Shown here in pieces: positions 1 to 64,000 of a stretch of 64,000 bases of DNA. Under the pieces are notes generated by a model. The model saw only the letters and a list, made by a program, of their open reading frames with translations. It had not been told where the DNA came from and made no database searches. The stretch lies in NCBI GenBank assembly GCA_018350325.1, contig JAEVLN010000003.1, forward strand, positions 2,465,214 to 2,529,213. The letters run 5' to 3'. The stretch's first letter is position 1. Each line of letters opens with the position of its first letter. This stretch comes from Globodera rostochiensis (lineage: Eukaryota > Nematoda > Chromadorea > Rhabditida > Heteroderidae). The translations under genes were made by a program, and so were the position numbers.

Positions 1-414
1 AGATTTCGATCGGGAATCTCAAAACAAAATCTCGATTAAAAACCCCCAAGATTTCGATCGGGAATCTCGATCGTTCCGATCTCTAGCCTAAAACCTCCTA
101 ATTCAAAGCAGCAAATCGCTCTATTGGCGACTTTAATCTTTTTGTCCCACGAATCTTCGCGTTACACAATTACACGGCCTTCTTCTAAACGTCCCAATTC
201 CTCATGGATGTTTTTCAGTTTTCTTCCATTTGATCCCCCCGCCACCCATCCAATCAAATCAAATCAACTCTCGACCCATCCGATCGACCCAAATTTGATG
301 GATGAACCGGGGCATCGCATCCTTGTGATATCACCGCCGTTAGCCCTGACTGATCAGCTTATCCTTTCTCAGCAATTCCCCCCCCTCCGACCACCCGCCC
401 CGATTTGAATGAAC
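1..414. other. Intron-like stretch with degenerate repeat
   Basis: Follows the last supported exon of the receptor on the minus strand and is probably its next intron. Bases 1-80 hold two copies of a motif built on GATTTCGATCGGGAATCTC. This resembles the unit of the 44.4-kb satellite in the transporter gene. No exon recognised. Confidence 0.4.
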
Positions 415-3400
415 TTGCATTGCGATTCCTCCAACAGTGACGTGCAATTTCTCCCGGGGCGATTTGCGGGCGACGAATCGATTAGTTCGCGTGGACATTC
501 GCATCGAAAGCCGTCCTCCAAATCGACGCAAGTTGCCAGCCGATGGCAGTCATTAAGGCCCAACAGACACTCATTCAGCCCTGGGGGGGGGCAATTAGTG
601 ATCGGAGACTGACTGATCAGTCAAAGTGTAAGCGTCGTACCAATTGAACACTTTCTTCCGGCTCTCTTTGTGTCCAACGAGGAAATGTCTGTTCGGCCCG
701 GCTTGCAGTTGCAACTGAACCCGATCAGCTCATCGACACAGTCCGCGTCCGGCGAACAATCGTTCATCAACGGATTCAAACATTCATTGACCACTGATCA
801 AACAAAATCGATTGAATTTGTCAGACAATTGCAATGTATTGGTTGAAATATTAACTCACATTTGCGACATTTTCGGCCAGGAAATTCGTGTGGGTTTGGC
901 GAAGTGTCAATGAATCCCTCGGGACAAAGGCACCTTTTGCGATTTAAAAAGTGTTAATAAATTGACAAAAAACAATGCGCGATTTAACTCACTCAAAGCC
1001 AAAGTCGTTGTCTATGCATCGCGCCTATTTAAATCTTGCATTAATTACCCACATTTTACCATATAATTAACCTTCGGGTCGCAGTCGTTTAGCGTCATAT
1101 TGGCACACTCATCGACGAGAACTGAAAAAGCATAGTGTTTTTGTTTAAAGATCCGCTTCCGGTCCAAATCCCCCCCCCCGCCCGTTCGACTCCCCCACAG
1201 CAAAAAATGTCTCAAATCCCCTCCACGTCTTATGCTAAGCATAAGCTTTAGTCTAAGCTTAAGCCTAAGCTAGGCTTAATCGTTGTTTCAGTACGGGACT
1301 GAATCAGCCATCTTGGGGGGCTTTGGAGCGGAGCCCGAAAGATCTGCTGATTTAATGAGTTAAGATTAAGTATCGGACTCGAACCGGTACCAAGACCTGA
1401 CCACGAGACTTTCTTCCTCTCAAGGCCGAGACTCTCGAGCCGCCGTAATGTCCAGGGTAGAGCCCGAGCTGTCTCGTCCCCCCCCCCTCCCTCCCTCACT
1501 AACCCACACATCGCCCTGTGCCCCTTCCATCCGTGCCGTTCTTCTCGGCCTCCTTCAACTCGGCACAAACTTTTCCTTCCCCACATCCGCTCGTCCTCTC
1601 TTCCGGGTCACACTCTTCCGCCAGTGCCACTTTCTTTTCATCCTCCGTCCGTGCACTTCCCGCTCCCCCGGATGCCACTCGGATGGTCAACTGCCGGTCC
1701 GTCTCCATAAGTTCGTCCCTTTGTCGTTTGGTGCCGTCGCTTTTGAACAGAAACAGTCCCGGGTAGACGCGTGTCAGGTCGGCAACAAGTCGTGAACAGT
1801 TTGGTTCGGCACGCCGGAGAGCGTCCATCAAGTCGAAGGCGTTGGAGGCGTCAAAATGGGGAAAAGCTTCGATTGGAACGCAGGCGGACAGTCCAGGCGC
1901 GCGGAAAAAGCCGAGTTTGCACACACAGCGGGGCCGCAAGTCGAACTCCTTCGAAGAAGCAATTAATTAAACCAACAATGCCCTCGGGGGCAGGCTCATC
2001 ACAACTACACAATATACTGTACATACCACGCACACTTGGCCCAATTCCGTGGGGCATTCCCGGGCTCGTGCCTTCGGGCACAGCTGTGCCACACCTCTGC
2101 GCGTCCGCCACGTGGCCGACCGCCGACTTGGCGTGCCATCCCCGCACAAATCCTCCCACGCCTCCTCCAATTCGTCCGTCGCATCCGCACAATCGGCCGC
2201 CCCGTCACTCACAACGGTGGCCGGAACACATCTTTTCAGGGACAAGCAAAATTCGAATCGATCGAACGAACGAACGAAATCGATCGAACGGATTGGGCAA
2301 CTGACCGGGGTTGGCCACAACCGCACTCGAACTCGGACGGCGGCGAACAGGGCCGATCGATTGCTGGGAATGGGAGGGGGGCGGTAACCTTCAAGTATTA
2401 TTCCCCTCGGCGGGGGGGGGGGTAATCAAAGTACAATTATCCCCCGGGGGAGGCAAAGTAAACTGTTGTTAACTTTCAAGTAACTATTCATCCCCCCACC
2501 TTTACATACTTATAATTTTTATATTTCATTTTGTTTTTTCTCCTCGATTTCCATTTTACGCTTTATCTCTTCTAATTTGATAAATAATGTTTTTTTTGCA
2601 TTTTTATTGTTCCAAATTTTCTTTCGGCGATCAACCAAAAAAAGAAGTCAAATTCAAATGGGTCGTGTTGAATGAATGGTGGCGGAAGGGGAGGAGTTGA
2701 AAGGCGCGCGGAAGGCGCTTTCAAGGTGATGGGTGGTGGCGTGCCGAATTTTGGGAGATGATCCAAGACAAAAACAACATTTGGAATGGCTCGAGGAGTG
2801 ACTTTGATGGGCATGGAGGTCAGTGGGAACTTTCGGGAAATAAAACAATTTTTGTGCCGTTCACTTTTTGCGCCTATGGCATTGAAGAATATAATAAATT
2901 GGTTCTTTTTTGTTTTAATATGTCTGTGTGTCCCTCCCCCCTCCCCTTGACGCCCACATTTCATCAACCTTTTGCGCCTTTCCTGCAATTTGTGGAAAAA
3001 ATTGGTGGCGGAAGGAATTGAAAGAATGAGTGAATGACCTTGGGGGGGGGGTGGGAGGGGAGGTGGGGGAATAAGACAAGACGAGAACGGACTTTGTGGT
3101 GGTGGTGGCTGTGGTGGGATGTGTGGAATTGGGGCAAAACTCCCCCGAGGGGACACACCCGGGGGGGGGGGGGGGGAAGGAATCTAAAAGGCGCGAAATG
3201 CAAACAAAATTGGCCAAAAGGAATCAAAATCGCAGGGAGGGGAGGAAGGGGGGGGGGCTCAATTTACCTGAATAGGAGGAGTAGGAGGAGGAGGCCGTCC
3301 TCGACGGGAGGACGGACAGGAAGATGAGGAAGGCCAAGGGGAAGATGAGGGAGTGGGAGGGGGCGACCGCCGCGTTTCCAGCGCCGGATGACCGGAGAGC

Positions 3401-3442
3401 ACATCCGCGAGCAGACGCGTGTGATGGGACGCGAATTTGCAT
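415..3442 (-). CDS. mua-3: LDLa/EGF matrix receptor, MUA-3/MUP-4-like, 5' part
   Basis: N-terminal part of a large secreted or membrane receptor. Exons that join in phase (minus strand): 3268-3442, 2306-2363, 2027-2231, 1504-1948, 1072-1121, 993-1024, 860-933, 641-793, 415-580; the gene probably continues past the window start. Exon 1 encodes a signal peptide (hydrophobic run FPLAFLIFLSVL). An LDL-receptor class A module follows, split by an intron between CGQP and RCVP and ending in DCADATDE. Next comes an EGF-like Cys cluster (RPRCVCKLGFF), then a roughly 100-residue segment containing DLMDALRRAEPNCSRL, then three EGF modules with calcium-binding starts (VDECANMTLNDC, VNECLNPLMNDC, LNECLLGLNDC). 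The LDLa-then-EGF order matches nematode MUA-3/MUP-4, which link epidermis to cuticle at hemidesmosome-like structures. The domain call is firm; the choice between the two receptors is inference. Confidence 0.72.
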
Positions 3443-4701
3443 AATTTCCTCTTTTTCCCAATCGCTTGACGACCGCTGCTGCTGCTGCCGTTGTTTCTGC
3501 CTCACTCTCACCGCCAGCGGTGCTTCTTCTTTTTGTTCTTCCACTTTCGCCCCTTCGGCGGCGACAGAATGCCTTTCTGTGTCCCCGTTTCCGGTCAAAT
3601 TGATGCTAATTCTGACAAATTGTGCGCTGCAATTGGGCCTAGCCGACGACAAAAATTCACAACACTTTTCCACCATCGTTTCCGTTCGTCGCTTATTGCG
3701 GTTGCGGCGGTTGTTGCATTGGTCGGTTGCTGTTGCTGATGATCGCCTTGCCGACGATGTCGTCACAGTGCAACAGCAGCCACACATACAGCGAATTGAC
3801 GGACGGACGGACGGACGGATTGAGAGGAATGTTCTGCGTTCTGTGTGAGTGTGGTTGGTGTGTATTGGTCGGACGGTTGGGGATGAGATGGACCGGATGA
3901 TGGCGGGCGGATGTGTTGGCTCGTCGTAGTCGACGACGTCCCTTCCGTCCCTTCCGCCTACCGGACGACGGCCTGCCGCCACGCAATGGCAGATGCACAA
4001 AACATCACCACAACACAACAACAACAACACCACCACGGCGGCTGATTGGGGGAGGGGGATGACAGAAAGGGGAAGAATGTGGGGATGGATTGGAATAAGC
4101 AAGCAGCACGTTGCAGGCTCTGAAAAGGAAGTGAATGGAGGGGGAGAGGATGAATGGGCGGGGGGGGGGAAGTTGCGTTGGTGGGACAACCGGAGTGAGG
4201 GCGGGGGACCGCCGGGGGGGGGGGATTGGAGGGCGGAATAGGGGGGAATAAATTGTGGTGGAGGATGGGAGAGAGATGCAAATGGTGGGAAGAAGATCAA
4301 ATAAGGCAGGGGGAGGGAGAATGTGGGGATTTGGGGGGGGGGGGATCCCCTGGCTCAAGGACACACAGCGAGGGGATGGGTGGGGGTATAAGAGGGCTGA
4401 GGTGAGTGAACGCACCTGACAGAAGAAGTGAGAAGTGACCATTGTGCCGTGTTGCTGAGGGTGGGTGAGTGGTCCTCTTTACTTCATACACAGTATGTAG
4501 ATGACTCCATGGAGATTGATAATTGGGCTTAGGTTCAATTTTCCTTTTTTCCTCCCAAATACCCAGCGAGTTTTTATGTACTTTGGTCAAGAATTTCAAT
4601 CCGATACACTTAAAGAATCAACCGACCGACCCACGCTTCTCCACTTTGAACAAAACACTGCAATTTTGCGTTTCGTTAGTCAGGAATACAGGGTTTGGGG
4701 A
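3443..4701. other. Low-complexity upstream region of the receptor gene
   Basis: Region 5' of the receptor start codon. It is dominated by purine-rich, GGGGGAGG-type sequence with G runs near 4154, 4214 and 4337, and a short GGAC tetranucleotide run near 3800. Long minus-strand open frames here are made of Pro/Ser low complexity and show no domain. It probably holds promoter and 5' UTR, but no specific element can be named. Confidence 0.4.
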
Positions 4702-5085
4702 CAAGCTCATCACAAGTACACTATATACTGTACATACCACGCACACTTGGCCCAATTCTGTGGGGCATTCCCGGGCTCGTGCCTTCGGGCACAGCTGTGC
4801 CACACCTCTGCGCGTCCGCCACGTGGCCGACCGCCGACTTGGCGTGCCATCCCCGCACAAATCCTCCCACGCCTCCTCCAATTCGTCCGTCGCATCCGCA
4901 CAATCGGCCGCCCCGTCACTCACAACGGTGGCCGGAACACATCTTTTCAGGGACAAGCAAAATTCGAATCGATCGATCGAACGAACGAAAATCGATCGAT
5001 CGGATTGGGCAACTGACCGGGGTTGGCCACAACCGCACTCGAACTCGGACGGCGGCGAACAGGGCCGATCGATTGCTGGGAATGT
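4702..5085. repeat. Direct duplication of receptor exons 2-3
   Basis: Near-identical direct copy of 1988-2371, including both LDLa-encoding exons, the intron between them and both flanking splice sites. It sits about 1.3 kb upstream of the receptor start codon. Its right end falls exactly where the left arm of the large inverted repeat begins. The frame is intact (DCADATDE and the Cys pattern retained) and the intron differs by a few bases, so it is a real, slightly diverged copy, though it lacks a recognisable first exon. Confidence 0.8.
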
Positions 5086-5126
5086 GTCCAATTTAGTCTT
5101 TAGCATTTTAATTTATGGAAAAACTG

Positions 5127-5369
5127 TTATTTTATTATATAATAAAATGAATAAATATGAAAAGCCCGGAAACGGCTCCCATTCTTGCAAAACAATTCTA
5201 ACTTTTTGTAGCGCAACTGAATCAAAAAAAGTCGCTGCGGGCGACTCATTTTGGCGAAAAAATCTTTCGAATAAATTTCTTCAGGCGATTTTCTCATCGC
5301 ATCGCCCATAAATTGGCTCATTTTTGAATGGGGCAAAACGCTGACATTGCGTGTGGACGACAAACGCAA
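5127..5369 (-). other. Conserved short open frame in the left arm
   Basis: An 80-codon open frame containing MRKSPEEIYSKDFFAKMSRP. It is preserved with the same sequence in the right arm (20112-20381, plus). No domain is recognised. Since the whole arm is duplicated, conservation between the copies is not evidence of coding. It may be a degraded exon. Confidence 0.2.
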
Positions 5370-5545
5370 CGAATGGGGCGGGGTGACAAACCGAACACTT
5401 TGACCAAATTTGAGTACAAAAAACTATTAAATAATTTGTATTTAATACACATTTTAATTTAAAGGAGAATTTAATTAATAAAATAATTTCGAATCCAATT
5501 ACCTACCTACTTTTTAATATTTCATAAATTTAATTGTCTTCCAAA

Positions 5546-7203
5546 ATGTCCGATCATCCACGAGAAGCTCATCGACATCTGAAAAAACTGTAATTTTCTT
5601 TTTTTCATGCTTAAATTGTAATAAACTTAAAATATAATTTTCAACCATTTTTTTAATAATTTGCTTGTTAACGCTAGCGGCACTATCGGGCCGCCACTAA
5701 AAGGCTAAAATGAATACGTTAGGTCGCGAGGCTTCTTACTTTGATTAATTCGATAAAATAAAATGATTAAAATCCACGTTTAAAGAATTGGTAAAAAATT
5801 CTCGCCATGCGAACCTTTGACCTATCTAATTGGAAAATTTAAAATCTTGATTGAATTTCCCCCAAAAACGCGTTAAATTTAAAGCCAATAATTTCCAGAA
5901 AAGTTTGCGACGACGTTTGGTTGAGCATTTTCCCATTCTTTGAACCTGCCGAGCTCGGGATGAAATTGGCACTGCTCTCAGACCGTTTCGATGCACTGGT
6001 GGAGTTGCACTTCAAAACCAGGAAATTTACAATTGGAACTTTTCAAATTCATAATTCGAATTGCCGCAGTGGCGTGGTGATTGCCACATATAATATCGTC
6101 GATTTGATCTTCATGAAATTTCCGATTCCTGAGGCACCAGCGCCTGACAATTTAATCGGCTTCGGATGCATTTACATTAGATGCACCGGGTCGGCAGGGA
6201 TTTTAAGGGAAATCGGTCGCAATGAAAAGGGCGGGATCGATTTTGCAGTCGGGATTGAGATTAGTCGGGATTTACAAGATCAAAGATAGCCGATCCTGAT
6301 CTACTCAGTTGTAACTGGAGTAGGACGGCATCGGGATTTTTTTTTTTTGGTAATCGTGAAAGCCGGGATACAACTTTTTGAAAACCGGGGCTTAGATCGA
6401 GATTCCAAAATTCGGTATAATCCGACCGATCCCGGCCTACCCTAATTGGAACATACATTTTAATAATTGGATCGTTTTCAGACTCGACCAAACTCTCGCA
6501 GCCTCCTTTCGCCACATTCGAAGCCTTTTCAAATTGGGGATCACTTTGGAATTATACATTAGTGATGATAAACAGAAAAATTTTGCCGTCTTGGTCAAGG
6601 AGTTCTGGCCTCTGATGGCGACAAACATCAGCAAATTGATCATTGGAAACCTGAATTACGTCGTTCAACTGCGAAATTACATATCCCCCACTTTTCTGCA
6701 CGACTGCGTCAACCTCCGAGCGATCGGAACAGCCGAAGGACTCTTTTTTTGTGATTTGCCCGCAACTCCCGAGGAAGTATCTGCTGAACAGGCGGTGTTC
6801 GAATGGCTCCACACGCCATTTAAAAGTGGCATTCCGAAAATGATAAAAGGAGATTTTACTTGGACTCCCCAAAACTTCCGGAAGATGGAGGAGCTCAAAA
6901 AAGTTGTCTTTTTATTTCGTTCCTCCAAAATAAATGAAAATGTTTTAGACGTTTCTCTATGCCTCCTCTCCGGTCAGCTACATTATTTCGCGTTGTGTAA
7001 CTTTTGGCGGCGTTGAACCATTCGAACTTGAGAACGAACGAACGCAGGAGCGACTGACATATTCGAGAAGAAAATTGCGTTCCCATGTTTTTAGGTTGCT
7101 TGTGAGGGGGCCGATTGTGCGAGATGAGAAATGGGCGGAATGGGAGCTCGAAGCAATGGAGGCGTGGACAACAAAGAATAAGATTTATATTTCGTATTTG
7201 TAA
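5546..7203 (+). CDS. F-box-like family protein (cyst-nematode expansion), left copy
   Basis: Member of an expanded family of plant-parasitic nematodes with an F-box-like N-terminus, VCDDVWLSIFPFFEPAELG followed by MKLALLSDRFDALV. Exons 5546-5589, 5899-6189 and 6482-about 7016 join in phase. The central part contains KEFWPLMATNISKLIIGNL and FEWLHTPFKSGIPKM. The expected C-terminal block (PFELENERTQERL, then MEAWTTKNKIY) is present at 7017-7203 but in another frame from the first stop at 7014, so either a tiny intron or an old frameshift lies near 6950-7000. A nearly identical copy with the same break is on the right arm. The role is presumably as a substrate adaptor; this is inferred only from the F-box-like start. 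Confidence 0.6.
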
Positions 7204-8443
7204 AAGTGAAGAATGCCGACAACCCCCCGTTTTTGTAATCGACAATATTATGTTAATCGACTCCTCTCGACAAAACCAAGAAAATTCAAATTTAATTAAA
7301 TTTTGGAACAATTGCATAAACCACAATTTATATTAAAATCGTACAGTTAAATGCTCCAAAAAGTTAATCCCTGCTTATAACTTGCTCAGAGTCGAGAGCG
7401 ACTCAATTTTTACTGATTCGTAATCAGCTCAAAGAGGGGAGTTGAATGATATATAATTTGGGAACATATAAGAGAGAAATTTCGCCAACTTTCAAAATTT
7501 TAAAAAGTGAATATTTCAAACATTATTTATTAAAATAGGTAAATTATTTTAACTAATTAATTTACTGACAACGTCAGCTGATCTATGATCGAGCTGCAAT
7601 CAAAAAATTTGAGAACATAATATCCAAAATTCTTGGAAAAGAAAAACACCGGAAAATTACAAAATGAAAAAAAAAGCTTAGTGAATTCAATAGTAATAAA
7701 AAAAAAATACAATCTTATAAGGTTTTCTGAGTGATGTTTTAGCCGGGTTTAGGCCCGATAAGCCGGGTTCAGGCCCGATAAGCTGAGTTTAGGCCCGATA
7801 AGCCGGGTTCAGGGACTTAATCCGAAGACGAGCACCAGGTCCCTTGAACGTAAAATAAACCATATTTTGATCAAATTTTCCGATTGGGCCAATTAAAATC
7901 GAACAAAATCCCCGGCAATGGGGAAAACGACAAGGTCCGGTCGCACAAAACATAATCCAGAAAAAATTTCATGAATCTTCCAAACTCAAAAATACTGCTC
8001 GCTTCCTTGAATGATTGGAATGGATCAATGAATAACATCGATTGCACATCAACTCGCAAGCATTAACATAAAACATAAACTTTATTTAAATTTACTTTAA
8101 TGGGGGAGGGGCTGTGTTCTTTGCACTGTTTTTTTTTCACATTTTGCAGTAATTCCCCCCCCCCCACAACACAAATATATATCATACAACAAAGAAATGC
8201 ATTTTTTCACCAATCAACTCGCTTCCTATTTTAGAATAAATTCATTGCAATGGCATCCGTAGGTTCCTTTCAGTCTTAAAGTTGAATTTTCCAATTTTTC
8301 TTCTTTTTTCCCTGAGGTTAGGCTTCAGACGGCTGAAATGCGTAAAGAATAATTTATTCCGATTTTTTGAGGAGTAAAATAATTTGTGGCCCTAACTAAA
8401 TGCCTCAAACAAATTCGATCTTTTAGAAATAAAATAATTGCTT
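7204..8443. other. Intergenic region between F-box-like and SPRY genes, left arm
   Basis: AT-rich DNA without a convincing gene. It holds the short minisatellite at 7741-7812 and a C run near 8153. A minus-strand open frame (7871-8059) has no recognisable domain and is duplicated in the right arm. Confidence 0.5.
7741..7812. repeat. Short minisatellite, left arm
   Basis: About 3.5 units of a roughly 20-bp motif, GCCGGGTTTAGGCCCGATAA with variants. The matching place in the right arm has expanded to about 300 bp. Confidence 0.85.
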
Positions 8444-9225
8444 ATGGACTTTGGCGCAGCTTCTGGGCTTAGTGTCAACATGCTGGAAGATCTAAATTTT
8501 CTTATCAGTTACACGGGGGGAGAAGGTGCCCTCAGATTTTTTAATTTTTTCGATGCTCATTATGGTTTAATGCCTTTTCAGGATTCCAAACATTCCGAGG
8601 TCCGGCGCTTGTTCCAATCGCAAACAACGTGTTTTACTACGAAGTGAAAATCGAGGAATGTGGTGCCGAGTAAGTCAATGGGATGGGGGGGGGAGGTGGA
8701 GAGGAGACCGAAATTGAAAATGGTCCGAATCTCTTCCATTTTGACGGCTTTCGACCCCTGACAATTTCCAGAAATTTTTGTTCATTTAAAAATTTGTTTT
8801 TGTTAGCGAAAAAATGCTTTAAGCGCGATTGCAATTGGATTCGGACCGACAGATTTCGAATTAGACAAATGTGTTGGCCGGCAACTCGGAACGCACGCGT
8901 ACGCCAGCGATGGCAAATTTTTGGGTGGCCCGTCAGTTGACGGAGTCATAAAGGGAAAAAAACAATTTGGGGCGGGACACACAATCGGCGCAGGGGTCGA
9001 TCTAAGGTGCACGCCTGAGAAAATCATCTACACATGGAATGGACTACTTAAGAGTACGTTTGTTTACCCGTTAACCACTTGCATTTTAAGATTTTAAATC
9101 AGGCGGGAACAATTTGTATTCGACAGCGTCCGGCAGACTCCATTCGTGCATAACGCTTGCCAACGGCCAAGACAAAGTTCGCACGAATTGGGGCCAATGT
9201 TTATGTTTGCCCCCAACCCCCCGAC
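8444..9225 (+). CDS. SPRY-domain protein, left copy, 3' end altered
   Basis: Exons 8444-8525, 8582-8669, 8824-9053 and 9103-onward join in phase and encode a SPRY (B30.2-like) fold. Landmarks are NVFYYEVKIEECGAD, AIAIGFGPTDFELD, GTHAYASDGKFLGG, FGAGHTIGAGVDL and KIIYTWNGLLK, then HSCITLANGQDKVRTN. SPRY domains bind partner proteins, and plant-parasitic nematodes carry many secreted ones; no signal peptide is visible here (start MDFGAASGL). At about 9225 the similarity to the right-arm gene stops. The open frame then runs on to a stop at 9474-9476 through DNA derived from the Jupiter-like gene, giving an Arg-rich unrelated tail. This copy therefore lacks the MED15 tail of its partner. Confidence 0.7.
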
Positions 9226-10160
9226 CTTTCTTTGTCTTCGCCATTTCAGTCATTTGTCTCCTCTCCTCCGGTGCCCAAACGGAGGAATTTCCATTTGCTG
9301 CGGAAGAATTCTCTTTGGTCCAACATGGCGTCAAACATTGTGGGACAACGACGGAATGGCGGCGCCGCTGCAGGAGGAGGAGAAACGCCGGAGGGCGTGC
9401 CGCAAAAAAGCGACACACTTTCAATTGCTGCTGCTGCACCGCCGGCCGTGATTGTCGTCGCCAACGGGCAAATTGAGGTGAATACGAAGACGCTGATCGC
9501 GGCCGCTGCTGTGAATGGTGTGAACGGAGGGGAAAAAGTGGTGATGAATGGGCGAGCGACGGAGGCGGCGGAACGATCACCGGTGAGGGGGGGGGGGGGA
9601 TTCAATCCAAGCTAATGCAAAATGCTTAAGTCGACCATCTTCTCCGACACGGTGCCCAATTCGCCGGCCAAAAAGTGTGGGCCGATGTTGGGTGAGTTGT
9701 ATGCATTTGCACTGGGTGGGGCCTTTGGGAGGGGGGGGGGGCTTTGCCGGGGACATCCATCACAGCACGTAAAAGTAATTGTTAAGCTTTACTTGACATC
9801 CCAAACTCGGTGTTTCCGCTCGCAGAAGATTTTTACAAAAATCATTTTTTAATTTGTGTGCCTTTAGGGCAAATGGCGTCCGCCTGTGCCATTGTTGCTG
9901 CGCTCCATTCATTGCCAGCCCCGAGGCGCCGTTTCACTGCGAAATGCCCAAAGAAGAAGAAGCAAAAGAGGACGACGCAAAACATTCCATTCCCATCGCC
10001 TCCCCAGCAGCAGCCAACGCTTCATCAGATTATGCAATTCCTTCACAAAATGCATTCTTCGCCCCATAATTTCAAATCCACAATTTATGTATTCATTCCT
10101 CCAATTTTGGGTCAACCTCAGAGACATTTGACACGCCGGGAGAGATAAAATCAGTCAAAT
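9226..10160 (+). pseudogene. Shortened, permuted copy of the Jupiter-like locus
   Basis: Mosaic of four blocks, each reverse-complementary to parts of 22.9-28.2 kb. They are 9226-9600 (parent exon 1, 25190-25570), 9605-9735 (parent exon 4, about 22960-23085), about 9745-9785 (28115-28155) and about 9790-10160 (25985-26370). Exon 1 (MASNIVGQRRNGG, ATG near 9325) could splice in phase to the exon-4 copy (STIFSDTVPNSPAK), which has a 9-bp in-frame deletion. Parent exons 2, 3, 5 and 6 are absent. Intron sequence is retained at the junctions, so this arose at DNA level and not by retroposition. It may be a dead fragment or a short paralogue. Confidence 0.72.
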
Positions 10161-10269
10161 TTCAAATACCTTCTTGTCAAAAAAATATCTCCAAGCATTT
10201 GAACATAACCATGCCAATCCCAATTGTTTTAAACTCGAAAAACCCCGATCAATCACTCCACAGTTCATT

Positions 10270-11770
10270 TTAAGACTCACTAAAATATTCCTTATCAATA
10301 TTTTCACAAAAGGTGATCAAATTAGGGTATTTTTTCAACGCGTCGACCATCGCCCCGTTCGGCATTTCCGTGGTCAAAATTGTGTACAAATGGCCAAATG
10401 CGAGTGCGTCTAAACAACAAAAAGATTTTCGGTTGATGCATTTAAACGCAATTTTCGGCACTTTCTCACCGAGTTCCGTCGCCTGTTCGCCCACAAAAAA
10501 TCGCTGATGTCCCAGTTTGATGGAAAGGGCGTGGAAACTGAAAAAAACAGCCTCAAATCGTTGCCGTTTTTATGACACAAATTTAAAAAAAAAAACCATT
10601 TATCAGCGCGTTCGACCACTTTCTGCAACGAAAGGTCCGCCCATCCGGCGTCCTTCAGATACTTAAGCATTTCACGACGTTTGGACATTGGCAAAAGTTG
10701 GGTCAGCGGCCACCGATAAACGCTGCCATATCTGCGGGGGAATGGGAGAAAAAATGCCAATGTCTGAGCATTCGGAACCAAAAAGTTGCGGTCATCTGAA
10801 ACTGTCCGGTATTTCAACCCGGAATCATTTATGATTGGGACCAGACAACCCCTCTACTCAAAATCAGACCAAATTCAATATATTTACCTGCATTTCGTGA
10901 CCAGTGTGTAGGTGTCCTGGTCGACCCACGACAAATATTTCTGGAGAAAACAAAAAAATGTTTTTTATTCCAAAAGTCCAAAAAAACCTCGGCAATTCGA
11001 AGCGTCTCTTCAATAAGGGCGCAGAAGGCGTACATGTCGGCCTGTTCCGCTGCACTCAACGTCTTTGAAAGACTAATTCCCTAAGAAAACAAAAAATGTT
11101 CTACAAATTTCATGCGTAAAATTTAAATCAAATTTAAAATTAACCTTTTTGCCAACCAAATCCACAATTGGAAAGAATTCAGCGACAAGTGTTTCCTTAA
11201 CGCGGAGAAAAGGCACTTCGCCTAAATTATTGCAACAAAAATGGAAAAATATTTTTAAGAATAAAAAATTTGTTTATTTAAACCTGTCGTGGGCGACATA
11301 AATTCCGCGTTCGGCCTCTGCTCCAAAGCGTACGGCAACCCCGTCATCATAAGAAATGCGCGAACAGCCAACTGTTCAAAAAATGTTCAAATTTGATTCA
11401 AATAACGACGGAACAAAAGCAGAACCGTGTCAGCATACTGGTAGATCAAAGCCTGCTCCTCTAAAAGACAAAAATTCGAAATGACAAAGCCAAAGATGTA
11501 TTATCTATCATCAACGCCGGCGGGTTATACCCTCGGGAGCCAAAACCCGTCTTTAGGATTTGAATCGTTTTTCCGGGGGGGGGGGGGGGGGGGGGCGCGT
11601 AACACTCGAGGAACCTTCCTGACTTTCGAATAAGCCTTCCATATGCCAAAACGGAGAATATAATTTGCACAAATTAACGCCTCACTTTGGTATGGCGCAT
11701 AAAGCACCGCATCCTTCCATTCCTCGTCCATCATGGGCAGCGTTTGCGCAACAAAATCTCTGAGAGACAT
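10270..11770 (-). CDS. mtx-2: Metaxin-2
   Basis: Outer mitochondrial membrane protein that takes part in beta-barrel import and SAM/MICOS contacts. Nine exons join in phase: 11686-11770, 11426-11460, 11284-11371, 11145-11221, 10988-11080, 10888-10940, 10597-10731, 10470-10537, 10270-10409. The protein starts MSLRDFVAQ, as animal metaxin-2 does. It has the GST-N-like part (FLMMTGLPYALEQRPNAEFM then GEVPFLRVKETLVAEF) and the GST-C-like part (RYGSVYRWPLTQLLP, and TELDALAFGHLYTILTTEMP). The stop at 10270 follows KEYFSES. A good donor (A|GTGAGT) just before it leaves open a further tiny exon. It lies intact in the spacer of the inverted repeat. Confidence 0.93.
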
Positions 11771-12182
11771 TAGTATCGAAATTGAAAATTGCATAAATTT
11801 TCATTCTTTTTTTGCCATGTTAATAAACAGTAAATGTATTGTTTGCATCACAACTTTTATTGCGTAGTTTACCAAATAAATTTGGCGGAAAAGAATTTTT
11901 TTTTATTCGGAATCGTAATGTTTTAAAGCTTAAAGCACAGGGAGATCCACAACCAAACAATGCACGAGTAAAGAGGGAGACATTAAATATAATACAGAAC
12001 AAATTTCCATTCTGAAGGGGGGAGGGTTGCAAAAACATTTTCCCGTAACAAAAAGAGATTGATTGTTGAGGAAGGCGCAAGGCAAAAATTGAGGCGACCA
12101 GAAGAATTGACAAAAAAAGAATCCATTAAAATAGCGTGCGTTTAAATTGCTCATTGAATGCCAAAATTTGGTCCACTTCACT

Positions 12183-13075
12183 TCACTTCTCATTCCGCGT
12201 TTCGGCCCCGCTCTTCACATTGAAATTGATCGCCTCCCGCCACTCGGAAAGGAGCTGCTCCCAGCGACGCGAAGACATGGCCGTCACCAGTCCGAAGGTT
12301 TTGTCCGCCGTCTGCTTCACCTGCTGCTCGAACTGCTCCAAACTTAGCTTCTTCAGTTTTTCGCGCTTGGTCACCAAGTAGCAAAGGCTGCGGACCTTAA
12401 TGGAGCGCCAAAGTCAATCAAAAAACATGTAATATGTGAGACCTTCCCCCCTCCCCGCCCGGATGCAAAAAAACGAGCTCCAAGAGCTTCCAGAAGATAA
12501 TAGTTTTAAACTATTTTTACTCCCGATGAAAAAAAAATTGACCCAAATGTGGATACAAACTCAACTAGTGCCCAAAATCCACAAAATCCAACAACAACGA
12601 ACCTTTTCAGAGTTAAGTCTAAGTCGCCGGAGCTCCTCAAATTGGGTGCTCAGCTTTCGCTGCAGAATTTGATTGCATTCTTCCCCCGATTGGTCCGTTC
12701 TCTGCCGCTTTCTGCCGTTCGTGGACTTGTCGCGCGAGATCAGTTTCGACGGACTAAAAGGGCACGGATTTTGGAGGGTGAACGACCAAACATCTCACAC
12801 AGTTGGAAGCATTCCAGCTTGTTGTTAGCCAATTCGGGAAAGAGGGCGGTGTTCTCGAAAGTGAAGATCTCTTTGGTGGACCCCAACGGCACTTGAACGC
12901 CCTGCGTCCACTCCTCCCTCCATTTGTCCACAACTCTGGGCAACTGATGACCATCCGCCAACCGGCGTCGCTGCCTCGCCCTGTGCATCAAGTCCGTGCA
13001 GTACACCTCCTTGGGCACACCGTCTAAACGATCAAATGAAAGGGGAAACTCACTGTTGGGATCAACCCAACTCAT
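12183..13075 (-). CDS. JADE-like protein lacking PHD fingers
   Basis: Carries the two conserved ends of JADE proteins, scaffolds of the HBO1 histone acetyltransferase complex. The N-terminal motif (KEVYCTDLM, then WREEWTQGVQVPLG) is encoded in an exon ending at 13023, joined in phase to a short exon MSWVDPN. The C-terminal motif is encoded at 12603-about 12740 (LQRKLSTQFEELRRLRL) and 12183-12395 (VRSLCYLVTKREKLKKLSLE). In JADE the zinc-binding PHD-Zn knuckle-PHD block lies between these parts. Here the gap is only about 60 codons and has no Cys/His zinc pattern. More N-terminal exons may lie at 13243-13600, where a related DPNSWMKRSFY frame occurs. The splice near 12740-12765 is unsure. Confidence 0.6.
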
Positions 13076-13079
13076 ACAT

Positions 13080-15190
13080 TACAAAGTTTGGAGTTTTCAA
13101 TGTAAACAAAATAAAACAGGCACCATTAGAAAGCTTTAATTGAAATATGGTATATTTCAGCAAGGTTCAAGTGGCTCAAAGCATTCTCAAGAAGTTATAT
13201 TTGCAAAACTGCCAAATTTGAGATTTGTTTTTATGAGAATAGTTATGGAACTTCAAACTTTGGTAATGGACGAGAGAATGGGTGGGACACCTCACTGGTC
13301 TCTATGATGTAGAAGCTCCTCTTCATCCATGAGTTCGGGTCGCAGTTGGGTGCATGAGACTGTTGAAGTGCAATAACGCTTCTTGGAACCATCCAAACTA
13401 AACAAATCGGCATTAATCGAAAGCTTTGTTGGGTAGCTTTTGTATGTGGTTTAACGTGGTTGAGGATTTGAATTAACGGGGGAAATTCGCAATTCGCGTA
13501 AAAATAATCTTTTGAAAAATCAGTTGAATAGAGACCGGATTTTAGGGTTGACCTTTTTTTGCGAATTGCAAAAACCTTCATTTATGTAAATAAAAATCGA
13601 GACCAAAAGAGATTGCAGCGATAGTTTTTCAGAAAATTTCTTTTAAAAAAATGCAATTAAACGAAAAAAACCCATAAGATGGGATGGTATTTCTATCGCG
13701 AGCATGCGGAGACGGAGGGCGGAGGAGGAAATTCCCCATTGACTATTCGTTGTCTTTGTGCAATGTAACACAGGGTAAACTCCTGTTGCTCCGCCACACT
13801 TCGAACGTTCATCTCCAGACAGCGTGCCCTCATAATCTCTTCTCCACCGTCACTGGACGTGTGTTTCTGTCTTCGGTGACCTCCGGGCAAATGGTACAAA
13901 TTGTAAAGCGAAATTTTGGCAATTCCTGACCAGAATCAGTGGATTTCGCAACAATTTTGCCATTTCCCACCGCTTAAAGTGCGCCTCACGTTAAAGGCAT
14001 ATCGCCAATGAATTTGACCAGAAATGCTTCGAACATTTCGGATCACTCATGCGCAGAGAATACTCAGAAGACGCCAACCGCGGAGCCTTCATCACTAGAA
14101 ACCAGAACTACATATGTACATATTCGAAATAAAGCTGCACATTTAATCAACTTATTTATTTGTAGAGAAATGTTCGCTCTTTTTGAATTCAGATCAGTTA
14201 CTGATCATATTTTCAACCATAAAATTTTTGGAAAGCTTTTTCGGCTGTTCTTCTGATTTGATGTCGTGATTGTCCCGGCTGCCTAAAGGATCACACGCTA
14301 TTTAAAAGGTTGCGAATATTAATCCCGACCAATAGTTCATAAACAGAACCGGCATTAATTTTAACTAAATATCGGCGCTTCTTTAGTTGGGGGTTGACGA
14401 TTTTCACTGGGGGGTCGAGACCCATGGACCCTTTTGTTTTTTATCACAAAAATTTTTGTTCCTCAAATCATGGTAGAATAGATTTTTTTTCACCGCTCCC
14501 ACGAGTTCTTTCAATGGGGTGCCTGCCCATCAGTGTAAGAATGCCTCCTCCCCCCTTACTGTTTTTTCTCCAAATTTCATTTCGGAGAGGGGGGGCGAAT
14601 TCCCCCTCCCCTGGCTAATAAACTTTTATGATTTTTGTCGCCAACAATCTCAATTTGACTATTAAGAAAATAATTTTCTAAAGCAAAAATTAAGAAAAAA
14701 ATTCAAACCAGAGTCAAGAACAAAGACATTCGGAAGTTCTTGGACGGCATTTACGTTTCAGAAAAGGTATCCATCGCCTCCGAGGAATAAGAAAAAACTA
14801 TTGTCCCGAATTTTTGTTTTGTTGATTGGAGAACGGATAAATGTTGTTGAACTGGTTGATTCACTTGATTAACACCAAAATATACTAACACACACAACAC
14901 GAAGGGAGGGGGGGGGGGAGTTGAGACGACGGGGGTTCATTTTGTCGGTGATGGAATGAACGACGAAAGTGCTTATCACAATAAACATGAATTAACTGAA
15001 AATGATGATGATGAAGGTCTAACTAGCGGGAGAGAGGGACAGCGGTGTAAGAATTCTGAAACACAATTTCTAAGAATAGAATCGGGGTGGTGAAGAACAG
15101 AAGAATATAACATGAGAATAAATGTTTCCGTTGCATAGCTTTTTTTTAAAAGCCGATTTTCGAAGCGTTCCTATCACACGCCAACCAACA
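13080..15190. other. Region without a confirmed gene
   Basis: 13243-13581 (minus) and 13693-13899 (minus) hold open frames that might be upstream exons of the JADE-like gene, but no domain is clear. 14190-14370 is a dispersed repeat. The rest is AT-rich with short G runs (14590, 14908). Confidence 0.4.
14190..14375. repeat. Dispersed repeat with a single 50-bp satellite unit
   Basis: Direct-orientation relative of 20515-20710: TTGAATTCAGATCAG, then CTTCTGATT, CCTAAAGG and TTAATCCCGACCAATAG in the same order. It ends with one truncated copy of the unit that is repeated 18 times downstream of the 20.5-kb copy. Confidence 0.75.
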
Positions 15191-16909
15191 TCAAAAATTG
15201 CTGGAAAATCCGCCAAAATCCTGGTAGCTGGCTTGAGGCATTTGGCCGGAATAGAACTGTTGAACGGTGGTGTCCTAGGCAGAGGAGCACACGAATTACT
15301 TTTAAAAAGAAAAAGACGAGAAAGCAGTACCCAAATGTTCAGAATGCCGGCGATCCCTTGGGCCGGCTGCTTGTCCAGCTGTTCATAAATTTCTCTTTGC
15401 AAATCGTCGAACGAGAACCAATCTGTACGGTACACCAACGGGAAAGTGTTAAACCTGTCGACAATTCCCCACATCCGTACTCAAATCCAACACGACCCGT
15501 TCCACGGACACTGTCCCCGCCGGGTAATTGCGCGGAACGATCAAACGCAATGACGGGACTTCCTCACGCTCTTAAAGGGATGGAGTGGAAACAATTAGCA
15601 TATTCAGCACATCAAATACACTCACTTAGAATGCAGTTGATGATGAACGAATTGGAGTCAGGACAGAGTGCAACATTTGGGTCAAAGTGAAAACGTTGTT
15701 CCATTCCGGAAATTTCGCTTTGAACCAGCTCTGGCAACTGCAAAATGTTCACTGTCACTTTGCCGCTTGGACAGTTCAGCATGTTTTGAACAACAGCACA
15801 CGAAGAGGGGCCGGCGACATTGCCCGCATCGGTGAGAACAGTTGACGAAGTGTTCACCATCCCGGCATAATTCTGCGCTGTTTGAGCAGTGGCGAATGCT
15901 GCTTTCTGTTGATGCGGCTGATTGGTGGGTATTGCTCCTGACCCTGCAGCCATTGTTCGTTGCCGTTGCATCAAATTCTGCTGTTGTTGGAACCGTAGCT
16001 GCTGCTGCTGTTGTTGTGGATACATGCTCAACTGCTGCGGTCCGTATGACATCTGAAAACGAGTTTTTTTATAATTTTAAATGTGTCAATCAATTACGTT
16101 TGGGTCAAACATCATTTGATGTATTCCCATTGATGCAAGGGGATACATAAAATTTGGACCAAAATTCGTGCGAATTTTGTCTTGGCCGTTGGCAAGCGTT
16201 ATGCACGAATGGAGTCTGCCGGACGCTGTCGAATACAAATTGTTCCCGCCTGATTTAAAATCTTAAAATGCAAGTGGCTAACGGGTAAACAAACGTACTC
16301 TTAAGTAGTCCATTCCATGTGTAGATGATTTTCCCAGGCGTGCACCTTAGATCGACCCCTGCGCCGATTGTGTGTCCCGCACCAAATTGTTTTTTTCCCC
16401 TTATGAATCCGTCAACTGACGGGCCACCCAAAAATTTGCCATCGCTGGCGTACGCGTGCGTTCCGAGTTGCCGGCCAACACATTTGTCTAATTCGAACTC
16501 TGTCGGTCCGAATCCAATTGCAATCGCGCTTAAAGCATTTTTTCGCTAACAAAAACAAATTTTTAAATGAACAAAAATTTCTGGAAATTGTCAGGGGTCG
16601 AAAGCCGTCAAAATGGAAGAGATTCGGACCATTTTCAATTTCGGTCTCCTCTCCACCTCCCCCCCCCCATCCCATTGACTTACTCGGCACCACATTCCTC
16701 GATTTTCACTTCGTAGTAAAACACGTTGTTTGCGATTGGAACAAGCGCCGGACCTCGGAATGTTTGGAATCCTGAAAAGGCATTAAACCATAATGAGCAT
16801 CGAAAAAATTAAAAAATCTGAGGGCACCTTCTCCCCCCGTGTAACTGATAAGAAAATTTAGATTTTCCAGAATGTCGACACTAAGCCCAGCCGCTGCTTT
16901 ATAGTCCAT
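15191..16909 (-). CDS. Chimeric SPRY-MED15 protein
   Basis: Nine exons join in phase: 16828-16909, 16684-16771, 16299-16528, 16098-16249, 15626-16052, 15463-15570, 15331-15422, 15191-15274 (donor GTCGAC at 15462 is weak). The first four encode a complete SPRY domain ending TNFGPNFMYP. From there the frame runs into SMGIHQMMFDPN, a Gln-rich stretch (MSYGPQQLSMYPQQQQQQ), and the conserved C-terminus of Mediator tail subunit 15: EISGMEQRFHFDPN, VPSLRLIVPRNYPAGTVSVE, FDDLQREIYEQL, ending in FGGFSSNF. The KIX domain normally at the MED15 N-terminus is absent. The join lies at the inner edge of the right inverted-repeat arm. The exon count is eight if the listed exons are complete. An assembly join is the main alternative. 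Confidence 0.78.
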
Positions 16910-17544
16910 AAGCAATTATTTTATTTCTAAAAGATCGAATTTGTTTGAGGCATTTAGTTAGGGCCACAAATTATTTTACTCCTCAAAAAATCGGAATAAA
17001 TTATTCTTTACGCATTTCAGCCGTCTGAAGCCTAACCTCAGGGAAAAAAGAAGAAAAATTGGAAAATTCAACTTTAAGACTGAAAGGAACCTACGGATGC
17101 CATTGCAATGAATTTATTCTAAAATAGGAAGCGAGTTGATTGGTGAAAAAATGCATTTCTTTGTTGTATGATATATATTTGTGTTGTGGGGGGGGGGGAA
17201 TTACTGCAAAATGTGAAAAAAAACAGTGCAAAGAACACAGCCCCTCCCCCATTAAAGTAAATTTAAATAAAGTTTATGTTTTATGTTAATGCTTGCGAGT
17301 TGATGTGCAATCGATGTTATTCATTGATCCATTCCAATCATTCAAGGAAGCGAGCAGTATTTTTGAGTTTGGAAGATTCATGAAATTTTTTCTGAATTAT
17401 GTTTTGTGCGACCGGACGGACCTTTGTCGTTTTCCCCATTGCCGGGGATTTTGTTCGATTTTAATTGTCCCAATCGGAAAATTTGATCAAAATATGGTTT
17501 ATTTTACGTTCAAGGGACCTGGTGCTCGTCTTCGGATTAAGTCC

Positions 17545-17845
17545 CTGAACCCGGCTTATCGGGCCTGAAATCCGGCTTATCGGGCCTGAAATCCGGCTTA
17601 TCGAGCTTAAAGGCACTAAACCCGGCTTATAGGCCCTGAACCCGGCTTATCGGGCCTAACCGGCTTATAGGCCCTAAACCCGGTTTATCGGGCCTAACCG
17701 GCTTATAGGCCCTAAACCCGGTTTATCGGGCCTAACCGGCTTATAGGCCCTAAACCCGGCATATCGGGCCTAACCGGCTTATAGGCCCTGAACCCGGCTT
17801 ATCGGGCCTAACCGGCTTATAGGCCCTAAACCCGGTTCAAGAATT
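17545..17845. repeat. Expanded 19/38-bp minisatellite, right arm
   Basis: About 15 units of a 19-bp element of the type CCGGCTTATAGGCCCTAAA alternating with CCGGCTTATCGGGCCTAA forms, giving a higher-order 38-bp period in the middle. The left arm has about 3.5 units at the same place. Confidence 0.9.
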
Positions 17846-18269
17846 TTGGATATTATGTTCTCAAATTTTTTGATTGCAGCTCGATCATAGATCAGCTGAC
17901 GTTGTCAGTAAATTAATTAGTTAAAATAATTGACCTATTTTAATAAATAATGTTTGAAATATTCACTTTTTAAAATTTTGAAAGTTGGCGAAATTTCTCT
18001 CTTATATGTTCCCAAATTATATATCATTCAACTCCCCTCTTTGAGCTGATTACGAATCAGTAAAAATTGAGTCGCTCTCGACTCTGAGCAAGTTATAAGC
18101 AGGGATTAACTTTTTGGAGCATTTAACTGTACGATTTTAATATAAATTGTGGTTTATGCAATTGTTCCAAAATTTAATTAAATTTGAATTTTCTTGGTTT
18201 TGTCGAGAGGAGTCGATTAACATAATATTGTCGATTACAAAAACGGGGGGTTGTCGGCATTCTTCACTT

Positions 18270-19934
18270 TTACAAATACGAAATATAAATCTTATTCTTT
18301 GTTGTCCACGCCTCCATTGCTTCGAGCTCCCATTCCGCCCATTTCTCATCTCGCACAATCGGCCCCCTCACAAGCAACCTAAAAACATGGGAACGCAATT
18401 TTCTTCTCGAATATGTCAGTCGCTCCTGCGTTCGTTCGTTCTCAAGTTCGAATGGTTCAACGCCGCCAAAAGTTACACAACGCGAAATAATGTAGCTGAC
18501 CGGAGAGGAGGCATAGAGAAACGTCTAAAACATTTTCATTTATTTTGGAGGAACGAAATAAAAAGACAACTTTTTTGAGCTCCTCCATCTTCCGGAAGTT
18601 TTGGGGAGTCCAAGTAAAATCTCCTTTTATCATTTTCGGAATGCCACTTTTAAATGGCGTGTGGAGCCATTCGAACACCGCCTGTTCAGCAGATACTTCC
18701 TCGGGAGTTGCGGGCAAATCACAAAAAAAGAGTCCTTCGGCTGTTCCGATCGCTCGGAGGTTGACGCAGTCGTGCAGAAAAGTGGGGGATATGTAATTTC
18801 GCAGTTGAACGACGTAATTCAGGTTTCCAATGATCAATTTGCTGATGTTTGTCGCCATCAGAGGCCAGAACTCCTTGACCAAGACGGCAAAATTTTTCTG
18901 TTTCTCATCACTAATGTCTAATTCCAAAGTGATCCCCAATTTGAAAAGGCTTCGAATGTGGCGAAAGGAGGCTGCGAGAGTTTGGTCGAGGCTGTCGAGT
19001 CTGAAAACGATCCAATTAATATGTTCCAATTAGGGTAGGCCGGGATCGGTCGGAATTATCCCGAATTATGAAATCCCGATCTAAGCCCCGGTTTTCAAAA
19101 AGTTGTATCCCGGCTTTCACGATTACCAAAAAAAAAAATCCCGATGCCGTCCTACTCCAGATACAACTGAGTAGATCAGGATCGGCTATCTTTGATCTTG
19201 TAAATCCCGACTAATCCCAATCCCGACTGCAAAACTTAATCGATCCCGCCCTTTTCATTGCGACCGATTTCCCTTAAAATCCCTGCCGACCCGGTGCATC
19301 TAATGTAAATGCATCCGAAGCCGATTAAATTGTCAGGCGCTGGTGCCTCAGGAATCGGAAATTTCATGAAGATCAAATCGACGATATTATATGTGGCAAT
19401 CACCACGCCACTGCGGCAATTCGAATTATGAATTTGAAAAGTTCCAATTGTAAATTTCCTGGTTTTGAAGTGCAACTCCACCAGTGCATCGAAACGGTCT
19501 GAGAGCAGTGCCAATTTCATCCCGAGCTCGGCAGGTTCAAAGAATGGGAAAATGCTCAACCAAACGTCGTCGCAAACTTTTCTGGAAATTATTGGCTTTA
19601 AATTTAACGCGTTTTTGGGGGAAATTCAATCAAGATTTTAAATTTTCCAATTAGATAGGTCAAAGGTTCGCATGGCGAGAATTTTTTACCAATTCTTTAA
19701 ACGTGGATTTTAATCATTTTATTTTATCGAATTAATCAAAGTAAGAAGCCTCGCGACCTAACGTATTCATTTTAGCCTTTTAGTGGCGGCCCGATAGTGC
19801 CGCTAGCCTTAACAAGCAAATTATTAAAAAAATGGTTGAAAATTATATTTTAAGTTTATTACAATTTAAGCATGAAAAAAAGAAAATTACAGTTTTTTCA
19901 GATGTCGATGAGCTTCTCGTGGATGATCGGACAT
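18270..19934 (-). CDS. F-box-like family protein, right copy
   Basis: Paralogue of the 5546-7203 gene on the opposite arm. Exons 19891-19934, 19291-19581 and about 18460-19000 join in phase. Start MSDHPREAHRHLKK, F-box-like VCDDVWLSIFPFFEPAELG. The third exon has a 6-bp in-frame insertion (LDS-LDQ) and a few substitutions relative to the left copy (LELDISDEKQ against LELYISDDKQ). The C-terminal block is again in a shifted frame, as in the left copy, so the shift is older than the duplication or reflects a very short intron. Function unknown. Confidence 0.6.
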
Positions 19935-20514
19935 TTTGGAAGACAATTAAATTTATGAAATATTAAAAAGTAGGTAGGTAATTGGATTCGAAATTATTTT
20001 TATTAATTAAATTCTCCTTTAAATTAAAATGTGTATTAAATACAAATTATTTAATAGTTTTTTGTACTCAAATTTGGTCAAAGTGTTCGGTTTGTCACCC
20101 CGCCCCATTCGTTGCGTTTGTCGTCCACACGCAATGTCAGCGTTTTGCCCCATTCAAAAATGAGCCAATTTATGGGCGATGCGATGAGAAAATCGCCTGA
20201 AGAAATTTATTCGAAAGATTTTTTCGCCAAAATGAGTCGCCCGCAGCGACTTTTTTTGATTCAGTTGCGCTACAAAAAGTTAGAATTGTTTTGCAAGAAT
20301 GGGAGCCGTTTCCGGGCTTTTCATATTTATTCATTTTATTATATAATAAACAACGTTTTTTTCAATAAATTAAAATGCTAAAGACTAAATTGGACAAGCA
20401 TTGGGCGTCAATTCGAATTCGAATTTAATTCATTTTCCCGCCGATGCTCGAGGCCGAAAATGAATGTGAATAAAAGATGTGCAAATGATCAAATATATTC
20501 AGAACGTGGCTGTA

Positions 20515-20660
20515 CATTTTTGAATTCATATCAGTCCCTGATCATATTTTAAAGCATAAATTGCAATGCGTCTTCGGAGATTCTTCTGATTCGATGACGT
20601 CGAGAATGTACCGGGCTGCTTGCCTAAAGGGTCACACCGCTGTTTAAAAGCTTGAAAATA
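20515..20660. repeat. Dispersed repeat leading into the satellite
   Basis: Related to 14190-14340 in the same orientation. It directly abuts the first 50-bp unit at 20661. Confidence 0.7.
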
Positions 20661-21560
20661 TTAATCCCGACCAATAGTTCATAAACAGAAACCGGGATTT
20701 GGATCCGGAATTAATCCCGACCAATAGTTCATAAACAGAAACCGAGATTTGGATCCGGAATTAATCCCGACCAATAGTTCATAAACAGAAACCGAGATTT
20801 GGATCCGGAATTAATCCCGACCAATAGTTCATAAACAGAAACCGAGATTTGGATCCGGAATTAATCCCGACCAATAGTTCATAAACAGAAACCGAGATTT
20901 GGATCCGGAATTAATCCCGACCAATAGTTCATAAACAGAAACCGGGATTTGGATCCGGAATTAATCCCGACCAATAGTTCATAAACAGAAACCGAGATTT
21001 GGATCCGGAATTAATCCCGACCAATAGTTCATAAACAGAAACCGAGATTTGGATCCGGAATTAATCCCGACCAATAGTTCATAAACAGAAACCGAGATTT
21101 GGATCCGGAATTAATCCCGACCAATAGTTCATAAACAGAAACCGAGATTTGGATCCGGAATTAATCCCGACCAATAGTTCATAAACAGAAACCGAGATTT
21201 GGATCCGGAATTAATCCCGACCAATGGTTCATAAACAGAAACCGAGATTTGGATCCGGAATTAATCCCGACCAATAGTTCATAAACAGAAACCGAGATTT
21301 GGATCCGGAATTAATCCCGACCAATAGTTCATAAACAGAAACCGAGATTTGGATCCGGAATTAATCCCGACCAATAGTTCATAAACAGAAACCGAGATTT
21401 GGATCCGGAATTAATCCCGACCAATAGTTCATAAACAGAAACCGAGATTTGGATCCGGAATTAATCCCGACCAATAGTTCATAAACAGAAACCGAGATTT
21501 GGATCCGGAATTAATCCCGACCAATAGTTCATAAACAGAAACCGAGATTTGGATCCGGAT
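20661..21560. repeat. 50-bp satellite, 18 copies
   Basis: Exactly 18 head-to-tail units of 50 bp, starting TTAATCCCGACCAATAGTTC and ending GATTTGGATCCGGAA. The units are almost identical: two carry GGG instead of GAG and one has ATGG for ATAG. Each contains one BamHI-like GGATCC site. The homogeneity implies recent expansion or ongoing homogenisation. Confidence 0.97.
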
Positions 21561-22787
21561 CACAGAGATCCCGGCTCGAATCCCGAACTGGCCGGTCACT
21601 AATTTTAACTAGAAGGCGTGAGGTAAACGATTTGATAAATATTGAATAAGAGATTATTTTTTTACGGCATTTGGGCGAGCAGTACATTTCCAATACCCCT
21701 CATCTTCGTCTCCTCCGAATACGGACCACAACAGAAAATGATCACTCCCTGGAATTGAGATCCAATCAAAACTAATCCAATAAGTTAATGAAAGTGATCG
21801 AATGTATCCGGATCACAAAAATCCTTAAGCCTAAAAGCCAGTCGGATGATTTAGCTATTTTGTTAGACATTGCCATTAGAGATGATATTTTGCGGTACTG
21901 CTCGTCCCCCCCCCCCTGCCGCCCCTCGACCGATTTTCAACATTTTCAAACAGCATAACTCCTTTCTATGACACCCAACCTTTACAAATTTAGTAACATT
22001 CAAAAGCTTAAGGCTGTAGAAATAATGATTAAACGGGACTAAATGCTTCATTAACTTTTGAGTCAGAAAAAATGTTCGAAATGACGACTTTTTCGTGATC
22101 AGTAGTCTGTAACATTTTTGCAAGCTACTAGATCGGTAAGCTATACTTGCACAAATATTCTAAAGACAGAGCTTTCGAATAGTACTAAGATTTAGAACTC
22201 GGTTGACTAAGAACAGAGTCAAAAAGGATAGTTTGTTAGAATATTGATCAAAATTTGAGTTTCTTTTGGTGTCTTGGTTTGTAAGCTAATTTGATACACT
22301 TAAAATTGGAGAAATGTTTGGCCCTAATTTCAATATTATATCACCCCTAACCCAGCAGAAGTGAATTTTAACCGGAAAGTCCAAATCCCGTTTAGTCGAG
22401 ACTTAAAACCCAGGACTCTGGACCTGAAAACTCGGGACTTTTCCTGAGTCGGGACTCGGGGCCGAGACTCCCGAGCAGCCCTACTCTCTAACTGTGCAGA
22501 GAAACCTGCCCCCGTACTATCTCGCCTTCCGCTCTTTTTCTCGGACCGGTAGTGCCGTTTATTTAAAGTTAAGAGATGTTTAGTGAAAATTTTGATTTTT
22601 AAATCTGTAGGAGTGTTGACATAACATAAAATGGCATTTTGCACAATATTATGGAATTGGACGGACGGACGGACGGATTTTTTGTAGTGCAAATGAATGG
22701 ATGTGAAGAAGCATTAAAAGGGGGGGGGGTAAAAGCGAAAATTGGGGGAACAAATTCATTCCATCGCTTTAAATCATCGCTCATCCA
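21561..22787. other. Region without a recognised gene
   Basis: Contains the flank of the satellite, a C run near 21908, a minus-strand 86-codon frame (21863-22123) without a domain, and a degenerate CCGGGAC/GAGTC-rich element at about 22370-22490. Nothing else supported. Confidence 0.4.
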
Positions 22788-23706
22788 TCACATTGTGATC
22801 TTCTTGGGCAGCTTCACCTCTCCGGTGATTGGGTTCCTTTCTGAAAATTCCTTCGTTTACATAACGCTACCGTCCGTATCCCCATATTTGGGTTGGTCCA
22901 CCCGATCCGACGGCATTTTGAGGACCGTTGCCCGTGACATGCCCCTCCCCCAAAATGCCAATCCCTCACCCCCCAGTGCAAATGCACACAACTCACCCAA
23001 CACCGGCACACACTTTTTGGGCGTTTTGGCCGGCGAATTGGGCACCGTGTCGGAGAAGATGGTCGACTTAAGCATTTTGCATTAGCTTAGATTTAATCGG
23101 CCGCTCCCTTACTCTGTATGTGTCGTTCAGCTTTTTCTTCGGCGTTTCCGGCAAAATTTGGCCAAAAAGACGCTCTTTGGTGTCCAGCTTTGGCCCGCAT
23201 CGCTTCTGAAATGCTTTTCCATATTTTAATACACATTTCTGTCCCTCACCCCCCTCCCTCCCCTCCATCCCGTACCCTAATTAAATGAGGGGCATAGTCG
23301 GTAAACGTGCCCCCGGGGGTATAAGGGACATCCAACAAAGGCAACGGAAATGAATGGGTTGGGATGGGATGGTTTAGGGATTCTTCTAAATTAAAATTGG
23401 AAGAGAATGGGGCGATGGAATTTGGCGGGGGGACCCCGGGGGGGGGCCCGGGGGGGGGGGGTTGCCCGCTGGGGCCTCTGCTAAATGAAATTTGGGGGGG
23501 GGGGGGGGGGGGTCCCTGTTGCTGCACAACGCAAATTTTGTTTCTTAGAAAACGTTGAAAATTGGTGAATAAGTGAAAGGTCATTGACCAAAATGGACTT
23601 TTGGGGTTGCGAAAGTTACCGGTTTCCATGAAATTTCGACGTTATTTCATTGGGTTGGGTTGTGGAGGAAAGGGCAATGTCAAAGAAAATGGATTCAATA
23701 GAGAGA

Positions 23707-23740
<34 letters not shown>

Positions 23741-25450
23741 AGGCCTTTTTGTTCGTATTCTTTGGAAAAAGTTAAACAACAAAAGGCAAAGTGAATGACA
23801 AATTCAGCGCTGTCTTCGTCCTATTCCCACCGGTTTCAAGCAGTTCAAATTTTTCAAGAAAAAGCAACGACTGAGTGACTGAATATGGCTTTCTGACTAT
23901 TCAGGCTCCAATTAGAGTGCCGAGGGTGTGGGAGCTCGGGTACGGGCAAGAATATATTTTTTGGCATTTCTCCGGCATCCGGGTGTAAACCCGGTCATGA
24001 ATTTCAGAACTTTCATTGTCTGGCTGGACTTGCCGGACGAGTGTTCTTTAAGGTCGCGTTTCTGATCGATCTGCGGTACCTAACCGGGTCACAAAATGAA
24101 CGAGTTGAGCGCACGGTGTCTGTCGCCTCCGGCGCCGTGTAATATGTACCTTAGTTGACCCGAACAGTGAGGGCGACTGGGACCTGTGGACGCGGTGGCG
24201 GAGGCCATTCGTCAACGGCAACGGGGGCAACGTGTTGTTTCTGTTTCTGCTGCTGTTGCTGGTGTTGTTGTTGTTGTTGTTGTTCGTCTTCATCGTCATC
24301 ATCTTCGCCTTCATCGTCTCCAAAATGCCTGCGTCTCCGTTCTCCTTGCCCTCATCCTTTCTTCTCGCCTCCTTCTCAGTGCCGTCGCCGCCTCCGGCGC
24401 CGTTCTCCTCGCAGAGCGTCGTCAGCAGCCCGTTTTGAGACCCGTCCAGCAACAACTTCGGCGCGGATTGCCCCCTCCCCAGCCGCTGGTCTGGATTTGG
24501 TGCCAAATCCCCCATAAATGCGCGCGTTTAAAATGGGCAATTCAAATTATGGCCAATTGATGTGAATTGCCGTGCCTTTTCTGTGTTCGGATGAATGGTT
24601 GAAAATGTGTTAGGGGCAAAGCAAAAAGACAACAGAAGCGGCCGGCACACACAAAAGTGTGTGTGGTGCCGAACTCGCTGCTTGCTTCTTGTGGGTGAAG
24701 GGAAAAGCGACGGAACGGCGCCGTCCGCCGGGGGGGGGGGAATTGTGAATTGGGCGGGGAGGCGGGGGGATATACAAGGGAATGCCCCCGGGGGACCAGC
24801 CCAGCCGGGTCGGACTTGGCCATTTACGCCACGCTTAGCTTGTCCCCCCCTCCCCATCCCTCCCGAAAAGTGGTGGCACCCCAAAATCGATGTGAGTAAA
24901 ATGGGGGGGGGGGGGGGGGGGGGGGCATTGGGCGCGGTAATTTGGCGCCGGAAAGGGGGCATTACTCATCCGAGGCCCATTTGGCGCGCATTGCCAATTT
25001 TTTTTTGAATTTTTTTGCCCCAAACTCGGGCGGGCGGGAGGGGGGGGGGAGGGGGGGGTGTGACAATCGCTAGGAATGGAAAGCGAACGCAAATTGAATT
25101 GAATTGAAATTGGATTCTTCGGTTGGGGCTGAGTCCGTCCGTCGTATTTAAACAAAAGCCCCTCCCCATTATCAACTCCCCCCCCCACTCACCGGTGATC
25201 GGTCCGCCGCCTCCGTCGCTCGCCCATTCATCACCACTTTTTCCCCTCCGTTCACACCATTCACAGCAGCAGCGGCCGCGATCAGCGTCTTCGTATTCAC
25301 CTCAATTTGCCCGTTGGCGACGACAATCACTGCCGGCGGTGCAGCAGCAATTGAAAGTGTGTCGCTTTTTTGCGGCACGCCCTCCGGCGTTTCTCCTCCT
25401 CCTGCAGCGGCGCCGCCGTTCCGTCGTTGTCCCACAATGTTTGACGCCAT
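22788..25450 (-). CDS. Jupiter/HN1-family microtubule-associated protein-like
   Basis: Exons that join in phase: 25193-25450 (starts MASNIVGQRRNGG), 24150-24485, 23113-23205, 22997-23066, about 22871-22966, 22788-22840. Short motifs follow the order of insect Jupiter and vertebrate HN1/JPT proteins: MASNI near the start, LDTKERLFGQILPETP followed by STIFSD, and a C-terminal NPITGEV. The rest is Ala-, Gly- and Asn-rich and probably disordered. Jupiter binds microtubules; that role here is inference. The acceptor of exon 5 is ambiguous, since two frames are open there. Introns carry the longest G/C runs of the window. Part of this gene was copied into the inverted-repeat spacer. Confidence 0.6.
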
Positions 25451-25984
25451 GTTGGACCAAAATTTGTGAAGAGAATATTCTTCCGCAGAAAAATGGAAAT
25501 TCCTCCGTTTGGGCACCGGAGGAGAGGAGACAAATGACTGAAATGGCGAAGACAAAGAAAGGTCGGGGGGGGGGGGGGGGGGGGGGTTGGGGGGAAGGAA
25601 TACTTCCAATATTTGTACCCCCCCCCCACTCCAATTCCCTCCCCATTACCTCCTTCCCCTCCATGTCCGCCCCGCCCAACATTGAAAGCTGCCCCCCCCC
25701 CCTCCGGCGCTGCATGCCCTTTAGCATTTTGAAACACAGAGGAGACGACGACAAAAAGCCATTTGGGCCGATGATTCATTCATTCATTCTTTAGCCCGCC
25801 GCCATTGGCACGGGCGATTCATTGTTTTAGAAATAATTGTGATTTTTGTTTTTTTGCGTTTTCCGTTCTTTGCGTCCCCCCTCCCCCAACGGCGGGAGGA
25901 CGGGCGGACGGGTGTCATGTTCACTCTCCACGCGTTTAAGTCTAATTCGGTTGAACATATCCGATTCAAATTGTGCAAATTTGA

Positions 25985-26370
25985 AATTTGTCTGATTTTA
26001 TCTCTCCCGGCGTGTCAAATGTCTCTGAGGTTGACCCAAAATTGGAGGAATGAATACATAAATTGTGGATTTGAAATTATGGGGCGAAGAATGCATTTTG
26101 TGACGGAATTGCATAATCTGATGAAGCGTTGGCTTCTGTTGGGGAGGCAATGGGAATGGAATGTTTTGCGTCGTCGTCTTTTGCTGCTTCTTCTTTGGGC
26201 ATTTCGCAGTGAAACGGCGCCTCGGGTCTGGCAATGAATGGAGCGCAGCAACAACGGCACAGGCGGACGCCATTTGCCCTAAAGGCACACAAATAAAATG
26301 TGCCAAAAATGATTTTGAAAAATCTTTTGCAAGCAGAAACCCCGAGTTTGGGATGTCAAATAAAGGCGAA
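25985..26370 (-). other. Segment upstream of the Jupiter-like gene, duplicated at 9.8-10.16 kb
   Basis: Open in several minus-strand frames, for example one containing AKHSIPIASPTEANASSDYA and another with KCPKKKQQK. Comparison with the copy at 9790-10160 shows similar change in all frames, so coding is not supported. It may be 5' UTR or a first intron of the Jupiter-like gene. Confidence 0.4.
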
Positions 26371-26874
26371 AGTTGTTGAGAAAATCATTAATTGGACTGT
26401 GATCAAATCCCGGCATTTTAGTGCCCATAGTATTTGTGTGGCGTCTCTTAACGGCACCAATTCGCCGCGGGTTCAAATAGCAAGTTTTGGGGCTCTATCA
26501 CTGCTGGTGGGGATATGTATTCGTTCATTCATTCTATTCCAAGTAGCGGCGCTAGGAGAATTGCGCACCGTGAAAAAAATTAATAGGTGGGGCCTTTTAG
26601 TCAACATTTTCGAAATATTTATATCTCCGAAAAAATAGTCTGAAATGTTATTTGGTATACGCTGATTACGAATTCGTCAATAGAAAATAAAATTGAGAAT
26701 TTAAAGTGGTTTAAGCCACCTTGGCTTGGGGTTTGTTAGGCTTAGGCCTAAACTACCCTGAGCTTAGGGATTCAATCAGCGCATCAAATTACATAATTCA
26801 GAGCCGGAGTTGCTCTATTGGCTCCGGCTTCGACCATTTCAAAAATGAACTCCAGCAGACCGGGGCGGAACCAT

Positions 26875-28043
26875 TCATACCCAACTCTGATCCCCAAACG
26901 GGTTGAGTTCCTCGAAAATTCCCCCCCCCCCGGCGAATTGCCGCCGAACTCTCAACGCCGGCCAATTCCAATTGGCGGCAGGCAATACGAACGTTGTCTG
27001 TGGCACACAATTGAGAAATTGCACAGAGTGAATCATTGCGACCATCCAATCGCTAACATTGGGCAAAGCAATCGCCCGGTTTGGCCACAATTTGCAGTCA
27101 CCGGCTGCAGTTGGACGTGACACACATGACACGCTTTGGTCCACGCCCTCGCAGCGTCGTTCGGCCACAAACAGCGGGTTCACCACCGAGTTGGCACTGA
27201 CTCTAAAAACGGCTTGTTTGGTGGCACTTTCTTCGAGTGCGGCCGGCGCGGTCTTCTCCCCCCCACCCCCAAACTGCTCCAAAAGGCAGGGTAAAGGGAG
27301 TGCCAACAAACGGGGCACAAAAAACAACAACGGCACGCACACCGACCAACCGACCGACCGTCGATGGCACCGGCGCCCGCAGCTTTGCTGGTAGCTGCAT
27401 TGGCCGCATTGTGCACTGCTCAGCGTCATTTCGCGCAGATAGTCCACAACATTTTCGAAGGCCTTTTTTGAATGCGTGTGTATAATATACATATTTTAGT
27501 TTATTTTAGGTTCCCATTTTGGTACTGAAATTTTGGTCCCGGGTTTTCAAAATTACCAAATTTAGTACCGGTCCCGGTTTTCCCCAAAAGTCCCGGTCCC
27601 GTACTACCCTACAGTATATTTATGCTTGTGAGGAGGCCGAAATTGAAATCGCCGTTCGAAATTCAATTGCTCTGCTGACCTGGCCCCAGCGTTCCCTCAA
27701 CAGCTTGAAAAACATGTGACTTCGACAGCCCGTCCGGCCCGGCAACAGCTGGTCAAAGAAGGAGCGCCCCCAGCGCGCATTATTGTCGCCTCGAAGCCAA
27801 ATGCCTTTGGGGGAGGGGACGCGTTTTTTCGGCATTTTTTGTTTATTTACATGGGCCCCAATCGGTCCATTCCGCACAATTCTCAGCTCTGTTCGCATTG
27901 CCAAGAATGGTCACAAGTTGGGCATCCAAAAAGGTGGCGATTAAAAAGTTTAATGGGCCAAAAGAGAGGGCGCGGCACTCACTGCTAATGGACAGCGGCA
28001 AAATCAAAGGCCAAATGCATTGGACGAAAGTGACCGTCTTCAT
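26875..28043 (-). CDS. Secreted thrombospondin-type-1-like protein
   Basis: First exons join in phase: 27983-28043 (signal peptide MKTVTFVQCIWPLILPLSIS), 27851-27886, 27680-27804, then an exon from 27462. The mature protein begins ENCAEWTDWGPCIWL, a thrombospondin-type start, and continues GRSFFDQLLPGRTGCRSH, FFKLLRERWGQ, AFENVVDYLREM, QCGQCSYQQSCGRRC. A further Cys-containing stretch (VNPLFVAERRCEGVDQSVSC) follows at about 27150-27210. The frame stays open to a stop at 26875, but exon limits after 27380 are not resolved. The family looks nematode-specific; partner and role are unknown. Confidence 0.55.
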
Positions 28044-29161
28044 CCCCCTTTTTGGAAGTCGAATTTGCGGGGATCAGTCGCTATTCAAAAATTTAAATAA
28101 TTTTGAATTTGCAACGATTGCTTTTACGTGCTGTGATGGATGTCCGGTCCGGTCTCCGTCGTGCGCAAAAATTATGGGGGGGGGGGGTGACGGAGTGCGA
28201 TTATCACCACACAAATTCCTCCCCTTTCCTGTCCAATTTGTAAATCCATCCGCCCATTCTTTGGATCGGCGGGAGAGAATCTTCTCAAGTTTTCGGAGAG
28301 AATTTTGGGTGGAAAATGGCGGTGAAAGTAAACACATTATGCGGGAAGCAAAACTTTGGATTGGGGGGGGGATCGGTCGCCCGGGGGGGGAAGAGGAAGA
28401 CTCCGGCACAATATTATGGAGAGAATTGGTGGAGGGGGAGGGGGAGGGGGGGGGGGGGGGGGGGGATCGGTCGCCCCGGGTACTCTCCGGCACAATATTA
28501 ACAGGTTTATAAGCAAATTAAAGTTGAGTTTAATGCAAAAAATCTAAATTTATCATTCATCAATATGAAACATTGTGTGGTGTCCAGTCGATTGACTGAT
28601 CGAATGGATTTCCCCCTCTGATCTGATCGGAAGGGTCCTCCATCTGATTGGCTGACCGGATGCAACTTGATTCTCTTCTTCTTCATCCATCCTTCCTCCT
28701 CCAGCGGCAGCAGATGAAGATGATGGCATGGCATCCATCCAAAGCGGTGGTGTCGGACCCGGGGGGCATTTTGGCCAAAAAATTAGGCCATTTGTTGGGA
28801 TTAATTGACTACAAACTGTGAATGGACGGGAATAACAAATATACCTACCATATGCTTGCTTTACACCTCCCCAAAGAAAATTGGGGGGGAGGGGGGGGGG
28901 GGGGGGAATTTGCAATTTTTGGGGATCACTTCCGTCACCACTCACTCAAAGGGGGCAAATGGAAAATGGCGGGCGGAAGAATGAAAAAGGGATGGCTAAC
29001 TCTATTCGGAAAAGCGTAACAATTATGTGTTTGTGGCAAATGATCGGAAGTGACCGTGTCGCCGTGGGCGGAAGGAAGAAGACAAATGTCGGGAAACTGA
29101 ACGAACAAACGAACGAATGAATGGGACGGAACGGGACGGGACGTCCCCTGCTCCCGAGAAA

Positions 29162-29194
<33 letters not shown>

Positions 29195-31546
29195 AAAAAA
29201 AAGGGGGTGGAAGACGGCGAAAATAAAAAATGAGTCAAAATCGATTTAAAAAAGCAAAATACATTGATTGATCGATCGGATGGCTTTGAGATCTGTCGGT
29301 CGAATGGTGTCGAGTGTGAAAATCACTGAATGAAAGAAAGAGAAAAGGAAACGGCGGGCGGGCGGGGAGAGAATGCTTTTGCTCAATTTTTGTGTTAAAT
29401 GAGAGCAGCAAAACAAAAGAAATGTTGAAAAGCAGCGGCTAATGAATGAGTAATTACTTAATTAATTAATTGTTTCAAATTTGTTGAAAGAGAGGAAAAG
29501 CAAGAAAAAGAGGCGGGGCGAATGGACGAAACGAAAAGTGCAAATGATTTTAACCGGGCGCAAAATGAACGAATGAATTGAATAAACGGAGGGATTTTAA
29601 TTGCAAAAGAATGAATGAAGGAGCTCCAATGTGATTAAACGGTCAGAGGTATTCGAACTGGCGGCATTTTGTGATCAGATCAGCGGGGGGGGGGGCGGCA
29701 CATTTCCCCCGGCGATTTGTGAGAGAGGGGAAAAAGAGGGGGTGGACTGGACAAATTATGGTATTTAAACTCCCGATTTCTTCAATAAATGTTTTTGGGC
29801 CTAAATTATATGAATTTTGACACAAAATTTGACGTGCATAGCGAAAGCGGAGACCGGCACCGGCGGACCTGCGCAGGATTTTGCGGCATCCGCACTTTTA
29901 GGGCCACCACAAAAGTTGCAGCGATTAATTCGGCATTAACGGATCCCCCCAGGGGTCTGTCCGAAAACAATTTGTTCCAACCTGCAGGTCGGTCGGGGGG
30001 GGGGGGTACACCAAAACCCGGCACAATGAGAATTGTTTCCCACCAATTAAAAAAGTCATTTTCCAATATTAAAAATTAATTTATTTTTTTGTTAACTTTA
30101 TACCCGCCTCACCCTCTAATAATTAATGCATTGCACGCCCAATTTGATTTTTGAAAAACTAATTTCAAAGTATTCCAAAAATGGTCTCATTTGTCAGTCC
30201 ACTCACTCACTCATCAACCAGAAGAATGGCCAAAAGCCCCGGTGACCAATGGAAGGAAAAATGTCCCTACAAAAAAACTAAAAGAAAAATTGGAGAATTA
30301 AACGGCGGGGGGGGGGGGTAGCGTGAGCACTAGAGAAAGGGGGGTAAAATTAAGGTAAGGCGGTGGGACGTGAAGGAATTTATGTAAAAAATTAATAAAA
30401 TAATCCAAATGGACGATGGGATTTGATTGTCAATAATAATAAACGGCGGACTAATAAAAAAAAAAATAGGAGAGGAGGGACGCGCGGGACGAACGGACGG
30501 GGGGAGGCACTTAAGGACAAAGTATGAAGGAAAGCATTCTCAAAATAATAATAATATAACAACAATAATAATAATGGTAATTATTTAAAATTGTGTAAAA
30601 AGATTGATTGATTGATTTTTTTTGTTTGTTGTTTTGTTTTTCCATTGTTTGATAAGAGAAGGAGAAAAAAAGCAGTGGTGCCCGTAATCATTTGAAAGAG
30701 TTGGAGAGTAAAGGTTTTAATTAAACAAAAAGAATAAAATAATATAAAAAAACAATAATGTGGATTGCTAACGAGCAAAAAACCAAAAACAATTTGTGGA
30801 TGGATGGGGGAGGACGAACAAATTGAACGGGTTTTGGGGGGTACACACCATAAAATAAGTAGCGAAGGGCGGCGGGGGGATTGAGGAAGAAAAATTAAAT
30901 AGAGCAATTCTCTAAAGGAAGAAAACACTGTGTCAACGAAAGTTTGGAACCCGGTGAAACGAAGAAAAAAAAAAGTGTGCGAGAACAATTGTCAACAAAT
31001 CGGCGGGGGGAACGGATGGACTGGAGAGGCGAAACAACAATTTGTTTTTTTTTTGTGAACTTTTGGGAGATTGGACAATGTCAGCGATGGACGACGAATG
31101 AATGAATGAATGAAAAGCCAAAAGGGTGGGGTCGGTAAAGAGATGAGAAAAGAAGTGACACGCTGTGACAAATTGTGAAAAAGTGGAAAATGAAAGCGAA
31201 GAGAGGCCGGCGGCGGTGTTGTCGTCGTCGAACGGTGCGCCCAAAAAGTGTCAAGCGGTGGGCATGAACAGCGTGTTGAAGACGAGCACCTATAAACAAA
31301 ACGGTGCGGTAAAATGATTGGGTCAAAAAGGAGACAGAGGACGGACGACCAACACTAAGCCATAACGGGTCAATAGATGGGGGGGGGGGGGGTGGGGGGA
31401 GGTCCCGACCAATTTCGGAGGGAGTGGGCAATTTTTAGGGGTGTATTTTAAGGGTTAGGTATTGCACCGGAAGAAAAATAAATCGCTTTGGAGTCAAATC
31501 GTTTGACCCATTGGCACCCGTCTCAAAACCCCCGGTTTTCTCAATT
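28044..31546. other. Gene-poor region
   Basis: No gene recognised. It holds many G runs, including about 30 G at 29163-29193 and others at 28176, 28450, 28880, 30000, 30305 and 31380. There is AT-rich DNA with AATAAT repeats near 30540, and a two-frame-open stretch at 29800-30080 without a domain. It may include 3' sequence of the TRIM-NHL gene. Confidence 0.5.
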
Positions 31547-34500
31547 TTACCAACGACAATAAAAAAGGCACAAAACGATCACCGAGCTGCTCTGACGAGA
31601 CAACGTGACAATGCGTCCATCGGCAGCAATTTTCAGGCCAGTGCAACGAGAGACCTGAAAAGTGCGCGGCCAGTTACCGAAGAAAGCAAAACATTGGCAA
31701 AGAAAAGACCAAAAACCTTCTGAAGATGGCATCGGTAGTGGAAAAGCGGATTCCCCAACCCGTTGAACACCACGACGTGGTAATGATTTCCTTAAAGTAC
31801 AAACGCTGTAAAATCGAAATTCAATTTTTGAGTGTCGAAATGTGAACCATGCGAGTCTCCGACGAGAATGTCCCCACTCTTGGAGAAGTCAATGCCAACC
31901 GGGTACGGCGTGATGTTGAGTCCGCCAAACTTGCCCAACTGCTTGCCTTTAGCAGGAAAATGCAAAAAAAAATAAAACAAACAACAGCCAAGAAAAAACA
32001 CACCTTCCAGCGAATAGATCACAACACAGTGCGTTTTGTAGTCGGTGATGAAGTACTGGAGAGAGTGGGGGAAAGTCCTCTGATTAAAAGCAAACAAGCC
32101 AATCAGACCTGTCCCTTATAGACCGCAATGTCGGAAGCCTCGTGAACGTAGCCGGAGATGCTGAAGTGGCGAGTGAGCCTCAGCTGATTGAACGTCTCAA
32201 ACTCGAAGGCGTGCACCACATTTTTGTTGTCAATGATCACCAACTGCTCATTCTCTTTGTTCATCGACATCACAGTGACTTGGTCAATTGGGCACGGAGA
32301 AGGTGGAACTTGGGGGAAAAATTAGAATTTTTAAAAAATATTTTTTGAATTACCAAGACGACTAATGTACTCGCCGTTGTTCTTGAACAGTTGCAAACGA
32401 TTGAACAGCTGGTTGGAGCCACGGTCGAGCACAATGAACAGGCAGTCACGTCCGCGGACCAATGAAACAACCTTAAAATTATAGACATTGATAAAATCAA
32501 AAATCAACATTTTATGAGACATTTTCTCGTTTGGGTTACGATGCTGAATCCCAAGATCCCAGCACCATTTCAGAGTCCAAATTTTGCCCAGCCCCATTAC
32601 CTTTTTTGGGTAATAAACCGAGCCTTCTTCGGTGCCGGAACTGCCAATGCTTCGAACAAAAGAGCCTAAAAAGCATTTACAACCCAATCAAAATCTGCTT
32701 ACACTACCGTCACTGAAGTTGACGATAATGCAGCGATGGTTGTTGGTATCAGCGATGGCTATCTCCGCGTCCAGTCCCAAACAAATGCCCTGCGGCGTGT
32801 TGAAAGTGTCCGCGCCGTTGTTTTTGTCGGCGTTGAAGTGTTTGCAGAGAGTCATCTGAAAATATTATCCAAAATCCACAAAAAGAATGCTGCTGCAGCA
32901 AACAGCTCCAAAAAACACAGACATCATGCGCGGGTGATCCGGTCCCAAATTGTTGTTGCGAACGACCACCTGCCCCAAGTCCAATAAAATCCTGCAAAAG
33001 TTTCAAATTTTATCACATTCACTCAACCCTTTAAAACTTGTTGAGAAGCAATGCTCGAGGCGGACACAAACTGATCCACCGACGGCGTGTTGCACAGCGA
33101 AGAGCGCGAACGCATTCCGGACAAGTCGCTGCCACCGTAACCGTATTCGCCCGCAAAACGCGACTCCATCAAATCACGAGGTCGTTGGTGTGTCGGAGTG
33201 CCGTCGTATTGCGAAAACATGTTGGGCGAATTGAATTGCTTAACAGCAAAAGGTTGTGAAATTGTACTCCAGATGTCTCTAAAATCTGTTACCGTTCCCC
33301 ACAGTTTTGACTGCGAACCGGACAAATAATTTTCAGGAAAAAGTGTGTTGGCGGGGTCGCCATATTGTTGATGATTGATTGCTTCAACCTGTGCACCTAA
33401 GCCAAAGCCGACCGGAGTTCGAAAGCCAGTGAAAGAATCCGAACCAAAACGCCCCTTAAAAAGTCGTATCAAATCAGAAAAAAAAACGCCAAAAAGAATG
33501 CAAGTGACCAACCATGCCGAAACTGTCCATGGAATGATTGTTCTGAACGTTGTTCGAGACAGGCGACGAAAGTGTCATGTCGGAGGTTGAGAAATTGCCG
33601 CTGTCCCCGCTCAAATAGCTGTGTCCGTTTCCGTTTGAATTGCGATTCATCCGACGCTCCATTCCAATTGTGCCCGGATTCTGTTGCTGATAAGCAGCGA
33701 CCGCTTGTTGCACCGTTTTGGCACTGTCCCAAATGGCCGAGGCGGTCAACTGGCCGCTGTGGCCAAGTTTCACATCCGACAGTCCGGAGGTAATGCCCTC
33801 AATTTTGGTCTGCTGCTGTTCGGTGTTCATCATCAGATTCTTCGCATCCTTCGGAAGTCCCGTGACGCGGCCTTTAACAACACATAACACAAATATAGTT
33901 GCTATAAACAATCAATTCCATGCAAAAAACGATGCCAATTATTGCTTTGGCGGCAAATATAACAGCAATTCAAAAACACACATTTGATGTTGCCAACAAT
34001 TGCTTCCAGCTTCTTCTTGAAGTCGGCTTTCGTGGGAGAGTCAAAGTCCAAGTCAACTTCAGCGTTCGCATCCGGCATCGAGTGAATCAACAGCTTCAAC
34101 TGCTGCCGTACCTTATTTTTGTTCAAACACAATTCCACGACATTGCCCTTTTCCAGCAGACAGTTTGTGTATCTAAAAAATGAGACATAAATGTGATTTT
34201 GTAACATTTAAAAAATGTTCGAATTGGTTTCGGAGTCCGGAATTGGTCAAAATTATGGTCAATTTCGGATTCTATGCACCGAAAACGCCAGATTTTGTCA
34301 ATAGAAATGCACGCACCTAAGCGCGTCCTGCAACTTGGAAGTCTGTATGTCGATTTTCTGGTAGAGACTGTCCAAATATTCCTCCTTCTCCTCCTGGTTC
34401 TTCTCCAAATCCGAAAGCAACTGCAGCTTGACCTCGTTGAGCACGTGCACATAATACAGAAATGCCTCGTCAATCTTTTCGCGACATTTCTTAGTCGACA

Positions 34501-37500
34501 AATGCAACAGCTCCTTCCGGTCCGGAATTGATCCCCTCGCTTCCAATGTCGCTTTTCCCTGTTTTGTGAGAAAACAAAACTTCAAACAAAAAAAAGATCA
34601 CGACTTTTTAGAGGGTCAGTCTTTTGTTGTCAACATTTGAGAAGAATCAAACAAATTTGAAGCCCCCCCCCCCATCCATCCATAGATTTTTAATTGGAGA
34701 GAAACCTTTTGCTCTGCCTGATGTCCCAAGTCCTGAATGGTCTGTCGGTAAAGAATGTCGACCTCCTTGTTAAGAAACGACCATTTGTGAGCGTAATGCT
34801 CTCCAATGTCAACACATTCTTTGCACAAAAGTTCGTCGCATGAAAAACAAACAGCGACAAAGTCGGCCCTGTGCTTATTGCAGGCCGCCAATTTGACTTC
34901 CGTCTCCTTCTGCGTGAAGTCGTCCGTCGATTTATTCATGTCGGTAAACATCATAACCTTAAAAAGCACACGGCATTATAAAGAATGGAAACATGACGAC
35001 ATTCAGTTAACTAACGGAATCCAAAAAAAAAACAAAAGATTTGTAAGAGAGAGGCAATTTGGATGGTAATGGTGCAAGACGCGAATCCGAAGGCGAAGCA
35101 CAAGGACAAAAAACTTGTCCGTCATTTTAGAAAGTATGAATCTTATTCTTTTTTGAAACAGTTTTTCACTAATATTTTGTGATGGCTTATGTACATAAGG
35201 GAAGAGCAGGGGAGGAGCTCTGCTTGGTTGGGGGGTTACCAACCCTTGGTCAAATTTTACAAAAAAAAATTTCCCCCATTTAAACTTTCCAAAAAAAACT
35301 ATCCGCTTGCATCGGAAAAAATGTTGATTGATACATAACATCATACAAAATTCACAATTGGAATTCAGAATTCCATTCGCTATGATGCATTCAATAGAGA
35401 CCGGAATTTTGAAAACCGGGCTTGGGTATCCGGATTGCTCAACTCAATCATACCCGGACCGGGTCAAAAACCCCGGGTAGTCCGAAAATCCACTCCGATC
35501 TCTAGAGTATATTATTCATTCATTCTCATCGTCCGTTACCAAAAACAAATTGGAACGAAAAGTTTAGGTAGGTAACTTCTTTTTGATTTCTATCGCGAGC
35601 ATTTTAAATGTTGACTTTCAAAACAAATTGCCAAAGAACAGAGACAATTTCTCCCTCGACGGAATACTTTCAATTTTGAAAAAGGTATCATTTTTTGAAG
35701 AAAAATTAAATAAATGATCCGTCAAAAAATGATGCCTTTGTCGGCGGGTCAGGATTTGATCGGCACACGCATCAAATCGGGCTTTTTTGTTAATAATCAA
35801 ATCAAAAAAGGCTTGGTACCATCCGAAAACACTTTTTGCTGAGCCAACGAAAAATTAAAAAGTATGAGCGATGGCGCCAAAAATTAGGCGGAACACGCTA
35901 TCTTTGGGTGCTTTGTGCAACAAAAAAAAAGAAAAAATTACAGAAAAACGTGAACTTTTGTAAAAAAAATCGGCTTGGACAAAAATATAAATGTAGCAGT
36001 AGTACGAAGTGACTGACATATGCTATGTTAATTGAATAATAGAAATAATACATAAATTACAGGGAATTATTTGTTTTTCCACCTTATGCCCGTCGAACAT
36101 GCGCATGTCATGGTGCGCTTGAACGCATCTGAAATGTATTTGATATTTTCCATCGCTTGGATTTAACGAACGAACTTATTGCACAAATCGCTGCAACAGT
36201 GAAGACAATTTGCGACTGCCGCTTCTTCACTTTTGCATGCCCTACAAATTCGCTCATCGCCTCGCCCATTCAATCCAATCTCGCGAATTCGCACATAATC
36301 CAACAGCCTAAGTTTGGATGATATGGTCAGCAGTTCATTTTTATGTCCGGCCCGAACTGGACTTTTACAAGAAAAAAAAAATCAACCAACATTAGGTTGA
36401 CGAACATGATGTCATTTCCGATGTGCGTTTCCTTAAGGTGTTCGAGTTGAAAAGCATGACGCTTTTGTCAACGAACGCAAAATGGTGGAAACTTTTTTTT
36501 TTCTTGCTTTTTCCATCGGTTTTTTCCATCGGTCTTTTTCATAATTAGTCACCCCTCCAAAAGTAATGAATGGCCATTTTCAGGCCCCGAAGATTGTACA
36601 CAAATACTTTTAAGCAATATTCTCCACCATTGGGGTGTTCTTTCACGGTTTTACTTGGCTGCACACTGGACATCGAATGACACCGGGCGGAGTGGGGCGC
36701 GATGTGTTCGCGTTGTGCTCGAGTTCAAAATCGGTCAATTTATGGTTCATTGACTTTCTGTTGTCAGAGTCGCCTCCGAGCTGTGCAATTACACAGTCTT
36801 CGCACATCGAGTGCAAGCAGTCCAGAACGCGTGGCTGAAGCGCAAAAGGTACGTTTTTAGTCTGTGAGGGGATTTGGTGGTGTGGGGAAAAAATTGAAAT
36901 TTCGAAAAAAATTCTGTTCTGTTCATTTTCTCCTCTTTTAATGGTAGACAAATTCATATTCTTGCCCCCGGCAAAAATTCAAAAAAATATTTCAGATTAG
37001 GATTTAGTCCTCCCCCCCTCCCTCACCCCTCCGGCTATTCTTGTTGGACTCCATGAACTCTACACTTTTAGGAAACGGCCACCAACAAATGCTTCTTCAC
37101 AATATTCCCCCAAGCGAAAAACCACAAATCCTCTCTGGCGGGAACCACCAAATTAGCGTTTGATCAATTAAATTTGTGGCATTTTGCCTAGAGGGCAATA
37201 TATTTGTATGGACGCGGGATTTTGTGTCCACAGCTTTCCGCGTTTAGCTTTGTTATAAAATGGGCCCAATATGTTCATGTTTTACGCTTTCGTGCCATGC
37301 CAACCTTTCTGAATTTTTTGTTGCAGTACGGACAAATTGTCGGATCGTCGGAATGCATGTGGCCGGTGTCCAGCAGGGGACTGGCGGACTGGGACAGACG
37401 TTTCACTCCCTCCTCGTTTTTCGGCTGCTCGTCGTTCGTCGAGTTTCTGCCGAACGCTTCGTTCTCCAAACTGTCGTCCTCCAACGACTTCAAGAGGGTC

Positions 37501-37538
37501 AGGTGGAATGCGTTCTCTCCAATTTCTTGCTCAACCAT
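31547..37538 (-). CDS. nhl-2: TRIM-NHL protein, NHL-2-like
   Basis: RING, B-box1, B-box2, coiled coil and C-terminal NHL repeats, in that order. Exons 37305-37538 (ends DPTICPYCNKKF) and 36655-36834 (CLHSMCEDC, then CPVC) form a split RING. B-box1 is at about 36080-36370 (ICRACKSEEAAVANCLHCC, then CVQAHHD) and B-box2 at about 34700-34960 (CNKHRADFVAVCFSCDELLC). The coiled coil is at 34320-34570 (LSDLEKNQEEKEEYLDSLYQ). NHL repeats follow at 31547-33000 (EIAIADTNNHRC, GVFFLG region, NHYHVVVFNG), ending CTGLKIAADGRIVTLSRQ. Such proteins bind RNA and can act as E3 ligases; C. elegans NHL-2 is a microRNA cofactor. The exact orthologue (nhl-1, -2 or -3) is inference. A 1.1-kb intron at about 34970-36080 holds a degenerate repeat at 35390-35510. 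Confidence 0.83.
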
Positions 37539-38614
37539 TTTGCCCGGTTTTATTGCCTGGAGATACAACAACTGGAGTTGTTCATCCAAAAACGAATAAA
37601 CAGAAGAAAGTGCTTGTTGCTGAATTACACACAAATGCAACCCGGTGTTACACACCTATATGGCCAAAATTCGAACAAATTGACAGAACAGACAAAAAAA
37701 AAAGGAATTCCGTTTTTCTGTGAGCAGCGCGAAAGGACCTAAAAAGTTCATTAACGGGCGGGCCACCATCACACGGACGGAAAGAGTGCGTTGCGCTGCC
37801 ATGTGGAATTTTTTCTGTTCCAAGCCAACCGGGGACAGCATTTTGCTGGGAGATGGATGGGCGGGGGCGAGTGGGTGGATGGGCGGGGGGGGGGATATCG
37901 ATTGGGACGAATTGTAACCGCCAACAATTTCTTTCAACTTCATCTACCGTTGGTTGGCTGGCCGGTTGGCCCAGGGGGTTGTGAAGGAATTAAAATACAT
38001 TTAAATGAATTTATTTTAATGAATATTTATTTATAATATTCCCCAAGAAATTTGCGCGCCTTAAACACGTGATGAAATGGCGTGGCGCGTGGAATATTTG
38101 AAATTAGTTTTGGCCTAAATGAATAGGTTTCTTAGGAGTTGAAAACAACCCCGCATTGAAAAATATGAAAGCAGCGCCAAACCGGTGGGTTTAATTTAAA
38201 ATATTTGAATGATTTTTGCCCAAAAAATAATTACAAATTTAAATCGTAATTGGAATTGGAATGATTGGCCATAAACCAAAAGGGTAGCAATGATCGATTA
38301 AACCATTAAAAGAGTATTTTAACTTGTGTTTGAATTAACCGATCTGATTGACTGGCTAAAGCCAAATTAAGCCGGAAGCCGGACGGTTGAGCCGATACAT
38401 TTTGTAACATTCGGACTTTTATTGCAGAGAAATTACGTAAAGAAAACAAAAATATTTGATGTGTGATGAGATGAATTGCATGGTTTCTTGGGAGCAATGA
38501 TTAGTGAAAGTGATTCGTCCTCGTAATCAATTAAAATACCCGTCTTCACATTCTCTCGCCTTTCATGGATTGAACAGTTTGGGGGGTGTTCTCCTCCTCC
38601 TCCTCCTCCTCCTT
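37539..38614. other. Intergenic region
   Basis: 5' flank of the TRIM-NHL gene and 3' flank of the DOXA gene. Only a G run near 37890 and AT-rich sequence are visible. No gene supported. Confidence 0.4.
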
Positions 38615-41400
38615 TCACCTCTTTCGCCCCCGTCCCCCCTCTTCTTTCACTCCTCCTCCTCCTCTGACTTGGACTCCGTCCGGCGACAGCAATCCGTTCA
38701 CCGCCGGCGCTGTATAATGGAGTTTGTTTCCGTCGTTGTTGACCGCCGACCCGTCCTCCATTTCCGTGATCATCATCCCGTTGTTGTTGTTGTGTTGCTG
38801 TTGTTGTTGTTGAACCCTTCTCCTGGCGGCCATCTCTTTGCTGCTACCTGCTGGCAAGGTCGAGCAGAGCGAAGTGCCGGAGATGGAAAAGATGGACGAG
38901 TCGACGGAATGTTTGCTGATCGGGTCGGAGAGGCTGGAGATGTAAGTGCGGCAGGGCGAATTGCCGGGTTCCATGCGGGAAATGCTGCGACAAGAGGCGG
39001 CCGAATTGGACAGCGAACAGTGCGAAAGGGTCCACGTCGTTTTGCCCGAGGGGCACGGAGTGATCGGAATGGCGGCAAAAACGTCGTCAATGGCTTTTCG
39101 GCCGCCGCCAAAACGACACTTTGGAGGCCCGACGGTGTCGTCGATGGAGGCGGACAGGAAAGTGTGCAGGGAGTACAGACGGAGCGATTGGAGAATGCAC
39201 AGAACGGAGGAGAAGAGAAGTGCCAGAAGGGCTTAACGGAATGGAATGGAACACCGTGACAATGTGTGTGGAAGCAGGGGGAGGACAAGGGCATTTTGGG
39301 GGATGTACACAAGAGAAAGCGCCTAAAAATCCCGAGTTTTTGAATCCGATACACTCGGCACATGCGAGACCAAGATCCGGGGACATTCCCTGCATGAATT
39401 GACGAGACAACAGACCTGCGGAGACACTCATCCAGAAACAGGCACCAAAGCTGGAACAAGTGGATGATGGTGGTGTTTAATGGGAGTGAGAGACGGTTGG
39501 AGACTTACCGGAAGTGCATGAACACCGGGGAGGGGGCGTCGGGGGACGGGAAAGGAATGTGCAAGTCGGATGGAGACTGTGCGATGAACAGCTTAATGTT
39601 GAGACAAAGACATTAGCAGCTTTGACCTTCGAGGGCGTGTGAATGTCGGGGGGATCGGTGTCCCCAACCCCGGGGGGTTTTACGGCACATGTCTGTGGAG
39701 GGCATTTTCTTCATTGGCACCAAAGGGTGGGGGGCGGGTAACAAAAAGTTTGATTATGCGGCCGTGTTTATTCATGCTTGGTCCTGCTGTTAAACACTTA
39801 GAAGACACTGACTGACTGACGTACCACATCCGCGGCCAGTGTCAGAACGCCACAGAGCAGTCCGGCTTTGGCAAAATGATGTGGCAAAAGTGGCAGGAGA
39901 AGGCACTGCAGCAGCCATACAGAAAAAGAGGCCCTGTGTATTGACGGCATCACTTTATGCTCACATGGAACAATAATTTGGGCAAAGAATGGCATTTTGC
40001 CAAAACTGACCAGAGAACGGCGATTGTGAAATGACCCGCGTTTCGGAAATGGCGTCCCCATGCAAAGGCTTCTTGACCGCCCATGCAAAAGTACTGAAAA
40101 TGGTTCATTAATCTTGCATACGGTTTCTGAAAAAGTTTTTAATAATTCTATATCTATTTTAAAAAAAGAATTAAAGTTAATGGAAGAAATAGGAATAAAA
40201 GTTTTGGTTATTCATTTAGGCAGTTCTTTAGGACGTTCTATAGAAGAAGGTTTAGATCAAATTGTTAAAGGAATAGATATTATATTGGACGAATGTAAGT
40301 CAGGAATTATAGCTTTAGAAAATTCTAGTAATTTATAAAAGGATAGGAGGATCTTTTGATCATATTTCTTGTATAATCGATAACGTTAAAGACAAAATAT
40401 TAATCGTTGTTGTTGTCAGGGTTGCCATCGGTAAAACCCAAAAACGTGGAAAATTTTGTCAAAAACGTGGTAAAGCCTTTAATTTAATAAAAATTGTTCG
40501 AAAAATCATTAACTAGCATATTTATCACCATTTTTACTATTTTGAGCAAATTTGGTTGAGAAAGAAAGTAATTATGTATGCCAGGCCCGTGAGTCAGAAA
40601 TTATTTTTTTAGGGAGGGGCAGTTGGGGGAAAAAGTCGAAACGTGGTAAATCCCACGTTTCCGGGGCAAAATGCAACCCTGGTTGTTGTTGTTGTTCACC
40701 CACCTCGAGAACTTTGAGCATTGGAAAGGGTATTCCGTCCGTGTACGTCTTGCGAAGTCCGTCAGTCATTGCACTGACTTTGTCCAGTTTGAACTGTTCG
40801 TTGAGAAAAAGTTCTGTTGGGATGGCGCTTAAAGTGTCCAACTGCAGCTATGTCATGCAAATACATTCACTGGGTTTGGGTTTTTACCTCCGTTGATCGT
40901 TTGTGAAAAAGTCATGCGGACGAATGTCTGCAAAAGAACAAAATGTCACTGATCAACAACAACAACGACAAAACAACAACAAAAAATCGGCTTACATTTT
41001 AACGAAATGTTCATTGAATGGAGACCAACCGAAACGCCCATGCGGACAACATGGCGTTGTCGCGAGTGCGCCTGGAGATGGACAAGCACTTCTGGTGAGG
41101 TGACATTCACTTTCCAGAATGGGAGAACAATGGAACCTCAAAGTGGCAAAACAAAAATATGTTGCAATTGGCGCCATTTATAGCACCGATTAGCATGACA
41201 CCGACGGCGAGTTGGACAGCGATGGTCAGCAGGGAGAGGGCGCGCTGTTCACGAATGCCGGGGAGTACAATGAGAAGCGCGATAAGCAGCAGGGGAAAGG
41301 CGGCGAAAGGGAGCAACAGCTGGAGCAGGAAGGGGGGAATGGGGGACGATTTAGCGGCTCTCTCTCTCTATTAATGAGGCTAATTTTGTGAAGGAGTACT
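38615..41400 (-). CDS. doxa-1: Dual oxidase maturation factor
   Basis: Multi-pass membrane protein needed to bring dual oxidase (BLI-3 in C. elegans, cuticle cross-linking) to the surface. Transmembrane part at 41160-41340 (FPLLLIALLIVLPGIREQRA). Extracellular loop exons include SPEVLVHLQAHSRQ, VGLHSMNISLK with its N-glycosylation site, and ELFLNEQFKLDKV. Exon 40704-onward ends PMLKVLE and joins in phase to 40011-40093 (FAWGRHFRNAGHFTIAVLW). Later exons are SFSVWLLQCLLLPLLP, SFGACFWMSVSAG and ALLALLFSSVLCILQSLRLY. A long hydrophilic tail with a Gln/Asn run (QQQQQQHNNNN) ends at 38615. The start codon is unresolved. The intron 40094-40703 holds foreign and mobile DNA. Confidence 0.82.
40094..40405 (+). 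pseudogene. Endonuclease IV (Nfo) fragment, AT-rich, inside a DOXA intron
   Basis: The plus frame reads ENGSLILHTVSEKV, LKKELKLMEEIGIKVLVIHL, GSSLGRSIEEGLDQIV, IIALENSSNL, then a stop. After a one-base shift it continues GGSFDHISCIIDNVKDK. This follows the middle of endonuclease IV: the IELG-type helix, the H-x-GS metal/DNA site, the LEN(T/S) motif, and the following I-I-D-x-V-x-DK helix. Codons are strongly AT-ended, unlike all flanking exons. N- and C-terminal parts are missing. It is broken by the frameshift and lies antisense to the DOXA gene. Origin from a bacterial or microsporidian genome is inference. Confidence 0.82.
40417..40681. mobile_element. hAT-like MITE, 265 bp
   Basis: Terminal inverted repeats CAGGGTTGC at 40417 and GCAACCCTG ending at 40681. 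Both ends are flanked by GTTGTTGT, consistent with an 8-bp target-site duplication (the flank is itself a GTT repeat, so this is not unique). Sub-terminal ACGTGGTAAA motifs occur inside. No coding capacity. Confidence 0.65.
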
Positions 41401-44016
41401 CGGAAGTTGAAGGGCTGCACGGGGCCCAGGGCGGCAGACGCCAAAGAGCCCGAGGCGATCCCTTGGGAAATTGAAGCAAGCATTTTGCCGGAAGCGCAAA
41501 AATTGCTAAACGGGGGAAATAATAATATATGGACAGCCAGAAAGTTGAGCGATCGGGCCAGTTAAAGAACACTGCTCGAGGGGCAAAAAGAGGGGGGAAT
41601 GGACACCGACATTTGGGGGAACGAAACGGGCGGGGGAGGGAGGAGGGCAATCAAATTGACTGATGATCACTCCGTTCGTTTTGTCGTAAACATTAATTGA
41701 GGAAGTGGAAGGAATGGATGATCAATTGGTTTTGCACATTAATTTGGACATTATAAACGGGACGGGGGGGGGCAAAACGGCGCCCGAACATTTTGGCCCA
41801 TTCTCGTGGCCAATGAGCGGCCGGCCATGGCGCTTCTCATCGCCTTCCCCCCAATCTCTTTTTTGGGACGACGAATGGGACGGACGACTTTTGTTTCATC
41901 TGGCGGCTATAGGGAGAGGGAGAGGGGGGGGATTTAATTGTCATGGGTTGGACCATCTCTGAAAGGTGGTGGCCGGGAGGGTGGGGGGGGAACAGGTTTA
42001 GGGGTTTGGGCCCGGGGGATGTGACCACATTGACCATTCATCAGCTTGTGGAGGAGGCTGGGAGCAGGGGAGGATCAATTAGGGGGGAAGGGACGGGCGG
42101 GGGCTGTTCACCGTTCATCGACGAAATGCACCAATAGATTTGGGGGGGGGGGATGGCCTTTTCACAAATTGGGTGAAGAACACACGAAAGAATGTGGAAT
42201 TTATCGACGACAAATCGGCAGATGGAGCAGATGAGGTCAGCAATTTGTAATCATTTCTAAAATTGGAATTTGGTGGGTGACGACGAGTAAACGCCTTGTT
42301 CTCGCCGCCGCCGCCACCCATTCGCAGATTATTTGGAAAGGGACGACCGACCGACCACCAGACAACAACCAACAAACACCCACCAGTGATCTGCCCGTTG
42401 AAAGGGTTGGGGGATTGGCCCAATGGCCCCCCGGGGGGCGGGAGCAAAATACGTTGCGCAAACAACTGACTGCTGGCTGCACTCTCTCCTGACACCATTC
42501 AGTGCACCCCGCGCAGGTTGCCGTCTGTGTGTGTTGTCAATCCCTTTGCAAGTGAAAGGAGGGCAATGGGAGGAGGGGGGGGGGGAGGGAATGAATGGGG
42601 GGGGGGTAGGGGTACCCCCCCCTCACTCTCCCCCTTTTTGGTACTTTCCCCTCCCATCCCGGGACAAAAGATGATCATGGCGACGGCGGTGGTGGTGGTG
42701 CTGTTGAGGGGAGTGGCTGGCTCGCCCTGGAGTCAATTGGACGGCAAATATTCAAAGAATGGGGGGGAGGGGAGGGGGGGAGACTGGATGGGTGGCGGGC
42801 GGATCAATGCAAAACACCCAAATTCCTTTTCTCCAATGTCTCAGCTGCTGGCCGAGTTTTCGCCCCGAAGGTTGAGGACCCCCCCCCCCCCCCCATTTTC
42901 TTCCGGAAAGGTTTTGAGTTTTGTGAGAGAGGGAAAAAGTGACGAATTGTGGGAAATGGAACCTTTAAATGGTGCCATTTTATGGTTTTGTTGTCAGCCG
43001 TCTCCACAATTGCCTTTGGGAATTGCCAACTCATTGGCGCCATTGAGTCACCACCACCCCTTTTGAGCGGTGGGACCCCCGGGGGGGGGGGGGGGGGGGA
43101 GTCGAATAAAAAAATAATTGGAATTTCGATCTCTGAGAGGAGTGACACCCCTCCGGCCTCCCCTCGGGCCCCCCCCCCTCCGGCCCCCTCCCCTCCGGCC
43201 CCCTCCCCTCCGGCCCCCTCCCCTCCGGCCCCCCCCCTCCGGCCCCCTCCCCTCCGGCCCCCTCCCCTCCGGCCCCCCCCCTCCGGCCCCCTCCCCTCCG
43301 GCCCCCTCCCCTCCGGCCCCCCCCTCCGGCCATACTCATTCCTCCCATTACCCCCCCCCCCCCACGGCGGTTTTGTGGTGTAAAATTGTGAACATTGTTG
43401 CCGCACCCCTTTAACTCTTCCTCCCCCTCCTCCTCCTCCTCCTGATGAGGCCATTCAATCCTCGTGTTGAACACGCCAATAACAATAAAAATCAAAAATT
43501 TTTTTTTTGCATTTTTTGATAGTCAAGAATGGCGGGGGCGAATGCGGGGATTTGTTTTGACGGGAACGAACGAAGCTCGGAAAAAGTAGGAGAAGTGCGG
43601 GGGGCGGGGGGGGCGCGAATTGGTACGCCGTGGGGGAGGGGATTATTGTGTTGATGGTGAGGTTAGCACAATTCACCCCGGGGGGGGCGGATTGCCTGGG
43701 TGACACTTTCTGAGTAAATTCCGTTGATTGAGCAGTTTTGTTGAATGGGCTTTTGGCACTTTCGGCAAATAAAATTGGAGCAATTTCAGTCTCGAAAAAA
43801 ATTCACAAATAAATTCCTTCAAATAAAAAGCAACTGACATGGAAAGGATGTGAAGCTATATGTACAATGTCTCAAAGACTCCCTAACGTTGTCTGTTCCG
43901 CTAAATATTGACAAAAAAACACATTGGAAATGAACAAAGAACGAATGCGACCCATGGGTCTGATCAGTCAGTTCATGAAGCTTTCTGATCAATTAGTCCA
44001 TAAGCTTTCTAATCAG
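41401..44016. other. Low-complexity region without a recognised gene
   Basis: G-rich and C-rich simple sequence with runs near 42570, 42890 and 43082, and a 15-bp tandem repeat at 43141-43330. Open frames are artefacts of simple repeats. Some 5' exons of the DOXA gene may lie near 41400-41480. Confidence 0.5.
43141..43330. repeat. 15-bp CCCTCCCCTCCGGCC tandem repeat
   Basis: About 12 units of CCCTCCCCTCCGGCC with some 14-bp variants (CCCCCCCTCCGGCC). Gives Pro/Ser or Gly/Arg repeats in every frame. Confidence 0.93.
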
Positions 44017-47000
44017 TTAGTCCACTTTACTGCTAAGCACTTGCGGCATCGTTCTTCCGCCCCGCTGATCATCATCCCCTCTTGGCTCCTTCTTCGTTTG
44101 CGTTCTGAACACCAATGCCTCCACCTCTTCCGTCCGATTCGTCCCCTCCTCGGCCTTCCCTCCTCCCCTCCGGGCATCCTCATCATCAGTCTCATCCGCT
44201 CGTTGGGCCAACCGAACGGAGTCCAAGTCAATGCCTTTGGTCTCCACCAGCCACAGATAGGACACGGACAGATTCAGAGAGCCCAGCAGAACAACCGCCA
44301 AATAGGCACTCGCCGGCCACAACGAGTTGAGGAAGACGAGCTGAAGGGACGGAGGAAAAACGACGATGAAAATGATCAAAATTTAGAGTTCAGTCTTGAG
44401 ATCCGATCGAGATTTCGATCGAGAATCACTTAAAATCTCGTCGAGATTTACCGAATTTCGGTCGAGAATCACTTAAAATCTCGTCGAGATTTGCCGAGTT
44501 TGATCGAAAATCACTTAAAATCTCGTCGAGATTTACCGAATTTTGATCGAGAATCACTTAAAATCTCGTCGAGATTTGCCGAGTTTGATCGAGAATCACT
44601 TAAAATCTCGTCGAGATTTACCGAATTTCGATCGAGAATCACTTAAAATCTCGTCGAGATTTACCGAATTTCGATCGAGAATCACTTAAAATCTCGTCGA
44701 GATTTACCGAATTTCGATCGAGAATCACTTAAAATCTCGTCGAGATTTGCCGAGTTTGATCGAGGATCAGTCCAATCTCTAATCACAAGCTTTTAATCAG
44801 CTAAATTATCTCCGATCATTGAAAGATCGGTTGGTATGTGATGATCAAACTAATGGACTTACCAAGGGAGCGAACAAAGCGCCGACACGAGCCCAAATTG
44901 GGAATGTTTTGAGGGTTTAGGGAACAATTTGGGAGTAAACGAACCACCAAAGAGCAGGAACCGACGGAAGAAGCTCTGAAAATAGGGAAAGGGAAGTGAT
45001 CGGTCGGTCTGATCAGACCTATCTGAGCTGATCAAAAATTGCTGTCAAAAAATCACCTCAACGGCGTTGGCACCGATTCGACAGAACTAAAAAAGTAAAC
45101 CCAAAAAATGTGATTAAAATCAAACGTTGACGGCGCTTTATTACCAAAGGTAACAAGCGTCCCATGTGAACTCGATGAAGACGGTGCCGAGGAGGTTGAC
45201 CAAAAGAATGCCCACCCCTTGGTGTTCAGCGAGTACAAGCCAACTGAGGAACATAAAGCAGAGGATGACCACGAGCTGTGACCATTGGTGCAAGTTGCGG
45301 CGGGAGAAGCGGGGAAAGTACGTGTCGAACAGGACGAGCAACACTTTGGAGAACGCGATCAGGATGGAGAGCAGAGACTGGAAGAAGGAGGTTGATCGGG
45401 CGGAGGAGAGACCAGAGGTGGGGGGGGGGATGATCAGGAAGGAGGGACCGGGGGGGGCAGAGGATGGCGGATGAACAGAAACCAAATCATCGGCAATCGA
45501 ATTAGGACAAATCTGACACCTGGTTCAGGTACAGGTCGCCGCTGATGAACGCGCTGTTCAGGTCAATGGAATAGCCACAAATAGCTGCTGTGAACCTGAA
45601 CATTGAGGGGAGGGGAGGGGGGGGGGGGGAATTATATATAAATTAATTCAAAATCCTTATAAATTTTAATCTTTTATGAAAGCGCGAAGAACTGACCACA
45701 TCACCCAAAGGACAGCCACCTGTTACAGCAAACTTTACACTTTTTTACATATTTTTTTGGTTAATTACCCACCCGCTTGAACAGCGCCTTTTCGTGGGCC
45801 AAATCGCAAAATGAGCGCTCCTTCTCCGGCACCGCTCTGTGCACCGTTTCGGTGAACGGCACTCCGGCTATTCGGGCAATCCTTTAATTATTCTATTAAT
45901 TACCCCCATAAATTGTTGTTGTTGTTGGTAGTGTATTTACCTTCGTTCGCTGTCTCTCATTTGTTCCAGACGGTTTTTGCTGTGCTTGAGGGGGGGGGGG
46001 GAGTTTGGTTTGGATCCGGCGGGATGGGGCGGGTTACGCAAAGCCGTAGAGTTGAAACCCGGCATTTGTCTCAACCCGGTACCCGAAACCGGTGCCGACG
46101 TTTTTGTCAACCCGCCCCAATCCCTCTGATTTGCGGAATGGTTCCATTGGACGCTTCCCGTCCCAACTGCTAGTAATGTTCGAGACAATAAATTTACCGA
46201 GCCCCGAGACAAGACTTAAGCCCGAGACTCTCGAACATCACTACTACCAAGTGCCACGCCGTCAACCAACCAACCAGCCACATGGGACTTTCGGGGAACA
46301 CGAACACAACAAACAGGAGGGCGGGAAGGGCGGCAATTGCACAGGCAATGCTGGCCGATTGCCAATGGGGGAACAGCAAACAGAGCAAAGTGAGCGCGAG
46401 ACGGGCAATGCCCTGCGGGGATTTTGACGATGGGACGATTTGTTTTCGCTTGGGGGGATGGTTTTGGGTTGTTTTACAAATCATTAAAAAAGAGAATGCC
46501 GAGCAGAGGGGGACAACAACAAACCCAATTGAAGAAGGCACGAAGCGCCTGAGGGGTTGTCGATAAAACAAAATTTGGTCTTTAAACAAACCGACCATTC
46601 GTTGGGCCGGCAAAATTATTTCCATCACAAAAGTGCAGACCACCACCAAAGTGCCGCCGATGGACAGGCCGACCAGAAAGCGGGTAACAAGCAAAAATTG
46701 CCACGAAGTGGCGAAGGCTAACAAAATTAAAAGTTTAAATGGATAAAAGACAAAAATAAATTGTTGTTGCCTGAGGCGACAACAGCCGAAATGCCGAAGG
46801 AGAGGACAAACATTGCGATGGGTCGACGCCCGAAGGCATCCGAAAGGGCACCGGAAGAGAAAGTGCCGAGAAGGACACCACCAAATTGGGCCTGAAAGTG
46901 TCACATGGGTCAGTCACTGGGCCCTCCCCCCCCCGGCACACACCTGAGAGTAAAGGGCGCGTTTGTACGCGTCGGAACCGCAAATCCATCCAAATTGGAG

Positions 47001-47560
47001 TGCGGTAGAACGGAAAGGGATCGGCTGCTCAAACCGCAGCTGATCAGCCGGACATTCCGAGAAGAGCGAGCAGTTGCGCGAAAAGTCAGCAGCCAAAGAG
47101 GGCGCAGACGGCGCGATGGCGCCGGAGGCGTTGGAATAATTGGCACAGCTCCAGCGCGGCACGAAGTTGGAGAAAATCGAAAATTGTTTTGATTGGACGG
47201 ACCGGGATGGGAAGTGAATGGGAAGTTGACGGAACTCACACCCTTTTTTTAAACCCCTTTTTGGTGGTAAAGTAACGTTTTTTGGATTTCCTTTCCGAAT
47301 GTTCTCCGGTCCTGTGAAAATCGGACAGCCGCCCAAACGTCCGGACTCCGGATATTCCCGGACACATAATTCGGCATGGCACCTCATTTTTAAAATTGGG
47401 GTTAATTTAACCCGAAAATTTTCCGCCAAACACCGGGACCCCCGGGTAAAGTCGTCTTTATTTGTGAATATATTTGTTCATGTGTTGGTGCTGATGATGA
47501 TGAGTGTGTTATTGTACCGGAAAAAGCATTTGAGACGCAAAAAAGATCGCAAATTGCCAC
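44017..47560 (-). CDS. SLC22-type organic ion transporter
   Basis: Major facilitator superfamily transporter of the organic cation/anion type. The extracellular loop exon contains CSLFSECPADQLRFEQ, then FGWICGSDAYKRALYSQ at about 46960-47160. The signature exon at 46770-46870 reads QFGGVLLGTFSSGALSDAFG followed by RRP. Then SWQFLLVTRFLVGLSIGG and TFVMEIILPAQRM at 46600-46720, and FVVFVFPESPMWL at about 46280-46430. The intracellular loop is NRLEQMRDSERR and GVPFTETVHRAVPEKERSF. Later helices are AICGYSIDLNSAFISGDLYL and WSQLVVILCFMFLSWLVL. The last exon, VSYLWLVETKG, ends at 44017. The first exons are not settled. One intron holds a 42/43-bp satellite. Confidence 0.82.
44397..44770. repeat. 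42/43-bp satellite in the transporter intron
   Basis: About 8-9 units built on GATCGAGAATCACTTAAAAT followed by CTCGTCGAGATTTACCGAAT. Two unit types alternate: ACCGAATTTC (43 bp) and GCCGAGTTT (42 bp). Each unit contains a short palindrome, ATCTCGTCGAGAT. Related to the motif at 1-80. Confidence 0.92.
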
Positions 47561-48361
47561 GTTAGAAGAGCGCAGAGATGGAAGCGGTTGATTCCAAAGC
47601 ACAAAACCATGACGAGGCTGGAGCAGAAGTTGGAGGAGTATGTACGGAAAGGGATGAATGAATGGAATAGAGAAGATTAGGGGGGGGGGGGCCGAATATT
47701 CCAAACACAAATAGAGAGGAGAGTCTCTGTCTGCGCCGCCGCGCTCGGCTCGGCTGGAGAATGGAAACAAAACACCCTTTTGCGCCCATTAAAATTTTGT
47801 CCCCTCCCCCCAAATCGATTTGTTTTTGTAATATATTTGAAGTGATTGATGAATGGGAAATTGGATGATCAGACGGGAGATGAAAGTGTCGGCTCGGTTT
47901 GATAAGGCCCCTACCCTCCCCTCCCCCGCCGCGCCCCCCCCCCCGACCCATTCCGTCAACAAACTCTTTCACCCCCACCCACCGCCGCCCCCCCCCCTCC
48001 CCCAAAATATTTTGCACCCGCTCACCCGTCATAAAAAACGGTGAGAATAATTATGCTAATTAACCACTCCATCAACCAACGGATGTTTTTAAATCTCACA
48101 GAATTGGCATTGTTTTTAGTCGTCCACAATCATTTTCCTTATCCGTTTTGTCCTCCCCCCCCCCAAGGATGTCGTCAAAAAACCCGGCAAATACCCAAAT
48201 GACCGGTTCCCAGGACAAAATGGCACCCCCTACCCCCCCCCCCCCCCTCCTCTCCATGACAACCGCCCGCCCTCTCTTATTCCATTAATTGTTCTTTCAC
48301 CACCCCATCAAATCACATTTTTGCCCATCTCCAAACCTTCCCCCCCCCCGCCATCTGGCCG
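47561..48361. other. Divergent intergenic region
   Basis: Lies between the minus-strand transporter and the plus-strand gene. The dominant homopolymer changes here from G to C on the plus strand (C runs near 47935, 48160 and 48233). Promoters of both genes may be here; none can be pinpointed. Confidence 0.45.
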
Positions 48362-50751
48362 ATGTCCAAATCCCCGCCCTCGTCGTCCAAAAGAAGTGGT
48401 GGACGACACGCAAATTGCCGTCCCTTACGGCCTCCTCTCGTCATTGTCCAAGTGTTTCTCGAGCGCCTTTCCTCCCCTTGGGAGTCCCATTTTGACACAA
48501 CAAACGCTGTCCAAATTCGTTTCTTCCCCTTTTCTTCGTCGTCTGACACGGCGGCGGCGGCGGCGGACGGCCATCTTTCCGTTGGCAATGGGCGGCTTTT
48601 CATTATGCGTCAGGACCAAATCGGCTGGTTGCAATTGGACATCGGCCGGGCGGACGGGGAGGGGGCAAACGGCGGCTGGAGGGGCCGGCTGAAGTTGGTG
48701 GAGGAAGTGAGTCGGTGCCAAAGGACTCCAAAGTGTTAATTGGCATTTTTTTGCCTAAAATACCTAATCATATTTAACCATTTAGGGAACACAGACGACG
48801 GAAGCTGCAACTGCACCGATGTGCCGACGGATTGCCTGTGAGTTGAGGAGCATTGAACATGGACGTGAAGACGGAGCAGCACTTCCGCTGATGTTGTCGT
48901 CGTCGTCGTTGACGGCCCATTTGTTGGTGAGTGTGGACGAGGTACGGAAGCGGAGGGAGGAGAGAGGCGGCCATGTGGCGGAACAGAAGAAGGAGGAGGG
49001 CGGCGATCAGCGGAAGAGGGCGGAAGACGGATGGGCACAGACGGAAGGAGAGGAAGCGGCGGCGGACGGGACGAGCAGACGGCAAGAGATCGGTGTACAG
49101 ACAGTGAAGGAAGCACAAGCAACAGAAGCAACAGCAACAGCAGAAGAGAAGCAGAGGGGGCAGAGATGGAGGAGGGCGACAGCTGCGCGAGTGATGATGT
49201 TGATGATGGCGGCACTGAACGGAAGCGCGCAAGCAGCAGCAGCAGCAAAGGGGAACAACGACGGGAGGAGGAGGACCATGGCAATGATGATCGGCGGCAG
49301 GCGTGGAAGGGAAGTGATCGGAGCAACAACAACAACAACAATTGGAAGGCCGACAAAAGAGCGGGAGACGATGACGCGCGTGTCCATTCCACCGAACGCA
49401 AATTCGCCAATTCGTCCCCATCCCAACCAAAGCGTGCTGATCAGCCAATATCGCGCCCAAATCGCCTATTTGTCCGCCGTGCATCGGACATTGGTGCCGC
49501 AAACGGCGGGAAACGAACGGAAGAGACGCAAAAAAACGCTGGGGGGAAGAAGAGAACGGAAGACGGAAGACGACGATGGAATACGGGCGGAGGGATGGAG
49601 GGGAAAAGAAGAACAACAGCCGGAAGAGAGGATGGGAAGAACACGGACGGATGTGGAAGAAGGATGGATGAAAAGCGTAAAATGGTGGGAAGGCGGAAGA
49701 GAGCGGATGAACGGAAGGGACGATGATGAAGAAGGAAGCAGCATTCTGCAGTCGGTGGCCATCAGCGAAAGTGACGGGAGTGTAGCGGCAGATGAGAGGA
49801 CAATGAGAGGAACAGCGCCCGAAGGGATGAACGGAAGAATGATGGCGACTGACTATGAGAGGGATATAAGAAGAACAGCGCCCGAAGGGATGAATGCAAG
49901 AATGATGGCGACTGAGAGGGATATAAGAAGAACAGCGCCCGAAGGGATGAACGGAAGAATGATGGCGACTGAGAGGCATATAAGAAGAACAGCGCCCGAA
50001 GGGATGAATGCAAGAATAATGGCTGGTTTGGGGGCAATAAGAAGAACAGCGCCCGAAGAAATGAACGGAAGAATAATACCGGATGAGGTGACAAAAAGAG
50101 TAACGCCCGAAGGGATGAATGGAAGAATCGTGCCGGATAAGGGAACAAAAGGAGGAACAACGCCAAAAAGAGTAACGCCCGAAGGGATGAATGGAAGAAT
50201 AATAGCAAATGAGAGGGATATAACAAGAACAGCGCCCGAAGGGATGAATGGAAGAGCTAAATCTCGGTCGGCCTCCAAAGGCACTTCCGCATCTTCTTCA
50301 GCTTCTTCCGATTCATCCTCAGCCCCCACCCGGAAGAAATCCATTGCAAGTTCATCATCATCCTCATCGTCCAGTAAACGCAGCTCATCATCCTCCGTCT
50401 CCTGTTCCTCCACCCCAACGGCCTCCTCCCCGTCAACCAAAGGCTCAAGCGATTACCAACAGCAGCAGAAGTTGGCCGAGTCTCCGACGAATTCGTCAAC
50501 GCTCAAAGGTCTGACTGACTGCACTCGACCCGACAACGTTCCGATTCCCCGACACCGAGATGTCCCCCGCGGGGATGACCGGGCGGGGAGGAACCACCCA
50601 ATTCTATAACTTAAATTTGGCATTGCATTGGCATAGACTTGCTGCTCCACCTAATGCTTCCCGTCTTTTAGGTTCTTCCGCCAAAACGGAGTCGTCCATT
50701 GCGACGGACATCTCCAAAAGTGGGAAGAGCAGCGGCGACCCATCGGATTAA
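48362..50751 (+). CDS. Unrecognised low-complexity protein with APEGMNGR repeats
   Basis: Three exons join in phase: up to 48708 (ends GRLKLVEE), 48785-50510 and 50681-50751 (ends GKSSGDPSD). The first exon contains LFIMRQDQIGWLQLDIGRA, faintly like a TGF-beta propeptide, but no cystine-knot domain follows. The large exon is Glu/Arg/Ala-rich. It contains one more ordinary stretch, SVLISQYRAQIAYLSAVHRT, then about nine tandem units of some 19 residues such as RTAPEGMNGRMMATERDIR, then a Ser-rich tail. Frame integrity over 1.7 kb, correct splice phases and codon-sized repeats support coding. The 5' end and function are unknown. The competing 401-codon minus-strand frame is judged a shadow. Confidence 0.5.
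49795..50265 (+). repeat. Intragenic tandem repeat, about 60-bp unit
   Basis: Units contain AGAACAGCGCCCGAAGGGAT, translated TAPEGMN. Spacing varies in multiples of three (about 48-63 bp), so the reading frame is kept through all units. Confidence 0.9.
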
Positions 50752-51519
50752 CAAAAAAAGCAACAATAATTCGTCCACCGAAAGGTCGCCCGAAGGGATC
50801 GCCTTCAACCATTCACCAACAGAGAATAGGCGCAGCACACATTTTGCATAAACCGTGCGCGACGACATTTTTTCAACAAATTTGTAGTTTTTTCGAATTC
50901 CAAATGCATCCAAAAGTGCCTCCCCCCCCCCCCCCACCAAAGTCTGTCACCGTCTCCAACGTCGGCGGCCTATCGCAACAAACTCTTCGGCGACGTGTAC
51001 TTTAAAAGACCAATGAACGTTGAAATTGGCCACATGCATTCCACATTCCCCCCCCCCCTCCCCCCCCGCGGCTTTATTGTCGAACATTTTAAAAGCCATG
51101 AACAATTTCTGACTTCATTTTGTTTTTGTTGTTGAATAAAGAGATCGGAGTTTCAAAAAAGGCAACAGGTGGAGAAGAAATAACAATAAATCCAAACAAC
51201 CAGTATAATATGAATAGGACCGGAAATTCGGACAAAAAATTTAAATCGAACTTTTTGCATGAAAATGCGGGACTTTCTTTGGCAACCCCCCGGAGTTCTT
51301 GTGGCTTTTTTCCTGCTTTGTTTTCACTGAAAGTCTGTCCGATTTTGTTTTTGTTTTCTTTTTTGCCGATTTTGCAACAAAAATGTTTTTAGACATGAAC
51401 AGAAGATGCACTCTCTCTCTCTCTCTACATAAAACAACAATCAAATCACCCGCCAGTGTGTGTCATTCATTCGTCTCTCATTCAATTCGATCAGTTCAGC
51501 CACCGTCCAAGCACCCCGA
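50752..51519. other. Intergenic region
   Basis: Contains C runs near 50925 and 51053, a CT dinucleotide run near 51410, and no supported gene. Probably 3' sequences of the flanking convergent genes. Confidence 0.45.
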
Positions 51520-53161
51520 TCAGTACATCATGTGTTCCGCGTGAGAAGTGCGCGGCTTCTTGATCTTGTCAATGTTCTTCATCAGCAGGTCGTACAGCGT
51601 CGCAAAATGGTTGCGCATTTCAATGATGACCAATCTGAGACAATCAAAAGGAAATAAGTAAATGCAGTACGTGTACTGCTTCGAATTCAGTGTGTAAATT
51701 AACAAATTGGCAAACACGACACCAAAATCGAATTTTATCAGCATTAATGAAACGCAATGGTGACAACAACCTGATGTTGATGAACTGCTTCTAAAAATGA
51801 AAAGTAAAGAGTCATTTTTACAAAAAACAATGAGAACAAACCTCGTCCGTGTCGAGCATTGCGCGCCTAAAAACGAATTGATAATATGTCGCAGGATTTT
51901 CTCTAACCAAAAATTTTTGAACAAAATTTCCAGAAATTTTCCTTTTCGCTTTGCCACAACAAAACCTGTAGTCTTCGACGTGCGGATACTTTGCAATTTT
52001 TGTCACAATTCGAGCCCTCGACGCGAAATATTTGCTCATCTGTTCACAAAATATTGCAATTAGTAAACAAATTGTGTGCGGCGATGGCATCCCCGCGACT
52101 GACTGACTGACCTGGTCAAGGAAACCGGCCACATCCGCCTCGACGTTGCGAGTTTCGTTCAAGCACTCTTCCTGAAATGTTTTGGACGTCAAAAAATAAT
52201 TTATATTCCAATAAACGCATTGCTATTGGTAAGAATATGGGGGAGAGCAATTTATAAGTCACTGAATCACATCTCACAAAAAATAGCAACACTCGTTACC
52301 TGGATGGACACACCGAAATTGTTGCCGTCCTGAAATTTTTTAAATTTTTTGATAAATTTTAAAAAGAATCGCCGGACCTCAATTTTCGGGATCAGAAACT
52401 GAATCCAAACTTTGACCCTGAAATGGCCAATTTGAATGAATTTCGATCGAAACAAAAGAAAGGAGCAACTTGTTCACGTCTTCGATCGCCTCACCTAATT
52501 GTGAAAAAAAGTAAAGTAATAATGACCAAAAGTGAAAAAATTCTTACGAAGCAACGGGCGAAGTTCATCAATCAGCTCGGCCAACTTTTCGTTGCATTTC
52601 ACCGAGCCTTTGGCAAACCCATAAATTGGCACTCCGTTCACCCCGTCGTGTCCCCCATCCATCTTTTGTCGCTTCGAAGGCACCTGAAAAAGCGCATTAA
52701 TTTTTGTTATTCCTCACACTAATTAATCACTCCGTCGTTAATTTTCTCTCCGGTTGGCGCTGGCAAACTAAAAAAGGACAATTTTCTTTTAGGGGTTTTT
52801 TTGTCTCGGATTTCGTCTTACATGGCGTTGACATCCGTTAGCGCTGTGATCTCAACCAGACGGTCGTACTGGTACTTGGGGTTTTTGAGCAGTTCGTTGA
52901 ACTCGATGACTTTTGAGGGGAATCTGAATGCAAAAATAGGGAACGGACATGAAAAGTTACGCACTTTTGCTCAACGATTGCTTCAGCTTCCTGAAAAAGG
53001 ATTTGATTTCTCGATACAAAATGCATTTTCGGCATTAAAGTACCTTAAGCAGCTCATTTTTGTAATCTTCGATCTGCAAAAAAAAGAAAGAAATTTAAAT
53101 AAAAATCCAAACAAAAAAAAAAGACGACCTTTTTGTTCGATGCTTTTTTGCCGGTGCTCAT
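51520..53161 (-). CDS. psme-3: Proteasome activator PA28-gamma (REG-gamma)
   Basis: Subunit of the heptameric 11S cap that opens the 20S proteasome in the nucleus. Fourteen exons, all in phase: 53129-53161, 53044-53073, 52965-52990, 52822-52923, 52730-52766, 52548-52683, 52470-52494, 52378-52417, 52300-52329, 52112-52171, 51966-52039, 51842-51866, 51771-51790, 51520-51634. Start MSTGKKASNKK. The activation-loop region is DGNNFGVSIQ. Then KIAKYPHVEDYR and the C-terminal helix MRNHFATLYDLLMKNIDKIK, ending AEHMMY, whose Tyr fits the gamma type. The gene is complete and very intron-dense. Confidence 0.95.
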
Positions 53162-53333
53162 TTTTATAAATTCACGACGACCTTTTAATAATTATGCATG
53201 CTAACGAATTAAAAAATCAGGAGGAAAATAGTGAGAGAATCGGCAGATAACCAAATTCTGATGCAATAAAAGGTTCAACACCGTCGTAGCGCACTCCAAA
53301 TTTAATTTAATTACAAAATAAAATGACAAATTG

Positions 53334-54564
53334 TTAAGAGGGATTGTCGAATGTCTTGAAAATCTCGATTAGTGTCGCCTTGCACGGTCTCAAATTGAAG
53401 TCCTTAAACAGAAATGGGTTATTCGATGTGTTTGCAATAAAAAAAATTTCTTTAAAAAATAGAGAAAACTCACATAAGATCCAAGCGAACATTTGTCCAC
53501 ATTTTTGTAGATGTCCAATCCTGAAAAGCTTGGTAAATGTCTCTGCCGACTGCTGACCACCAAAACCTCTGCCCATCTTCACCAGCCATCCGTTGTTGAA
53601 CCTGGGAAGCCAAAGAAGAATTTCAGGTTCATAAATGCGTTGAAAAAGCCAGGCTCAACCCGGACTAACTGAGCCCGGAAAAAAAATCCGAGTCCGGGTT
53701 GGTCTCCAGTTTAAGCCCCCACCTAATTTCTCTGTCGTGCATATTCTCCTCAAAAGTGACGGCCAATTCAATGTTTTTTGTCCGCAAACTTTGGCCCAAT
53801 TTTCCGAGGCCTTGTTCCATCGTCACATTTGGCTGAGTGAGCAGCGAAATACGCCTCAGTTTTGGACAATTTCTGACCAAAAGTTCGCAGAATTTGACAA
53901 CGTTGACAACCTAAAAGATACCACGAAGTCCCTTTAAAAATTGAAAATTACAAAATTAACTTGATGGAAACTGCTGAGCCATGGCTCTTCGACAGCGACT
54001 ACAAAGTGAGGGGTTTTGCGTAAATTATTAACTAAAAAGCTAAACCTTCGGTCAATTTGTCGTCCAAACACTTTGCAAATATCGACTCATAGCTATGTCC
54101 TGAAAATTTGTTGCTAAATCAAACTATTTTGCCGAATCAACCACCGGTCGAGTCTTCCAATATCCTGCGCTGCTCCAAAAACTCGACTTTTATTGTACGC
54201 CGGGATTTGAGCGTTTCCACTCTGGACATATATTGTTCCACTTGTTGCCGTAGTGCATCCTTTTTTGGTCCGTCGAACTCTGTTAAAAATTACGGTTACT
54301 TTTTTTAAATGCCCATTTTGCACACCCGAGATGCTCGGTGTGTACACCCAGCTCCTCCCGGGTTGGACGGGATTCACCCCTCCCCCCCCCCCCCGGTCAG
54401 CTCCAAAGCCTACCAACAACACTGATAAACGTAAACTCACCGCCCAAACAAAGCAACAATGCCTCAATTCCGCCAATGTATTTCTCAATTGCCTGCTTAA
54501 CGAGCCCGCTCCGGTCCAAATTTACAGCCTCCCAGAGAGCTAATTTTGCTTGTTCAAACTCCAT
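53334..54564 (-). CDS. MIT-domain protein MITD1-like
   Basis: ESCRT-III-binding protein acting at cytokinesis and on endosomes. The first exon (54441-54564) starts MEFEQAKLALWEAV and continues SGLVKQAIEKYIGGIEALL, the MIT three-helix domain. Exon 54145-54279 follows with VEQYMSRVETLKSRR. The C-terminal phospholipase D-like membrane domain has FEENMHDREIRFNNGWLVKM and ends in DFNLRPCKATLIEIFKTFDN before the stop at 53334. Splices in the middle (53600-54050) were not all resolved. An intron around 54310-54430 contains a C run and a possible short inserted element. Confidence 0.85.
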
Positions 54565-55144
54565 TTCAATTTACAAAATGAGAAAATTAAGTGTTTATAA
54601 GATTTTTAAACGAGAATCGCGTAGCTTAAATATACATACTAGGTAGCTTCTACTGAATCCAAGCATTTTTGAACCGCGTTTTATTAGATTTATTGGCAAA
54701 GAAACAAGTCATCTTTCTAGGTTGGCAACCATGCAGAATGACGCTTAATAACTTTTGCTAAAAAAACTCGTTCAAGGAAATTGTTTATGATTTGATTTGG
54801 CATTCTGTCTATATCAGGATGTAACCGTAACAAAAATTTCCGGACTTTTGGGTCTGATGCCTGGCTTCTTGGAAGAAATTATCATTTTTGCTTTGTTTTG
54901 GGTGTTTCTAGAAATAACTTTTGAAGATTTGATAATTTACATTGTTGACCTTCTGGTTTGGTTCGAATTAAGAAACCAGTATCAAGACAGCTAAGGCGTC
55001 TGCCCCATTACACCGCCACACCCCTTTATTTCAAACACTTAAACGATATCAAAAAAAATGTCATAACAATCGAACAATTTGTGGTTGATGAATCCGTGTC
55101 CACAAAATGCTTTCGTCCACCATTCGTCTCATCCTCAGTCAGTC
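54565..55144. other. Intergenic region
   Basis: AT-rich. A 65-codon plus-strand frame (54797-54994) has a hydrophobic stretch but no homology that I recognise and no splice context. No supported gene. Confidence 0.4.
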
Positions 55145-55990
55145 TCATTTGGTGGCCATGTTAACACGCAGCGGGCGCCCGTAAAGCTCGGCTCCGTTCA
55201 GATTTGTGACAGCATTCTGAGCACTTTGCTGGTCCTAAAAATTTCAAAATTTTCAAAGTCAGCTCAAAAAGCATTACCTGGAACTCGCAGAAGCCAAAGC
55301 CTTTCGGACGGTTGGTTTCCCGGTCGTACACGATGCTAAATAAGAAACTTGAGTATATCGAAAATAGAGAAATTATCCCACCGAACATTAGTGACCACTC
55401 CGCACGAGCTGAACATGTTGCCAATGTCTTCCTCGGTCGCGTTGTACGGGATGTTTCCAACTGCAAATGAAAAAAGCCGTATTTTTGGAAACGGAATGCC
55501 TTTAGTTTAGACTCCTATCGCTTATACAAATTGTTGATGTCGTAGCCAGTCCGAAATCGCTACGAATCCGTTAGTGAATGCGCGTTACGATGGACCGATC
55601 GGGATGAAATACGAAAACTGGTCAAACTCCGAAACTTGAGTGATCTCAATCAATCCAACGACATATACACACATGCACTTACCTTTTTGCACCAATTTTG
55701 ACGCAGCTCTAACCACCACACATCACTCACACAGGTTTGTGGCGGTGGCGTTTGAGGTAAAATTTAGACCGACACATCGACATTTAAGCCGCTTTCGTTT
55801 TCATCATCTATTTTTGGTGCATTCCAACCGTCGATTCCAGAAAATCCCGAGAACAAAAATCACCAAATGGAAAAATTCCCCTCCACGAGCTCATTTGGAT
55901 TCGTATTCTTCGCAATCCCATCATACTACACAATTACAACCAATTTTTTGAAAGAACTCTACCATAGACGCTAAAGCCAGACGAAGCCAT
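55145..55990 (-). CDS. RRM-only CstF-64-like protein
   Basis: Four exons join in phase: 55963-55990 (MASSGFSVY), 55382-55460, 55278-55335, 55145-55234. They encode one RNA-recognition motif with the CstF-64 pattern: RNP2 VGNIPYNATEED, RNP1 RPKGFGFCEFQ, then NLNGAELYGRPLRVNMA. CstF-64 binds the GU-rich element in pre-mRNA 3'-end formation. Here a stop follows the RRM within two codons (ATK), so the hinge, Pro/Gly-rich region and C-terminal domain are absent and the product is under 100 residues. It may be a genuine short paralogue, or an alternative downstream splice may replace the stop. Confidence 0.72.
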
Positions 55991-56563
55991 TTTTCTTTCT
56001 TCTTGCTTGGAGTCAAAGAAAACTTAAAAGAATGAAAAGTTTGGTTCTAAAAGAAGATAAAACAGTCCGATTGTAGGTCATCGCATTCTTACGATTATCA
56101 AATATCTGATTCGCTTGGTTGGAAGAAAAGGGAGGGAAGGAATGAAAAATCATTAAATGAAAATGTGGAGCGATGAGTCCTTAACAAAAAAAATCAATTT
56201 GCAATCTTTCGTTGCTTAACTTTCATTTTTCGAAATACAGAACAAGCATGCCCACCCTGCCGAATTGCTAACGGTCAAAATGCCAACCAGACCGCGCAAC
56301 CGAGTCAATAGCCGGGACTGGTATTTGAATTTGTGGCGAATTTTGGTTCCGGATTTTTGTTTTTGTCCCATGAGCCTTTTTGCGAAATTTTCTCCGGCGG
56401 AGCCATGTTTACTTTTTCCTCTTTTGCGTCCAAGCCCGTATGCATGATGAACTTCTGCCCCACCCCCACCAGAGGCCACAACCATAGCGTACACAAAGTA
56501 TCAAAAAGTATAAAATTTGTAGCACAAAAAGGATCGGTCGGAGTTGCTGGATGACCAGTTCTC
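55991..56563. other. Intergenic region
   Basis: No supported gene. Open frames on both strands at 56216-56560 lack domains. Confidence 0.4.
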
Positions 56564-56938
56564 TCACTTCTCAAAACGCTTAAACTCAATTCCCTCCGGT
56601 GGTTTCATTTCCACCTGGTCCTTCTTCACTTCATTCCAGTTGGTCGAAAGTACGGTGCCCTGGGACTCGCTGAATGATTTGACCATCGCTTTTTTGACCT
56701 CATCATTAGCGTCTCGATAAATCTTCTAAATAAATGTTGTTGTTGAGCTGCACTGAATGGAAAATTTGAGCGAGTACACCTTAAACATTGAGTCAACTCC
56801 GCCACTCTCCTCCTCCTCCTCTTCCTGTTTCTCCAATTCCTTGGCGAGTCGTTCCCACTGCGCGTACTTCGAACTTAAATCCGTCTTCTTGGCTTGGTCC
56901 TCCGCAACTCTGTCGTCCGACGTCTCCGGGCCACTCAT
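56564..56938 (-). CDS. SGS-domain protein, SGT1-like, without TPR or CS domain
   Basis: Two exons (56780-56938, 56564-56725) join in phase. The start is [18 protein letters not shown], followed by an acidic stretch and the SGS signature: [47 protein letters not shown]. The SGS domain of SGT1 binds HSP70/HSP90 clients and LRR receptors. The CS domain that normally precedes it is not found upstream. The first exon and the start of the second were copied, inverted, to 61010-61325. Confidence 0.75.
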
Positions 56939-57146
56939 TTTATTGCTGTTCCGTGGACAAATTTGAACGCGATTGGTGTTTGGCCAAATTTGTAAATAAA
57001 GCCAATAAGTAAAAAAAAAAATGACATGGAATTCAAAAGGAAATATATTTATGGCAAAGCGAACATTAAACACTTTTGCATACAAATCATCAAACAATAT
57101 TTACTCAAAAAGTAACGACACATTTTGTTGTCATGCTCAGATCCGA

Positions 57147-58499
57147 TCAAAGACTCCGGATGTGCTCCCGAAGCGCCTCTTTAGAGACGTGCTCAAAACC
57201 GTCCTTTGTGCAAACGACCAACTCGACGTTGTCCTCGGTCATGCCAATGCTAAAGTGTAAAATGCCAACTCCGAATTCAACATTTTATGTGAGGAAAGAG
57301 ATCTATTTTGCACTGTACTCGTAAGTCTCGCGCAAAGTGAGTAATGCCATGTGAATTGCGTCGGCCTTCTCAATTGATTCGTTGTAACGCTTCTCCAAAA
57401 ATCCCTTCGCATTTGTGTCGTTCTTCCCAATCGCAGTGGATTTCCACGCAAAATATGAACCCTTAAACGCGTTTTAGAGACATTTTCTTGCTCAAACACA
57501 CCGCCGGGTCAGCCTGGAAAAGGAGCGGTCCCTTCTCAGCGTCCCATCCGCCGATGAGGAGAGAAGCGCCGAACGGACGAACGCCACTGAATTGGAACAA
57601 ACCAAAGCATTTTTGTTGGATCACTTTGGGTACATGTAACGGGGGCATTTTTTCAAAAAAAAATTTTGAATTTTTTAACAACAGATCCTTTATAGGGATT
57701 CCGAGCATTAGAATCCGAATCTGACCTTCATTTCGGTCAATTCCGGACCCCGGACACGAATTCGAACAATTTTTCAAAAATTCCAAAAATTAATTTTCAG
57801 TCTCAAGATCTTCAAAAAGTGGTCATCGATTTTCTTTCATTTTAAAAACTTCATAATTGAATAAATAATACCAAATAAAACTGACCCGGACTGCGTGTAC
57901 TCCTGCATGACAGCAGCAACTCGGGAAACAAGCTGAAGAACATGGATCTCGTGGCCATATAACGTTTCGTAATCCGAAGCGATCTTCCGCGCTTTCTTCA
58001 TAAGAAGCCTGCAGATTTCCCATAAAATAAAGCTAATGAAAATTGGACACTCACTGGGCATCCGGTCCCATGCCGCTATAAGCACAGCCGAGGTGGTCAC
58101 TCAGTTTCCCTATTTTCACCAAGGGAATGGTAAGGGACGACTGTTTGTTTTCGGTGGCAAGGACAACACAATCTCTTGCTGAAAAAAACAATAAATTATT
58201 GCTGGGAAGCAAAGGATACAGTCAGTCAAAATACACCTCGTATCCCAACGGAAGGCGAACTGTTCTTGACGGCATTCAACGCATACTCAATTTGCATCAA
58301 CTTCCCGGAAGGGCTATTTTCGTAAAACTTTTAAGTTTGTAACATTTTTCTTGAATGATTGAGATACAATTTTGATTAAAAATACAAAAATGTCAAATAA
58401 AAATCGAGATTTTAGCTAAACCAGTAAAAAATTTAGAAACAAAGAGTCTAAAAACCTGAATGTCGTAAGTGAAAATGAATAACGTTCGCTGCTCCCCAT
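57147..58499 (-). CDS. pas-2: 20S proteasome subunit alpha-2
   Basis: Core alpha-ring subunit. Exon 58456-58499 encodes [14 protein letters not shown], with the alpha-type [13 protein letters not shown] start, and joins 58237-58313 ([20 protein letters not shown]). Later exons carry [12 protein letters not shown] sequence, [79 protein letters not shown], and the C-terminal [18 protein letters not shown] with a stop at 57147. An intron near 57660-57790 contains half of the palindromic element also seen at 58.6 kb. Confidence 0.93.
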
Positions 58500-58621
58500 T
58501 TTGAAGTTTACGCTGATAATAAGTGTATGTCAAAAGCAGAACCAATCTAAAGGCAGAACGAATTACATCGACTGGAGAATTCTAAAATGGAATTGGGTCG
58601 GGATAGATAAGGCGGTAATTA

Positions 58622-58925
58622 TTTAGATGGTACCCCCCCCCCCCTGTTTTTGAACAAAGAAATTTAGGTATTCAATGTCGATAAAAAATTGTTTTTATAG
58701 GTTCTCGGAGTCGTAGAATCCGAATCCCACCTCCGTTTCGAGCCAATTTCCGACCCCGGACCCGAATTCCAACCTTTTTTCGAAAATTCACATTTCTAAA
58801 TTCTAAAATACGGCTGCGATTGGTCGAAACGGAGGTCGGATTCTGATTCTACGACCCCGAGAACCTATAAAAACAATTTTTTATCGACCAAATTTCATTT
58901 TTCAAAAAAGGGGGGTACCATCTAA
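58622..58925. mobile_element. Palindromic MITE-like element, about 304 bp
   Basis: Terminal inverted repeats TTAGATGGTACCCCCC at both ends. The inversion extends more than 100 bp inward (TTTTTATAGGTTCTCGGAG at left, its complement at right). No coding capacity. A half-copy lies at about 57660-57790. Confidence 0.82.
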
Positions 58926-59408
58926 CCCGATAAGGCCGGATCCCGAATTCCGGTCGGAAAAGCCTCAAAATGTCGTTAAATGATAAACCCGAGTTCGGTG
59001 CGGGTTATATTTGATATACTTGGCGAAAATATCCGTCTCAGCGGGGAAAAGTCAACTTAACTAAATCAGCGCGCGACTTCTTATTTGAGAATTAACTTTT
59101 CTGTACTTTTTAACTTTATCATCATCAAATTTTAATTGTCCAAATCTTTCGAATTTGAGCTCAAACAAAACGCCAAGAAACAAAAACAAAAAAATCGGTA
59201 TTTGGTAGATTTTATCTAACTAGCGGTTCGCTAGAAGTACGGATAGCACTTCTTTCCCCGCTTTTGGCTTTTCCCCTTTGGCATTTCACTTTTTGGCGCT
59301 TCTTTGTTTTGGCATTTTCATCTTATGGCACTTTTCACTCTTGATTTTCCCTTTTGACTGTTCCCTCTTGGCATTTTCTCCCTTTTTACCTTTTTACCCC
59401 AAATCAGA
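58926..59408. other. Upstream region of nth-1
   Basis: AT-rich, with repeats of TTTTGGCATTTT-type words at 59260-59390 just before the start codon. No gene. Confidence 0.45.
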
Positions 59409-60691
59409 ATGCAAAAACGAACGAAAACTGCTGCAGAACTTGAAATTGAAGATTGCCCTTCCTATAACGACCTTATCGAAACTCATATAAAACTCATTCG
59501 ACAAATGCGTGAAAAAGTGAGCGCCCCAGTGGACACAATGGGCTGCCATATGTTGGCTGACGGGAAGGCAGACCCAAAAACTAACCGTTTCCAAACGTTG
59601 GTTGCGCTAATGCTTTCAAGCCAAACAAAGGACCAGATAACGGCTGAGGCGATGGAGGCAAGTGAAAGTCAGTGCAATCTCGTTCCCGGACCACTCATTC
59701 CCACCCAAATAACGATTCGTTCCCGTCAGGCAATTCAAGAGGGACAGCATCGTTCCCACCCGACTGACATTGGGGAATGGCCTGACGTGGACGAGTCCGG
59801 GTTTTGGTAACGAGCTGATCGGGAACAAATTGAGTGCCGTTCCTTCCGGGCGTACTCATTAAAAAACAAACTACTTAAAAGTCTCAAAAATTTTAGAGAT
59901 TAAAGAAAGAAGGATGCACTGTAGAAAATTTCATCACAATGACCGAGAAACGTCTTGAGGATTTATTGAAACCGGTTGGATTCTACAGAGTCTGTCTGTT
60001 TATAAATGTTTTTATCCGGACAAAAATGCAATATTTTTAGCGTAAAGCTCAATATTTGAAGAGAGTCGCGCTGATTTTGAGGGACGAATATGGCGGAGAC
60101 ATTCCGAATACTTTTGAGTCTCTTTGTTCACTTCCAGGTAAAAAGATTAATCAATTTTATTTTTTTAAATTTGCTTTATTTTTAGGAGTTGGTCCAAAAA
60201 TGTCAAATTTGGCCCTTCAAATTGCATTTGGCAAAGTCGAAGGAATTGCAGTGGACACTCATGTTCAATTGTTAACACGTTGACCAGTTGACCTTTTTTG
60301 TATAGGTGCACAGAATTGCCAATCGACTGAAATGGGTGAATACGAACACTCCGGAACAGACTGAACAAAGTCTAAAGGAACTGCTTCCAAAGTTTGTCAT
60401 TGGTTAGCACTAATAGATGATTCTAAATAAACGACTCATTTTTACAAATTTTTGTTACATATTTTTTCAAACATAAAAGTGATATTTACAACGAAGTTCT
60501 TAGCCTAATTGGATTGGAGTCTTAAATATTGTCTAGCATTTTCCTTTAGGAGTGAATGGGGCGCTATCAACAAATTGTTGGTTGGCTTTGGACAAACGAT
60601 TTGTTTGCCTGTGCACCCTAAATGTGACGAATGCATTAGCCAAAAGCTTTGTCCTTGGTCAAACAAAGCCACTCACAAAAAGAAGAGATGA
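59409..60691 (+). CDS. nth-1: Endonuclease III, bifunctional DNA glycosylase
   Basis: Removes oxidised pyrimidines in base excision repair. The first exon begins [20 protein letters not shown] and contains [20 protein letters not shown]. Later exons give [38 protein letters not shown], the helix-hairpin-helix with the catalytic Lys ([13 protein letters not shown]), the catalytic Asp in [15 protein letters not shown], and the iron-sulphur loop [17 protein letters not shown] with Cys spacing 6-2-5. It ends HKKKR. The first intron (59662-about 59900) carries a degenerate GTTCCCG-rich insert. Complete by motif content. Confidence 0.94.
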
Positions 60692-61009
60692 ATATTGGAG
60701 TTTTGGCAGCTATTTTTCATCAAAGTTGTAATTGGTTTTTGTTTTGACAAATTTTTATCTGTTTGAATTAAATATTTTTTCAAAATGGGAAGCTACAGAT
60801 TTAAGTCTCGCTTTTTTTGCAATAAATATTTGCGTTTGAATTGCATCTTATTTGTAAGTATTTTTTCTTTATACTGATTGGCTGTCAGATTTGTGCATTT
60901 TACTAACTTTTGAACTAACTAACATCGACTTTAAGGAACTAAAATCGTTCCATATTCATTAGATGCTATTATTTAATCTGATTTGTGAGCATGACAAACT
61001 AATTTTCAG
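60692..61009. other. Intergenic region
   Basis: AT-rich 3' flank of nth-1. No gene supported. Confidence 0.45.
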
Positions 61010-61325
61010 GATTGATTTACTGATTTGCCTTACAACTTGGCCAAACACCAATCGCGTTCAAATTTGTCCACGGAACAGCAATAAAATGAGTGGCCCGGAG
61101 ACGTCGGACGACAGAGTTGCGGAGGACCAAGCCAAGAAGACGGATTTAAGTTCGAAGTACGCGCAGTGGGAACGACTCGCCAAGGAATGGGAAATCCCAG
61201 AGGAGGGGGAGAGCGGTGGAGTTGACTCAATGTTCAAGGTTTATTCACTCTCGAACTTCTCATCCGCGCAGCTCAACAACAACATTTATTTAGAAGATTT
61301 ATCGAGACGCTACTGATGAGGTCGA
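61010..61325. repeat. Inverted copy of the 5' part of the SGT1-like gene
   Basis: Reverse complement of about 56700-57010. It includes 5' sequence (GGCCAAACACCAATCGCGTT), exon 1, the intron and the first 30 or so bases of exon 2. Similarity stops inside the codons for DEV in the KIYRDATDEV segment. Confidence 0.92.
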
Positions 61326-62718
61326 AAAGAGCGGACTCAAAGATTTGTGGGCGTTAATTGATCCAATTTGGAAGTTCGAAAAGGAGGAGTTGGTGAATTA
61401 CATGGCTAAGCGCGTGGTATTCGAATCAGGTTATGGATAGACTCTTTTGGGGCGCGATGTTTGAATGTGGGTGCTTTTGTAGAAGACATAATTGCATTTG
61501 ACAAACCCTTTCAACTTGCCGTTTCATCCGGACCAAAGGACCAAGCGCAGTTGGATAGAATTTTTCAGGTCGGTTGAATTGAATGGGCGCGATGATGATT
61601 TTGTCCTGTAAATCTTCATTTTTAGTTGTTGAAAGAACGAATTGCTCCCGGGATTGATCGACTTTATACTGTTAGCCCATTGGACAAAAGTTGCACCGGT
61701 GTCATGATCTTTGCGAAGTAAAGCAAAAAAAGTGTTGGGTGGTGGGGTAAAAATCGAAAATTGGGCTAGCTACCAATTCCTTGGCATAAATTGGCCAAAG
61801 AATTGAACTAAGCAATGTGGCTCTATCTTATATCTTAAAAATTTTAAATTACTCTAATGACAAATTTTTCCTTCAGGAGTCGTCTTAAACAACTTGAACT
61901 CAAGGCGTTGTTGGCTGAAGACAAATTTCTTTTCCGTTTTCGATGTCTCTGCAAAAATATTCCCGAGGAGGACAAAGCGCGAATAAGCATTCCACTGATC
62001 AAAGTGCGTCTCGGACACAAATACGTTTATTTTTCATTGGAATTACTTCAGGTTCTAAAAGGTTCAAATATGAAATTGTGTCCCCTTATTGGAACGGCTT
62101 CGCGTTATGAGAAAGTGTATCATCTGAACACCGACTTCAAATTGGTCAATGAGTGTAAACCGGTCCATTGTTCCGTCGTTGACGCATTTGTCAGAAGAAG
62201 TACCGTTTTTCTGACATTAGCAAAAATTTACATTTTTTTAGGCCTTGCTCATCTTGTTCGAAGTCATTTGTATTATGGTGAGTCGCTTGAATTAACTGGG
62301 CCCTCGTTTCTCCTCTTTCTTTCCCGCATCGTTCTTTTCTCGTAACTTTTCATAAATCCCTGGCCTGAATATCATGGAAAGTTTTTGAAAACACCGGGCT
62401 CGGACTGCCGCCAACCTTTGTCAATGTGTGGCAATTATCCATACATTGTGTTCAGGCCTCAACTGTCCTATTGTCGGTGACCAAAAATACACAAAGGCTC
62501 ACAAAGCGAGTAATCCAGTGTTGCCAATGGCTCTTTCCCCAAACGCTATGACCGCTTTGTCACTACGCAAGAACGACTTGCGTAAAATGCCGATGTTTAT
62601 GCATTGCGCGGTTGTGCACGTACCAGAGACTAAAAGTCAAAAAATGGTGTTGATCCGTTCCGAAATGCCCTCGTTTTTTGTGCACGCTCTGAAACGACTT
62701 CGCCTTCTCAAAAAATGA
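61086..62718 (+). CDS. Chimeric SGS-fragment / RluA-type pseudouridine synthase (RPUSD4-like)
   Basis: Exons 61086-61238, 61294-61429, 61483-61568, 61626-61717, 61877-onward and about 62456-62718 join in phase. The first exon and the start of the second are the copied SGT1-like fragment ([18 protein letters not shown] to MFKKIYRDATDEV). The frame then continues as a pseudouridine synthase of the mitochondrial RPUSD3/4 type: DLWALIDPIWKFEKEELVNY, DIIAFDKPFQLAVSSGP, and the catalytic Asp in LYTVSPLDKSCTGVMIFAKS. HLVRSHLYYGLNCPIVGDQK and FFVHALKRLRLLKK close the protein. Residues around the catalytic Asp differ from the usual HRLD (SPLD). An N-terminal mitochondrial signal is replaced by the acidic SGS piece. 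An alternative downstream start that skips it cannot be excluded. Confidence 0.75.
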
Positions 62719-64000
62719 TGATGGATGAAAAACGCTCCCATTACACTCGCTGGCCGTTCCCTTACATTTTTGTTCCAATTTTGATGCCTGTTTTCAGTCA
62801 GTTGACATTTTTATTGCTATTGATAGTTAAAGACAAAAGATTTGTTTCAAAATGTAGTCCGATTTACATATATTTTCATTTCCATTTCGGCTTGATTTTT
62901 TCAAAATGTGCCGAAGAAACAATGCATTCTTTCCAGCGCAAAATGTCAATCCTTGTGGACTTACGGCTCTCCTCCGGTGATGTTCAAAAGTGTGTTTTAC
63001 ATCGGCGTGTGCCGTGCCGCACAATTTTGTTCTTTTGCTGTATTATTGATCGGTTGGATTTTTGGACCCGCCGGCGATGGATTGTACTTTTACGCAAGCG
63101 ACTGAAACTTGTCGATGGTTCAGTGAGTTTGGGGCCATCTTTGTTTTGTTTTTATGTTTCCGCTTTCGGGCTTCGCTTCTTAGACTGTCAGTCCGCCCAT
63201 CGCCGGCGGATTTGCACATCGATAAGCGTTGGTGAGGAGGGGGCGGTGAATTTGTTTCATAATGCCAATGTCCGACATTAATTTAGGGATGGCATGGTGT
63301 CAGCACTCGTCCTCAGAGGTCGCAAATCCATTGGAATTTTCTTAATAAATATTCTACTATTTTCAGTCCTCCAAATCGAAACCGGTTCGCTCTGCTTGCT
63401 TTTACTTCCTTTATTGAGCCTTTTTTTTTTGCAAATCGTTCAGAGCTTTGGCGTCTCTCCACGCTTGGAGGTGCCGCTTCCGCGATGGGATTCTTCAGTC
63501 CACAATTCGTACGCAAAAATGCACTTAGTTTTGCTGGCCGATCAACTTTATTTACTCCTTCATCTCCCGTCCCAATTCAGACTCAATATGCATTCATGAT
63601 CTCCGTCAAACAGCTCCGTTTGGCCTTTCTGGTCGGTGACCCAGTGCTGGTTTCCCGCTGTTTCCTGTACATTTCGCTCGCCTTTGCCCAAAAGGGATGT
63701 TACCGGCCCGCACTCAAAATTCTGAGGCTTGTTTGTTCGTTCGAACCAAGCATTTTCAACATGTTCGGCTTGACTTTAGGCAAGAATGGGTCAGAGGCAA
63801 GGCGCTCGGGTCCACGTTTTTGCTCAATTGCGCTCGAGGCGTCTGGTCGACTATAAAATGGATGATGAAAAACAGAAAAGTTGCTCAACGGATGGCGAAT
63901 TGAAATGATCTTTTTATCTTCTTTATTTGTATGCTAAAGTTGTGAACATTTGTAAAACTGATCAGTCACATTGAATCTCTCTTCGATTTTCGTCGTCCAT
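62719..64000 (+). other. Probable exons of an unrecognised membrane-associated protein
   Basis: Several plus-strand pieces look coding but were not joined. 62963-63105 contains SPPVMFKSVFYIGVCRAAQF and a hydrophobic segment, SFAVLLIGWIFGPAGDGLYF. 63485-63720 contains QTQYAFMISVKQLRLAFLVG and CFLYISLAFAQKGCYRPALK. 63770-63903 contains WVRGKALGSTFLLNCARGVW, then a stop at 63903. I do not recognise the family. The last 100 bases hold nothing supported. Confidence 0.35.

Follow-up and report, generated by a model that had tools for sequence, protein, structure and literature searches.

A decayed endonuclease IV fragment of bacterial type and a hAT-type MITE in an intron of the Globodera rostochiensis DUOXA gene

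Results

A 610-bp intron of the dual oxidase maturation factor (DUOXA) gene of Globodera rostochiensis is mostly made up of two pieces of DNA, a decayed fragment of a bacterial-type endonuclease IV gene (nfo) and a hAT-type MITE (Table 1). Our preferred explanation, to which we give a probability of about 85%, is that an AT-rich bacterial nfo fragment entered an old, short DUOXA intron and decayed there, with the MITE beside it. The locus looks like a genomic fossil and not a newly made intron. The first-pass annotation of this DNA had described the intron as foreign endonuclease IV DNA plus a MITE, and proposed that the captured DNA had created or replaced it; the description of the contents is borne out below, but intron gain, similarity reaching the exon border and a foreign acceptor are not. 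All positions refer to the window, which is the whole 64,000-nucleotide stretch of DNA analysed.

Table 1. Features of the DUOXA intron and its flanking exons, in window coordinates.
Feature	Position	Strand	Basis
DUOXA exon upstream of the intron, ending ...PMLKVLE, phase 0	40704..40827	-	DuoxA match, DUOXA1 alignment, gene model
DUOXA exon downstream of the intron, starting YFCMGGQEAF	40011..40093	-	DuoxA match, gene model
610-bp phase-0 GT-AG intron (GTGGGT...TTTTCAG)	40094..40703	-	gene model
Host-like 5' end of the intron: donor GTGGGT and start of AAC repeat	40690..40703	-	sequence
3' end of the intron with acceptor TTTTCAG, host or foreign origin both possible	40094..40106	-	profile edges
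Decayed bacterial-type endonuclease IV (nfo) fragment	40107..40402	+	profile and family matches
nfo fragment, main frame	~40120..40332	+	
nfo fragment, next frame	40337..~40402	+	
nfo fragment, third frame (INLA)	40107..40118	+	
ATTAATC at the left edge of the nfo fragment, one of two copies of a 7-bp direct repeat (chance possible)	40107..40113	+	
ATTAATC, right copy of the same repeat	40399..40405	+	
265-bp hAT-type MITE	40417..40681	.	terminal inverted repeats CAGGGTTGC/GCAACCCTG
Left 8-bp target-site duplication of the MITE, GTTGTTGT	40409..40416	+	
Right 8-bp target-site duplication of the MITE, GTTGTTGT	40682..40689	+	

The flanking exons are parts of a single DUOXA gene

The minus-strand gene starting at 41483 is a DUOXA gene, located at 2.5 Mb on a contig of 5.54 Mb (C23) in an assembly of 92.6 Mb and 80 contigs. 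In a seven-exon model, its introns measure 80, 50, 68, 60, 610 and 77 bp. The exon frames are open over the modelled part, which is equivalent to residues 1-239 of the 292-residue Globodera pallida protein A0A183C3Q0 and identical to it at 231 of 239 positions without a gap. This match spans the junction between VLE and YF at which the 610-bp intron is placed, and the G. pallida protein carries the same junction, known there from the protein, which does not tell whether the gene has an intron at this point. Joining the two flanking exons on the minus strand (40827-40704 and 40093-40011) in phase 0 yields ...PFPMLKVLE/YFCMGGQEAF..., a peptide that matches the DuoxA family (PF10204) at 8e-16 and aligns weakly with human DUOXA1 (E=0.07), with a two-residue gap a few residues past the junction. 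The family match and the G. pallida alignment across the junction confirm the in-phase exon join of the first-pass annotation, and the intron is probably spliced out in the living animal.

The intron contains a broken piece of an endonuclease IV gene

The 80-residue translation of 40096-40335 scores above the cut-off of PF01261 (33.6 bits against 31.1; 4.2e-8) and also matches TIGR00587 (E=1.3e-11, 44.3 bits, profile positions 80-146 of 279) and the structure of Thermotoga maritima endonuclease IV (7.3e-12). The best relative in one local protein set scored 64.4 bits, compared with a maximum of 12.4 bits in 200 residue shuffles. The reading frame has a break near 40335 and probably a second one near 40119, in agreement with the frameshift first noted in this DNA. 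Beyond the break near 40335 the continuing frame reads KRIGGSFDHISCIIDNVKDKI, which alone is only a marginal match (0.088), and a profile of 41 relatives aligns over both frame pieces at 83 bits.

The fragment covers about one third of the protein in a broken frame, its 44.3 bits stand against a whole-protein cut-off of 129.65, and it differs at 6 of the 15 columns that are at least 95% conserved. Judged by its sequence, the piece is a dead fragment and not a working member of the family. Over 75 codons its GC content is 25%, with 36, 25 and 13% at codon positions 1, 2 and 3. The third-position value lies within the range of the 22 relatives measured (3-73%) and resembles that of the AT-rich ones, and the first-position value is below those of all 22 (41-73%). 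Two further properties are weaker signs by themselves: 113 of 5000 base shuffles contain an open stretch as long as the longest one here (80 codons), and a GC content of 28% or less occurs in 32 of the 3188 windows of 240 bp slid along the 64 kb, the nfo region being one of several.

A single copy of the fragment was found in the genome. In a tblastn comparison at E<=10, the fragment and the endonuclease IV-like gene of the host itself, on contig C5, did not match, and a copy of the host's own gene was rejected as the source. Five other AT-rich islands in the 64-kb window, inspected by eye, showed no obvious bacterial coding.

The best named matches to the fragment are bacterial

The best named matches to the fragment are Spiroplasma chrysopicola (64.4 bits) and S. 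syrphidicola (62.9 bits), both at 43% identity, followed by Thermotoga (50-54 bits), Staphylococcus (44.0), Mycoplasmopsis (37.1) and Escherichia coli (35.1). Among the matches listed, the best come from Spiroplasma, other Bacilli and further proteins at 40-46% identity, and those reaching the highest value, 46%, group with Bacilli in the tree. Yeast Apn1 belongs to the E. coli-like type of endonuclease IV. By these scores that type fits the fragment less well, though Staphylococcus and Mycoplasmopsis also score no higher than 44.0 bits.

In a first scan of genome contigs, no close bacterial donor was confirmed. A scan of prokaryote genomes with alignment A1, through a pattern favouring Bacilli, gave 406 stretches, of which 327 were relatives; the best 80 of the 327 were kept. 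The sampling as a whole was mostly Bacilli. At 1e-6, matches were found in 103 of 320 genomes of one order (best 55.6 bits) and in 116 of 395 genomes of one class (best 52.8 bits), two overlapping sets composed of prokaryote genomes only. Plasmids gave three records, the best from Spiroplasma citri at 37% identity. The padded fragment alone returned 104 candidates from the protein database and no match at 1e-3, and a mixed profile returned at least 7999 matches, with 46% as the highest identity among the best 120. No close bacterial donor was found, 46% being the highest identity among the matches listed.

Trees were built from 102 columns. For the larger one, 59 proteins were picked by hand and four went unused (L112, which was absent from the set, and P0017, L018 and L099, in which the region could not be cut out), giving 56 rows including the fragment. 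This tree places the fragment beside Thermotoga and E. coli with support of 27/86, and a 31-row tree places it beside Spiroplasma with 58/43. Three groupings of the fragment were compared and none was rejected (p-AU 0.30-0.43). The fragment, whose branch is some 4 changes per column long, has no supported place in these trees, and hence no donor is named. The first-pass annotation had suggested such a search and tree in order to trace the DNA to a bacterial symbiont or a microsporidian; the search returned bacterial-type endonuclease IV proteins but the tree gave no supported position.

The very long branch, together with a comparison set that held no microsporidian proteins, leaves some room for a donor that was a microsporidian, another eukaryote or a virus, which we consider improbable. 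The named best matches are bacterial (several of the searches covered prokaryote genomes only), and E. coli reaches 35.1 bits compared with 64.4 for S. chrysopicola. A viral source was dropped, as not one relative was confirmed in four viral-contig scans; a phage search yielded two records, both of Listeria phages, at E=0.01. The donor was probably a bacterium.

Foreign similarity ends short of the exon border

Codon-level similarity to endonuclease IV had been said to start directly at the exon border, so that the acceptor would be the complement of foreign ENGS codons. The family profile aligns from about 40117, with an envelope from about 40108. The family motif INLA lies just upstream in another frame, at 40107-40118; adding it raises the profile score from 80.4 to 87.0 bits, as much as is reached by 18 of 2000 shuffled prefixes, and similarity fades by about 40101. 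The nfo similarity therefore ends about 7-14 bp before the splice site. As INLA is in a different frame and the profile starts at about 40117, the ENGS codons are outside the nfo frame, and neither statement about the border finds support. On this alignment, the 7-14 bp adjoining the exon, including the acceptor TTTTCAG, cannot be called foreign.

The two ATTAATC copies might mark the boundaries of the fragment. A repeat of this length arises in 6% of shuffles, or in 12% when pairs inside the fragment are counted (0.06-0.12), and as a boundary mark it is only suggestive.

An in-frame candidate acceptor, TTTTTCAG, lies inside the nfo fragment at 40127-40134 on the minus strand, 33 nt upstream of the modelled acceptor. 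Its use would make possible an isoform of DUOXA with 11 extra residues (KPYARLMNHFQ).

A hAT-type MITE occupies the donor side

The MITE named in the first-pass annotation is confirmed by its terminal inverted repeats and by an 8-bp duplication on both sides, the marks of a hAT-type element. A genome search with it gave at least 54 matching rows, some of which are parts of one element (40 of 132 candidates were scored). A perfect 8-bp duplication was present at four of the eight loci examined (L002, which is the intron copy, L004, L005 and L006); L003 and L009 have no terminal repeat pair, and L007 has a pair with unequal flanks. The intron copy shares its CAGGGTTGC ends and 8-bp duplications with hAT-type MITEs elsewhere in the genome and, at 265 bp, falls well below the 669-761 bp of three other single elements that were measured. 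Since the MITE insertion site is outside the nfo fragment, the sequence leaves both orders of the two insertions possible.

At the remaining locus, L008, two hAT-type elements are apparently nested, with matching outer flanks (GGTCCGTA) and matching inner flanks (ATGCATAT).

A short intron very probably preceded the foreign DNA

The intron position, which it had been proposed to compare among relatives, can be examined in P0124, the open translation of a contig of 2446 bp from a public metagenome. P0124 is 41% identical over 44% of the query. It reads ...DGLPFPMLRVLE-ASANRKNKRKINYFFLQ-YFSLGQDAFSWG..., with the 17-residue insert ASANRKNKRKINYFFLQ, equal to 51 nt and free of nfo sequence, exactly at the VLE/YF junction. 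In a shifted frame, the sequence downstream of the insert can give the next DUOXA exon at 14 of 14 residues, compared with a maximum of 12 in 500 permuted controls, and we therefore read P0124 as genomic sequence, not spliced, from a nematode relative. Under the genetic code, the first two inserted residues allow GCAAGY and the last two TTGCAG. The insert would be best explained as an ordinary 51-nt GC/AG intron, here in a single relative seen as a protein translation only. Introns of the GC/AG class are given in PMC4901422 as 3.46% of G. rostochiensis introns and 2.36% of those in Rotylenchulus.

The intron itself points the same way. Removing the MITE with one copy of its duplication, and the fragment with one copy of its repeat, leaves a GT-AG intron of 45 bp, compared with 50-80 bp for the five other DUOXA introns modelled. 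On this one relative and on the leftover length, a short intron was probably present before the foreign DNA.

De novo intron gain was considered after a second DUOXA gene in the same genome, a paralog on contig C4, was seen to be continuous across the site (EWLEKGLPYPILQVVEYLSVDRTGF), with no intron there. By itself, this intronless paralog would also fit a gain, in which the bacterial fragment, alone or together with the MITE, hit coding sequence and supplied the splice sites, as in proposals of double-strand-break repair. The two elements do make up most of the intron, and PMC3443670 discusses an intron derived from mitochondrial DNA. P0124 speaks strongly against a gain, with an insert in a relative that resembles an intron, has no nfo and sits at this very junction. 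In addition, the nfo similarity ends 7-14 bp from the acceptor and an AAC repeat stands on the donor side, so that host-like sequence of intron size is left over. An orthologous site without the intron was not found, as P0124 has the insert and the C4 gene is a paralog and no ortholog. We dropped intron gain on the P0124 insert and regard it as very unlikely. Intron replacement, the other form of the first proposal, describes the event less well than insertion into a short intron does.

The C4 paralog (L118, contig C4:93500-98500) was also compared by eye along its length, and its introns agree with those of the gene in the window at some sites and differ at several.

The least probable alternative, symbiont or contaminant DNA wrongly joined during assembly, is extremely unlikely, as the exons to either side of the 300-bp insert come from the same gene, 2.5 Mb into a 5.5-Mb contig, and the insert is next to a genomic MITE whose duplication is clean. 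The assembly has no ftsZ match by a search that finds ftsZ in 13 of 14 control genomes, and no clear bacterial gene in a 16S search with 5 of 1146 candidates scored. The 16S search gave four 1.8-kb matches, taken from their length as nuclear 18S genes, and two weak pieces.

Discussion

These observations are consistent with a simple scenario. The DUOXA gene of a cyst nematode would have had a short intron, some 45 bp long, at the VLE/YF codon junction. A piece of about 300 bp from the endonuclease IV gene of an AT-rich bacterium would have been inserted, antisense to the host gene and probably through double-strand break repair, and a non-autonomous hAT element would also have entered the intron, within the AAC/GTT repeat towards its donor end. 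The nfo fragment would have no function, being spliced out with the intron while it decays. This would be an event of a known kind that is well preserved, and function is not expected.

The insertion can be compared with the Wolbachia fossils of Dictyocaulus viviparus, described in PMC4046930 as nuclear insertions of symbiont DNA. In both, a piece of a bacterial gene lies in a nematode chromosome with a broken frame and apparently neutral decay; here, however, only one short piece was found and no donor is named, in a comparison without Wolbachia proteins. A review (PMC3443670) describes introns gained from organelle DNA through double-strand-break repair. These are alike in that much of a spliceosomal intron is foreign DNA. 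They differ in that here a short intron very probably came first and was then enlarged by inserted DNA. Among the titles listed by literature searches, none describes this intron.

The Cardinium strains cEper1 and cBtQ1 are arthropod strains. According to PMC6232779 they have an endonuclease IV, and Cardinium has been reported in G. rostochiensis (PMC12842512, PMC6232779), with a genome GC content of 33.5-41% given for Cardinium in PMC12842512. The fragment differs in having 25% GC, and 13% at third positions; this is a comparison of GC only, and a Cardinium donor is still possible. A more speculative reading, which we hold to be doubtful, is that a symbiont or associate of cyst nematodes, very AT-rich, undescribed, since lost and other than Cardinium, left the fragment behind as its trace, that more pieces lie elsewhere in Globodera, and that the complement of the fragment may supply part of the 3' splice region.

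The intron provides a single clear case of bacterial-type DNA in a nematode spliceosomal intron for which the state before insertion is partly recoverable. It also warns against taking foreign DNA that fills an intron as a sign that foreign DNA made the intron. The donor, if found, could reveal a past symbiont of cyst nematodes.

Elsewhere in the window, the AT-rich sequences at 5330-5720 and 19750-20120 are very similar to each other and lie in opposite orientation. Both hold a near-identical open frame of 60 codons (WRPDSAAS...KFMKY), and the pair is probably a repeat element.
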